Assembly (NCBI GenBank): GCA_029531795.1
Contig: JAPEIS010000001.1
Location: forward strand, 806,001 to 870,000
DNA from: Sclerotinia nivalis
Taxonomy: Eukaryota; Ascomycota; Leotiomycetes; Helotiales; Sclerotiniaceae
Direction of reading: 5' to 3'
Length of the DNA: 64,000 nucleotides
This document shows positions 1-64,000 of this stretch, piece after piece. A program made the translations under genes and the position numbers. Every line of letters starts with the position of its first letter. Position 1 is the stretch's first letter. The notes below the pieces were generated by a model, which saw only the letters and a list, made by a program, of their open reading frames with translations, had not been told where the DNA came from and did not search any database.

Positions 1-2460
1 AACCATTGACCAAAGACTCATTGGATTTCGATATAAATTCCTTCGATAAAAATAGAAATCGTACTACCAATGAATATAGAACCGGAAGCCATTATAAAAA
101 GAATTACAATTGCACAAAGTAATCGATAAAGAATTTACGATTACACAAAAGCAATCAAAAACAAACACAAAAGCCTATAAATAAATACAATCATACAAAA
201 ACAATCAGGGATCAAAAGCTGCACAAAAGCAGATAAGAAATGCAACCGCATAAAAGCAAGCGAATTACAACAACACAAAAACAATCGAAAACAAACACAA
301 AAGCCTACAGATGATTTGACAAGACCAGATCACTTTGTAAAATAACAGAGCTTTTGAAAAAGTAATACAAATTATCATAATAAAGGAAAAGATATATATA
401 GATTTGATCTATTATTATACTACAAAAAAGAGAAGAAAATCAAGGAAGTAACCTGACTATATAGAAATGAATGTATGCATATATGCCTAAGGCATACATG
501 ATCATATATAGGTGAAGGGAGATGAACCTGTAACAAATACAGAGATAGAGATTTGAAGGATTATTTGAAAAGAGTTGAGTAAAACTAGAATATACAATTG
601 ATCTAATAATAAAATAATTTTTCTCAGGATTTGAAAAGATTCAAAATTCTTGAATGATTATTAAATCAATATTAAATTCCAAAATCAATTGAAGAATACT
701 TTTAATAATTTAAAGATTCTTATTTAAATTAATTTAAAGAATATAAATATTATTATATAATATTAATTAGATTTCTTCGTAGTTGTTTAATATATTTTAT
801 AGATTTTCGAATTTGCTTTATACTCTTCTTAATAATTAATATATTTAATTATAAAATATTGATATAGTTTATTTTTTATTTAATAAACCAAACAAAAATA
901 ATTAATTATAAAATATTTATTATTATAGAATCCACAAACAAAGGGTTTTCTATAATATATTTTTTGATAACCAAATCCTTAGCATTTTTGATATTAGGAA
1001 TTTAGAAAAAAGAAATAAAAATTTTCTATTCTTATACTGATTCCTACAATATATAATCTTTTTCGAATAACCAAATCAACTTTTTTTTCGATAACAAAAA
1101 TAATAATTATAATAATATTATTATTAATAGAAATAATAATAATTGAAATAATTGAATCTTTGATTCCGACTTTTATAAATACTTCGTTTATTTGGTTTCT
1201 CATTATAAAAAGTAAAAAGGAATCCAGATTGAGAATGAAGAAATTGATAAAAATTAAATATTTATTTGAACTATTTTCCCTTTTATTTAAAGAATTTTGT
1301 TTATTAATTTTGTTTTTAAGAATAATATTCCATTTATTAGTTTTAACAATTAAAATATAATTAATATTATTGAATACTAAAGGTTTTCTTTTGATAATAA
1401 AAGGAATAAATTGATTGGAAAGATCAATTAAATGATTCATTTATATTTCAATCTTTCTAATAACAATTTCGAAATGATTAATTTGAGATATAATAATATT
1501 AGATGTTTTCGAAAGTTTCTCTTTTTCGAAATACTTTTTAAAGATTTCGATCAAATCTAAGATCTTTGATTATTTCTCGAAAGATTTCTCTAGTAATACT
1601 ACTTGAATTAAAAAATCTCTAATTTCTTCAATCGTTGTTTTAGTAGATAATAAATTGATTTCAGAATTGATCGATTATCGGTATTGTTTGTTATTGATTT
1701 TGAAAAGAATAAATCTATCAAAGGATTGAAAGGGATTATCTAAACTGAAAATATTTAATTGGTTTTGCAAGTTGAAAGATTAAACTGAAATGGAATTCAA
1801 AAGATTGAATGAGTTTTATATTATAAAAGGATTTCTGAATAGAAAAATTAGATCAATAATAAAGAGATTTAATATTGAAAAATCTAATATTATTATTATT
1901 CATAGAGAAATAAATTCAAAAGAAGATTCAAAGAATTCTTCTATCGGAATATTTATTATTGAATTTGATAAATTTATCAAAGTTTTATAAATTCAATAAA
2001 GAGAAAAATTGAAGGAAATTGGAAAAAGTTTTTATACGAATTTTCATATAAATTTTGTATTTTGAACAGTAACGATAATATCACAACAACTACTAGATCA
2101 ATTCATTTAGGAATAATTGGAACAGATTTTGAAAATTTTTCTTTATTAGATAAAGAAAAGAATTGATTGTATTTCGAAGAAATTTTATTCTTCGAAATTT
2201 GTTGTATGTCTCGAAATGTATTGTTTTCACTTACAATGAGACTTTTTGATTCCTATTCTAAACATAAACCTGGTTGATAAGAAAAGTCCACCTGTCATTG
2301 GTTCAAATTCAAATCGGTATATTCTTGACGTAATGGATACTTTTAGATTATGTCCTTGACAACCCAATATCTTGCAATCTGACTTGGACTATGATCTTAC
2401 ACCCTCAGAAAGAGTTTCAACGCCTAAAATGAATCATACTTTCAGAGTGTCGGGTTTCAA
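1..2460. repeat. AT-rich, RIP-like repeat tract without genes
   Basis: This tract is extremely AT-rich and full of stop codons in all frames, so the short open frames in it are not credible genes. The first 320 bases carry a locally repeated motif built on ACACAAAAGC; for example 151-180 and 282-310 are near copies that differ by a few transitions. Its composition changes abruptly to ordinary genic DNA near 2450. The pattern fits old repeats mutated by RIP, which is inferred from composition only. Confidence 0.75.
2031..2215. repeat. Dispersed AT-rich repeat, copy A
   Basis: This segment matches 42637-42828 over most of its length in the same orientation. Both begin with TTTTTATACGAATTTT, continue through a TTTTGAACA stretch and a conserved ATATCACAA block, and end with TATTTCGAAGAAATTTTATT. 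Most differences are C/T or G/A changes, as expected for two RIP-mutated copies of one element. The start of the unit is a small hairpin (TTATACGAA/TTCRTATAA). The identity of the parent element is unknown. Confidence 0.7.
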
Positions 2461-2501
2461 ATGGCACAGCCCTAGCCTAGACAGCTGGTAGAAAGAATGA
2501 T

Positions 2502-2512
2502 CCGGCCCCCGG
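2502..2512. promoter_or_regulatory. Candidate Zn2Cys6 site (YCGG-N3-CCGR), NRPS promoter
   Basis: The sequence is CCGG-CCC-CCGG, a perfect palindromic YCGG-N3-CCGR site about 190 bp upstream of the NRPS start. Equivalent sites lie before the other intact biosynthetic genes of this cluster. TCGG-N3-CCGA is, as I recall, the consensus reported for ETP-cluster regulators. Binding is inferred. Confidence 0.5.
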
Positions 2513-2698
2513 AGTGGCGAAACTTTACTGACGCTATCGCACAGAGACTATATGGGCTTTATTCTCGGGTTCCGAGATAAATCTTGGAAAGTGGAACAAA
2601 TGGCTTCGAAGCTAACATCGGTGGCGCGAGTTGCGATTAAATTGATTGGCAAGTTTCTTGTAGAAACCTAGAATCAGGTACTGGCGATCAAATCATCT

Positions 2699-5600
2699 AT
2701 GTTGATTAGCGTTCAAAACGTACATATGCTTCATCTACCAAATTCAAGTCTAGTTAGAATATCAGCTGGTCGTGCAACCATGTTAGATCTCATAAAGCAT
2801 GAGACGGCGGAAGTCCTTGAACTTTCAACGTCAGATGTGTGCGAGAACCTCAGCTTCGTCGAACTTGGTGGAAATTCCTTGTCCGCAATCGCACTTGTGA
2901 ATGGCTGCAGACGAGATTGGGGGTTGATATTGGACTTCAAGTCGGTGCTTACAACCCCTTCTCTGACCGACCTATCAAAATCGGCAAGATGGGAAAAACG
3001 TCTCTGTAGACCCAAGAAAGATAGTTCTGAGAACGCCCCCAAAAAGAGTCTATTCATGGTCGAACAAAGGTCGAAATACTCCGGAAGTTCGCTCGAGGCG
3101 TCAAAAAATGTTGTAGTAGAGGCAGTCGACACTCATCATTCGGCCACCCGAGTCTTAGGACTGGCCCCAGTTCCTCACATGCACCTGACATTCATTAATG
3201 GCGGACAACGGCAACCTGGCACCAATATTATCCACTACTACGAGACATACGACGTCAGACATCTTTCTACTGTCAAAAAAGCGTGGATGGAAGTCATTGA
3301 GTCTGAGCCAATTTTTCGCGTCAACTTTACTCTTTACGAAGAGAATGGGACTCTTACGGAGCAGAAAGTGGCACCATTCTGTTGGACTGAAGTTACTGTG
3401 AGCACCACTGTCATGTTTGAGAACGAAGTCAAGAAATTACATAAAACTTCGAAGATCAATTCAAGCTTCAGGGTGGTTATACTTCAAACAAAACCTCAGC
3501 AGGAGTCAAAATTCACTATTATTTGGCGTGTCCACCATGCTCTCATGGACGGACACTCATACAAAGTGGTTCTGAAAAAGGTCCGCAGTGCCATAAACGG
3601 CTTACCACTTCGCGACGGCTTGTCATTTGTTTCATTAGCAAAAAGGCTCGATGAATATCGGAAAACACATCAAGCGAAGGGGAAAAGTTTCTGGAAACAA
3701 CAATATGACCAACACGGTGCGGGCTATGGGCTGCTTTCTTTACCAAAGAACACGAATGAGAGTAACGGGGTAACCACACTCCCAACCGATATAACTATTC
3801 AGGTATGCGGAGATGACCTTTCACGCTTTTCAAAGCGGGTAGGTGTCACACTAGCTTCAACTTATTATGCTGCATGGGGTATGGTTCTATCAAAATTCGT
3901 TGGATCTGATACTGTCACTTGCGGCGCAATTTTTTCGTGTCGAAATCTCCCATTGGAAGGGATCACTGAAACACTGGGTTCGATGGTGAATACCTTGCCA
4001 TTGACCCTTGTTTTCGATAGGAGCCAGTCCTCGGTGGATTACGTACGCTATGTTTTTCAGTGTCTAATTAAGCTCTCAAGTTTCCAGTGGACGGTACCTG
4101 AGGACGGTTACACACGAAATTTCTCATCTGTATTGGGTATACAGCTAGAGGATTCAGAAACCCCCTTAGTTTTGAATGGTCATGAAGTTCGGACACTACA
4201 GAGACCATTTTCTCGTGTAGTAACTGATATACCACTCAATATTTGCGCCGATGGGAACGGTAGGGTTACATTCTCATTTTGCGAGGCCCACTACAGTAAA
4301 AGGAATGTGGAGACAATGGTCGAGATGTTTGAACTAGCACTTGTAACACTTTTACAGCCACAACAGACAATGGGAATGTGCTTACAGGGACTCCTCTCAC
4401 TAGAGCACCGAAAGTATCTTCTTGCCATGGGAAACTGTTTCTCGGCTTTAACGACAGGCTCGGTTGTTAGCGATGATTTAGTCACAATTTTCGAGCGGTG
4501 CGCACATTCTTTTCCAAATATTGTTGCGCTAAAAAAAGGCCCCAAGACGGTTACTTACGCCGAACTGAATGGTCTTGCATCTTCCGTTGCTGAATACCTT
4601 GTCTCAATCGTTGCACCAGGGGATGTTGTCTGTGTTCATGCTGATCGTTCAATAAATTGGATTGTAGCTGCAAGTCTCCCTCACAATTTCGAATGAGTTA
4701 TAATCTGACAATTTTTAGATATATGGAGTGCTAAAGGCGCGAGCAATATATTGTCCACTCGATAGCGGTCTATCTTCCGATCTCAGAACATCTTATTTAA
4801 AGGATGCAGGTAGTCACATCTTTTTAACCGGCATTAAGAATGAGCAGAAGCTGTTCCTAGGGCACGCTGCGAAGATCATCGCCATCGAAGACATTCTGCT
4901 CAATGTCCTGGATGCTCCGTCAAGGAACCGACCGAAACTTATTTATAAGCATGGTCAAGAGCTGAGAGAAAATGCATATTTGTGTTTCACCTCTGGATCA
5001 AGTGGAAAGCCTAAGGGTGTCATGTGTACCCACAAGGGGCTCATTGCTTTCCAAAGTGACCTTGAGGTCCGTTTGTTTGCGCAACCAGGTAAAAGAATCG
5101 GTAAGAACGATAGGATTTCCCATCTTATACAGTCCAGTCCTCAAAAGCGTGCTTGAATATTACTCTGCACTTGATAACTACTCTACCCCTTCAGAAACAT
5201 TCAAATGCAGGCAAATGCTGATTCCCCAAACACCAACAGCTCAAATTATGTCACCAGCTTTTGATGGGAGCATCCACGAAATATTCTCCACTTTAAGTTA
5301 CGGAGCCACTCTGGTCCTTGAGAGTGGTACGAATCCTCTTGATCATTTGAAATCAGTTACTACAGCTATTCTAACCCCTTCTCTGGCGGCAATGCTCCAT
5401 CCTTCCGACTACCCTAGTTTAGAAACCGTAAGTAGGCTTTTTCTCTCCGCAAAATTGCCCGCATCATACTAACTAAACACCGAGGTTTATCTTGTAGGCG
5501 AAGCTGTTTCACAAAAGTTAAATGATTGCTGGGCAGCTACGAAACAATTATACAACATGTGTAAGCAGATTTCTCTTTAACGCTTCGTCATAATAAACTG

Positions 5601-7869
5601 ACTTTAGGACTGCACAGATGGACCCACTGAAGCAACATGTGGCGCTACAATCAAGCGTTTACAAACGAACGAACCGGTGACCATTGGAATTCCTAATCCA
5701 ACAACAAGGATCTACATTTTGGACGACCTTCAAAATTTATTACCCGCGGGCGTGATAGGTGAAATATACCTTGCCGGAGTCCAAGTTTCTCGTGGATACA
5801 TTGGACGTTCCCGAGAGACAGCGAAGAGTTTCATGCCAGATACAATATGTAATGATAAAGCTGGGCTTATGTATCGAACTGGGGATCGTGCATTTTGGAA
5901 TAGTAAAGGGGAAATAGTCTGCCTAGGGAGAACAGATCGTCAGATCAAGCTTCGAGGATTCCGACTTGATCTCAATGATCTCGAAACCAGGATTTTGAGA
6001 GCAGTTCCACAGGCCACGGCTGTCGCAATCACTAGTAAAGAAGATATTTTGGTGGGAATGCTTCAACCAAAGTCATTGAAACCCTCGGATATCCGTTCCC
6101 TCGCTCTGAAAGTACTACCTCCCCACGCGGTTCCTCAACATATTGTAGTGGTTGATGATATTCCAATTACGCCTGCAGGTAAAACAGATTACGCAGCGAT
6201 CGCGGGATTTGACTTTGTTGCGAGTTTGCCAAAGGTATTACTGCGAGACTTGAGTGACCTCGAAAAAAAGATATCGTGTGCATGGCGATATGTTTTGAAT
6301 ATTTCAGAAGAAACGATGATCTACAGAGACTCAAACTTCTTTGACCTCGGAGGGACCTCTATCCAGATGCTCTTGTTGTCTCATCGACTTGTTGCTGAGT
6401 TCAAGCGAAAAGTGCCCCTAACTTCAATATTGCAGGCAAAAACTCTATCTGAGCTCGCGAAAGTAATGGATGCAGTCCAAATGACACCCGAACCCTATGG
6501 AGAACTTCGAAAATCCTTGGGAGAGCATGGAATCTCACCGATTGAACACGAATGGTGGAGCAGATATCAGCTGTCTCAAGATACCTCATGTTTCAACGTG
6601 TCGTTTGCCTGCTCGCTAGCCGACAACATTGATCGATGGAAACTGACAATAGCCTGGAATGATGTTCTGTTTCGCCATGATATCCTCAGATGCAGGTATC
6701 TTGAAGACAAGAATGGGGGCGTTATGAGAGATTATGTATCCCATCCACCACGTTTACAGCGCATCCGAACAATTGATTTGGATCGCCAGATTAACCTACC
6801 CTTCAGCTTGCACCAGCAACATCCCATCCGCGTTTTGATGAGTAAGACCTCTCTACTTGTAGTTGCCAGTCATATAATTTGTGACCTGACCACGATGAGA
6901 CTCTTACTCCGCGAGGTGGCGTCGCTCTACCACGGCCAAGGGTTAGGACCAGTCACAACATCGTACTGCCATACAGACTTGTGGCATACGCCACCCCCGA
7001 AGCCCACTTTAGAATTCTGGTCAAGATACCTTCGCAATCCGCCAACTCTCGTCTCCGACATAGGCAATTTCAAAAATCGAAAATCAATGTACGGCGGTGC
7101 AAGCCAAGTTTTTCGGGTCCCCGCCGCGATATTTGGCACTATGACTAAGTTTACAGCATTTTCAAGACTAACCTTCCATCAACTAATGCTCGCCGCTGTA
7201 TCACTAGCCTTATCATATAATTTAGAGGAACACGACGTCTTAGTAGGCGCTCCGTACTTGAACCGGGTATCTGAAGACCAAATGGAAACCGTGGGCCTTT
7301 TCTTACAACCACTTCCAATTCGGATTCAATACGCAGACGGAAACAAAAACAGTAAGTCTACAGGCTTTGAACAACCAGCAATGAATTGCTCGCCACCCAT
7401 CGATCCGTTCCTCCTCGCTGTCCAAGCGTCAAGCCATTCAGCGCTATCCCATCCAATCCAATGGCATCACCTCCTGTCACATCTTAACATAGCACCCGAC
7501 TACCCGAACCATCCACTATTTGATGTCATGGTCACATTTCATGAGCTAGAGTCTAAACCAATGTTCCCAATTCCCGGTGTAAGACCATTGTATACCTGGA
7601 CGCGAGGCGCGAAGTTCAAATTGATGGTGGAAGCACAGGCTATAAGCAAAGACACTTTGGTTATAAGATTAGAGTATGATGAGGAGTGTTTTGACGATGT
7701 AACTTTACGATTCTTTCAAAGTATGCTTTTGGTGGCATTAGATGGGTTCAGTAGAGAGCTAGCCTTTGCAACAGTGAAGGAAAAATTGAAGGAGTGCGCC
7801 AGAACCGGCGGAAAATCCAATCCTCAAGCGGAAGACATTGTTTCTTTTGCGGGGTTGCTTGAGAACTGA
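2699..7869 (+). CDS. Nonribosomal peptide synthetase, T-C-A-T-C, GliP/SirP-like (N-terminal adenylation domain absent)
   Basis: Five exons join in frame: 2699-4669, 4719-5100, 5240-5427, 5485-5560 and 5618-7869, giving about 1,622 residues. Domains in order: thiolation T1 (LGGNS, Ser near residue 60), condensation C1 (HHALMDG near 279), adenylation A2 (TSGSSGKPKG near 746, then the FDGSIHEIF and YGPTEATCG cores), T2 (LGGTS, Ser near 1118) and C2, where the usual HHxxxDG is replaced by SHIICDL near 1289. From memory, this odd C2 motif also occurs in dioxopiperazine synthetases such as GliP. GliP-type enzymes are A-T-C-A-T-C-T; here the first A domain and the last T domain are missing. Only about 30 residues that might be an A1 tail precede T1. 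The first intron has a GC donor (GCAAGT). The enzyme probably forms or once formed a cyclic dipeptide; without A1 it would need an amino acid loaded in trans. It may be a decayed allele. Confidence 0.85.
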
Positions 7870-8138
7870 AAGAATCCGAATATTAAAGAGGGCTAATGAA
7901 TCAATACTCGGACCGCCGCATCTTGCCTCATTTTGAGATTTGTAAGCATCAGAACAATCAATAAATATAAATTCTCTATAATGGAGAGAAATTTATCAAG
8001 AATAATTCCCTAGTGTCAAGATCTTTAGTATCGAAATCGAAACTTTAGGGCGAACTGGGGTTAGGGTTAGATGTTTGTCGATGAGCATGTGAGACAGAAA
8101 TGTGCAACACAGGAGGCTAATAATGTTAGAAGTGATCA

Positions 8139-8149
8139 CCGGGGCCCGA
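8139..8149. promoter_or_regulatory. Candidate Zn2Cys6 site, thioredoxin-reductase-like promoter
   Basis: CCGG-GGC-CCGA fits YCGG-N3-CCGR and lies about 90 bp upstream of the flavoprotein start. It is one of five such sites in cluster promoters. Function is inferred from recurrence. Confidence 0.5.
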
Positions 8150-8237
8150 TGATGAGGACGGCAATTATCAAAGATTGCTTCTAGAAATGTTGATTGGAGA
8201 ATATAATAAGAGAGTCCCTTTAGATTAGGTACTCCGT

Positions 8238-9468
8238 ATGACGAAGAACAATTCGAAAATGCAGCCTTCAAGAAAATACGTCACCAATCTAGGTCTACTC
8301 TCCTTAGCTGTTGTTGTTTTTGCCCTAGTTCGTAATCATTTTGACACAAAAATACCAATGAGAACTCTCAAGAACGAAGATGACAGAAATTCTGATGTCA
8401 TTATCTTGGGGGGCGGCCATACGGGGCTATCAGCTGCTTTGACGCTCTACCGTCATCAGCATGATGTAGTTATATTCGACACAGGAAAACCTCGAAATCT
8501 TTGGGACACTCCCACGCATGCATTTTCTGGATGGGAGAACAAGAAAACTTCAGATTTCAAAACCAAAAGTCGCAATGAGCTCAAAAGCACGGGATTTGTC
8601 CGGTTCATTGACCAGGAAGTGATTTCGGTGGAGAAGAATAACGATAGCTCATTTGAAGTGATGACAGCGAGCGGGGAGCAATGGCAGAGCAAGAAACTAC
8701 TGCTAGCTATGGGAACCGAGTTTGTCTTTCCTAACATCTCTGGATATGTGGAGAACTTTCCTAGTAACATGTGAGTTGTCTGTCGTTGCGCCGTCTATGA
8801 GTGAAGGGTGCTAACATATCTGGGGTGGATTTTAGCCTACACTGTCTTTTTACTTTTGGGTTTGACAAGCGAGGGAGCTCCTCAGCAGGAATTATTGCCA
8901 TGGGTCATGCTGCGAGTCCATTCCACACGGCAATTCTAGTAGAAGATGCCCTCAAGTTTGCAAAAAAGGTCACCGTCTATACCAATGGCGATTCTTCTCT
9001 GGTTACAGAAGTTAAGAAGATGCCAGGTGGTGCTGATGCCTCTTACGACTCCCGCATCATTAAAGGCTTTGTCAAAAATCCCAAGGGTTCCTCTGGAATC
9101 TTCATTGAGTTTGAAGATAAAGAAGCGTTGTTTGAGGATTTCTTGGTGCATCAACCAGCAACTCGGGTCAACCAGGGCATTGTCAAGCAACTTGGCTTGG
9201 AACTTGATGTGAGAGGCGATATTGGTAAGTCTGAATATCTTCTATAGTTTTAGCAGCTATCAATGCTGACTGAGAAATTCCAGCCACCAAGCCGCCATTC
9301 TGGCAAACAACTACGTCGGGTGTCTTTGCAGCTGGTGACTGCGCTTCTCCGTTCAAGATAATTTCCAATGCTTTGCTTATGGGTGCAAATGCTGGCGCGG
9401 GCATCGCAAGAGAGTTGCCGAGGAGAGTAACCCATAACTCAGTGGATAGATTAGCCAATAATGTGTGA
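8238..9468 (+). CDS. GliT-like FAD/NAD(P) disulfide oxidoreductase with CxxT active site
   Basis: Exons 8238-8770, 8836-9224 and 9284-9468 close in phase and give 368 residues. A hydrophobic segment at about 15-31 suggests a membrane anchor or signal, which is unusual because GliT itself is soluble. The FAD-binding glycine motif is GGGHTG at 58-63, and the C-terminal AAGDCASP block is typical of thioredoxin-reductase-like flavoproteins. Family members such as GliT oxidise dithiols to the transannular disulfide with a CxxC pair. Here the site reads HCLFTFGF, so the second cysteine is Thr184. A normal dithiol-disulfide cycle should not be possible, which suggests a changed reaction (for example dehydrogenation) or loss of function. 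It lies next to the NRPS on the same strand with a YCGG-N3-CCGR site upstream. An alternative start is the Met at residue 8. Confidence 0.85.
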
Positions 9469-9757
9469 AGATGTCAAGGCAGGAAAAGGATAGAATGCCT
9501 GGGTCGAAGGGCTTTTGGGAATATGCTCATTCAGTTCAGTTGCCTAAAATCTCAATTTTTTTTATCACCACGAGTTTGTACCTGACGATCTGGTTGTGTC
9601 CTGTCCCACATTGCAGCTTGAAGTGCCAAAAGTGATATTTTATGAAATTGCCATTTATTAGAGAGAGTCAATATGAGGTTATCTACATAATGTCGTCATA
9701 CGCTTGAGTGAGCACAACGATAAAACGATCTATATCATCATTACTAGACTAGCTACA

Positions 9758-10803
9758 TCAGGGTTCGCCAACTTGTTTCTTTCTCCCCCAAACAGACCTT
9801 AGTGGGTAATGCGCGCCGGTTTGAACTAACTCGGCATAAAGCCTGTCACCCAAAGTATCGAGTTGCTCATTTGACAATTTTGTGTCAAGATTCATAGCTG
9901 AAAATGTACTCTTGTTAAGTTTAGAAGCTTGAGCAAAGGTTCGGGAGGTACTAACCTTTAGCATGCATTACTAGCCCAGACATGGCACCAGCTGTGCTAC
10001 TAGCACCCATCTCGACCAATTCATTCTTTTCGTTCGACGCACCCAGAACCATGTCAACCGAGATCTCCTGGATATCCACAGCGCCAGCCTCTTCCAACCA
10101 CTGCCGAAGATGCTCAGCATACTTCCATCCCGCCCCTGTACCTTCAAACACCTGCCTCACCAGCTCCAAAAACTCGAGGAAAACTGGCCCTGAGTTAGGC
10201 GCTATCTGCTCAGCTTCCACAAGCTGGATCCAACCTCCTGGCTTGACAAGCTCAAAGAGATTGCGTACAGCCTGCGGCAATGAGTGTGGTGCCGCACCTG
10301 GAAGAGAAAGCCTTTGGTGGACTAGGTCAAAGCTTGCGTGTGTTGCGAGCGGCCAGGGCGTGCCAAAGTTGTGTAGGTAAAAGTCGAACTCGGGAGGAAA
10401 ACTCGTAGGGAGGATTTTAGAGTTGATATCTGTACCAACGTATGTATTGTTTTTGGAGGAGCCGCAATGTTCGCGGAGTTGTTGTAACCAGTGACCTGCT
10501 TAAGTCAACAAAAGTAATAGGAATATGATCTATATATCCAATATTCTAGAAAAGTGGAGTGATTCCGCGGTCCTCATTTTCTGCCAGATTTGAGTGTTCT
10601 TGGGATCAATTTCACAAAGTAAGAATTGGGAACTTACCATCCGCTGTAGCGGAATCAAGAATCCGGAGATTTGGCTGCGTGAGGTCGATAGGTGCAAGAA
10701 CAAGTTTTCCGCCAAGAGCATTGATGACTACATTATGCTGATTAATCAATCGTTGGCTGGTGGCTGGATCTGCACATTCAAAAGCCAGCGAAGGGGAAGG
10801 CAT
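9758..10803 (-). CDS. SAM-dependent methyltransferase, GliN-like (paralogue 1)
   Basis: On the minus strand the exons are 10803-10638, 10495-9956 and 9897-9758, giving 281 residues. The first exon ends in LRILDSATADG, the SAM-binding motif I region. The second carries VGTDIN (motif II), FDLVHQRL and LVKPGGWIQLVE. The third ends with HYPLRSVWGRKK. Length, exon structure and motifs match the neighbour at 11389-12427, so the two are tandem-duplicated sisters now in divergent orientation. The family includes GliN, which N-methylates the dioxopiperazine amide in gliotoxin synthesis, and LaeA-like proteins; a dioxopiperazine N-methyltransferase role is inferred from context. The Met at 10803 was chosen because it aligns with the start of the sister; an in-frame Met at 10884 is possible. 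Confidence 0.8.
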
Positions 10804-10981
10804 CGAGAAGGCAGCTGCTATCAAAGACAAAAAAATGTTGAATCTTGATAGCTCTTTGATTTCGTTTCCTGGGGATTCTGTCAATCAACCCAGATCTGCC
10901 TTGATAGCTATCTAGTGTGGCCACAGTGTTCCCCAATCTCATATGCCCTTTGTCCTCGATACCAAAGAAGTGAGGTTCCCG

Positions 10982-10992
10982 TCGGTAGCCGG
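10982..10992. promoter_or_regulatory. Candidate Zn2Cys6 site in divergent methyltransferase promoter
   Basis: TCGG-TAG-CCGG matches YCGG-N3-CCGR. It lies between the two divergent methyltransferases, about 180 bp from one start and 400 bp from the other, so one site could serve both. A related element with two-base spacing (TCGG-CC-CCGG) occurs at 11337-11346, about 40 bp before the start of the second gene. Confidence 0.5.
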
Positions 10993-11388
10993 AGCATTTA
11001 ATCCTCCCCGGAATCTTCGAAAAAGACTCATAAAGTGTTCTTTGAAACTCAATATCATCGATAGGAGTTAGAACAATCGATCATGCTTAAATTAGCGCCT
11101 CAAACAAGCACTCGTGGAAGATAGGCGCTTGATACAAAACATTTCAGAGCAGTCAAATCAATATACAGCACTGAACTAGGTATATTGCAGCTTTCCAGGT
11201 GTACGGCGCGGAGCCGGTCATTGACTAATTGGTGTCTCCACGATGTCTAGCTCACCGAAGTTTGTTTATTAAACGTTTGACTATAAAGGGCTATGCCATG
11301 CTCTGACTTACATTTCCAAATCCAGCACCGCTATACTCGGCCCCGGAGTAATTTTATCCCTACCTTTCTAGTAAGATTCTGAAGCATT

Positions 11389-12427
11389 ATGGCGTCTGTA
11401 AATAGCGAGAGAGCAGGATATGTCCTAGCAAATGATGAAGAAATGAATCGACTATCTACACAGCACTATGTTATTAAGGATGCAATGGGTGGCTTGTTGA
11501 TGGTCCCTGTAGATCATACAACAGAAGGCTTGCGTATCCTCGATTCTGGCACTGCAGATGGTGTGTCTCCCGATAAAGCTCACCACCCTGGTCTTGCTTG
11601 TTACTAGACCCATCCTTACCCGTCTTATTTATCTTATGATTCGTATCGATCTAACTTTCGTGATGGCAGGGACATGGATCAGCGATCTTCAAAGCACGAT
11701 GTCCTCAAAGACGACCTTCACCGGTACCGATATCGACCCGAGCAAGTTTCCCTCATCCTCATCACCCGGCACAACATTCCAGGTCCAAGATATCAACGGC
11801 TCTTGGCCAGCAGCCTGGCAGAATAATTTTGATATAGTGCATCAGCGTCTTACACTGGCAGCAGCAGGGCCGGCTACAAAGGTCGCTGTGCATAAACTCG
11901 CTACATTGCTCAAACCAGGGGCATGGATTCAATTGATCGAGCCCGAAAATGTGCTAGATGATAAGCAGGGGCCGGCGATGCATGACTTCGTACGCTTGAT
12001 GCAGGACATTTTCTCTGTCATGGGAACCAGTCTGAACCTGGGGCGAGACCTTGCCCCAATGCTTCATGAAGAGGGGTTCGTGGATATCCAGGAAAGAGTC
12101 GTGATCCTACAAATGGGCCCACACAATAAAAACCCAGATTTGGGGAGACAGGGAGCAAAATCTACAGCTATTGCATGTGCCGGCTTAGTTCAATTTGCCT
12201 CCAGTAAGATCAACCGTTTTCAACCCCACTCTTTCCGGGATCTTTTATAAAAGTGGCTTGTGCTAACCCAACGTTGCAAGTCAGCCCTCCCACCGACTGC
12301 TCTTTGCCTGAATCCCGAACGCCTTAAAAGTCTACACGCAGATCTAATAAAAGAATTGACCGAACGGGGTGGCGGCTACCCACTACGAGTAGTATGGGGA
12401 CGAAAAGGAAAGCAGACGTTGAGTTAG
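11389..12427 (+). CDS. SAM-dependent methyltransferase, GliN-like (paralogue 2)
   Basis: Exons 11389-11560, 11670-12203 and 12285-12427 give 282 residues, one more than the divergent sister at 9758-10803. Both introns fall at the same positions relative to the protein as in the sister. Motifs are LRILDSGTADG (motif I), FTGTDIDPS (motif II), FDIVHQRL and LKPGAWIQLIEPE, with the C-terminal YPLRVVWGRK block. It probably methylates a nitrogen or hydroxyl of the cluster product, or acts as a LaeA-type regulator; N-methylation is favoured by analogy with GliN. An inverted-repeat element begins 39 bp after the stop. Confidence 0.8.
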
Positions 12428-12465
12428 TTTCACAGTGTAGGCTCGTTTAATCTTGTAAACCAATA

Positions 12466-12645
12466 GAAGGTGTCACGGGCCAACTGAATGGCTAAGCCTA
12501 ATTAGTCCATAAATCAGCAGAATTCCAATATTACGGTATACCGAATTGAATATAGGCTTTTGAGCCCTGAATGCATAAAGGCGGTGACTTAAATAGGTTA
12601 GGCCGTTCAGTTGGCCAGTGTGTTCAGTTAGCCCGTGACACCTTC
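12466..12645. mobile_element. Short inverted-repeat element (MITE-like, about 180 bp)
   Basis: The ends are a perfect 15-bp inverted repeat, GAAGGTGTCACGGGC at the left and its complement at the right, with further matching sequence (GTTCAGTTGGCC) just inside. There is no coding capacity. No direct target duplication is visible because the flanks are part of the palindrome. The TGTCACGGG terminus resembles the ends of the solo LTRs elsewhere in the window, so a degenerate LTR is an alternative. Confidence 0.6.
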
Positions 12646-12798
12646 CAGTGGCCTCAGCGATGTTTGGCAAATGTTCTTTTCCATCATCAATATATTTTAT
12701 GCTAGCTATGCGACTGTTTTGTTATAACAAAAACCTAGAGCCTTTTTCCTTCTTTCATTTTTATTTTTGGTGCGGCGTAGCATGGCTTCGTTCAGTTC

Positions 12799-12809
12799 TC
12801 GGGAGCCGA
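12799..12809. promoter_or_regulatory. Candidate Zn2Cys6 site, exact TCGG-N3-CCGA
   Basis: TCGG-GAG-CCGA is the exact form of the recurring cluster palindrome, flanked symmetrically by C and G. It lies about 370 bp upstream of the GtmA-like methyltransferase start. A near match, TCGG-GGG-CCAA, follows at about 12876. Confidence 0.55.
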
Positions 12810-13000
12810 GACGATGCATGCATGTTACGGTATTATGGTATTATGGCACAGCAAACCAACATATTAAATTTCTCTCGGGGGCCAAGTTGTCTCTTCGGGG
12901 GCGGATAAAACTCAGAGCTGCGGGTGAGGTCGTACATACCCGCAGGAGTGCATTGTGTCCTGATTAATAATAAATAATTCTTATGATACGGATATTCGCG

Positions 13001-13028
13001 GTGTTCGCGAGCCGGTGTTCGCGAGCCG
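13001..13028 (+). repeat. Two tandem copies of a 14-bp GC-rich unit in a promoter
   Basis: GTGTTCGCGAGCCG occurs twice, head to tail and without mismatch, about 150 bp upstream of the methyltransferase start at 13177. With the preceding C, each copy reads CGG-N10-CCG, the layout of some Zn2Cys6 binding sites. It may be a second regulatory element or simply a microduplication. Confidence 0.5.
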
Positions 13029-13176
13029 AGCAGCACAGTTTCTATTCGGGCTATAAGCTTCTCGCTGCTACCTACAATCTAGTCAATTATAGTCCTTCCA
13101 CTTTCATACATACTACCCTCGTTCATTACTCATTTTCTGCAACATTAATACGGAAATCATTAACCATCTATTCACC

Positions 13177-14118
13177 ATGAACAACTCTGCAAGTGATAAC
13201 AAGTTCATACCCAAGCAGGCTCTCCTACCAACTCCACAGCTTTATGATGAACTCGTCGGAGATGGTATGGAAGAGCTTGCGAAGGCCAGTCTCGCACAGA
13301 TCTCTCAGATCTCCAGTGGTGCTATTATCCGTAAGTAGGAGAAAGTCCAGTTACTCAATTAGTTTCTGTAAATCCCAATCAGACACCATATACTGATTGC
13401 ACTGAAAGATGACAATGGCTGCGGAACTGGCGCCGCGACCGCTGCCATCATAGATGCTATCTCTACCACATCAGCACAAATCTCAATTAAAGGAACAGAT
13501 ATCAACGATAAAGCCATAGAGGTCTACAAGAGCCACGCTATCGCTAACTCTTGGCCTGCCGAGGGTCTGCAAATGGATTCCAACAAGCTTGCGTTTGCAG
13601 ATAACACTTTCTCCCATTCCATCGGCAATGCTTTCCTTTTCGTACTTCCCAATGACGGCATTAATGCTTTGAAAGAAATGTACCGCACACTTAAGCCTGG
13701 TGGAACTTTGATCGTCAATTCTTGGGCCTATGTCCCCAACATGGAGCCTATTCAGGCAGCAGCTAAAGCTACTCGACCCCCAGGAACTCCGTTACCTAGA
13801 GATGGTATGCAAAAATGGGCACCGGCAGACTTCGTACGCGATGTGGTGGAGAAGGGTGGCTTCGAGAAGGACAAGATTACCTTGTTCAAAAGAGATGTTA
13901 TGTGTACAACTACTGAACTCACACGCTTTGCTACAATGCTTTGGAGCTTCATTGGAGGCACAACAGAAGCTGGCTGGATCAAATCAGATGAGGATAACTG
14001 GGACGAGGCCATCGAAGTCGTCAAGAAGGTCTTGAGAAAAACAGACGGCTTTAAGCCGCTGGATGGAGGAAGGGCACAACTGAAATTCGTGGCTAATGTT
14101 GCCATTGCCACGAAGTAG
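13177..14118 (+). CDS. SAM-dependent methyltransferase, GtmA/TmtA-like
   Basis: Two exons, 13177-13330 and 13409-14118, give 287 residues. The class I methyltransferase fold is shown by DNGCGTG (motif I, near 53-59), KGTDIN (motif II) and YRTLKPGGTLIVNSW (post-motif III). The protein differs clearly from the two GliN-like enzymes nearby. It resembles the small S-methyltransferases (GtmA/TmtA type) that bis-methylate the reduced dithiol of gliotoxin-like compounds, but a general methyltransferase cannot be excluded. Its place in the cluster and the promoter palindromes support co-regulation. If S-methylation is right, it would fit a product that is methylthiolated rather than disulfide-bridged, in line with the altered CxxT flavoprotein. 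Confidence 0.75.
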
Positions 14119-14684
14119 ACTTATTTGTCCTCTTTGCAACTCGTCTGAGTTAATCTCAGGACTCTGCCTTGCAAGGCCGGTGTTACAAGCGCTGTCTTGG
14201 ACCTACTACTTGCTTTTCAGGGAGCCTCCCCTGCAAAATAGTTTATGAATTACTGCATCCATTTATTCTACTTGTGTGAGAAAATGATACTGCTAGAAAA
14301 TTTGCGATGTGAGCCAAATTTGTATGGTGTATCACGAACCAAATCTATTTTACATCCCTGTCCTTGCTTGCGGCAACACGCGCTTGGGTCTTCCTACTGG
14401 ATTCGTACTTTCAACTTTAATATCGGTGTGTTTATCAAAATCGTATATTTGTTCAAAAAATGCCAATGTCTATTACCTTAAAGAACTCAACAATAGACAT
14501 TGAGGCCGATGCAAACAACGGTTATGTGCTAGTACAGTTGTAACCACCATTCCGCCTAGTACACAACGGTATTCGAGATTTCCCGAGCTTTCTTTTTCAT
14601 CTCTCCTCTCCCTCTGAGTGTTCATCAGCGGGCCGAACCATCGGCATCCAAAGCATCGGGCTGGAAGTCTATGATACCCCGCAT

Positions 14685-14695
14685 CCGGTAACCGA
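14685..14695. promoter_or_regulatory. Candidate Zn2Cys6 site, P450 promoter
   Basis: CCGG-TAA-CCGA fits YCGG-N3-CCGR and lies about 45 bp upstream of the P450 start. It is the fifth cluster promoter with this palindrome. Confidence 0.5.
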
Positions 14696-14739
14696 CTTAG
14701 ATATGAATAAAACCAGCACCGGTGTCAAGATTCAATGAC

Positions 14740-16592
14740 ATGAGCACTATGAATACGAAATATCTCAATACTATGGATTTCTTGGATGATATTTCAGTCA
14801 AGAAGGCTGTTTACTCACTGGCCATCTTGGTTTGTTACCCCGTATACACTACTATAACCTTTTTAACGCTTTTAGTCATTCACATTCATTATCAGTAAAG
14901 CCTTGTACAACATTGCCTTTCATCCGCTCTCGAAATTCCCAGGTCCTTTGACTCGAGTAGCATTTGCATGGCCTGGTCTGCTGGGCACCTGTAAGGGCCA
15001 ATACGTGAGCGACGTTTGGAATATACACAGGAAGTACGGGCCAGTGGTCAGAATTGCCCCAGATGCTGTGTCATTCTCCACCTCGGGTGCATGGAACGGT
15101 ACCCGTTCTTTTTTCGTTAAGTATCTATAGATTCTTATAGATGAGAACAAAGGTTAATCATAACGTTTATCTCAGATATATACGCTTTACAGGAAGGAAA
15201 GAAGCAAATCGCCAAAGACTACAAACGCTTCCCCGATCAGGTCGACGCAATTCATCTCTTTGGTAGGTAGACTTTTGAGGCATACAACATCACATTAACT
15301 GACTTTGTAGCTTCAAATGACGTCGACCATTCCCGTATTCGCAGGCTCGTTAGCTACGGGTTTTCTGCTTCCGCACTTCGGGCTCAGGACGGCATGATCA
15401 CCCACCATATCCAAACACTTATGAAAGAGCTTTGTGGGCGCATTAATACCAACATAGATATTAACAAGTGGTTTGATATCCTCACATTCGACATCATTTC
15501 GCACATGACCTTTGGCGAGTCATTTTCAGCACTCCCCACTGGCGAGCTGGATCCCTTTACAGTTGACTTGTTTGGAAAATTCAAGATGTATAATTTGATT
15601 TACTTGTCGCGGGAATACGGCTGGATCAACTCTCTTGTCAAGATGATGATGAAACTGCCTTCGGTTGCTGAACAGCAAAGAAAATATTTTGAGGGAACCA
15701 GACTTAAAGTTGAAAAGCGCATGCAGACGGACAATCCTAACGAACATGACTTCATGAGATACGTGCGTAACCTACCTTTCCTCTCTCATTATATTCTCTC
15801 TAGCTGATAATCTTCTCTTTACTTTACAGATACTTCACAATAACAACGAGAATGCCATGGATCTGAACGAGATAATTGGCACCACAACTGTGCTGGTGAA
15901 TGGCGGTGGACAGGAAATGGCAGTCTGCCTCTCCACGACATTATACTTCATGCTAAAAAATCCCGTCTGGCTTAAGAGGTCGCAGGAGGAGCTAGGTGTT
16001 GATCATGGTAATAACACAGCCTGCATTGAAGCAGCTGTCAACGAGGCTATGCGCTTACATCCACCGGCTGCGGGAAATTTCCAGCGCCGTACCGCAGACA
16101 TGGGGATTTTCGTCGACGGACATTTTATTCCACCCAATGTATGACAGTTTGCTTTCTTGAATCATCAACCTTGACATACAAGACACAACACTGACAAATA
16201 TGTAGACATCGGTAGGAGTGAGCCAGTACGCGGCCTTCCATTCTCCGGCCAACTTTCACGACCCAGAGAGATTTGCACCAGAGCGCTGGCTTCCTAACCC
16301 ACCAGCTGAATTTTGCAGCGACAATAAGGCAGCGTTTCACCCTTTTTCCATGGGACCAAGGAACTGTATTGGAAAAAAGTATGTATTCCAGTTTTTGGGG
16401 TGTGTATGATTGATCTTGTTACTGATACGGAGTAGTCTAGCTTTGGCAATTGTTACCCAGACGCTAGCGGACCTACTGAGAGATTTTGATATAGACCTCA
16501 AAGCAGAAAGCAGCGAGTGGACAAAGGGACAGACGTTCCACGTAGGTTGGTGGCGGCCGCCATTGTGGGTGACTTTGAAGCGGAGGATTTGA
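14740..16592 (+). CDS. Cytochrome P450 monooxygenase
   Basis: Seven exons close in frame: 14740-14829, 14876-15098, 15176-15262, 15311-15762, 15830-16138, 16206-16378 and 16436-16592, giving about 496 residues. An N-terminal membrane anchor is followed by the HPLSKFPGP hinge. NEAMRLHPP holds the ExxR motif, and the haem-binding loop is FSMGPRNCIGK with its Cys near 441. The I-helix is atypical: VNGGGQE stands where (A/G)GxxT is expected. The stretch between helices I and K looks about 15-20 residues short of the usual length. It is probably an endoplasmic reticulum tailoring oxidase of the cluster. The first intron (46 bp, GTTTGT donor) is the least certain boundary. Confidence 0.8.
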
Positions 16593-16692
16593 AGCGGAGG
16601 ATTTGAAGCGGGAAGAGAGTAACTGCAGCTGGTCCGCTCGATACCCATATCTCTAAGGAAACACATATCCAGAATGATGATAAATAAATAGA

Positions 16693-17153
16693 TTGCAAGA
16701 ACCTTTAGCTGTCTTAGATCGTCTTAGACTCAGTGTAGACGTTAATTTAATCAATCAATCAATCACCATCCCGCAAGCTGCGCCCACGGACCGCATAGTT
16801 GGAGGTTTCGTCATACCCGCAGGAACAAATTTCATCGTTGACTCATATGCTCTGAACACCCACAACACATACTGGGGCGATGACAATACCGCATATCGGC
16901 CTACTCGATTCCTTGAACGAAATGCCGTAAGATCTAGATGAACTTTTGGAGATTTGGATTTGGACCAAGAACTTGCATGGGCAAAAATGTAGCGGATACC
17001 ATCATTAGAGCTCTTCTTGTGCATATTTTGAAAGGGTATGAGTTATCATTGATTGAGGGGGAAACTTCTTGGGTGAAGAATAAAGCGACGTGGATTACGC
17101 ACCCGGATACTGTTCTCCGATGTAGAAAACTCTACGAAGATATTCCTGAATAG
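16693..17153 (+). pseudogene. C-terminal remnant of a second P450 (GliC/GliF-like)
   Basis: Only the last 150 or so codons of a P450 remain. They run from a QAAPTDRIVGG segment through a typical beta/meander stretch to a haem loop reading FWRFGFGPRTCMGK. The WRFGFGPR form of the loop is typical, as I recall, of P450s from gliotoxin and sirodesmin clusters and is unlike the intact P450 just upstream. The roughly 350 N-terminal residues are absent, and a one-base frameshift near 16937 separates the two readable parts. It is therefore dead. The copia LTR begins only 65 bp downstream, so loss may be linked to rearrangement around the element. Confidence 0.8.
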
Positions 17154-17217
17154 AGAAAAATAATCATCAATAATTTTTGTGGCACTAATATAGCAATGTA
17201 ATTCATTTTGATATGTG

Positions 17218-17372
17218 TGTTGGAATATAATATCGTGGGAAGTAATATGGAGGTAATATTACGGTAACATAGCATATATCTAGTAGGTATGATAATCTAG
17301 GTGTACAATATATATAGGTGCTGTGGGTACCAGTACTAGCGTACTGTCAGGTGACACCACGGACTTCCAACA
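17218..17372 (-). mobile_element. 3' LTR of a copia-type retroelement
   Basis: The 155-bp segment is bounded by TGTTGG at the left and CCAACA at the right, the usual terminal inverted repeat of copia LTRs. A C-run follows at 17373-17380, the complement of a purine-rich polypurine tract, at the position expected next to the 3' LTR of an element lying on the minus strand. The matching 5' LTR is not in the window and no target duplication can be assigned. Confidence 0.65.
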
Positions 17373-18976
17373 TCCCCCCATTGGTCAGAATGACTAACAT
17401 GAAGTCCGAAACGTAAGTGGTCGCTGTCTGCCTTGGAGCCTCGTTAACTCCTGCAACAACCTGTGAGCTCCCCTCGCCGTTGTGACGTCTACGTCTCCCG
17501 TGGAGTTCGACCATCCCGTAGCTTCATGCTACGTTGCAGTACAAAAGTACTCTCCAAACTGATCAATCTTCTTTCTTCTGCCTGGCAGGGTAAGACATAT
17601 GGTCATTTCCCCCCTTTTCCCTGCCAACAGGCAAGTGAACCAAACTTCAATCTTCCAAATTCAACCCCAATCCTGTTCCATGAACGCAGAACCCCGGGTA
17701 AGTTAGTTGTTTGGTCAGCACATCTGCTGTTTGATCAGTTCCTTTGATCCAGATCATCCTTAATCTTTTCTTTTCGACCATATCATATCGAATGTAATGC
17801 CATCGGATGGAAATATGCTTCGCTTTGCTGTGAAATTTGTTCTCTTTTGTCCAGTCCACTGCACTCTTATTGTCACAAAACAGAGTGGGTACAAAAGGAT
17901 CATCCTCAGACCGTTCCTTCAAATCTGTAACAAGCGTTTCCCATCCAAGCAAGATCTTTTGCTCCTTCATTCGCAGCTATGATCTCGGCTTCCATTGTGC
18001 TTTGAGATGTGGATTTCTGCTAGGTCGACGACCAAACTATGGCTCCACCATATCTAATGATAGCTACACCTTGCACTGACTTCTTGTCCTGTTCAGAGCC
18101 CCAAGTTGCATCTGTATAGGCATTATATTCTCTTGGAAGCTGTTTCATTCGATTGGAATATGTAATCCCAACTGTCGGTGTTTGTGCAAGGTATTGAAGA
18201 AGATGCTTCGCCAATATGTAATGTTGCTCTCCTGGAGCTCGCATAACTCGTGCTAGTTGTCCTACCGCAAAGGAGATATCGGGACGACTGCAATTTGCTA
18301 AGTATAATACTGATCCGACAATCCGCGTATACACGTATTTGTCGTCCTCACTTAGCAATTCCGAATCGTTCGTATCTTGTACAACAGTTCCTGGCGGAAG
18401 GGGCAGATCCTTTACCGTGCTGCCATCGATCCCAAAACGTTCGAGAACCTTTCTGACATATGCGGATTGATGGATTTTGAGGGTGCGATTCGCTCTATCA
18501 CGTTCGATTTGTAGACCTAGGAAAATTTCGATGGCTCCCAAGTCTTTGCATTTCCATTTCTGGCCTATCTTCCTTTTGATTTCATTGACACTGAATCGTT
18601 TCCCAACTACTAGCAGGTCGTCAACATATACTAGGACGGATACTCCTCCGCCAACAAGTAAGTTGGGGTCCGCTATTGAAACAGTCAAGCCTATTCTTGT
18701 CAAATACTCTTGTACTGCCTTCCACCAAATACGAGGTGCTTGTTTCAATCCATAAAGGGACTCCTTAAGTTTGAGATAGACCCTTGCTTCTCCTGGGTTC
18801 TTCCTGAGCATTTCTTTTATTTCAGGATAGACCTCTTCGAAGAATTGTGGGATTTCCATCAATATCTCAACATCTGTCAACTTTTCATTTAAGAATGCTG
18901 TATCAACATCCATATTGTCGACCTCTAGATCTTCTGCTGCCGCTTTGGCCAGCAAGGTCCTCAATGTTGAGTACTG
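17373..18976 (-). mobile_element. Ty1/copia reverse transcriptase-RNase H remnant, 5' truncated
   Basis: Minus-strand frames at 18964-18020 and 17970-17647 encode the 3' end of a copia pol. The reverse transcriptase carries MDVDTAFLN, SLYGLKQAPR and the catalytic LVYVDDLLV box. RNase H follows with STMEAE and a DNKSAVDW block, and the tail contains QTADVLTKQL. A TAG stop replaces a lysine codon near 18025, and a frameshift falls near 17965-17975. Gag, protease, integrase and the 5' LTR are gone, so the copy is inactive. It separates the biosynthetic genes from the regulator at 19110. The upstream break near 18976 falls at a TGTCACG sequence, which resembles the LTR ends elsewhere in the window. 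Confidence 0.85.
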
Positions 18977-19109
18977 TCACGAATCAAGGAAACACGTAAT
19001 CAACGATGAGCCAGGTGAACTGAATTAATCAAAAAGCCCACGTCTTATAAGTAGGGACTGAATAGGATAAAAGAAAAAAATAATAGAGGTAGATGCTTCC
19101 CTCATGCCT

Positions 19110-20527
19110 TTATAGGCCACCGACCCTCCTGACCTTCTCTACTAAACGCTTTAGACGGTCCTGCATGTCTCCGTGGTACCCAGTCTGCTCCTCGCTCATA
19201 CCGTCCCGACCATTGTATCCACTCGACTTGGCATTCGAAAGAACCACAACCTTACGGATGATTTCTGCAATGGGCCTCAGTTCCTCAAGTACTATCTGGC
19301 AGCCAAACCGTTTCTGATTTCCGGGGCTGGTGTTAAAAGTTCCAAATCCAAGGTCGTTCAAATTGCCACCGAGTGGATCGGCCAATTTATCAACGAGACC
19401 ATCTGTAAGGAAGTTGGTACATCCCGCCTCGACAAGTTCCAATATCTGATATACTATTGTGCTAAAGAGTGACAGGCATTTGACGTTACGGAGTCCGAGT
19501 TGTTCCCCGACCAACGGGCCAAGTTTGTCAATAACACGTTTGACGATTCCGAGAACAAGATCAAGAACTTTTAGCTCGGCGACAAGATACTTTTCTAAAC
19601 TAATAATTATCTGAGAGCATGCCATTACACATCGACTGCTACTTCCGCTATCTGCAAGATGACGCGGTTGGGTGTCGACGGGAAACGAGAGTTGTGATTG
19701 GAATTCTCTACTGCAGGAAGGTGGTCGATGTTCCCCGACATCGAAATCAAGGCCAGCAAGGCCAGCGACATCATAATCACCGCCGGCATGAGAAAATGTG
19801 GCACTATAAGTACTAGTGCGCTGACGTTGACCAATGGACGAGATTTGCTGCTGTCGTGGTGGCTCTTGCTCCGGTCTTGGTTCCAACTCATGTGACGACA
19901 AAGATTCAAATATGTGGTTTCTGGCGCCATCATTAAAGGTGTAGTCATCATTTAGTGCATGAGACTGTCCATCATTAAAGTCGGCAGACCAATTTGTATC
20001 GTCGAATGATTCCAACACCACAGAGCCTTGGGTCAGTGCCGATGGACTCGGCATATCAGGGAAAGAAAAGTCAAGTTCGATAGTTTCATTTGGAGCATCC
20101 GAAACACTGGGGGATGTAGGCTCTGTTGTATTCGCAGATTCCATCGTAGCTCTATCGCCTGGCGTAACCTGCTTTCTCTTCGCCCGCACACTATGAGCAT
20201 GTTAGTATATCCTCTCGAGACCTTATTCTGCAGACAGCTGCCAAAACATAATCCACCAGTTCGACTTTCAAGCAATTACAAAAGGCAAGGGAAGGATATA
20301 ACAAACCCGGGGACTCGACCAACTCTGGATTCAGCGTAGACGCAATCGACGCCAAGGGTATTGCAGCGGGTGCAGCCCGTTTTCTCACCGGTACACTTGA
20401 CCTGATTTTTCGTCAAAATATTGGGGCAGAGTGTGGGGACATTCTCACTAACCTTGGTAGTATTACACCGATTGCACGCTGCTCTTAGCTTCATGGTTTT
20501 CGCTTTCGTTTTCGCAACTTGAGGCAT
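19110..20527 (-). CDS. Zn2Cys6 transcription factor, AflR/GliZ-like cluster regulator
   Basis: Three minus-strand exons, 20527-20453, 20401-20307 and 20190-19110, give 416 residues. The DNA-binding domain spans two introns and has the canonical CX2CX6CX6CX2CX6C spacing with Cys at 18, 21, 28, 35, 38 and 45. It is followed by the basic linker block VGRVPG-VRAKRK typical of AflR-like proteins. A serine- and proline-rich middle leads to a C-terminal region with MACSQIIISLEKYL, the type of helix found in AflR/GliZ-family regulators. It very likely controls the NRPS cluster to its left through the recurring YCGG-N3-CCGR palindromes. I saw no such site in its own upstream region. A dead copia element now lies between it and the genes it would regulate. 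Confidence 0.85.
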
Positions 20528-20982
20528 CTTATATCTCGATAGATGGTAAGAGTTTGGTTTGATCCGCCGAAGAGTACCTTATGGAAGAGGAAAAGAGGCT
20601 ACGGAGGAAACGCGGAGACTTTTCGAAGGGCTCGAGCAAGAGGTGTATTTCCAGCATCCTATTCCAACTGCAATCGCGCCGCTGCTGTGCATATCTTCAA
20701 TACTACATCATGCACTACGGAGTTCATTTGTACCGTCTTACTTCGAGGAAATTTGCCTGAAAGGGGTTTCTGCTAGTGTATCTGGAGTTGCTTCAATTCC
20801 AAAACGAGTAGCCTCGGCATATTAATCCTAGGCGAACCAACTACCTAATGGAAATTCCCCCAATCGAATCTACCGTCCCCCACCTAGGTTATAATTATTA
20901 CACGTATTGCTGCTGGGTGTGTATATTGTCATTATGAATCGTTTCTTTTTTTTTCACGGCGAGAGTACTATATTCGTTTACA

Positions 20983-21253
20983 AAATTGAGACGGGCTAGA
21001 TATAATTATAGAGCGCTTTAAGGGATCGGGGAATAAGTGGTATATATGATTGGTGAAGTAAAATTGAATTGAATGATCTGCTTTCGATTATATAGATCGA
21101 AGGTGGTATATATAGACTAAATGAATAATTATCTAATTGACGAATACTTTAATTAGGCTAGGTTTAGAATGGTAGGATATCAGGATCGGTTTGATCGATT
21201 GTAAGGATCGACATGTAGTCATATGATTAGATATCACGTGATTACCCGTGACC
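20983..21253 (-). mobile_element. Degenerate inverted relative of the 21810-22115 solo LTR
   Basis: Read on the minus strand, this segment matches much of 21810-22115. Shared blocks include GGATCGGGGAATA, TTGAATTGAATGAT and TATCAGGATCG with many transition differences. It lacks clean ends and target duplications. It is either an older RIP-mutated LTR in opposite orientation or the second arm of a large inverted repeat with a spacer of about 550 bp. The spacer holds no recognisable gene. Confidence 0.6.
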
Positions 21254-21809
21254 ATCATTACAATAGCTCTTTGATTACAATGAATATAGGTATTTTAAGA
21301 TCGTCTTAAATTTATAATAAGAATTGGTTCTGTAACTCCTCTTCCTGGGTTTCCTTAAGGAACTTCTGGAAAGCTTGAAATTGTGAAAGGAGATAGGATA
21401 GATACTTAAAGTCTTTCTACGAAGTTCTAAGGGGCCGTGGGGGCTGTAATGGCCATCTATTGAAGTGGCGGCTGCTTTGGTTGCAGTGCATGTAGAGAAG
21501 AAAAATCATTATTCCATTTCTACTTTCGCAAAGCTGAAAAAGCCATTGAAACCCTTTCGAAAGCTACTATCCGAAACCATCCTATAGCTTTTGAGCACCG
21601 CTTAAGCATTTGGATCAATACGGTTTGAATTGAAGAAAGTTTAAAAAAAAATTTATAACACTAACAAAATCATCATATCAAAAATGAGGTTGTGGCGATG
21701 AGGGGAAAGAGATCAAGAGCCGGGGGATTTATCTGTATTGGGGAGGACAGCTGATAGAGGACAGTAATCATGTAAACCCTGCTGAAGCATCTAGCCTGTA
21801 TAATACTAG

Positions 21810-22115
21810 TGTCACGGAGAACCCCATGATCCATGGTAGTCTACAGCCTACCGAGTATATGCTTCTCTATTAGTTTGAGGCTCTTCTCGACCCTTATGAT
21901 TGATTAAACGATCCTGATATACTATTATTCGAAACTTAGCCTAATCAGGGCTGATAAAATTTATCAACTAGATAACTACCTGTTTAGTCTATTTATACTA
22001 CCCTCGATTTATATGATCGAAGGCAAATCATTCAATTCCATCTACTCTACCAATCACGTATACCACCTATTCCCCGATCCCCGAAAGTGCTCTGTATTCA
22101 TACTATCCCGTGATA
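21810..22115 (+). mobile_element. Solo LTR (306 bp) with 5-bp target duplication
   Basis: The element starts TGTCACGG and ends CCGTGATA, near-perfect terminal inverted repeats. It is flanked on both sides by ACTAG, a direct 5-bp target site duplication, which marks a complete insertion. It has the same ends as the two 213-bp elements at 42118 and 52393 but a different interior. No internal retroelement sequence adjoins it, so it is a solo LTR. Confidence 0.8.
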
Positions 22116-22566
22116 ACTAGTAAATTTAGACTAGCTAATTAGAAACCCAAAGGCCTTCCTCCTCCGGCGTCCTTCGTCCCCACTGGGAATTTGAGGCTCG
22201 ATGCTCTACACCAAACCTCGGATGTAAAATAATACAAACATATACATATACAAATACACTCGATTAGTTTCAAGAAATTCATAGAAGTTATACTACACTG
22301 GTAATAGTCACTGTGGAGTTCGCGCTGATGCACGTGAACGATGCCGTTAGCACGTGAGGCTGCGTAAAACAGCAACGAAGCCCGCTGCCAAAACACCTCG
22401 AACTCGCTTTATTCTATAAAGGTTGATAGTTTAATTTTGTTATTATGATTTCTCAATAAATTCTTTATGGGAAAATAAAGATAGAAATGTTGGTTTAATT
22501 GTTGAACAAATGCTGTAATGTTCAAATGTTGATTTGAAAAGGAAAATGATAAAGATTCAATATATT

Positions 22567-22710
22567 TAGAAGATTTAACTCATTTGGAAGATTTAACTCA
22601 TTTGGAAGATTTAACTCATTTGAAAGATTCATCTTATTTGAAAGATTCGCCTCGTTTGAAAGATCGAATCCATCCATGGATTTGAAAGAATGAATTCATT
22701 TGAAAAGATC
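22567..22710. repeat. Degenerating 18-bp tandem repeat
   Basis: The unit GAAGATTTAACTCATTTG is repeated three times almost exactly and then decays through variants (GAAAGATTCATCTTATTT, GAAAGATTCGCCTCGTTT) up to a final GAATTCATTTGAAAAGAT. The DNA around it is AT-rich and no gene overlaps it. Confidence 0.7.
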
Positions 22711-22886
22711 AAAACTATCGGGACATTGAGAATTATTCCAAACACCGAAACCACGATTTGTGTTAATGAGGTTTTCCAAAACTCCCGGCAGGGTAACTCA
22801 ATCACACAACATAAAGCAATTTCATCTGTATGACGCTCAAATTTTTATTTTCATTTTTTATTAGAACCGAAGCTCCCAAAATTTTA

Positions 22887-23480
22887 TCAACCAATTCTCC
22901 TCCCCATATCCTCCATAAACTCAGTTAATCCCGAGTGGGATTGGGCCGGAGAGGCAGCCCGCGGAATTTCATTTTCCTTGGGCGGACTCTGGGCCGGCTC
23001 ATCTTCTTGCTCGTTGGACGGACCTTGGGCGGCGAGAGCACTAGCATACTGGTGGGTCGAGCTTGGCAAGCTCTTGGGCGGGCTGTGGGTCGAGCATTGC
23101 TACTGGAGCAACCACCACAGATAAGCTGTCTATAGATATAAAGTTAATGTTATACATTATAAAGAAGGAAGTGTATTACCATCTGGGCGGAGTTGGCGGG
23201 ATTTGAGGCTTGCACCAAAGCATGAATGCCACACCCCGAATCGAAAGCGAGAACGATTGGGCGGAAATGTGTTGGCCTAATGGCTGACGACCTTTGAAAA
23301 TCAGATTAGTCAAATATAAATAAAGATATCATTTGAGTCTTACCTGGGCATTGGGCGGATTTGTGGCCGAAATTGCCACAGTGCCAGCATTTTGATAAAC
23401 CTATATAATATAAGTAAATAGATTCTATAATACTTAATGATTCTAACTTACTCCGAATTGGAGGTATGTTTCTATAAGAG
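22887..23480 (-). other. Possible small multi-exon zinc-knuckle gene or gag remnant
   Basis: On the minus strand a CCHC zinc knuckle, KCWHCGNFGHKSAQC, is encoded near 23390-23345. It is flanked by plausible splice sites: a donor GTAAGA after the knuckle and an acceptor before it. A following exon at about 23293-23179 stays open, and a last frame of 60 codons ends at 22887. I could not join all exons without a stop, so the model is incomplete. Zinc knuckles of this kind occur in retroelement gag proteins and in small nucleic-acid-binding proteins. The motif TTGGGCGG (or its complement) recurs at least five times across 22979-23360. Confidence 0.3.
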
Positions 23481-23999
23481 GAGTTAGCATAAGGAACAAA
23501 AAAGGTGAATGGAAAGCGAAACGAAGGATCATGGGAAAACGGTTATGAGAGGGGAGGAAACAATGAGTAAAGCGTTGAATAGGAAAGTAATTGTAGGTGT
23601 AGGGTGGAAATAGAGTGAGATAAAGAATCAGGAAAGGAATCATATAGCTAACTTACAAGTGGAAGAGAATTGTTATTGCTTTTGTAAATCCGTATTTGCC
23701 GGCTGTACAACTCGAACCTTTGAAGTAATTGTTAGTATGAGCAATCATGCTGATGTGCGATTGAGATATACATACGATTTGAGCGACAGTAAAGTCCTAA
23801 AATCTTTTGACGGAGAGGAAAGCGTTTTGTGGGTAGTTGATGTTGTTGATGAGATGATGAGAAGTGGGAAAAGAAAAGTGAGAAAGAGGGAAGAGAAAAT
23901 ACTACTTCAGCCTACTAAGCACACGTTTGTTTACATCACCTCCAGCGAAGTTGGAAAGAGCGACAGGATCAAAAACTGAGAGAGATTCACGTGACAACC

Positions 24000-26455
24000 T
24001 TTCTATACATGCCAATGCTGAACCTGAAGCCTCGACATTGAAATGTAGTATTTGGTAAGGAAAAAGCAATGCAGATTAAGGGGCTTCAATCCATCATTGT
24101 AGGACGGAAATTCGGATTACTGGTAATCTGTGGTGGAGTGACGGCTGAGACTTCCACGCGATGGATGAATTCAATCGCACACCAAAGTGAAATATACCTC
24201 TTCTCAACGTGATCTGGCCGCGGACTTGTACCAAAAGGGTCACGCGATGGACAAATAAATCGCACACCCAAACATACTCCTCGGATTCTAACCATCTAAC
24301 CTCAGAGACCATTTGATTCTCAAACCTGAATTGTAATTCTGAAGAGTCGTATAGGCCTACCTAGTATATCCTCATACGCTGCATGAAGATTATTCCGAAT
24401 GTGAGAAGTAGTAGCTGCAAGTGCCTACTACTGTTTTGAATGAATGACCTATGCATCTCGAAATGGAAATTGATATTGCCCTTGAAAACCGGAATCCGGG
24501 AGAACTCTTGCACTCCATGCTGCATTTCTTGAACTTTGAACCTTTTAACCTCAGCATTTTAAATCAAATACATTCAACTAGTTTAGGATCCTGACTTTGT
24601 GTGATACATTTGATCTATTTAAATATTAGGCCATACTCGAAGATTTACAGCTTTGTGAACCTTGGAAGCTGGTTACTCTAAACTGTAATGCGGACCATTT
24701 AAGTCGTACATCATAGATATTTAATCTACGAGCATCTTAAAGCTTCAGACGAACTTGATAAAACGGTAGACACTCATAAGGGAAGATCGGGGTGTGAAAA
24801 GTGCTTTACCTCCATGAGACTTGTTCAATACAGTTCGATGAGAGAGGAATCGATGTTTGAAAAACTTGCCTGTAAGGTTTAAAGTTTTTGGCCATCCTCG
24901 ATTCCATTACTCTTTCGATAACTTACATTGGCTGTGAATATGTAATGATCTCAAATACTTGAGGAGCCTTTGGTCGAGACATGGATACAAAGCTTAGCCT
25001 TGGAGCGGGATGTATAAAGAAATCATTAGAATATTCGAATATAAAAAATGAATGGAAAAATGGGATATGCTTATGAGAGGGTGTTCCTAGAGTAAAGGCT
25101 TATTCACAGTTGGGCTTCATCAGGTATAGCTACCTACAATGCTTTTGATTGGCCATTGGTGGTTGGTCCTTTCGCTACAACCCCCCTATTCGAGGCAAGG
25201 CTTGCCTGCGGCAAGCCTTGAGGACTCGTATCATAGCATTCTCGATTCTTGATCCGAAAATGCTCCCAGAAGGGAAGTATGAAAAAGAAAGGAAAAGAGA
25301 GAAGGGAGTGAATGATGGTGGAGTGGAGTGTAAGGAGACATCGGAAGCGAGCCGAATGACCTCCACTTTTGGAGCGAAAACACAAAAATATTACGAATAA
25401 AAACGGTTCACCATATCACTACAACAAAGCTGAAAGGGCGCTTTACTATTCAAGGCCATGTTTGTCCTATATGCACCAACTGACCCCTTTCTAGCTTACA
25501 CGATCCACGTCCCATTGTCTATATAACAGACCGATTTCTCCCTCCCCTTCTCTTCTTTTCCTTTCTTTTTCATACTTACCTTCTGGGAGCATTTTCGGAT
25601 CAAGAATCGAGAATGCTATGATACGAGTCCTCCATTGCACATCGGGGAGACAAGAATCATTGGGTATCCTTCGGGGTCCCCATCCGGGGAATTTTTGATT
25701 GCTTCCTTCGGGATATCTTTTTTTCATTGTGATTGCGGTCTTGTACTGTATCATGAAGAAGAATACTGTGAATGACTTGAAACTTTTTGAAAAATGTGTA
25801 GCTACGATGGATCTTCGATGGTTTGGGGTCGATGGCGATGTGGGATTTATATCAAGCAACAACAACAGCCTGCAAGACTGAACTCTGAATAAGATCATTA
25901 TGGGAAAGACACGCCAGACATTCAGACAGGTTGTTCTGCGAACCGCAGAACATTCATCTTGTCTGTATGACATATTCTGTTGACTTTCTATCTTGGAGTA
26001 TGAACATCGGAGCAGCAGACCTGGTATTGGGATCTCCTTTCAAATAATTACCGGAATACCTTCACATTTAGATGTATAATTGATCTGGACATCCCAGACA
26101 ATTCTAAAACATTTGTTAATGTCTGGGATGGTGTTTTGATGGTCGCAGAACCATGCCATGCCACATCAATGCAACAGAAGGGAAGTTGAACATCAACTTT
26201 TTCTATAGAATAAACAAAACAATATTATATACATCCTTAAGATAATCAAGATTTAAACCTTCATCAAAATCTTCTTTTCTCCATACAATAGCGAAACCTT
26301 GCCGCAGATCATCAATTTAATCTCTCCCCTACTGTTCTACGCCGAGGTAAACATTCACATGTTGATTAAGGAGCTTCCTGAGCCTCAAAGAATAATCCCT
26401 ACAACACTCCACCGAACAACATCACTCATGCGACGACCATAACTAATTCAAAACC
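24000..26455. other. Gene-free stretch with an 80-bp inverted repeat
   Basis: No gene is recognised. The notable structure is an inverted repeat: 25222-25301 matches the reverse complement of 25552-25630 almost base for base, with one or two differences, separated by about 250 bp. A small hairpin, CAAGGCTTGCC/GGCAAGCCTTG, adjoins the left arm at about 25196-25220. Another short inverted pair, CATCCCAGACA and its complement, flanks about 20 bp near 26090-26131. The frames inside are low-complexity artefacts. Confidence 0.6.
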
Positions 26456-28268
26456 ATGGATTCAGCACCCAGTGGTGCTCATGAAGCTCCCAAACAACCT
26501 CGCGATCGAATTTCAGCCAAATCAACTGCTGACCCTATCCTCCGAAACGCCCTTCGCTATACCATTTCCGCGAAAGAATACGAAACACTACATAAATACA
26601 TAATATCACGATCGAAAGTTCTAAAGAGAAATGCACCTACAGTTACAAAGGTAGAGAAATTGGTAGAGAGACCTGGTCGCGATGATTATAATGCTGCGGC
26701 TGTGAGGGGTAGTTTGAGGTTATTCCTTGCTACGAATGCAGGATTGAAGATGTGGAGTTTATTTACAGAAAAGTTTATGGGAGCTGGGAAAGCTGGGTAT
26801 GTTTTTCCTATTCGTATTCTTGAAGGGAGAAGATGAGGTTGAATTAAAGCTAAACGATATTTTAGGGGAAAGAAGACCTCATTATGGAAGTCACCAAACT
26901 TCCGCCTTTCGCTTTCCCTTTCCAGTATCCTCCTTTTCCATAGAATTCTCTTCCGATTCTTCACTCGACTTCGCGCACATCTTCTTACACCCGAAGCTCA
27001 ACCTTTCAGACAACGAAATCCAAAAACAAGTAAAACGCTCACATCGAGTTTGGCACCAGCAGTTGGAGCAAGTTTGGCTGGGTTTATGTTGGCAGTTTAT
27101 CCAAGTGATCAGCTGAGACTTACAATTGCGATATATGCTTTGAGTAGAGCAGCAGAAATATCATATAATTTGGCAGAAGATGAGGGCTGGATTTGGGGAA
27201 AGGAGGGAAGTAGATGGGAGAGACCTTGGTGGTGGGGAAGTTGGTTACTTTTCCCATTGACTTGTGGACAATTGCTTCATGCTTTTGTTTTTGATAGGGA
27301 TTGCTTTCCACAGGTATGGATTTCAGTCAATTTTGCAGGGAATGATGCTAATGATTCCAAGCAATATGGAGACTTCATTCTCAAAAACTCTCCTCAATAC
27401 ATTCAACCACGACCGGAAGATCGTCCTGCCAATTTACCATGGCCGAGTACTTACAACATCGTTGATAATCTTGCCGAGATGGCACGTCTTAACTACCCGT
27501 ATGTTTTTATCCATTCACAATTTCATACTCAGCCAGCTAACCTCCGTTCCCAGACCCTTCGTATCTCCCATCCTCTTCCCCAACAGCCCTACCCTTCCCC
27601 AATCCCTTAGCGCCATTTCCCCCATAACCTCTCCAGCTCATCCATTAATAACATCACTCACATGCGCCACTCTCCACCCTTCCGACCCTTCCTGTCTCCG
27701 CACATACCTCACCTACTGGATTCAAGTCTTCCCCCGTCTCGCCCGAGTCTTCACTCTAATCCTCTCCCTCTTCTCTCTCCCCTCCTACCGTAAATTCTAC
27801 AACTCCCCCATTTCCTCCCTCAACGCCCTCGCTATCCGTATCCTTAAATCTACTCTCTATATCTCTGGCGCCATCGGTACCAGCTGGGCTAGTATCTGTG
27901 CTTTCCAATCAATTCTCCCAAGAGACGTTCTGCCTACTCAAAGATTCTTCCTAGGAGGTGCATTAGGTGGTCTTTGGGGATTCGTAGTTAGAAAAGATGC
28001 GAGAAGCGAATTTCTATACAGTGCAAGAGCATCGATGGATTCGCTATGGAAAGTTGGCAAAAAGAGGGGTTGGTGGAAGGGAATTAAGGGTGGGGATGTG
28101 GGAATTTTTGTCATTAGTTTGATGGCTATTGAGATGGCTTATGAGAGAGATGAAAGATCATTGAGGAGTGGGGCGCTGAGGAAGTTGGTCAGTGGAATGA
28201 GAGGAGAGGGATGGAGAGACCATATTGGTGAGGAGGAGGAGAGGCTCATAGAGGAGAAGAAGTTGTAG
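26456..28268 (+). CDS. TMEM135-like multi-pass membrane protein
   Basis: Exons 26456-26796, 26866-27313, 27362-27498 and 27554-28268 close in phase and give 546 residues. Hydrophobic segments include VGASLAGFMLAVYP, WWWGSWLLFPLTCGQLLHAF and later helices around ISGAIGTSWASICAF and FFLGGALGGLWGF. The blocks FDRDCFPQ and YGDFILKNSPQYIQPRP are, as I recall, conserved in fungal proteins annotated as TMEM135-like. TMEM135 is a peroxisomal and mitochondrial membrane protein linked to lipid and organelle homeostasis in animals; a similar role here is inferred only. PEX20 lies 2 kb downstream on the other strand, an interesting but possibly accidental neighbour. Confidence 0.75.
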
Positions 28269-30273
28269 AGTAGATTTAGGCGGGACATGGGGACGGTATT
28301 GATTAGCGTGCTTTTTTTAGGGGGCATTTTACAAGTACTTGCTAGATCTTCAGCACAGTGAGTACTACTCACCTCACATTATCCATGTTTATGTTTCTGG
28401 AAGAGAACTGTTATATATCAAGGCCAGTTGCCTAAAGAGCTATTTTCTATTACTAGTCAATCTTACACATTTTTACTTTTTGAATGTTTTGTTTGAGCGA
28501 TACGATTTCTTTCGTATATTATCTCAAGATTCCAAAATATACCACAAAAAGCTTTACAGCAGTACTATCTATTTCATAAGCAAGATCTTGAATTGTTCAC
28601 GTCCGATTTCAAATCACATATTGTAGCTTCAACATTGTATTTCGAGTTATATTATTAACATTCATTGTGTAAGTAATCAGATCAGATCAGATAAGCTTGG
28701 ATTCATAGTCTGTATGCCAAAAAACTAAAAAATTGGGATTAGACAGACCTTTTAGAAACAATAATAGAGATCCTGGTTTGAGGATATCTATTTTCTGTTG
28801 TGCCCATGGCTGGGGGTGGATTTAACTAGGTAGGTACTTAGTAAATGAGTTCTGAGTTTGTATCAGTTCAAGTCCATCCCTAGTCCAAGGGGTTACTTAG
28901 TTGTATCCAGATAACTGTCTAAATCTAAATCTAAAACCACCCTCCCCATTTAAAAGATAACTTAACTTCAAGTCTCTCTCTAAATTCCCATAACCAACCC
29001 CAATCCAACCCCAATCCCACCCTCCCACAGTTTAACCTATCGATCGACTCACCTCATCCAATAACTTGGTATTAAAAATCTTAAAATAAACCAAAAGTTC
29101 CGGATGCAGAATCCCCTCGAGCATTTTTCTAATTTCCTTCATGTACGTTGTAAGTTGTCAGGAAATGTTAGTTGGGTTAATGATTCCTCTTTGTTTCTTT
29201 GCTTTCTGCTTCATATTCCTCTGCAGGCGTAGCAGCTATTTCAGCTATCCTAGCCATTCCATCTTCCCTTTTATCACTAAACCTCTCACAAGCACAAGAC
29301 TCCCAAGCCCGCACCAAAAAACCCCATCCAACCAATTATCCTAATCCTACACACTACCTACTTTTCTTTCCATCCTCTCGTCTCCCCCCTCTTCCGCAAA
29401 AACATTACCTCCCTCCCAATTTCCCAACCCCCGCGATCCCGCGATCCCGCAATCTCTCAACCCCCTCAACCCCTCAAATCCAACAACCACCCTTTTCCCA
29501 TCTCTACACACTCCACATCCCACAACCATCTCACAACCATCCCCCATCCAGAAACCATCCACCAATCCCTCCTTTCGAAACCTGTATCCCTTCCTTTCGC
29601 TTCCCTTCCCTCCCATCCCATCCCCACCATCTATTCCCCAATCCCTGGGATCCTGGGATCCATAAGCTGCAATTCCTCATTCATTAACGACATTACAGAT
29701 AATAGATTATAACCACATCCACATCCATATCCATATCCATTGCATATTTTAAGCTTTAAGCTATAAGCTTTAAGAACTAAAATTAATATATTGTATATTG
29801 CAAATTGTATATTGCATCTTATATATCCACCAGCGAAAACCTTCAAATAGCTATAGTGGATGTCTCGAACTCAGTAGGCTAGGTGTTATTTGAGAATGGT
29901 AGAGAATACTGCATGCATGCATGCAGGTGGGTGGATACATACTTAGTTTCCCAGGCTCAGGTCATCTTGCTACTTTCTATTCGTTGTATGATCTGCGACC
30001 AGTGCAGATCTGTATTCAGTTCATGACCTTGATATTCTCCGTGATTTCTTTAAACTTTTTTAGGTCGTCTTCTTCGGCTGCTATCCGAAGCTTGTCGTTG
30101 TCGCCGTCACGACCTTGCATTCATTTCGCTAAATCTGATGTATTCGCAATAATTCAAATCCTAATTAGTTTCTCTCTTGAGTCTTTAAAGTTTGATTAAT
30201 TTCAATTACGCATAAGCAAGTATATGTACAGCACAAAAGTCCACAGGGAGAAGAATCAATCAAATAAACTATG
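28269..30273. other. Intergenic region with a C-rich low-complexity tract
   Basis: Two genes converge on this 2-kb interval (TMEM135-like on plus, PEX20 on minus). The stretch 29340-29640 is strongly C-rich on the plus strand, with repeats such as GCGATCCCGCGATCCCGC. It yields long but low-complexity open frames that I do not consider genes. A tetranucleotide run (GCAT)n lies near 29911. No RNA gene was recognised. Confidence 0.6.
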
Positions 30274-31409
30274 CTAGGGTGCTCCAACCATATCATGAAA
30301 TTCTCCTTCATTTCCATTCCCATAAACACCCTGTTTACCTTTCATAGGTGTGCCCACTACTTGATCCCCCTCAACTGTTACCTCTTTATCCCGGAATTGT
30401 CGCATAAGTTGTAGAAACTGACTGTTCTGAAACTTGTCGCTTCGGTTATCACTAACACTCGATAGAAGCTCACCAGCTGTACGTGATAGGTCGTCTGTTG
30501 CATGTGTGTTCTGTTCTGATGTTGCCGTTGCGGGATCCTGAATGGTGTCTGCGCCAAAAGGGGCTTGATTGAGAAGATCGTTCTCCGCTTTGTCAAGGTC
30601 AAATTCAGCTTTTTGATCGGCATTTGCTTGCTCCGAAACTATCGCGGCCTCTTGTTGAGCTCTAGTTATTTCCAATTCTTGCTCCTGTTCTCGCGCTCTC
30701 TCTTTCTCTGCATTAGCTGCTTCGTCAAAAGCTCTGGCAAATGCCGCATCATCAAAAGCTTCATTGTTTTCCACCGATGATTGTCTTGTGGATGTAAGTT
30801 GATTTTGTTGCATAAGAACTCTAGGCATTGGACTGTATCCATGATTCATCATAGAAGGACCATTCATTGACATAACAGGTTGTTTTCCTTGCGCGATCGA
30901 TCCCGAGCCTCCATAACTTTGCGCAAACTCCTGATGCCATCCACCGCCCATTTGCGATTGATTCGTTTGATGTAATCCTTGTTGTTGAAATTGCGCCTGA
31001 GGACCGGATATGCTCATATTTTGGAAATCGGTAGCCCATCCTTGACCTGCGGCGTATTGTGGTGAGGCATTTTGAAAGGATTGAGGAGACGAAGTTTGAA
31101 AATGTCGAGGAGAAAAGTTTTGGATCGATGGAGAGGGACTAAATGATTGGTGACCAGCTTGAAAAGCTGCGAATTCAGCATCTAGCTGACCTGCATTTGG
31201 ACCTGAAGAAGTTCTAAACCCCTGTTGTGTTGTTAGTAAAAGTTGTAGGCGATATTATAATGCGATTAGAAGTATGGGAATACTGTATGACATACTTGTG
31301 AAGGCGATGCTCGCCCAACTAATCGATCTTGTTGTAAGGTACGGTCAACGTTCGAATGCTTTTGGAAATTCTGCAAAGCATTGGATGGACCACAAAGGTT
31401 GTCTGCCAT
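30274..31409 (-). CDS. Peroxin PEX20, PTS2 import co-receptor
   Basis: Two exons, 31409-31296 and 31221-30274, give 353 residues. The N-terminus MADNLCGPSNALQNFQKH is characteristic, with a conserved cysteine at residue 6 that in Pex20/Pex5 proteins is monoubiquitinated for receptor recycling. Two WxxxF-type motifs (WATDF and WHQEF) would bind Pex14/Pex13 at the peroxisomal docking complex. The middle is Gln/Ser-rich and the C-terminal part is predicted to contain the Pex7-binding helix region. Pex20 works with Pex7 to import PTS2 cargo, such as thiolase, into the peroxisomal matrix. It is divergent from SEC13 with about 600 bp between the starts. Confidence 0.9.
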
Positions 31410-32003
31410 TGTTTGATGTTATTCAAAAGATTGTGTTGGTTTGATAATTTAATTGTAATCAAAGATTACAAAATCCAACAATATGATGATTCGGGAATGT
31501 GAGGGTAATTGTCGAACCGAGGCCCATGAAATGAATCTGTGAAAGTACAAAAGGGATAAGAAGAATAAATCTATTAGAGAATTAATTATCAAATGATTAC
31601 GGGTATGTAGAGGATGTAGAGTATATAGACAAGAGTCTATCTCATCAATCAATTAGCCAAAAAGAAACAATGAGATGAGAAGGGAAAGGAGAGAAAGTAT
31701 GAGAGAAGAGAAGATTCAAAGATGTCATTGATAAAAGCTAGGGGACTTGAATATGAACTTAGGATTTTGCCTCTCGTGTCACTCTAAATAGTAAGCGGTA
31801 AGGATAACGATTACCTTATCGCAAACTCACATGCTTTCAATGTGATCGGTAAAACGTTTTACCGATGCATACCAAAAGCGGTAAGTGCCGCTTAGATACG
31901 ATCTGGCAGCATCAAATCAGTTAGGAGCAAAGAGAACCTGGGAGGTGTTTTGAAATACATAGTAGTATACAGTCATTTAATTCTTTTTCAAAATTGAGTC
32001 AAT

Positions 32004-33257
32004 ATGGCGCAAGTAATAACCAATGCAGGCCATGATGATATGATTGTGAGTATTATTACACCTATCTCCCCATATACCACAGGATCTTTTCATGCGATAT
32101 ACATGAAGCGGATCCCTCTAATGTCAATAAACTAATTGGTTGTTATGTAGCATGATGCAGCTTTAGATTATTATGGTCGCAGACTCGCAACATGTTCGTC
32201 GGATCGCACTGTTAAGATCTTTGAAATCGAAGGAGAAACACATCGTCTTACAGAAACACTGAAAGGGTATGTTGTTCTTGTGAATTCCTACACCCATTTC
32301 GAATACACGGGCCTACAACCTTGCGTCCAGCACATTACACGCAGTCATCTCTTCATCACCAATTTCGTCGTTCCTCATTATGATCTATCTCCACAACACT
32401 CTAGCTAACACACCAATTCCATAGTCATGAAGGAGCCATCTGGTCCATATCCTGGGCCCATCCAAAATACGGCAACATCCTCGCCTCTGCGGGCTACGAC
32501 GGCAAAGTCCTCATCTACCGCGAAACCTCCTCAGTCTGGACCAAAATCTACGATTTCGCCCTCCACACCGCTTCCGTTAACTCCCTATCCTGGTGTCCCC
32601 ACGAATCTGGATGTCTCCTCGCATGCGCCTCCTCAGATGGAAACGTATCAGTCTTAGAATTCAAAGATAATTCTATGGATCACAAGATTTTCCATGCGCA
32701 TGGTATTGGTGTCAACAGTGTTTCTTGGGCGCCATCCTCGCAGCCGGGTAGTTTGGTGAGCGCCAATGCGGGTGGAAAGGAGGGGGGTGTTAGAAGATTT
32801 GTTACTGGAGGGAGTGATAATCTTTTGAGGATTTGGGGATGGGATCAGGCTAGTTTGAGTTATAAAGTTGAGGGTGCTCCATTACAAGGGCACGGGGATT
32901 GGGTTAGAGATGTTGCGTGGAGTCCTACGGTTTTGCAGAAGAGTATGTTTCGCCCTCTACCAATTTTCGTCTTCCAATAACTTCTTCCCTCTCTCCAAAT
33001 GTATCCCACACAACTAACACCCAAAAGGTTACATAGCATCCGCCTCCCAAGACAAAACCGTCCGAATCTGGACTTCCTCCGCTGCCAATCCAGGCCAATG
33101 GGAATCCAAAGTCCTACAATTCGAACGCGAAGTCTGGCGCGTATCGTGGAGTTTAAGCGGGAATGTATTAGCAGTCAGTGGAGGAGATAATAAAGTTTCT
33201 CTATGGAAGGAGAATCTAAGAGGCGAGTGGGAATGCGTCAAGGAAATCGAGGAATAG
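32004..33257 (+). CDS. SEC13: SEC13, WD40 subunit of COPII coat and nuclear pore
   Basis: Exons 32004-32045, 32151-32266, 32425-32942 and 33028-33257 give 301 residues, the usual size for Sec13. It starts [27 protein letters not shown] and carries six WD40 blades, seen as repeats ending in TVKIFEI, KVLIYRE, LLRIWGW, TVRIWTS and KVSLWKE. In the cell it pairs with Sec31 in the outer COPII coat for ER export and with Nup145C/Nup84 in the nuclear pore; it is also part of the SEA/GATOR2 complex. This is a highly conserved single-copy gene and a good anchor for synteny. Confidence 0.95.
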
Positions 33258-33329
33258 ACGCGCGAGAAGGGACAGGAGGCAATGTAAGCAGAGATGCGAT
33301 GAGAGAGTTTGACCGAGGGTAGAAGAGAG

Positions 33330-33490
33330 GCGTTTCAGGACAGACAGGCAGGCAGACAGGCAGGCAAACACACAAACATAACAGAACATCCATCATACAT
33401 ACATACTAGCAGCCAGCTGGTATGTGCGAATGAGTAAATCAGAAAGAAAGCAAGAAAGAACGAAATAAAGAAAGAAAGAAAGACCTTATG
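33330..33490. repeat. Microsatellite-rich 3' flank of SEC13
   Basis: Short repeats follow one another: (CAGG/CAGA)n around 33340-33365, then a purine-rich GAAA/GCAA run at 33445-33482. They probably lie in or just after the SEC13 3' untranslated region. No gene overlaps them. Confidence 0.6.
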
Positions 33491-34705
33491 ATCCTATCCC
33501 TTCGCGACATCTAATGTTTGTTATGCATGAATCCCTTGCTCTGCCATTCATTTTCCCTCAGTTGTAGGATGTATCCTGATCTTTTCATTTAGCGACCGAC
33601 CGCTTTCTGTTCCATTCTTCTTTTGGGAAAAAAAAAGAAAAGAAACTCATAGCGATTAAACAAGCATCAAATTATCATTTACGATACCATGAGAAGTTAC
33701 TAGGTATACATCTACCTAACATTTACATCTTCACATACGCACAGCACAACACAGCGCGAGCAGGAATATTTTACTAACTCTCATTTCCATTTTATCAATC
33801 ATCTCATTCCTCATATTGATTGTGGAGTGACGTGATACGCACTTCAATCTACTTCAGCTCAAGCTCAAGCTCAAGATATCTGAGAAAATAAACGAAACGA
33901 AACTACGAAACCATTGAACCAAGGAGATTCCATCGATTGCCCAACGCATGCTATACTTTCAGATCCTGATCTAGCATTCCATTGGAGCTCAAATTCTGCT
34001 CTCCTACCACCACAAGAAAGTGCAGATGCAGACGCGAACGCGAACGCGGATGTAAATGCAGTTTCATAGATTTGAAGATTACCACCCTGATCCAACGCCA
34101 AATTGTAAAAGAGGGGGTATATCCACAACCAGATCCATTTATATCCATCTATAACCCCAGTCCTCAAGTCAAACTCCTCCCGCATACCAATTGACTCGCC
34201 CGCTCCTTCCTGCGAAAGAAAAACATCAATAGGAAAACGAAATAAGGAAAGAAATTGCGCAAAAAATATGTCTGAGAGGAGAATGCCGAAGTATGTCGAA
34301 GAATGTATGTGAAAAGAATGTTGAAAGTTGGCAAATATGTCTAAGTTGAATTGAAAAGAATTGTGAGTAAACGATGCCCGAGGTTCATTGTTAATTAAAA
34401 AGGTATTCCATAATGTATGTTGAAAATGATTTTCGTACTGTTGGTCCAAAATGATATGATGCATGCGATGCTAAGCCGAGGATGCGCGTCGGGTATGTAT
34501 TTAAACGATATGCTTGATGCTGATGCTGATGTTAATGTTTTAATGAAGGTATTATGATCTTGATACATTGTTTTTGTATGTATCGTTGAGCTGATTGTCG
34601 TAGATTGAGGAATTGTATCCCCAGTTTATGATGCTAACATTGGTCGTCTCTTAGAAATCCTTGTGGGTCATTCATTGAAGTGAAACTAGCTTTGGAGAGC
34701 AAAAG

Positions 34706-36938
34706 CTAACAATGACCATAGAGCTTCATGAGATGGAAGAATTCCAGCGCTTCTTTGCCATCAATAGGCTCGTGCGCGTCACTCTCATCCACATTCCAGA
34801 AAACGAATGGCCCTGACATAACGTCCCTATGAGAATTAGATAGTGCATCAAACCATCGACCAACAATGATGCGACCGCCAGGCAAAACACAACCTTCGTA
34901 GCCCCAGGACTGTCCTCGATCATAGTCTCCATTTTTATCAGGGAAAAACTTGATGATGGTGATTCTCTGAAAGCCAGGGATCCCATGCTGCAGCGGAATT
35001 CCATGTACAGCTCCATATAGGTGAGCAGTCGAAACAGAGTCGCGCGAAGAACCATAAAAGTACTTTACACCAGGGTTTGGGTTCTCTTTGGGCTTTTTGT
35101 GGTCACTTCTTGATCGGTTCGATCGAGTGTTACGTCTCGCCCCATGACGATGAGCGGACTCAGGAACGGTATTAGAAAAAGGGTCACTTTGAAGAATATT
35201 TCCCCACGATTTGGGCCAATTTCGCTCGCTGAACTTTTGGTCGTTAAAGAATAACGAGATATCCTGTAAGACCTCGGTTAGTCATCCTGCATCACTGATA
35301 TCTCAACATGGGCTTACCTGGAAGGATTCCCCACTATCTAGTTCGTCCGAGTAGGGACCGTCATCTGTATCTTCTTCAGCCTGTCTTAGTCTTGCCAATT
35401 CATCAGCGTCGATATAAACTAATATTGGATTAGCTTTCCAAGGCCTCAACACGAAAGATTGTCTTCAACACTCACAATAGGCCCCCTTCCAATGACTTCC
35501 TAACTGTTGAGTTCCTGACTTCAGTCGACCCAACCATGGCTGTGGCAATTGACTTTGGTGCAGATCGGCGTAGGCATGGGCGAGAAGCCCTTCACCTTTT
35601 CCAGCCTTGAGGTGGAACTTGAAGAAGTTCGCGACATGCAAACACCAACGCACGTTGAGATCGCCTTTCCATCTCCCAAGGAATAGGGGTTGCCTCGCTG
35701 GTGAAGCATAAACCTCCAATTGAGACAAGTCAAATTGAGATATTGTGTTTGTGCAGTATCTTGGATCCCAAGATATTGATGTCAAGCATAGTTGAATCAA
35801 TAACACCCGCGTGTTAGTATCAGCATCGCCATCGACAGAGCAAATTGCTTTTAAGCCCCAATTGTTCTTGGTCTTCGCAATGGAATCAATGATATCAATT
35901 ATGTCTCCAGTATGAGGTGTGCCAGATACGAAGGAAACATAATTTCGGATATAATCGAGATTGCGACTCACAATCACCTTGTCGCCATTATCATCATAGC
36001 CTCTGTGAGCATCGGATTCTGTGTCCTCCGATTAGTATGCACACTCTGCCAAAAGACTCACAAGGAGACATACCGATGATAAGATTCTGGAGCATATCAA
36101 GGACCTTTTCTTGCGCTTGTTCTATTTGTTTGATAACTGAATTGCCGAGGTACTTGTACTCATTCAAGTCGAACTTGGTGTAGAGTCTCGTGGTGGCGCA
36201 TCTGAACTTGTATTTTTCCCTCAAAAGCGGTAAAGACAAATTTGGTACAGCATCAAATTTCTCTAGGAATCGATAACGCCAGACACTATCAGAGATAGCG
36301 CTGTAGGTTTTCCTACAGACTCGTGAATATCGTGTGATGTCTGCATCGGAGGGTAGAAACCTGGCGATATTCTGGTGAACCTGAACTTGAGTGGTTAGCG
36401 AATAAAATCAACAGAGAAACACCGCAAGTCATTCGATCTAGAATCTACAATACACTTGTAAGGGCATGGGAATAATCGATGGCGTCGAGCGATAAAACAT
36501 TGGATTTGTGCATCCAAACGGATGAAATCCATAGGCCTTTGTCGGTGCTACTGTGTAGCTGATCGAAGGTCTTGGCGAAAATATTTAAGGGTGGAAACGT
36601 ACCTCAGTTGGAATCTTCTTAATCAACTCATCCAGCTTGACACTTTGAGCAACGACTTCCGCTGTCAATGCAAGAGGTCGCGAGTCAACTATAATAACTG
36701 AGCCTGTATCGGAGTCATCGCCGTCGTCGTCGCTCCGAGCAGTAGTAAAACTACTGCTGGCTGCATCGGTCTGAGAATCTTCGTCGTCGTCGTCGCTATT
36801 CGAGATTTCTATATAGTTCTTGGCTCGCTTGGTTGGAGGAACTTGGAAAGATTCATCCGTCTTTCTCTTGGATATGGTATATGGAAGTTTCGTTTGAATC
36901 GCCTGACGAGAGGCAATCTTCTTCTTCTTGGTAGGCAT
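34706..36938 (-). CDS. F-box protein
   Basis: Five minus-strand exons, 36938-36603, 36380-36074, 36018-35476, 35418-35318 and 35263-34706, close in phase and give 614 residues. The N-terminus is basic (MPTKKKK) and followed by an acidic, serine-rich segment. An F-box-like sequence begins around residue 105: ELIKKIPTEV, then DADITRYSRVCRKTY and SVWRYRFLEKFD. The long C-terminal part ends with GGRIIVGRWFD and SGPFVFWNV, a block shared, as I recall, by fungal F-box proteins of this type. It would act as a substrate adaptor of an SCF ubiquitin ligase through Skp1; the target is unknown. Confidence 0.75.
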
Positions 36939-39418
36939 GTTGAAGTTTGCAAGCGATGATGACGAATGGGTTGGATGCGACAGAGGAATTGGAATGGAAT
37001 TGCAAGTGCAAGAGCCTCAATTGAAATGCCTTGGAAGAATTATAAGACACCGCAATAGCATTGAAGGATTGGGAACGTACTTGGTGGTGAAGTGATAGGT
37101 GGGATAGCTTGATGGGAATTGAAGGTGATTGAGTTTTGAAAAAAATGGATAGGCAGTCTAGTTAGATAGTGAATCCGGGCCTAGCTAATTTATGGGCAAA
37201 AGATCGTAAGATCGCAAGCAAGAATCAATATGTATGAGAGATCAAATCGATAATGTCGAAGATCTATGTAATTTGTGTGATTCTACCAATGTACCATTAG
37301 AATAAAAGATCTACTTCGAGGTATGAGATATCGGGAAGGCACATAGTGGGAAAAAAAAGAAGACCAGCCTTGTCCAGCCTTACCCCTCAATACCGAGCCT
37401 CGCACTAAAATTGGAAAGATCACACTCACCTGCAGGAGCCACAAGTGTATTACGACTTTGGATTGGTCAAAAACAAGGAACGCAAACAAATGACCGACGA
37501 GGCTCACAAAATAGAATTTCGAGTTGTTAGGAGGTTTGAATTTATTGAGGACAGAAAACGATGGGAAGAGAGGGGTAATTTTCGAACTTCAGACGATACT
37601 TTACTATAGCCAAGAGTTAAAATTGCATGCAGTTTTTATGGCTGTCGTTGAGCTTTTGGAGTGAATTGTGCAGTAGAGAGGCGATATATGGAGGGTATAT
37701 CTCATATTTCCAACCTTCAAATGACGATAATAGCCTCAACATTGGAAGTCAAGGCCATACAAGTAGGGAAATACCAGAGGTTGTTAGAATAGTCTCTCGC
37801 CTTTGGGTTCAGCCTTTGAAACTGATAAGAAGATCACGGCGGCATTTCCTGGTGTTGTGGTTGTGGTGTGGTCGTAGATATTCACGTTTTCATATAAGTT
37901 TACGAGACAAAAGAAGAAAGATCAAGATCAAAGAGAAAGAAAACTTTGGATTGTTTGCTTTTTCTCAGGGCCTTCTTCATACCATCCTTTTTGCAATAAA
38001 GATTGCCAGTATCCTCTAGATAATAATAATACTCTTTTCTGGAGAATTACCAAAACCTAACTTGAATTGATGTTTGTTCTATATGATGCCTAGAAAAGTA
38101 AATATAAAATAGTTTACTGCCAGCTACTACAACAAGTTGCTATTAATAAAGAGGTACTCTAGGTAGGTACTAGGTGGTAGGTACAAGATTCATACAATAT
38201 GAATCTTTTGGATGGCAAGCTTGAGACGGAAAATCATTTTAAATCCTCAACAATGTCAATGCCACTCAGCTTATAACGTCAATGTCTCATTTCATCTCTT
38301 ATCCAACTTTCAAATCCCCATCTTTGATAAGGTTAATGACATCTCCTTTTTGGAATTTTTGAGTTATCTTTATCTTCGTATCTATCCACCGGCCTTTTCC
38401 CCATACCTTAAATCCCAAGTCAACTATCTTCAGAATTCCAACAGTCCGGATATCGCCTTTTCCCTAGTATCTCATGGCTTTCTCGGAAACATCTTCATGA
38501 TCTTCTCTCCGTCTGGGCAGAGCAGCGGGTAAGCTTGATCCAGCACTCTGGGCATAAACCTTATGCACCTCTCCATGATCTTATTCACACCTTCCGTTCT
38601 GGGCAACAGGCTTAAGGATCCTTCATCATAGTCTGGGCATCTGCACCTCATCTTGCATCAAATCAAATATAACACCAACCATCAACCATCAACATGACTT
38701 CCATGCATAACAAGGATTAGTTCAAATTTGGTGGATTTTCGCATTCGCCATATAGATTGAATTCTTCTTTCAAACTTCCAATGAAAAGTTTCTAAATTCA
38801 TCTATGTCTCGTACTCCTCCTCCACCTCCGCCTCTCCCGTCCTCTCCTTTTGCTTATCTACGGCTTAAGTTTAACTTCATTTTCTTGACCAACATTCATT
38901 GTTAAGAGGCCCCTCAAACACCCTTTTAAGAAACCTGGAATTAGAAACCCCGAAGGCAAATATGGATACATCGTCTCCACAATCATCGGATCTAGATCAA
39001 GATAAGCATCATGAGGGACAATGAACCAATCATTTACATTCATTGTTTATTATTCCTTGCAGTTGGCCATAATCCGACCAAACTGTCTCCATAGATTGAC
39101 ATGGATAAACCTATCCAAGTCAATGCTGCGGATAGTAGGGCTATGCGGCACGGATTTATTTTCCAAATTTCTTATCGAAATATTCCTTCGTTCCGTTTTC
39201 TTCCCATGAACTTCTAATTTCACGAATATCCTCATCTTGTGGAATATCCTCTCGTATCTTGCATACGCCTCCGATGAATTGATCATCCAACCTTCTTGTC
39301 AATAAACCGTCAGCCAAGGACGTTAAGTTAGTGCCCCTAATATTTTTCTACTTCATTATATATACTCTTTTATACTTTGATACTTTTGGCCAAGCATCTC
39401 GTTTGTTGTGCGCTCGCC
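36939..39418. other. Intergenic, no gene recognised
   Basis: Both flanking genes point away from this 2.5-kb region, so it contains two promoters. Open frames at 37627-38019 and 38212-38532 have no family resemblance and biased composition. Several poly-AG and poly-CT tracts lie near 38810-38860. I see no repeat longer than a few units. Confidence 0.5.
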
Positions 39419-41185
39419 ATGGCTTCTACCGATAATGCCGAGAAGAAGATCGATGAGAATACCAGGGCTTCAGATTCATCCAATATTGAGAAAGGTGATG
39501 TCATTCCACGAAATGAAAACGCTGCGACGAGACACGAAGACCAAACAATCGCCATTCTCGAACTCGTAAAAGCCCAAGATGTTCATCACCCTATGCATTG
39601 GTCCGCCTTCAAACGATGGGGTATCGTGGTTATTTACTGTATGTTGCAGACTTTTGTTGCCCTTACCAGTACAACTTATGTATCTGCCGAGTTCTTGATA
39701 CAAGAGAAGTTTGGAGGAACTACTCAAGTTGTTACTTTGGGCCAGAGTATGTTCATTTTGGGAACAGCGGTCGGTCCTATATTCTTGGGTCCATTATCGT
39801 AGGTTGAACACAACATATGGCGCACACTGCGATCATCGTGGTTGTGAACAGAACCATAACTGAACATTTACAGTGATCTTGGTGGCCGTAAATGGATTTA
39901 TGTTATTAGCATTGCATTCTATGCAATTTTGAACTTTGTAAGTGATCTCGAAGATATCATCGATGGAATCATTTTTAACAACATTTAGGGAACTGCATAT
40001 GCTCTTAATCTTCCTATGCTCATCATCTTCATGTTCCTTGCGGGCACAGCTGGTTCTACTGCCCTTTCGAATGTAGCTGGTACAATTGCGGATCTGTTTG
40101 GAGATATTGATGGTGCTGGACAAGCAATGGCACTTTTCGTCATGTGTAAGAACCGAGAAATATTCCGATCTCCGCCTCATATATCAGAAGTACTAATGAC
40201 TTGCATGTAGCTGCAAATATTGGTCCATCTCTCGGATCCCCCGTGGGGGAGTGGATAGCGGATAATGCGGATATGGGTCTTAAATGGATCTTTCTAATCA
40301 ATGTAATTATTGGTTTTGCATTCGCTATCATCATGTGTTTCATTCCAGAAACATTACCAAGATTGGTTATCGCCAAAGCAGCCGCAAAGAATCAAACCGT
40401 TGATGAGCAGGAAACTGCCATCTTGACAGGCAAACTCAATGTTCTCCAGGAAATGAAGTTTATCACGACCATGACATTCAGAATTATGTTCACGGAGCCA
40501 GTTGTTTTATTCCTTGGCTTGTACAATGGTTTCGCCTACGGTATCCTCTTCTTGTACCTAGATGGAGTATTTGATGTTTTCGTTGTCAACAACGGTCTCT
40601 CTTACATCGGTGCCGATCTCACGTACCTCAACTTCGTCGTCGGAGTAGTCGTCATGTTCCTCTTCGTTCCGGTTCAAACTTGGTTCTATGCGAGAGATCG
40701 TAAGAAGCATGGTATCAACCGTCCAGAAGCTAGATTCCTCACTTCTTTGGTTACCGTCTGGCTTTTCCCAATTACACTCCTTTGGTTCGCATTTACCTCT
40801 GATGGAAGCGTATCTTATTGGTCACCAGTTGTCGCTGGTGGTGTTCTTGGTTTTGCAGATCCGTTATTGTGGCTCAGTATGCTTAACTACATTACTGGTA
40901 TGTTTTTGGTCCATCATTACCCCTTACATCTCGCTAATTTAAATTCCTCCTTTAGACTCCTACCCCAACGTCGCCGGTGCCGCAATTGCAGCTTTTCTCA
41001 TCCCCTCTTTCGCTCTCGCAGCAGGTCTCGCTCATCTCGGTGTCCTCATGTTCGATAACATGTCTACGAAATGGGCTATGGGTACTATTGGATTCATTAG
41101 TATTGGTCTCTGTGCATTAATTTACTTCATCTATTTCTTTGGTGCAAAAGTAAGATCAAGATCGAAGCTTGCCAGAAGATTTTAG
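39419..41185 (+). CDS. MFS transporter, DHA1 drug:H+ antiporter type
   Basis: Exons 39419-39798, 39874-39937, 39989-40145, 40211-40897 and 40956-41185 close in phase and give 505 residues, the normal length. A charged cytosolic N-terminus of about 65 residues precedes about 12 hydrophobic helices. The motif A region between helices 2 and 3 is DLGGRKWIY, and PETLPRL follows helix 6. This pattern fits plasma-membrane DHA1 family exporters of the polyamine and fungicide type. Nothing ties it to the NRPS cluster 20 kb away; it sits in the conserved block, so a housekeeping or general efflux role is more likely. Confidence 0.85.
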
Positions 41186-42117
41186 ATGCATGTATGAATG
41201 AAATGATGGATGGATAAATAAATGTATGTTAGAGCTTGGATTGATTGGATATGGTGTATGAGATTTTGCTTAGCATTGCATTGGGTCGCGTGGATTGGAT
41301 AAAAGTTCTCTAGCGCATGTATGTTTTTGAAGATATATTATATAAGGCTCATGATGTATATCAGTGGTATATTGTATTGTATATTGTACTGTATATGTTT
41401 ATACATGGATGATGGACTTGGATATGCATCAGATGGCGGGGAAATATTGATTCATTTATTTATTTAATACTCTATTTTATAGCACGAAAAGAATTCTAGA
41501 CCTTATATTTACCAAGCGGTATATATGAGAGTTATAATCATTGCTTACCGTATATCATTCATTTTTCGTATATATTTTTAATAATTTAATAATAATTCAA
41601 TATCATATTATTTTTGATTGAAAATTTGAAGATATATTAATAAATAGTAGTTAATCCTTATATTTTAATTATATCTTTCAATTTATATATCAATCTTTCA
41701 GTATATAGTCTGAAATCTAAGAGATCTATTATCTTTTACAATCTCTTCAATTTTTGTTTTAATTTTTCAATAGAAGTAGATACAAATAAAAGTTTTTTCA
41801 ATTCCTTTTTCATTCAATGTTATATTATCTTAATTGGGTTGAGATCTAGAGAAGAAAGGGGTTATTGAAAGTTTTTAATTTTATATTTTAATTGAATTGT
41901 TTTAGTATATTTCAAATAGATCTTTGTATTATTCTTTATGAATATATATTCAAGTCTTAATTTATCAAATAAAAAGAAAATGATTAAAATAAAGATCTGA
42001 TTCTGATATATTATCGAAGTGATATCTTTGTTACTCTTATTTTTCTTCAAAAAGATTAATAATGATTTATAATCTCAATCTATTAAGAGTTACATATGAT
42101 AAAGAATCGACTATAGC

Positions 42118-42330
42118 TGTCACGGGGTCCCCGTATATGGTATACGGAGACCGCTCGGATTCCGACCCGTAGGAGTCGGACCTCGGATAAGTGTAGGCTA
42201 GCCCCGGTCGGGGCTAGCGCTACACATAAATGTGTTTAAGGAACCGTTCCTTCTATAGAAACGTAGCTCTTCGAGCTACGTCTTATCAATAAAAGTGATT
42301 TCTGTTATCCTGTCTGCTGCCTCCGTGATA
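42118..42330 (+). mobile_element. Solo LTR (213 bp) with target duplication, copy 1
   Basis: Ends are TGTCACGG and CCGTGATA. The flanks are ATAGC on both sides, a 5-bp target duplication. The whole element is repeated at 52393-52605 with a single difference that I could find (A versus G near position 49). Its interior is a chain of inverted repeats, described in the findings, and an AATAAA-like polyadenylation signal lies near the right end. It has no coding capacity. Confidence 0.85.
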
Positions 42331-42636
42331 ATAGCTATCAGAGTAGAAAAGGTTGTAAAACTTTATATTATCTTTTTAATTCCATTGAAGATTCCTATCT
42401 ATATAGATTCAAATTCTTCGATCTAATATAAAATCCCTTTGAATTGTATCGGCCCGCTTTCGTCTAGTCTATATTCCGAATCTCCATTCCATATTTAAAA
42501 ATCGTAATAAAGTTTTCCTTTTCAAAAACTTTCATCTCAAAAATTACAATGCTTCGAATTTCCGTTAACAACCTTTCGAATATTTGTTAAGATCACATAA
42601 ACAAAGAATCAATAATTAATAATTATTAAAAGGAAA

Positions 42637-42828
42637 GGTTTTTTTATACGAATTTTCGTATAAATTTCATATTTTGAACAATAATAATAATATCACAATA
42701 ACTACTGATCCGATTCACTTAAGAATAATTGAAATAAATTCAGGAAATATTTCTTCATATAATGAAGAGTAGAACGGATCGTATTTCGAAGAAATTTTAT
42801 TCTTCAAAATTTTGTTATGTTTTGTAAT
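42637..42828. repeat. Dispersed AT-rich repeat, copy B
   Basis: This is the partner of 2031-2215, in the same orientation and at similar length. Differences are mostly transitions. The two copies are 40 kb apart, each at the edge of an AT-rich block. Confidence 0.7.
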
Positions 42829-42899
42829 ATAATATAGACAGCCCACCACAGCAAGAAAACCAAAATCATTTCAATTGCTCTCCCATCTTCTGAGAAATG

Positions 42900-43450
42900 A
42901 GGTCCCCTGTACTAGTAGTTCAAACAGCTGTTCTGTGTTTCTGCACTTGTCAAGCCTTTCCTGGATCTCCTCTCCTTCTATCTGCTGAGGATTTGAGTAC
43001 TATGGATGGGACTGCCTGGAATTGCTCTAAGAATTCCGTCCTCAAGATCATCTTGGCTGCTTGTACTGCCATTGTCGAGCTATAGAGGATGTCTACACAT
43101 GGTTGCTTGCCTACACACATCCGATGTCGTTCTTCGGGCCAGTTTCGACATTCCAGATCAACCTCGGAAACAGCCAAACACGGCAGGGAACTCATCAAGC
43201 TCGGGATCCGACCAGGAAAAAGGACGCTCACACACATATTGGCACACACAGAGCGATAAGCTCTGTCATCACACAAATGCGCACCGGCAATATCAGCCTA
43301 CGCGCCTACCTTCATGCCATTAACAAGGCCGAGACCGACCAATGTCAAAGCGGATACGGACCCCAGACGGTACGCCACGTCCTCCTGAGCACTCCCGTCT
43401 CTAACGAGCTATGTTCTCCATGTAGAATTCTGCCACCTGACAGATGCACC
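42900..43450 (+). mobile_element. LINE-like RNase H remnant
   Basis: The plus frame that runs to about 43450 contains a segment reading [18 protein letters not shown] and then [17 protein letters not shown]. This arrangement, an RTG...L..YLH helix followed by a cysteine-containing CGxG-Q-TVxHxLL box, closes the RNase H region of fungal Tad-type non-LTR elements. The upstream part is frameshifted and no reverse transcriptase remains. A 62-codon frame at 42897 starts with a hydrophobic stretch but shows no other sign of being a gene. Confidence 0.6.
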
Positions 43451-43596
43451 TAGGCTTGATGGTGATCCACGCGCTTTTGCAAGGATTACAAGTATTTATT
43501 TGGACAGAATGCAATCTTCTCAGAACACTACCCAAGAAACGTAAGTGACACCCCCTGTGTGAATTGTGATCGCCTTGGTGATTCTGGAAGTCTAAT

Positions 43597-43712
43597 AGCT
43601 CCCGGAAGTAGCATAGATCCTGGGAGCAAGGTTCCCGAGACCGTAGTAGCTCCCAGGAGTAAAGCTCCCTGGAGCGCATGGGCTCCCAGGATCGTCGTAG
43701 CTCCTGGGATGA
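43597..43712. repeat. Imperfect tandem repeat of CTCCCAGGAG-like palindromes
   Basis: GCTCCCGGAAG, TCCTGGGAGC, GCTCCCAGGAG, GCTCCCTGGAGC, GCTCCCAGGATC and GCTCCTGGGATG follow one another every 15-20 bases. Each unit is itself nearly palindromic. The same motif appears at 51995-52035. Confidence 0.65.
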
Positions 43713-43799
43713 ATTCAGTATGTACAAAGTCACTATGCAAAGTTTGATGTTGTTTTCCATTAATCCTATAGCGGTTTCCAACCTAGACACGACCCCTCC

Positions 43800-45056
43800 C
43801 ACATAGACAGCTGAAATCTACTCCCTTCAAGCGGCTCTTTATTAGCCAACAACTCAGTTCACCGCTTTCTTAGACGGCAAAAGCAATTCTTTGGATGTGT
43901 CATCTACGAGGGTATTCTCCTCGACATTATGATCCGCTCCCTGTGTTGCGACTGCACAGCAGGTGCGACGTGTCTTTCTTGAACCATAGAGCAATATATA
44001 TTAGACCAGACTCGGGGTATCACTTCGAATCCGAGTTCTCGTCCTGTTTCCATCCATCTTTCGCATGTCCCATTCTGTTTATCTATATAAACTAATACAA
44101 TAACTTCAGCCATTTCAACTAATTCCTGCCTTATCAAGGACCCCAAGAACGCCAAGAATTGTACCACTGCGCACTAAAAGACCTCCACCGAGCCCAAAAA
44201 GTAAAGCGGAGCAGTTTCGCGCCTCGAGAACCTGGCAGGAAGTATTAGCGTACAGAAAGCGAGTGGAACAAAGGTTGGAAGAGGAAATATCACAACCTGC
44301 ACCCACTGTCCCTCAAGACCTTCCCTTCTTGCGCTTCGTCTATTTCAACGCCGAAATATTACCCGTTTCAATAGGTCTGTCTTTTGCTTTCGATCACCAT
44401 CTCCTACAGCTTGGTCAGACGCCAACTGCAAACAATAATACCGTTGAGCTGATTTCTAAATTTTAAGTTTGATTGCACTTGCTTCAAGCAAATAGCTGTA
44501 TGAATAAATAACAACTAGGGCTGTGCCTGTGGTGGCACTGGCGATACGTAAGTTCGGCGTAATTGTAGTTCCAGGGGCAGATAAGCCAATAATACAAAAG
44601 CCGAGGGGTCAAGCTATTAATAGTCTAGCCAGTTGTCAGAAGAGATTCTATTTTAGTAACTATAAACACTTCCCCGACAGGACCAAGGAAACATTACAGG
44701 TAATTACAGTACGAAGCTCAAGCCTCGTTCAGAGACCTCAAAGAGTACAAAGAAACGCCGGAGGTCTGAATGATTTGAAGTTCGTATTTGCATAAGGTCA
44801 GGCATGATTTAAAAAACTAATCTATTAGGTCGTATGAAGAAGGCATCAGCCGCAACGACGTTATTTAGCTTCACAAATGTCGTCTCTCTTATTGAACTTT
44901 GTCACCTATTGAAGTGGCCTTCGGCCCTAATCACAGAATTAGCCGAGTCTTCCTCAGTGCTATTGTCTCCTTCCATTGTTCCAAATCCTCCTCACTTCAG
45001 ACCTTCCCTTCTCCAATCGCTCTTTCGAGCTCACTCTTTGGCCCCGCAACTAAAGT
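43800..45056. other. Gene-poor stretch
   Basis: Several open frames of 60-100 codons are present, but none has a recognisable domain. One at about 44160-44464 contains a charged helix (SRTWQEVLAYRKRVEQRLEEE) that resembles the tail of some transposon proteins; this is too weak to call. The 3' end of the MpaB-like gene begins at 45057. Confidence 0.4.
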
Positions 45057-46567
45057 TTATCTCGTCAACCCCTTCGAAAAGGGGCACTCAACAGCTCCAC
45101 GAGACTTCAAGAACTCAACCGTAGTCCTCATCTCCTCGATTCCTTTCCCTTTTTGTGGCTCCGGCCCAATAGTGGTCAAGTCATATCCACTTGGCATATA
45201 TTTCTCGTCGCCAGGAGCCTTGGCACCTGCGATTTTCATTAGAAAGGCCACCGGACTCCAAGTGGTCCAGAAAGTAGGTTTGATGTACCATGGCCGAAAT
45301 CCAGCGTGGCTAAAATTGTATAAGCCAGATACTGGGTTTGGATCATCATCTACGGCCATGACCCGGAGGTAAGAGGGACGTGGGAGAGATAGATGACGAA
45401 GTGTTAGTTTCCGGATTGTGGTGAAGGTTTCGAGATAGAATCTGAGGATGTGACCAGGTGCTGGAAGGCTGCCGAGATTCTTAGTAGCTGTGTTTTCCCT
45501 TGCCAACCAAGATGAGTGAACCTACTTGAGACTATTCCGCATCGTGTCATCCAACTCACTCCCTAGAACCTTCCTAACGAAATCTGTAACACATTTGCCC
45601 AGAGCACTCGTCGCTGAATCAACATAAACCCTAACGTACTGATCATTGGTCGCCACGCCAGAAATGCAAACCTGCTCTTCATGCGCAATCGTCCAGGCTT
45701 TCAGCTCATTTGCAAAGTGAACACCATCGCTCCAACCAGTCTCATGTGATTGGAGGGATGTAAATGGAATGTTCATGTCCTCACCAAGATTGTAGTGAAA
45801 GAGACCAATGGCGCACATCTCTACAGCTGTGAGCTTTCGCCATTCATCGCGATTGACGATCCGTAACGTTTCCAAGAGACCATCTCCAAGTGTATGTAGT
45901 AAATCTTTATCGAGAATCTTGCCAGCTTTACGATATCTGTAGAGTCGTGTCAGTAGGGACATTAGAAAGGTCATGTAAAAATTTCCAATATACCTTGCGT
46001 GAAAGAAATTCATTCGGGCAATCGCTTGCATGTAACGCATCGAGGCGCGGTCTTTGGTTTGTGCTTCCCGCAATAAGATCTCTGTGTCAACAGCACGCTT
46101 TGCTGCATTTCTGCGAGTATTCTGTCCAGTGGCTGCGAAGAGCCTCGACATTGTTGGAATTCCACCCGCCTGCGGAAAGATTAGTACTAAAACCCTATAC
46201 CCCTTAATGAATAGGTTTGGATCATTGAACTGACCTTCAGCAAAGCAATACGTCTGGCTTTCTTGAACGCATATGGGAATTCTAACTCTTGAAGCAGGGT
46301 CATGATTTCATGCGCTTCTTTTGTGGTCATTGTTGAAAGTGTTCGGTTGTTGCTAAACATGGATTTGATCTGGTGTGAGCGTCGATAGCGGAGACGGTGA
46401 ACAAGAAGGAGGTATGCTGGAAATAATATTGTGAAGGAGACACGAAATCTCCAGATGAGATCGACTACAGCCATCAAGGCAAGCTGCAAAGACATCTTAA
46501 CTAAACGAACCTTCGAATAGATGGAACTGTAAAGTCTTGAAAAATGAAAAGAAACTTCACGGCCCAA
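45057..46567 (-). CDS. MpaB-like oxygenase (DUF2236), membrane-anchored
   Basis: Four minus-strand exons, 46567-46235, 46169-45994, 45936-45526 and 45468-45057, close in phase and give 443 residues. An N-terminal hydrophobic segment, LIWRFRVSFTILFPAYLLL, is followed by helices typical of the ER-bound oxygenase family named after MpaB of mycophenolic acid synthesis: FHARYRKAGKI, ETLRIVNRDEWR and the long C-terminal helical tail. MpaB-family proteins are haem-dependent and, in MpaB, cleave a farnesyl chain. The substrate here is unknown. The 57-bp second intron is a multiple of three and read-through is open, so retention is possible. A shorter start at 46495 is plausible. It diverges from the thioesterase at 47175. 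Confidence 0.75.
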
Positions 46568-47174
46568 GGCGCTCCAAAGAATTTATGTTGAGTGTTTGTT
46601 GAAGGAGTAATCGTGCATGGATCCTTAGAGTTCATCAAGAACAAGGATTTGAATATTTTGCAGATTGATTATAAATCAAATAGTTCAACAGAGAAATTAG
46701 TCGAGAAGGGACACCTGTATTATCCATTTTGTGGAGCATGCTGGCCAGTCGGCAGTACTGAATTGTAACAATGGCCGTGAAACCTGGTTTGATTATAATA
46801 TCAGAGAATTCCAAAGGGGTCGCTTAATGATGCACGTGCTGCCAAGAATAGCAACCGGCTAACACGAGGGAAACTTTGATCCGAGGCGTGGAGGAACTTA
46901 TAATCAAAGGAGAATGAACTGGTTGCATCTTTAAGTGCAAATGCTTATTGGCCGAAGTATTGACTTGGGGTCTCACCTGCTGAGGCAAGTACCCCGTCCT
47001 CACTTCAGTGTAGGAACGAGCTGCTGCAGACACGCTACACATAAATACCAACTTCAATAGAGCCAGAAGCTCAACTCAGTTTTCTGTTCTATTGATATTG
47101 ATTTTCTGTCTTCTGTGTCAGCAACAATTCCCAACAGCAGATTCTCTAAGTATCACCGCCGAAACATTTTCAGA

Positions 47175-47866
47175 ATGGCCAAAAGCTCTTTGCAGGGTCA
47201 CGAGGCAGCTATGTCACAGTTCATATCAATACCATGGTGCGCAGATATCGTTAGAAAGCCAGGAACAGTGGTATTTGTCCCTACATCTCGATTCCCCGCA
47301 GATTCCCAGGGAAAATCTCCAACACAGAATCAGCTGTTCAGAGACACTCTTAACAACACCGACACCGTTCCACATATTATTGGCCTATACCAAAATCCAC
47401 TTTCCTTTGAGATTGGGCCGAACGCAACTCCTATTTTCAGCTCTGCTTCGAATGCTGGCAATGCTCAGACCCTTATGATCAAGTCATGCTCCTTGATGTT
47501 CGACATACGTTCAGGCATCAACGGCTATAACGGTACAGCCCATGGCGGGTTCATCACTTCTGTCATAGACGAAGCGATGGGTAGTTTGCTCTTTGTGAAT
47601 TATTCTCTTCAGAGAGAAGTGGAAGCACGGGGGGGGGGTTGCCGAAGGGTGTCTTCGATTTGGACGGTGTTCAACTCTTTACGGCGAGTATGGCGGTGCA
47701 ATTTCAGAAGCCCATTGTAACACCTCAGGTTATTGTTGTGACAGCAACTGTTAGAGTAATTGAGGGACGAAAGACGTCGATGGACGTGATAGTCAAGGGG
47801 GAGGGCGGGGTAGAATTTGCGAAATGCGATGGGCTGTGGCTCTCATTGCCGAGAGGAAATTTATGA
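47175..47866 (+). pseudogene. Hotdog-fold thioesterase (PaaI/4HBT type), frameshifted at a G-run
   Basis: The first frame, starting MAKSSLQGHEAAM, contains NGTAHGGFITSVIDEAMG; the HGG signature and the helix after it are the core of PaaI-like acyl-CoA thioesterases. It is open to about 47632. The rest of the fold, PKGVFDLDGVQLF through FAKCDGLWLSLP, continues in another frame to 47866. The frames switch at a run of ten G at about 47626-47635, exactly where a slippage or base-calling error is most likely. It is therefore either a recent pseudogene, a phase-variable-like allele or an assembly error. The total length of about 230 residues would be normal. It is divergent from the MpaB-like gene, with about 610 bp between starts. 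Confidence 0.75.
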
Positions 47867-50151
47867 TGGAATTCGGAATACCATCGATGGACGGAGGAAA
47901 GAAAGTTGAGTTCTCCATCATGGAGATGTAAAGGTTGCAATTTGAAGTTTGATTTTAGGATGCTGAAATGGTGTATAATAGTACAACGTATTGCACTCCA
48001 CAATCCTAGATCGTTCCAGTAGCAGGCCTTCGCAAAGACTTCTGATTGAGGAGAGGAGCATTCCTGTAAGATCAATAGTTATTTGTGCTCGCTCATTTAA
48101 GTCGAATTGATTATCTTTTTGGCTCGCAAGTGACCGCAAATTGTCTAACTAGAAAATGGACTACTCGACCATCCTCTTGGCAAGTATTTCAGACACTCCA
48201 TCTTGCAGTATTGCAATGATGACATTCATTCTTGCTGTTTCCATTACCTTTGACGGATGCGTGAAAGCGCATGGTAGTTGTTGACAAGGTTGTGATGGAA
48301 TTTGATGCCATTACTTCCCGAGTACTCGATATCCACTTTACATTCCCACCCCACCCAAACCCCCCACTTTCTCCCTACCAGCTCTATCGCTACCTATTCA
48401 TGCACCACCCATGCGTCACAACGGTAATGTTAAAGCGGCTCTATCTAAAATGAGCTCCTCTATCCCATCAGCTTTGCGAAATCTGTGCCAAGAGCTTGGA
48501 AGCGAGCCGATTAAGCCAATCAGAGAGCAAGCGTATACTTGCTATATAAAACAACTCTTATTTGTATGGTTTTTGATAACATATAACCTATCTTTTTCTA
48601 TTTTAAAACTCGGGTATGTTAAAGTGTGTTTCTTGAAGATGCTTTCAAAAAAGGCAGAGCGGATATGAAGGCCATCCAGAAGTGGTGAAGAGGCGATAGT
48701 TGAGGCGATGGTCTCATGCGACAATTGAAGAGGAGCAGGGGACAACTACGCATGAGCGCTGGATATTAGTAAAGAGAGATAGAGAGGAGGATAGCGTATT
48801 TCGCTTGGATTCTCCCGCTTTTCTTGAGCTAGCTTGCATCGATCATGACGCGGAATCGGGACGAACTCAACCAGATGGAGACGAATTTAACTCACATGTC
48901 AAGGTGGTGAAGCCGAAGGAGCAAGTGGAAGAAAGGCATGTCGAGATTGCTGTTGGACCGAGCACACTTACTACTTGCAATTCCTCCAACCATACTACGG
49001 AAGGAGAGGCGACGAAGCTTTCGCTGGGGGCAATTGAGAGAAGATGGAACGGACAGGTGGAAGAAGGTGTTTCAAGAGATAGCCCACCACCAGGGAAGGA
49101 AGCTGCCAGCCTTACTGCACCAGGGTGAAGGAGCTCACTTGACTTGTAGTATGTTTACTCCTGGCATTTCTTCCTCTTTCGTTCCTCGTACTTTGGTCGC
49201 TCTTTCCGTTTTTTTGGTCCTATTCCCTTTCTACAAAGGTTTAAAGCTAATACTGTCCAAATAGGGTGCTCAGCAGCCTCGAACATTTCCCAAAATATGC
49301 TTCCCATTTTCGATTTCGGTATTTCTGACTGCAAGCTAAGTTTCCATGACGACGCTTCAGGTGGAGGATGGTTTGTGGAGGATGGTTTGTGAAGGTGACC
49401 AATTTTGAGAAGGGCAGAGAACAGTGGGGGTAGCTCTTGCGAGGTATGATCCAAGGCAAAAATCAAAGGCCATCGAGACTCTGAGCGTAACTCTCAGCGT
49501 GGCGTGACCGACTTGTAATGTATTGTTCAAGCTTTTGTATTGCCATTGTATCCAACTTGACTGCTTTCAAACTTTATGAAGAATTTCTCCATTGAATTCC
49601 AAGAAACTTCATCGTGCGAGACGCTTAGTAAGATGCAACTTGTTGGCAGATTATCGAACGTCGGCGTTGTCTGACTTATTTGGCTGCAGCGGCGATTGAT
49701 CTTGCGAGAGCTCTCAAAGAACGGAAAAGTTGACTAATCAACCACAGTGGAGAAACCCTTAGGAGTATCAGTAAGCTTTGGAGATGGGGAATCAGCCGGA
49801 CGTATTGTTTGTATCTGCTCGTGGAGAGAGCCTCTGGTTTTTGGATGATGCTTAACCGCGTGCTTCGCTCTACGTGGAAACGAGTGGTGGCAGAGGCCGG
49901 GAGAGTTGCCATTGACATTGCCTTCATTCAGGACAAATGTGAAAATCAAGGTGTCAGTATGCAGACGCAAAAGGATCACACCTAGAACCTCTGTAGAGTT
50001 ACAATAGTCTCATTATCTACATCTGCATTACTGATAGAAAGGCAGATTCAACAATAGCTCGTTTGAATCCTGGAGCACGACCCAACATCGCGAGCCCTGG
50101 CATAATCACTGGTACGACTGTAAGTAAAGAATGGCATCCCGGGAATAAGCT
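47867..50151. other. Gene-poor stretch
   Basis: No domain was recognised. A plus-strand frame of 142 codons at 48700-49128 is hydrophilic and lacks family features. A phase-shifted frame next to it contains GTDRWKKVFQEIAHHQGRK, which faintly recalls RNase H regions of retroelements. A 17-bp direct repeat (GGTGGAGGATGGTTTGT) lies around 49362-49391. Confidence 0.4.
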
Positions 50152-51543
50152 TTACCTACTCATCATGAAATGGTCCACATCGAAGTTGTACATTGGGGTA
50201 TTTGGACTTGAGCTTAGCATTGTGGATTCTGTCTTGTCAGTAATCTGTATATTGCAATAGTAAATACCCGCAAAGAAATACACACCTCCTCCTGCACTTC
50301 GAATGGCTAGAGCATTACCACCATGAAGATTGCAACTTTGAAATCCTCTCCCGGTGCTTGCCAGCCCAGTGACGGCAATGTCTATGGGCACATCGGTGGT
50401 ATTGAACGGCGATGAGTCCGTCAGAAAGATGCCTTTTCCCTCCAGGTAGCCTTGGACATCAGCACAATCGAACCACTCCCCGTCAAACCCAAGAGTCCGA
50501 AGTTGAGTTTCTCTCTCATCTTGCTCGTCCACCCTATGTCCACCTCTATCTCTTGGTGGAAGCCCCAATAATCGTCTCGGAAGTCTCGTGTTTGGAGAGG
50601 CTATACTGTTTCCCCACTCATCTTTCCTTGGGAAATGCTTTCCCGCTCCTCCAATGGCATAGAACGGCAAATTTTGCATTTCTAACGATTCATTTGCCCC
50701 AGCACGCACAAGTTTGTTGAAGTAAGGAGCCATTTGAGCTTTATCCCGTATACATGGAACGAGGCGAAAGAGGCGATAGATGTCTTTAGGATCTGAACGC
50801 GGATTTATGAATAAACGGTAGGCATGCTCAAGGCAGTATCGTTGCAACCTACGCGAGAACATAGGCTCGTGGAAACTGTATGTAATGCTTCCTCCGAATA
50901 TCCTCTCTTCACTTCGTAGTCTAGAAGGAGTCATACCTAGGCCATCTTGATTGATAGGATACGAGAATGATGTCTCAATGGATGAGTCCATCGATGGAGT
51001 TCTGACACTGAAATTGCTGCAGTCATGATAGCCAAATGCTGATACTTGAGGCGGGTTTTGTTCGTTGACCGCAATGCTCTGTTTTGATGAAAATTGACTC
51101 AGACGGTCAGGCCTAGAAAATAGATGGCCATGTAGTCTACTCAGTTGTACTGAGACTTCGGGGTGAGTTTCTTGCAAGTTCGACTGCGCCGTGCTTTCAT
51201 AACACTTAGATAATAACTCCGTCGTTTTCGCTAGTTTCTGTTCGAGTTCTGCTATTCGAGTCTTGTAGCCTTCAAGAGCTGCTTCTTTTTTCTGCCGATG
51301 GGTTTTCTGCGCTGCCCGATTTTGTAACCGGCGCCCCTATTTCGAGCAATATATCAGTTCAATGACCAAAGTATCTAAATAATGCATCCTGACCTTGGAG
51401 AGTTTGGCATCTTCAGATGCTTCAATCCGCGGTCTGCCGCGCTTTCGACGTGGTTGAAGTGGTTCTCTTTCGGAGTTTTCATATTCGAGAGTTCCCGCAA
51501 TTTTTCTCCCTTGTATCGGTTCAACAGAACGTGGATTCTCCAT
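50152..51543 (-). CDS. bZIP transcription factor
   Basis: Exons 51543-51394 and 51336-50152 give 444 residues; the frame stays open upstream to an in-frame Met at 51672 (487 residues). The basic region follows an AT-hook-like RRKRGRPR: RLQNRAAQKTHRQKK carries the NxxAAxxxR signature near 56-64, and a short leucine zipper (LEGYKTRIAELEQKLAKTTE) comes next. The C-terminal two thirds contain conserved blocks RRLQRYCLEHAYRLF, YRLFRLVPCIRD, LPFYAIGGAGKHFP and LGFDGEWFDC, seen, as I recall, in a class of uncharacterised fungal bZIP proteins. It is nuclear by inference; targets are unknown. Confidence 0.85.
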
Positions 51544-51994
51544 GCTCTTGAACTGCCTCTCAATAAATGATTTAGAGCTCTTTAGACTGAAAAGTTGTCT
51601 TAAATTGAAAGAATAATCTAAGGTTACATTCCAACCCCACCTAATTCCCACTTTCACTTCAACTTCGTACATGGTTTAAATAAACCTCACTTCATATCTA
51701 TGCTTCACAAATGCTTAGTAATGCTACTTTAACTTTATTTTTAGTATTTTATATAGTCTCTACCTATAAGAATTACTTTACTATATCGATATATCGATCC
51801 CCTATACTCTTAATAAGCTCTTAAATTGTCTTATTCCATTAGCTGCCATCAGGACCAGCTTTAAGTTACTTAGTAAGCGAAGTCCTAACATAGAACACTA
51901 AAATAAGAACGCGTGTTAATATGTTAACAAGCACTTAAAAACACTGTTTTTTATACCATAACTAACCAATCGTAGGAAGTACTCTTGGAGTAGT

Positions 51995-52020
51995 TCCTGG
52001 GAGTCACTTGACTCCCAGGA
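51995..52020. repeat. 26-bp near-perfect palindrome
   Basis: TCCTGGGAGTCA and its exact complement flank a CT spacer. The core TCCTGGGAG/CTCCCAGGA is the same unit that is tandemly repeated at 43597-43712, so the two places share a dispersed palindromic motif. Confidence 0.65.
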
Positions 52021-52392
52021 GCTATGCTGCTCCCGAGCCTCAGGCAGGTTGCAAGAGAGGTAGAAATTTTCATAAGAACTTCCTACAAGACGAGCTCTTG
52101 CGCTGGTTTCAATTTCTGGAACTAGGTCCGCCACAAGCCTCATTGATCAGCGGCAGGTATAAAAAAGCGCGGCCCGTACCGCTCCGAATAAAAAATGCGC
52201 AACTTCAACTTAATCATTTTGTAACCGTTTCCGTCGTGTTTTCTTATATAAATCCAATAAAGAATCAAAATATATAAAACAAAAAATAATCATCAAACAA
52301 ATCAAAATGAAGATTATATTGGATTTACTGAACAAATTATAGATGGAAATAATGCAAACTACAATTTATTTATATAATATAAACCTTTTGAA

Positions 52393-52605
52393 TGTCACGG
52401 GGTCCCCGTATATGGTATACGGAGACCGCTCGGGTTCCGACCCGTAGGAGTCGGACCTCGGATAAGTGTAGGCTAGCCCCGGTCGGGGCTAGCGCTACAC
52501 ATAAATGTGTTTAAGGAACCGTTCCTTCTATAGAAACGTAGCTCTTCGAGCTACGTCTTATCAATAAAAGTGATTTCTGTTATCCTGTCTGCTGCCTCCG
52601 TGATA
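52393..52605 (+). mobile_element. Solo LTR (213 bp) with target duplication, copy 2
   Basis: This is essentially identical to 42118-42330, with the same ends TGTCACGG and CCGTGATA. It is flanked by TTGAA on both sides, a 5-bp target duplication distinct from that of copy 1. The near identity in RIP-mutated surroundings points to a recent insertion. Confidence 0.85.
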
Positions 52606-53759
52606 TTGAAGATCAAATCCTTTAAATCTTCAAATGAAGTATTTGATATATAATTTTGTAATTACTAATAATATATTTGATATTTATAAATCTCTATATA
52701 GATCATTAATAAATATAACGGAAACGAATATAAAATGATTAAATTGAAGTTGCGTATTTTATTCTAAATTAGATTGAATCGGAATGATTATATAGACTCT
52801 TTTGTAGTCACGTTACCCGCCTCCTTTTTGGTACGGTAACTATAACTTTAAAGATTGCTTTCTGGCTTTCTATTATTTCTCTTTCTTCTTCCTTTTATCT
52901 TTTGTATTCCAGATTTTCTTTTTGAGATCTTGAAGAGATCAAGTATAAAAATAAATCCTATTGTTTATTCCCTTATAGTAAAAGCAATCGTACAATTTCC
53001 CTTCCCAATTGATTGATCTCTTTCCACTCTCTTAAATCTTTACCAAAAAATTTGTTCTGATGTTCCCAATAAACAATCAACTCCATCCTTCTTATCGGGT
53101 TTCAAAACGATCTGAATTGATCCTTTAGATGGGATTACCTCAGATGATTCGCCTTTTTCTATATCGTCTACACTTTCTCTTAAGGAGCTAACTCTGATCG
53201 GGTATGAACCGGAGATAGAACCAGAAATATACTAATTGACTTCAGAGGAAATATATTGATCTCTACTAACAGATTTATGAAAACTGGTAGGTGCTTGATT
53301 GCTAGCAATTGGATCGGTGCTAAAATCAGAGGCTAGCCTTTTACGTATGGCGTTAAGCTTCTTTTCTGGGAATTCCTCGTGTTTTTTTCATATAGATCTG
53401 TGCCTCCTCGATGAGATCTCTTTCGATCCTATGAACACAACCTCATATTTCAAGAAGCCACTCTTCTTTTTTATCCGGGTGGCGAACTGCTTAGCCTTGC
53501 CGAAAAAGCTTCGAGTTGCACCGTGCCCTCTCAAGCGGGAGCAAAAAGTGGCCGATGTCTGCCAAAATCGGCCGTTTCTCTTTCGGATGAAAGATATCCC
53601 TCTGTCGCGACAAACTTTTCCAGAACGTTAAACCTCTACAGTTGTCAGCCCTAGTATCTAAACGGAACCCGCTCCTTTATCGCCGCCGCTGCAGCCGCCG
53701 TAAATCCTTACGTTATCTCCTTCGACGGGATGATCGTCCTCAAGTTTCCACTTACGCCG

Positions 53760-54087
53760 CGAGAAGCGCGAATAGAAGCACTTACAGAAGCTCGCCAAAG
53801 CCGCCCAAACATCCTTTGCCAAGGGTGCCCTCCAGCAGGGCCAAATTCGATTCTTGACCACAATTAATAACGAAGCCAAAGTTCAACGATCAACCAAATT
53901 GTTAGTACTGGGAAAGGCGAAGGTTATGAGTTATGAGAACCTCGAGGAAGTACGAGTGAAGTGTGCTGAAAAAGAGGCTGCCAAAGAAGCCAAAGAAGCC
54001 AAAGGCAAGGGCAAACGTGGTCGGAAGCGCAAGAGTGCTGTGCTAGAGGCAGAGGCGCCAGAGCCAAATATCAAGGTGCGAGGATGA
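53760..54087 (+). mobile_element. pogo/Fot1-like transposase C-terminal remnant
   Basis: The plus frame ending at 54087 encodes the tail of a fungal pogo-family transposase: KAAQTSFAKGALQQGQIRFL, NNEAKVQRSTKLLVLGKAKV, MSYENLEEVRVKCAEK and a basic KGKGKRGRKRKSAVLE end. These blocks are, as I recall, characteristic of the last 100 residues of Fot1-like DDE transposases. The catalytic domain is missing, and the frame upstream of about 53830 is broken. Frames at 53299-53631 are not recognised. Confidence 0.7.
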
Positions 54088-54748
54088 GCAAAGCGCCAGC
54101 GGCAGACACAGCGAAAGCTTCAGTGGTGCAGATAAGAACCTATCTTTAATTTATCATCCACATTTATCATATTTCAATTCTCCCTATGGAGACTGGGGGG
54201 CTATGAAAACACTGATCTTTAGAATAAGGACCCAATTTCCCCCAAATAAAGCCATCTTTCGAAACTGCCTCAAAATTAAGAAACAACCCCTTGCTACATA
54301 TTATCGTGATGCAGATACCGGTGATATAGAGAAATGAGAATTTGTTGATGGCTGAGGGTGAATAAGATACAGCACCTCACTCCAAACTAAGTTTCCTTCT
54401 GTACGTATAATCTAGAATTGGCGCCATCTCAGCTCTTAGTGGTAAGTCCCATTGTTGTGGTAACACCCCCGTCTGTTTGCCCTAGGGCCTTTAGTCCAGA
54501 TACCCCAGTAGTTCGTAAAGTAGGCACACACCTGCTTCTGAATAAGTTCTTTGTGTAAGGCCACCATATCCACCACAAGCTTTCTGATAGTATTTGTATC
54601 CGAGTCGATGTTATTGGATTATCGCTAATCTGCAGGCTCTAAGAGAAGATATTGATCCTTGCTATTCGCCGGCTACGAAGAATAGGATATTGTATAAGGG
54701 ACATATCAGGAAGCGACCTTTAATCGTCAGTACTGGTTTGCATTTCAA

Positions 54749-55342
54749 TCATCCAATACATACTTCAGAGGGGAACCCAAATAGCTCAAAGTAAGCTGTC
54801 ATCTTTCCTTTGGGTGTTTTACCATTTGTGAAAAACCATGAATACTTTTGCATAAAGGTATCAATGTCCGAAAATGCTGATGCGGTTTGATGCGTCTGTA
54901 GTTCTACCTCACCAACCCAGTGGCCAAAATCCGTCGAATCTAACATGATGGAAAATTGATTGTCTGCGAGATAGGTTTCTCTCTTTGTGCGATACCGACA
55001 TATTCTCGTTAAGCCAAAATTGGTATCTGGACCAACTTCATATCCTACATGCGCGCAGGTCCTAACCAGTCTCTTGATCTCATCAACCTTATTGGTCTCG
55101 TAAAAGGAAGATCGAAGAAAGTCGCCGTCTTGACGACGTTTGGCCTCCCAGGTTTTATCGCGTTTTCGTATCCATACGCCGCTCTTTGATAGCAGATTGG
55201 CAGAGTCGAAATATTCGTCTTCAAAGCACTCGTTACGTTGATAAGTCAGATTGCGAAATGGTGGCTGCCCTTGGTTCATGCGGAACCGTGCAAGCAGGGC
55301 TGGGTTAAAGGCAAACTTCCGCTCAATCTCGTAAAGTGGCAT
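54749..55342 (-). CDS. CYTH-domain triphosphatase (thiamine-triphosphatase-like)
   Basis: A single-exon gene of 197 residues starts MPLYEIERKF. The ExExK signature at residues 5-9 (EIERK) is diagnostic of the CYTH tunnel-fold superfamily, which binds triphosphates through metal ions. Further typical elements are FEDEYFDSANLLSKSGVWIRKR, TWEAKRR, the basic RYRTKRETY and the acidic HWVGEVELQ strand. Length and order match animal thiamine triphosphatase. An upstream in-frame Met at 55369 exists but would add a non-conserved extension. The gene lies 285 bp downstream of viperin on the same strand. Given its neighbours, a nucleotide or nucleotide-analogue triphosphate could be the substrate; this is inference. 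Confidence 0.85.
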   Translation of the reverse strand: MPLYEIERKFAFNPALLARFRMNQGQPPFRNLTYQRNECFEDEYFDSANLLSKSGVWIRKRDKTWEAKRRQDGDFLRSSFYETNKVDEIKRLVRTCAHVGYEVGPDTNFGLTRICRYRTKRETYLADNQFSIMLDSTDFGHWVGEVELQTHQTASAFSDIDTFMQKYSWFFTNGKTPKGKMTAYFELFGFPSEVCIG

Positions 55343-55626
55343 AATAGGTTTGGTAAACAGATAAATCACGACTCGCTTTCAGAAGGTGAAATACAGATAC
55401 AACGGTTGGTATGTAAGTCGGCAGCCATGAACAATACAATCGCTTGAGCATAACGGTGTCATAATTGATGAAGTAGCCGTACTTTAGCCGAAGATAAAGC
55501 CCCAATAATTACACTGGACCCCACCCCAACACGCCAAATACATCCCGTGGTATTAACCTTACGATTTCCAATATTATGAAAAAGCCCAATTCCTTCAAAC
55601 CCGTTAAACATTATTCGCGTTCACAT

Positions 55627-56583
55627 TCACCAATCCAGCAGCTTAGCACTATCCTCATGTATTGCCTTGGTCCAATCATAAATGCCACCACGGTGTATAA
55701 AGTTCTTCTCGTCCCAAAAGACACTCTGAAGAGCCTTCTCAACTCCAACCTCGAGTATTGATGCCGAGGGATCGTTTCCCTTATCAAGAAACCTCATGTA
55801 TTCGTCCAAAATAAGATAGGAGTCTTTCATGACGTTGTTCGGTTCTGCCACAAAGCCATCGATGGTAGAATGCTTATCACAAAACTGTTTAAATTGATTG
55901 TCTGAGATGACAAACCGGGTTGCATCCCGAAGAGTAACATCCGAATCGTTTTCACCCTTGACCACAAGCACTTGGAAGCATTTCCAACGAAAGGGTGCTA
56001 TGGCCTGAATATCCGTGCGCATATCCTCTTCAAAGTTGTACTTGTTTACCACAGTATTGACCTTAAACTTGATTCCGTGCTCCTGGCAGATAATCCGAAG
56101 TTGGGTAAATTTCTCCAGATGAGATCCTCTGCCACGTCCAATCTTCACATTTGTTGCCTCGTCAAAGGAGTCGCACGAAACCGCGATAATGTCAATAAAC
56201 CGTCCAAACGTGGCAAGGAATTGCGGCTTCACCAAACTTCCATTTGTCACAATCGAAACCGATTCAAGCCCCAATTCAGTCTTGCAGAACCTTGCTAGCT
56301 CTCCTACAAATTTCGGATACATCATCGGCTCCCCACCAGCAAAGTTCAGTTTCTTCATCCCAGCCTGTTTGAGAAGTGACAGACCCTTCTTGGCGTCTTC
56401 CAATGGAAGGATATATGATGTTTTCGCAGTATGAAAGCAGAAACCACACTCATAGTTACATTTTCTGGTCAAATGATAATTGACCGAGATCGGAACAGGT
56501 GAGACGCATTTTTGGTTTCCCTTTCGGTAAAAAATGACGATAACCAAAATCATGACAAGGACGATGATGAGAATTGATGTCAT
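55627..56583 (-). CDS. RSAD2-like: Viperin (RSAD2-like radical SAM nucleotide dehydratase)
   Basis: An uninterrupted frame of 318 residues. A hydrophobic anchor at about 4-18 is followed by the radical SAM cluster motif CNYECGFC (Cys 42, 46 and 49), then FHTAKTS, the GGEP motif at 83-86, the SIVTNGSL strand and the VSCDSFDE block. The C-terminal part, with MKDSYLILDEYMRFL, RGGIYDW and a final LDW, closely parallels vertebrate viperin, including the extreme C-terminus needed for iron-sulfur cluster loading. Viperins convert CTP (or another NTP) to the 3'-deoxy-3',4'-didehydro form, a chain terminator of viral RNA polymerases. The start at 56583 gives a short anchor; the same frame stays open to a Met at 56865, adding 94 non-conserved residues. 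It is divergent from the nucleotide kinase at 57110 and followed by the CYTH gene. Confidence 0.93.
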   Translation of the reverse strand: MTSILIIVLVMILVIVIFYRKGNQKCVSPVPISVNYHLTRKCNYECGFCFHTAKTSYILPLEDAKKGLSLLKQAGMKKLNFAGGEPMMYPKFVGELARFCKTELGLESVSIVTNGSLVKPQFLATFGRFIDIIAVSCDSFDEATNVKIGRGRGSHLEKFTQLRIICQEHGIKFKVNTVVNKYNFEEDMRTDIQAIAPFRWKCFQVLVVKGENDSDVTLRDATRFVISDNQFKQFCDKHSTIDGFVAEPNNVMKDSYLILDEYMRFLDKGNDPSASILEVGVEKALQSVFWDEKNFIHRGGIYDWTKAIHEDSAKLLDW

Positions 56584-57109
56584 GTTCTTCGATGTGTTTG
56601 TGTTATGTGTGGTATTTTTGAGCTGGGAAATGTTCGAGGGAGTTTCAGAAGGGTTCGATGAGTTGCGATATAGATATAATGGAGGTAAGTCAGTTATGGC
56701 TGCTTGCAGATATGCCGTGGCAAACAAAACGACCTTCTCTTTAAGGATGTATCTTCCTTGAATGTTTGTGAAACCTTGGCTCACATTTATGGGAAGGCTT
56801 GCATATAAGGTCATATGATTATAGAGAGAATCGTATAAGGGGCCGTATAAAATAGAAATAATCAAGAATAAGTTTTATCAAATAGACTAAAGTACTTTAC
56901 ACTTTGAACCTTATCATTTGATACCAACAAGAACATCTATTTGCTTCTTTTTCCTTTCAATATTTGATCTTGAAGCATCCCCCCAATTCAGAAGGTCGAA
57001 CGCCAAATTCCATTACCTATTGGAATTGTATTCTATTGTATTGGCAACTTATATGTTAGGACCAACCGAGTTAATTTAATCTTTTGAATCAGATACTTGA
57101 CATAGTCAA
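56584..57109. promoter_or_regulatory. Shared divergent promoter of viperin and the nucleotide kinase
   Basis: The starts of viperin (minus) and kinase (plus) are 526 bp apart with no other gene between them. This layout supports co-regulation. The segment includes AT-rich stretches and several TATA-like words near 56810-56890; I could not identify a specific operator. Confidence 0.55.
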
Positions 57110-57871
57110 ATGGATGAACAGTGTAATGAGATGGAGATTTCACCTCGAAATCATAGTCTTCTGATATATGTTATTGGTAAGCCTAAGTAAGCTGCGAAAG
57201 ATTTGTGTTGGTGGAATTAACAGATTCTAGGGTGTCCAGGATCAGGAAAAGGGACGTTGTGTAATCTCTTGGTGCAAGATTATGGCTGTTACCATGTCTC
57301 AGTCGGTGATCTGCTACGAAATTTAAGAGATCAAAACGATCAGAGTCTTGATATTAAGGATTACATTCGAGAGGGTAAACTAGTGCCCACGGCAACAATA
57401 GTCAACATCGTGAAGCGTGCTATTATAGGCAAGCTAGGAACCTATCATGCCATTATTATAGATGGGTTCCCACGAAGGCTCGATCAGGGAATCGCCAGCG
57501 AAGATCAGGCAAGAGATCAATAACCCGAAATGTTGCATGCTTCTGATTTTTTTGTAGCTAGGCAAACCAGATCTTGTTCTTTTTTTCGACTGCGAGAAGG
57601 CTGTTGCAAAAGAGCGGTATTTGACACGAAAATTGGAAGGGAGACTTGACGATAACGAGGAAATCTTTCATCAACGATATAATGAGTTTGGGCGCTTAAA
57701 TCCGGCCATCGTGGATTATTACCGGGACCTTGGAATACTGCTTGACGTATATTTAGATATCTTCGGTTTTAGAAAATGCTAATGGTATTCTAGATTAAAA
57801 CGAACGATAAAACAACTGTTAGTTATCAAAATCTTATCGAAATGTTAAAGTCGAACGGAAAATGGATGTAA
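57110..57871 (+). CDS. UMP-CMP/adenylate-kinase-family nucleoside monophosphate kinase
   Basis: Exons 57110-57176, 57231-57508, 57558-57746 and 57794-57871 close in phase and give 203 residues, the usual size of UMP-CMP kinases. The P-loop is GCPGSGKGT at 23-31. Next come VSVGDLLR, the NMP-binding GKLVPTATIV, IIDGFPRR and the short lid RKLEGRLDDNEE near 140-150, a short-lid form typical of UMP-CMP kinases. The second intron begins with GC (GCAAGA), as no GT donor fits. It should phosphorylate a pyrimidine monophosphate with ATP in the cytosol. CMPK2 is the neighbour of viperin in vertebrates, and kinases accompany some prokaryotic viperins, so it plausibly feeds CTP or UTP to viperin. Confidence 0.88.
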
Positions 57872-58885
57872 GAGAGAATGAGAGGCCGATTATTTCTCGC
57901 ATTAATCTGAGGAAGGGAAGAGAGGGGAAAGAGGGGACAGAGGGGACAGACGGGAGGGAGAGGCTGGGAAGACGCGTACAAATGGCCCCCTCGCTTGGTT
58001 GACATTTCTGTAAGGTTTACAATAAAAAAGCCAACAAAATAAAAAATTGACAGTACAGATCACATCCCATCTCTACTCGCAAGATAATACGTAATTACTT
58101 TTGGGGTTTCTGAGAAGATTGTACCTAGGTCAAATCTGCGGGGGTAAAATAAGGCTGATATGCTGTCGCTAACGAAAGCTATGACTCACACAAAAGATGG
58201 AGAAGAGGCGGGGTAATGTAGTAGTAATGGATATTCGAACAGGATTTTGTACAGCATATATTGAAGGAGATGCAACAATCATCTAATCTAACCTTTCATA
58301 CTACAAAAACACTTAAAAACACGGGTGGTCAATGCACACCTACGAACTTTTCTTTGAAATATCACGTGGAACCTTTCGAAATTCTTTAAATTTAATACAG
58401 ATCGAAAAATAATTGAATGAATTAAAAAATAATAATAAGAATTGGGGCTTTCAAATGATATATATTATTCCTCCGGAGGACGAATTGCGAGGTAGGTTTT
58501 GAGGTGCTTCAAAAATAATAAAAGGAATGGCAGCTCCTCTTATTATTTTCGGCACCGAGGGGCCGGACTCAAAACTCGCCATTGATGATATAAACATAGA
58601 TGCTAAAGATACCACTTCAAATGCTAATTGCGATTGGATGCTGTCAGACAACCGGCACGACGGAGAAGTGGAGGCTCTTGCTTCAGAGCCTACTTCGACG
58701 AGGAGACAGCGAGAGCTTTTGGAGGATCGCATTTCCAAGTCAGAAGATGGGTATTAGATTTTTAGAAGGGTAATGGGTAGCGCGACTCGTTAGATTGGGC
58801 CATTTCGGGATTTAGTACGGAGGTTGTGCAATACATATTCGGGTGATGAGTGGGAGGGTATGGCGGGACAAGGATTCTCATTCAG

Positions 58886-58923
<38 letters not shown>

Positions 58924-60243
58924 GTAAATTAACGTTTACACTGAGTCTAAAACTATCTAAAACGATTAAAGGCTTTTGTGAATTCCTAATAGATAATATA
59001 ATGAAAGTAAATTGGCTTATTGGTTTGATTAAGTATATAATTCGAGCGATTGAGATGGATTCAATCTTTTGAATTGAATAAAAGAAATGAAAATTAGTTT
59101 TGAGGGATGGATTCTATCTTATAAATACTAAAATATATAATAAAGAAAATGAAAAGAAATAATATATTATTTTAACTTAAGAAAATATTTAAATCTTTTT
59201 TATAATTTTTATCTCTTTTTTTTTACTTTTCTTTTTTCTTTTGATAAATTTTATTATATTTTAGTATTGCGTGGATTATATTTGGGGAGGGATTGGTGGT
59301 TGATTGATGAATATGCTGTGTGTGCGTATATGTATAAGGAAGAGAGGATTGTGAATATGAGGGGAGAGAGATAGTTAAAGTGGATTAGTAGTGGTTCTCT
59401 TAAAAAAAATAGGAATGAGATTGAAAATTAAAGGTCCCAATTCCTCAGGAACGAGACTAGAAGGGATTCATTACAAGAAAAAGCTACAAAAGTTAAAATC
59501 CCACGAGTAGCTAAAAAGAGAACCTCGTAAGAGCAAGGAGTAGAAGTTTATTTACAAATGAAATTAGCTATAGCTTACTAGTAATCTTTGTATTATAATC
59601 TTTGTCTGGAATTGTATATTGTCGAGGTAATTGAATCAAAAGTAATATTAAATGCTCAGCTTGAGCCACCCATCTATTGATCTATAAGAAGCAAGCTTAT
59701 TTATGCTAATAGTTCTTTTGTGTTTGTACAATACTTTTCGAATAATTATAATGGATTGAACATACTAAAGTGGAAGAGTTACTTTTCATCATATATCTTC
59801 TGTTCATTGTTTTTATTTTGCTTTTCAACTACTGCTTAATAATAAGAAATAATCTCTGTATGAATTAACTCAACTTTAAAAACCTCAACATTTATAACTC
59901 TTTAATTCTCTGCCACCAAAGAGCGAAACCTTTGACTTAGATCTTGTGTTGTTCCCATTCTTATAAAGGACTAGACAAAGAAACCAATGTATTCAAGGCA
60001 ACACAATTGTTCAAAGTTTCTTTGTCCATCCCATAATTAAGCAACCTTGTAAGAACAAAATCATTGTGTTTGAGGCAGATATATTGACCGGGCGACGATA
60101 TGTGCCATTATGAAAGAAGAGGAACAGGAATTGAACATTAGATAGGATAGAAGGATAAATAGCTTGGTTATTTCGGACATGAACTAACTATCTCAATCAT
60201 TATCTACTTATATACTTCTAAACTTCAAACATCTCTAGCAATC
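57872..60243. other. Gene-free interval with (ATTG)n microsatellite
   Basis: A GATT tetranucleotide repeat of about nine units lies at 58888-58923. From about 58975 to 59280 the sequence is strongly AT-rich. A GGGA/GAGG-rich patch is at 57910-57965. A 76-codon frame at 58527-58757 is acidic and has no recognisable domain. No other gene is supported. Confidence 0.6.
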
Positions 60244-60837
60244 ATGCAAGATACAATCATACAAGATACCGTCATGGATAGTAACTTTTTGGAGGAGATT
60301 GTTTTCGGGGATATAATGATGGAGGATATAGAATTAGACGCAATTACCGAGGATACCATTATGGAGAATGTATTTATGGAGGACATAGAGATAGAGGATG
60401 GATTTATGGAGGATAGATTCATGGAGGACATAGATCTGGAGGTTAGATTTATGGAGGACATAGATATAGAAGATTCCATCATGGCAGATCTAGAAATGGA
60501 GGACACAATCATGGAGGATGTAAGTACCCCCAACGCCACCACGCAAAAAGGAGCACCCCTCTCCTACACCCGCTGGAAAACCAGCGAAAAAGCATACTTA
60601 CTCTACCTCTACTCCGCCCACGGCATGATCATCGACGCCACCAGCGGCCGCCCCCACGCCAGCCGCACTACGCATACCAATGTCGTAAAAGGCATGATTA
60701 GAGAAGCCCTCAAGCATCGACCAACAGGCGAACTACACCAGACAGACCCGTGGCCCTCTAGGAGATATAGCATCAAGCTCACGCGCCAAGTGGTCGAGGA
60801 ATGGGTCCGAGAAGAACGTGTGATCGCGGATGAATAG
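60244..60837 (+). CDS. Uncharacterised protein with acidic MEDI-type repeats and a helical C-terminus
   Basis: A single frame of 197 codons. Residues 1-95 are a low-complexity acidic repeat with many variants of MEDIDIED, FMEDRFMED and TIMEDV. Residues 105-197 look like a folded, basic domain: RWKTSEKAYLLYLYSAHG, then VVKGMIREALKHRP and a final RQVVEEWVREE. The WKTSEKAYLL start recalls Myb/SANT or other small helical DNA-binding domains, but I cannot place it. After the TAG stop the same frame continues for 42 more sense codons to a TAA at 60964-60966, with sequence of coding quality (YEKALRAIVESEGMKRKYEF). The stop may be recent, or the real gene may be longer. Confidence 0.55.
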   Translation: MQDTIIQDTVMDSNFLEEIVFGDIMMEDIELDAITEDTIMENVFMEDIEIEDGFMEDRFMEDIDLEVRFMEDIDIEDSIMADLEMEDTIMEDVSTPNATTQKGAPLSYTRWKTSEKAYLLYLYSAHGMIIDATSGRPHASRTTHTNVVKGMIREALKHRPTGELHQTDPWPSRRYSIKLTRQVVEEWVREERVIADE

Positions 60838-61698
60838 TTGAAGGGATGTGTTCCGACTTATGAGAAGGCTTTACGGGCAATCGTCGAGAGTGAAGGGATG
60901 AAGCGGAAATATGAATTCGGGCTACAAGTGTCAGGTACACTTGGAGCAGAATTTACGAGTGTGTAACGTGTTTCCTTCCAGAAATCTGTTTCTGAAATTA
61001 TTGATCTAATTGATAATTAGGTCAACTCTCAACTTTCTTTTCTAATTTGTGCTTCTATGACTCTTAGGCTGGCCCTATTAGTCACCTTTGCGAATTCCTT
61101 GTGTACTGTATACCAGAGTGAAAATAGAATTTCTTTATAAAAACAAAATTTTGTGCCAATAGAATTGATTAGTGATTGATAAAAATTTACAGTATAAATT
61201 AGCTACAAGCTAGTCTTATAACCTTTAGTGAATTTAGCTGTCTGCATATCAAGAGATTTTTACTTTACTCTTAGCAACAACCTTTCTTGATCTTAGACCT
61301 TCCCTTCTGAATCTCTATACTGTCTTACTTAAGAACAGTGTATCCAAAAGTCCTATATAAATTCTTCACTCAAAAATCTCATCATGAAACTCATCATCAC
61401 AACGAGAACCGGTTCCTTCATTTCGTGATACTCATCATCGTAATTTTTGATTAATATCATCCATCTCAACTCATTTCAATTCAATTCATGCGACACCATA
61501 AACACATAAACGTTCCCCCAAATCCCTCATGCCATGCCGCATCCAATCCACCCATTGAAACATACAGTGTATTCACAAGCATAGCACAAGAAACCTAAGT
61601 AGAAGCACAGACCACCAACAGGCATGATAATATCAACATAGACCCAAAACGCCTCTTTTCATATCTTGAACATTCCATCGTCTCTCAAGTTCATGTGG

Positions 61699-63640
61699 TT
61701 ACTCGACTGTGATTTCCGCTGTTGGATCCTTTCTAATATCCAATTCCATCAAACCCTCTTTCTTCTCAATGACAAGACCCTTCTCATTAGCCAAATGCAA
61801 TAGACAGATAAAACAATAACTGGTTGAGATATCATTCATGACTTGTTTTGGGTATACAGTCTGGAGATTTTGCATGACTGTTGTGAATTGGAGGGTCTCG
61901 TTTTCATCAGTAGGCAATTTAAGAGGTGGTGTGGGGAAACGTGATGCGGAAAGTGAGGTATCCTGTTTTATTTTATGTTAGTGATAAAGTTTGGGGTTGA
62001 GATACAGGGTATGAGGAACTTACAGGTTGTTCAGGCTCACTAAATCCAATACCCTTCCATAATTCCTCTTTCAGTCTCCTCACATCAACCTTCTTAGCAA
62101 CCCTAGCATATTGCACATATTCAGGTCTTAATCTTCGACTTTGTGTAACCAATTGCGTACCGAAAGCGCCCTCTTCGCCGTCAACGCCTTGAGGTCCAGC
62201 ATTTAATATAGCAGTGATACCATCGATACCACCTGCACCTTGTCCTTGAGCTCCAGGTGATAACTGTTCGCGTGCATCGGCGAATTCCATATCATCATCG
62301 TCCATACCACCCGGCATTGCCAAACCATCATCTTGGAAGAAGTTGGCATCGTAATCTCCATGAGGTGGAGCTTCATCCTCCAATGTGTGAGCGGGTTCTT
62401 CTTTTCGTGCCCAATAATCTTCACCAATTTCACCTTCAGGAATGTCATCCTCCTTCTTTTGACCGAAAGTTCCAGATTTTGCTCCGAATCCAGATTTTCG
62501 ACTACCCATTCTAGCTTTGGGCTTGAGGAAAAGGCGTAACAACTGTTTGGAGTTAAAATGCTTATCATCGGGAAGAAGGTTCCTCGTTTTAGATTTCCAG
62601 TCTTTCTTTGGGAGAGATATTGTAGCATTAGTTGCTGCATGTGTATAGATAGTTTCAGCTAGGCTAGCACTTAATGGAGACATAAAGTCAATCTCGAAAG
62701 GCTCTTTCTCCTTGCGGATCTTCGTAACTGCTGGTTTGTTGACGTCTTTAATCTTTCGTATCCTCCAATGCTCAGGACCGGCCCAATTCTTTTGCAAGGC
62801 CTCGTCAAAATAACTTAGAATATCGTCATGACCACCTTCTGTCTTTGATCCACGATCAAGAGAAATGACGTACTCGCCGGTCTCAGGGTCGAATGAACCA
62901 GCACGTCCTTCTCCATCCTCACCATCGCCACCGTCATTGTCGTATGCTACATCGTGAACTCGCATTCGTGGTTCGATCGCAGCGTCACGAGCCCAAGCTT
63001 CACCACCTTCACCAAATCCAGCATCATCTGGAATATCGAAGTTTCCGAGGAGGCCATCATCGTCGTCATCAAATCCAATTGGGTTGTCATCATCGAGGAA
63101 AATGCCCGACCTGTCACCTACCCCATTGTCTTCTGTCTTGTCTTTCTCTTGTCGCCAATCTTCCGGTGCTTTTAGAAATGGAATGTCCATGGAACCAGAA
63201 GGATCTCCGAGGTCGAAATTCTTCAATGATGGACAAATATCCTGTTCTTCAAGGAAATCCAAGTTTGGGAAAAACTTGATACCCAAAGCCTCCACATCTA
63301 TCTCTACATCATCTTGATCCTCGTCCTCATTCTCATCATCTTTTAGCGTAACATTTGCCGATTCTATAACTTCTTCCTGATCCTCTTCAATGGCATCATC
63401 CTTTCGTCTCCTGCCTCGTCCTTCTGCTGATGCGTCGCCTGCATCATCACTACTGTCAAAAACTATACGTCCTTTAGAATCGATCGAGAGATGATTTAAG
63501 AGGAGGCCCTTGGCTCCGCCCTCATCGAAATCTGCAGATGCTTTTTTGAATAAAGGATCAACAGAAAACTCAAGTTCAAACTTTTTTAATTGTAATGCTG
63601 AAAATGAAGTTGCGAGAGTCGCTTCTGATGAACGTTGAGT
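61699..63640 (-). CDS. BRN1: Condensin subunit CAP-H/Brn1 (Barren kleisin), 5' part not found
   Basis: Minus-strand exons 63640-62024 and 61962-61699 encode 626 residues of the kleisin subunit of condensin. The exon opens with RSSEATLATSF, then FSVDPLFKKASADFDEGGAKGLLLNHL, a long acidic middle, and the C-terminal winged-helix region with RRLKEELWKGIGF and STSYCFICLLHLANEKGL. Kleisins bridge the SMC2-SMC4 heads and bind the HEAT subunits during mitotic chromosome condensation. Fungal homologues are about 850-900 residues, so roughly 250 N-terminal residues are missing. An acceptor (TAATCATAAATTCAG, with a branch-like GCTAATC) precedes the exon, yet no matching coding exon appears in the 360 bases up to the window edge. 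Confidence 0.88.
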
Positions 63641-64000
63641 CTGAATTTATGATTAGCTACGGTTTTTGTAGTGCATGTAAGTAGCAATGATGTGCTGTGT
63701 TCGAAATCGACAAGATTTTGCCAAATAGAGTTGTTACAATTCGAATGTTGTGGTTTAGTGACTTGACGAATACAAAGAGTAAGAACTATATCACCAAACC
63801 ACAACATCTTTGATCACTGATAAACCGATAATAAGATATTAAAGTTCAATTGCAAGAAACAAAAATATTTGTATCCCCTAGCTGCGAGTACAAGTTGTGA
63901 GGAAAAGTGTGGCACGAGGCCCCACCCATTAAACGATCGGACTAGCGCCCCTCCAATTGGTCCAGGAACAATATCGCAGATTGATGTGGTTGAACTGTGC
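63641..64000 (-). other. Upstream flank of CAP-H, no coding exon recognised
   Basis: If the CAP-H intron begins beyond this point, the whole flank is intronic, which would be long for this genome. A 73-codon minus-strand frame at 63586-63807 has no kleisin-like sequence and overlaps the CAP-H exon in another frame. The last 100 bases are GC-richer. Confidence 0.4.

Follow-up and report, generated by a model that had tools for sequence, protein, structure and literature searches.

In Sclerotinia nivalis, a viperin gene lies between a nucleoside monophosphate kinase gene and a CYTH gene, and the presence of the same trio in related moulds suggests a compact genetic toolkit with which fungi produce and regulate antiviral nucleotides. 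We lean towards the view that the trio is a conserved fungal antiviral-nucleotide cassette. Within the window, the 64-kb stretch of contig analysed here, all reading frames of the trio are open, and the three genes have the arrangement described by the sequence-only reading, with viperin and kinase divergent and CYTH on the viperin strand (Table 1). The kinase gene (57110-57871, + strand) encodes 203 aa in four exons, with introns that are in order GT-AG, GC-AG and GT-AG, and its spliced translation is identical to the deposited S. nivalis protein OCU04_000218. A repeat scan of 56584-57109 on S. nivalis DNA alone found three direct repeats of two copies each and two inverted pairs, all of them short, and gave no evidence of a shared promoter motif. 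The window also contains transposon and NRPS pieces.

Table 1. Features of the viperin locus, by position in the window
Feature	Position	Strand	Details
CYTH / triphosphate tunnel metalloenzyme	54749..55342	-	thiamine-triphosphatase type; 197 aa; single exon
Spacer	55343..55626		284 bases, CYTH start to viperin stop; head to tail, same strand
Viperin (predicted radical SAM nucleotide dehydratase)	55627..56583	-	318 aa; hydrophobic N-terminal segment; CxxxCxxC, GGEP, terminal LDW
Intergenic region	56584..57109		526 bases; divergent viperin/kinase; candidate shared promoter
Kinase exon 1	57110..57176	+	spliced protein identical to OCU04_000218 (P0144)
Kinase exon 2	57231..57508	+	P-loop GCPGSGKGTLC; NMP site DGFPRRLDQ
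Kinase exon 3	57558..57746	+	LID with GRLDDNEE; GC-AG intron before exon
Kinase exon 4 and stop	57794..57871	+

The central protein is identified by its sequence as a viperin, a predicted radical SAM nucleotide dehydratase, and motifs and profile matches bear out the earlier description of it as full-length, with CxxxCxxC, GGEP and a terminal LDW. The cluster-binding cysteines (C42, C46 and C49), GGEP at residues 83-86 (context NFAGGEP) and the C-terminal W318, a tryptophan with a role in cluster insertion, are invariant in all 14 aligned fungal sequences, the window protein included. The NCBIfam viperin model TIGR04278 matches at E 5e-122 with 407 bits, under its cut-off of 450, and the prokaryotic viperin model NF038283 matches with 249.5 bits, over its cut-off of 180; the solved viperin 6b4c gives 424 bits and PADLOC pVip E 3e-69. 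A search of the S. nivalis genome returned one viperin match at E <= 1. TtRSAD2 of Thielavia terrestris and the viperin of Trichoderma virens belong to the same enzyme family and, in the available portions of their reports, were studied as single enzymes, without mention of partner genes. The substrates of a fungal viperin are given as CTP and UTP in the available text of PMC9642334.

The divergent gene encodes a predicted ADK-fold nucleoside monophosphate kinase in which P-loop, NMP and LID residues are kept. Pfam ADK is the best match (E 6e-31, 108 bits, cut-off 26.8) and Thymidylate_kin stays under its cut-off of 27 (E 9e-5, 22.7 bits), so the best match is not to the thymidylate-kinase type of domain found in CMPK2. 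Solved AK1 and yeast uridylate kinase tie, with 115.1 and 114.7 bits, and both NCBIfam models fall below their cut-offs, UMP-CMP kinase TIGR01359 with 129 bits against 207.6 and adenylate kinase TIGR01360 with 135.9 against 284.1; for these reasons sequence cannot settle the "UMP-CMP-type" label. Of that earlier label the ADK-fold nucleoside monophosphate kinase part stands, whereas the UMP-CMP class is unsupported, the cut-off being missed and the protein lying outside the URA6 clade. In the kinase tree, a viperin-type lineage of 23 rows (the window kinase, 8 with a listed same-contig partner and 14 placed by sequence alone) parts at 100/100 from 12 housekeeping URA6/AK1 rows, comprising the S. 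nivalis URA6 itself (L008) and 11 others. The viperin-linked lineage carries GKGTL in its P-loop where housekeeping kinases carry GKGTQ, and K29, R52, R104, R135, R144 and R155 are unsubstituted in the 23 lineage rows (K29 is gapped in one) and in all 12 housekeeping rows. Because the genome has a separate URA6 and the window kinase falls outside the URA6 clade, a housekeeping URA6 misplaced beside viperin is rejected; nor, by its place in the tree, is it an orthologue of AK1.

The third protein has no match in Pfam or NCBIfam, PF01928 included, although 4 of its 23 homologues carry a precomputed PF01928 match. Despite this silence it belongs to the CYTH superfamily by fold and motifs. It has the tunnel fold of the CYTH / triphosphate tunnel metalloenzyme superfamily, and both sequence and fold searches place it nearest mammalian thiamine triphosphatase; the earlier name, CYTH triphosphatase, was thus right about the superfamily and understated a match that is specifically thiamine-triphosphatase-like. 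It is the single CYTH match in the S. nivalis genome. All 11 catalytic positions are invariant in 21 aligned sequences, among them E5, E7 and K9 of the N-terminal ExExK and E145 and E147 of ExE; the alignment holds the window protein and 20 of 23 homologues, leaving out the partial or rearranged models P0016, P0017 and P0023. One of these, P0017 from Botrytis sinoallii, lacks the stretch carrying R121 and D135, which indicates a mis-modelled or decayed gene. Retention of E147 in 21 of 21 rules out a class IV adenylyl cyclase (CyaB), in which the second Glu of ExE is replaced by Ala according to the available text of PMC8233210. The same text gives W/YxRxR as a mark of thiamine triphosphatases, and the window protein has it as W57-x-R59-x-R61, with W in 17 and Y in 4 of the 21 sequences. 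Mammalian THTPA is the closest protein in sequence and fold and shares the catalytic residues; in a profile alignment with the mouse thiamine pocket, W53 is kept and Y79 corresponds to F80, so both counterparts are aromatic. The window protein differs from THTPA in its overall sequence (about 24% identity), in the linkage of its gene to viperin and in having T182 in place of Met-195, a position that is T in 19, S in 1 and C in 1 of the 21. In mouse, Met-195 forms the second face of the thiazole stack (PMC4641920, available portion).

Adjacency in related species had been set beforehand as a test of the proposed module, and it was found, by shared contigs and locus tags. In protein-database listings, all three families share one contig at no fewer than five further loci in four species. 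Locus tags run consecutively through the trio in Botryotinia calthae (00040/00050/00060) and Scytalidium lignicola (g5284/g5285/g5286); at two loci of Rhynchosporium agropyri, kinase and CYTH are two tags apart with viperin on the same contig, and in Mollisia scopiformis the three families share a contig. Counting the window, the trio occurs at six or more loci in five species, R. agropyri having two. Two of the three families occur together on at least 10 further contigs, some of them viperin-kinase pairs outside Leotiomycetes, and CYTH is absent among the matches listed in 6 of 11 contigs bearing viperin and kinase. In an internal control, at least 13 of 35 kinases of the viperin-linked type or with an unclassifiable P-loop share a contig with a listed viperin or CYTH, as against 0 of 85 kinases of other types, of which 3 have no contig data and many lie on contigs that are short or not fungal. 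These comparisons use protein-database listings rather than genomic DNA, with contigs matched by identical size and locus tags, and draw on the best 120 of 3555 viperin matches and the best 120 of 1208 kinase matches; the counts are therefore lower bounds, and an unlisted partner is not proof of absence. Three of 11 CYTH-bearing contigs longer than 8 kb, a cut chosen afterwards, have no linked partner among the listed matches (Botrytis elliptica, B. sinoallii and Geoglossum simile).

Vertebrate RSAD2 (viperin) adjoins CMPK2, so a viperin beside a nucleoside monophosphate kinase is common to vertebrates and the fungal locus. However, CMPK2 is of the thymidylate-kinase type whereas the fungal kinase is of the ADK/URA6 type, and the pairing therefore probably arose separately. 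We know of no CYTH partner of the RSAD2-CMPK2 pair. Prokaryotic viperins (pVip) belong to the same radical SAM family as the window viperin, with a partner kinase of a different family from the fungal ADK-type enzyme. Of 11 plasmid neighbourhoods, 4 have a deoxynucleoside kinase beside viperin, and a profile built from these four kinases matches at 8 of 80 prokaryotic viperin-like genome loci, four at E 2e-50 or better and four at E 4e-12 to 5e-5; the 80 loci count as viperin-like by their 36-72% identity to a Nostoc viperin. There was no annotated CYTH beside viperin in the 11 plasmid neighbourhoods (from the top 14 matches), and a prokaryotic CYTH profile had no match within about 4-5 kb in the 91 viperin-like loci (11 plasmid and 80 genome, with both 5 kb flanks present in 55 of the 80). 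This profile found all 3 held-out prokaryotic CYTH loci and, in leave-one-out, 20 of 21, but the fungal CYTH (L016) went unreported at E <= 10; a CYTH that has diverged could thus escape notice in these loci. An earlier scan of prokaryotes, queried with fungal viperins, yielded no relative that was confirmed. The available text of PMC11249213 describes viperin activity as depending on synergy with CMPK2, a kinase, and puts at 15% the share of bacterial viperin genes that adjoin a CMPK2-like kinase.

In the mechanism we propose, the ADK-family kinase would raise pyrimidine nucleoside diphosphates, and hence the UTP and CTP used by viperin, which by the chemistry of its family would dehydrate CTP, UTP or both, yielding ddh-nucleotides that terminate chains and halt viral RNA polymerases. 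The fold and catalytic set of the CYTH protein suggest that it would bind an aromatic-headed triphosphate in its tunnel and hydrolyse the gamma phosphate with two metals. Its likeliest job would be control, by trimming surplus ddh-nucleoside triphosphate or by clearing thiamine triphosphate. Trimming, which would spare the fungus's own polymerases, is a tentative suggestion, and clearance of thiamine triphosphate is one we regard with some doubt. It also seems rather unlikely that the enzyme is dedicated to hydrolysing ddh-nucleoside triphosphates, as an in-built off switch limiting self-poisoning by viperin's chain terminators. The substrates of all three enzymes, induction by virus and protection are what we infer for this cassette.

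Conserved adjacency favours the three-gene module of the sequence-only reading, and the separate kinase lineage supports its kinase-viperin part; specificity of the CYTH protein for thiamine triphosphate is still live, since W/YxRxR is present. Given this signature, the CYTH substrate may be unconnected with viperin. Viperin and kinase would then be an antiviral pair, and the CYTH protein a fungal thiamine triphosphatase repairing metabolism by clearing a side product of the induced ADK-type kinase. Thiamine triphosphate is a known product of AK1, but the window kinase is no orthologue of that enzyme, and the tracking of kinase with CYTH also fits simple co-inheritance. T182, moreover, stands where mouse has the thiazole-stacking Met-195, and the available text of PMC8615392 states that fungi have no known specific thiamine triphosphatase. 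Such a repair role is, on this evidence, an unlikely though respectable alternative.

The trio might instead make a secreted or stored antimicrobial nucleoside, with CYTH dephosphorylating the product on its way out, and so have no intracellular antiviral role. A major-facilitator transporter fragment at 40150-41058, about 14 kb from CYTH, would suit export, but Pfam finds only that transporter and a condensin subunit in nine open frames across 35-64 kb (unspliced frames, in which intron-bearing genes can be missed), and the conserved-linkage comparison covered the viperin, kinase and CYTH families only; we consider this improbable. That three functionally unrelated genes are neighbours by chance could be argued from the size of the viperin and ADK-type kinase families (3555 and 1208 matches) and from the transposon and NRPS pieces nearby. 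However, adjacency is conserved in related species, with the trio at six or more loci in five species including the window, twice in R. agropyri, and none of the 85 control kinases is linked to a listed viperin or CYTH, which makes chance very unlikely.

To our knowledge, no viperin has a known CYTH or triphosphatase partner. Viperin-kinase linkage, by contrast, is already known, and Shomar et al. (2024, Nat Ecol Evol) are reported to describe linked partner genes of eukaryotic viperins, notably nucleotide kinases. The literature searched, outside which that study lay, contained no report of a CYTH partner of viperin or of this kinase lineage; PMC11946419, considered as a viperin-CYTH link, concerns CYTH2, an unrelated gene. 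Nor did it contain a report of viperin induction by mycovirus, PMC10089162 naming viperin in its reference list only.

A predicted fungal triphosphatase kept beside viperin is a direct candidate for the means by which producers of chain-terminating nucleotides shield their own polymerases. Viperin ranks among the oldest antiviral enzymes, and the kinase adds a further case of its pairing with a nucleotide kinase, URA6/AK-type in fungi and CMPK2-type in vertebrates and bacteria; pairing with different kinase families speaks for nucleotide supply as a general limit on viperin. Should the CYTH protein be a thiamine triphosphatase, it would be the first for fungi, going by the available text of PMC8615392, and would connect thiamine repair with the metabolism of antiviral nucleotides. 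If it is a ddh-nucleoside triphosphatase, three adjacent genes would form a circuit that makes and unmakes an antiviral nucleotide, and its kinase would have been recruited separately from vertebrate CMPK2.

The cassette fills 3.1 kb of C1, an 8,128,115-base contig in the 50.3 Mb, 31-contig genome of S. nivalis, with three open genes. Viperin and the ADK-family kinase diverge from a 526-base gap, and the CYTH gene, on the viperin strand, lies 284 bases downstream of viperin, an arrangement that agrees with the one described in the sequence-only reading. The lysine-rich broken frame may represent a transposon relic flanking the cassette.

Positions and strands of features in the window
Feature	Position	Strand	Observation
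CYTH	54749-55342	-	open gene
Viperin	55627-56583	-	open gene
Kinase	57110-57871	+	four exons
AT-rich block	1-2000		G+C 21%, adjoining sequence ~42-47%; like AT-rich blocks of fungal genomes
Two long open frames, in different reading frames	2672-4696 and 5608-7869	+	NRPS condensation, AMP-binding and carrier domains; probably parts of a non-ribosomal peptide synthetase gene
Copia-type reverse transcriptase	18020-18976	-	fragment (RVT_2)
Long frame	19110-20201		beside the RVT_2 fragment; no match in Pfam
Major-facilitator transporter	40150-41058	+	fragment (MFS_1, E 2e-12), ~14 kb off the cassette
Broken frame	53638-54087	+	lysine-rich, 4 stops in the frame tried; by eye resembles a DDE-type transposase end
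Condensin subunit 2	61973-63646	-	opposite side of the cassette from the MFS_1 fragment

The 318-aa viperin has a hydrophobic N-terminal segment, the CxxxCxxC and GGEP motifs and a C-terminal LDW, as originally claimed. The motif cysteines, GGEP and the final tryptophan are invariant in 14/14 aligned sequences, some of which end in LEW or VEW. It exceeds the NF038283 cut-off (249.5 bits against 180), scores 407 bits with TIGR04278, under the exception-level cut-off of 450, and has 6b4c as its closest solved structure (424 bits). In the excerpted text of PMC8124187, 6B4C is tabulated under both mouse and Trichoderma virens; its letters match the T. virens protein P0063. At E <= 1 the genome holds no viperin match beyond the window copy, and radical SAM places number seven in all. 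An extract of PMC10732462 describes viperin as a eukaryotic family of ancient origin and cites a single clade of animal and fungal viperins, distinct from bacterial ones.

The spliced kinase is 100% identical to the deposited S. nivalis protein OCU04_000218, in agreement with its four-exon splicing, one GC-AG intron included. The "UMP-CMP-type kinase" of the sequence-only reading stands as a member of the ADK family (PF00406, E 6e-31), with the UMP-CMP label not settled by its sequence: the nearest solved relatives tie (AK1, 115.1 bits; yeast uridylate kinase, 114.7 bits) and both NCBIfam cut-offs are missed, so its substrate is not readable from sequence. Its NMP site, DGFPRRLDQ, is closer to the URA6 type (the URA6 of this genome has DGFPRKLDQ) than to AK1 (DGYPREKEQ). 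A tree of 35 kinases separates 23 fungal kinases, including that of the window, from 12 housekeeping URA6, AK1 and UMP-CMP rows with 100/100 support. Within the fungal lineage, the window kinase and at least eight others lie on a contig that also carries viperin or CYTH, and 14 are assigned by sequence. The P-loop leucine (GKGTL) occurs in 22/22 ungapped lineage rows, with glutamine in all 12 housekeeping rows. The genome holds four further ADK loci; one, L014 (G000:C10:847909-848514), carries GPPGIGKGTQC and FPRSMDR and is neither GKGTL type nor standard URA6. GKGTL-type kinases of Botrytis cinerea (P0160) and B. fragariae (P0152) are predicted at 117 and 151 aa (window, 203 aa), and the B. 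sinoallii CYTH (P0017) is without an inner stretch; these would reflect gene-model errors or decay in Botrytis.

Linkage outside the window was read from equal contig sizes and locus tags in protein-database records, with counts taken among the matches listed. The trio occurs on at least five further contigs in four species, giving at least six loci in five species with the window: Botryotinia calthae (tags 00040/00050/00060), Scytalidium lignicola (g5286/g5285/g5284), Mollisia scopiformis (same contig) and Rhynchosporium agropyri. The last has two separate trios, on contigs of 1029126 and 325940 bases (CYTH RAG0_02825 and kinase RAG0_02827; kinase RAG0_13633 and CYTH RAG0_13635), each with viperin on the same contig; the middle of its second viperin (P0045) looks mis-modelled. 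The initial observation of the trio is upheld, and is stronger than could have been known from one sequence, because the adjacency is conserved.

At least six contigs carry viperin and kinase with no CYTH among the matches listed: Rutstroemia, Claussenomyces (M1818_006203/006202), Clarireedia (011786/011785), Melanomma, Periconia and Aspergillus alliaceus. At least two carry kinase and CYTH (Tricladium; one of 8,886 bases), and at least two viperin and CYTH. At least 9/23 CYTH homologues have a listed partner on the same contig, rising to at least 8/11 on contigs over 8 kb. As an internal control, among the best 120 of 1208 kinases, 13 of 35 with a GKGTL (29) or unclassifiable (6) P-loop share a contig with a listed viperin or CYTH, against 0/85 of the others, an unmatched set in which three have no contig-size record and many lie on short or non-fungal contigs. 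Across 15 non-independent pairs of trio loci, which include four partial kinase models and the seemingly faulty second Rhynchosporium viperin model, kinase and CYTH identities correlate closely (Spearman 0.90), while viperin tracks less (0.46 with kinase, 0.28 with CYTH).

Named CYTH homologues fall in Leotiomycetes (class checked for S. nivalis and S. lignicola; presumed for the remaining species), plus one in Geoglossomycetes that has no partner among the matches listed. Viperin-kinase pairs extend to Dothideomycetes (Melanomma, with its class checked, and Periconia) and to Aspergillus (Eurotiomycetes). Among the matches listed, these distributions suggest that CYTH joined later and that the viperin-kinase pair is older and more widespread.

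Some prokaryotic viperins also have kinase neighbours, as the sequence-only reading stated: a deoxynucleoside kinase adjoins viperin in 4/11 plasmid-borne neighbourhoods, and a profile of those four kinases matches in 8/80 genome loci (four at E 2e-50 or better, four at E 4e-12 to 5e-5). PADLOC already includes models for kinase-associated viperins as well as viperin-kinase fusions, and the portion of PMC11249213 consulted puts the kinase-linked share of bacterial viperins at 15%. The viperin-kinase pairing is therefore of a known kind, and the fungal cassette has it with a kinase of a different family. CYTH is annotated in none of the 11 plasmid neighbourhoods, and a prokaryotic CYTH profile, which also missed the fungal CYTH, found no counterpart at any of the 91 viperin loci (11 plasmid, 80 genome); a CYTH occurs somewhere in 40/79 prokaryotic genomes searched (21/40 and 19/39). 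A partial literature survey, with Shomar et al. 2024 outside it, contained no description of the fungal kinase lineage or the CYTH partner.

In the proposed pathway, the kinase would convert UMP/CMP (or AMP) to the diphosphate, feeding UTP and CTP supply, and viperin, from its family chemistry, would convert CTP and/or UTP to the ddh-analogue. The CYTH would strip the gamma phosphate, by a two-metal mechanism, off a triphosphate with its ring stacked against W57/F80, counterparts of thiamine-pocket residues. We tentatively propose a ddh-nucleoside triphosphate as its physiological substrate. Thiamine triphosphate, only slightly less probable, has a logic of its own, since AK1 produces this compound (PMC8615392, in excerpt); an ordinary NTP, tripolyphosphate or others account for the remaining probability. 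The objection that the sequence-only reading itself raised against the module, a CYTH specific for thiamine triphosphate, therefore keeps its force. The antiviral-nucleotide roles proposed for the cassette are plausible. The chain-terminating ddh-nucleotide would halt viral RNA polymerases, providing putative mycovirus restriction in S. nivalis.
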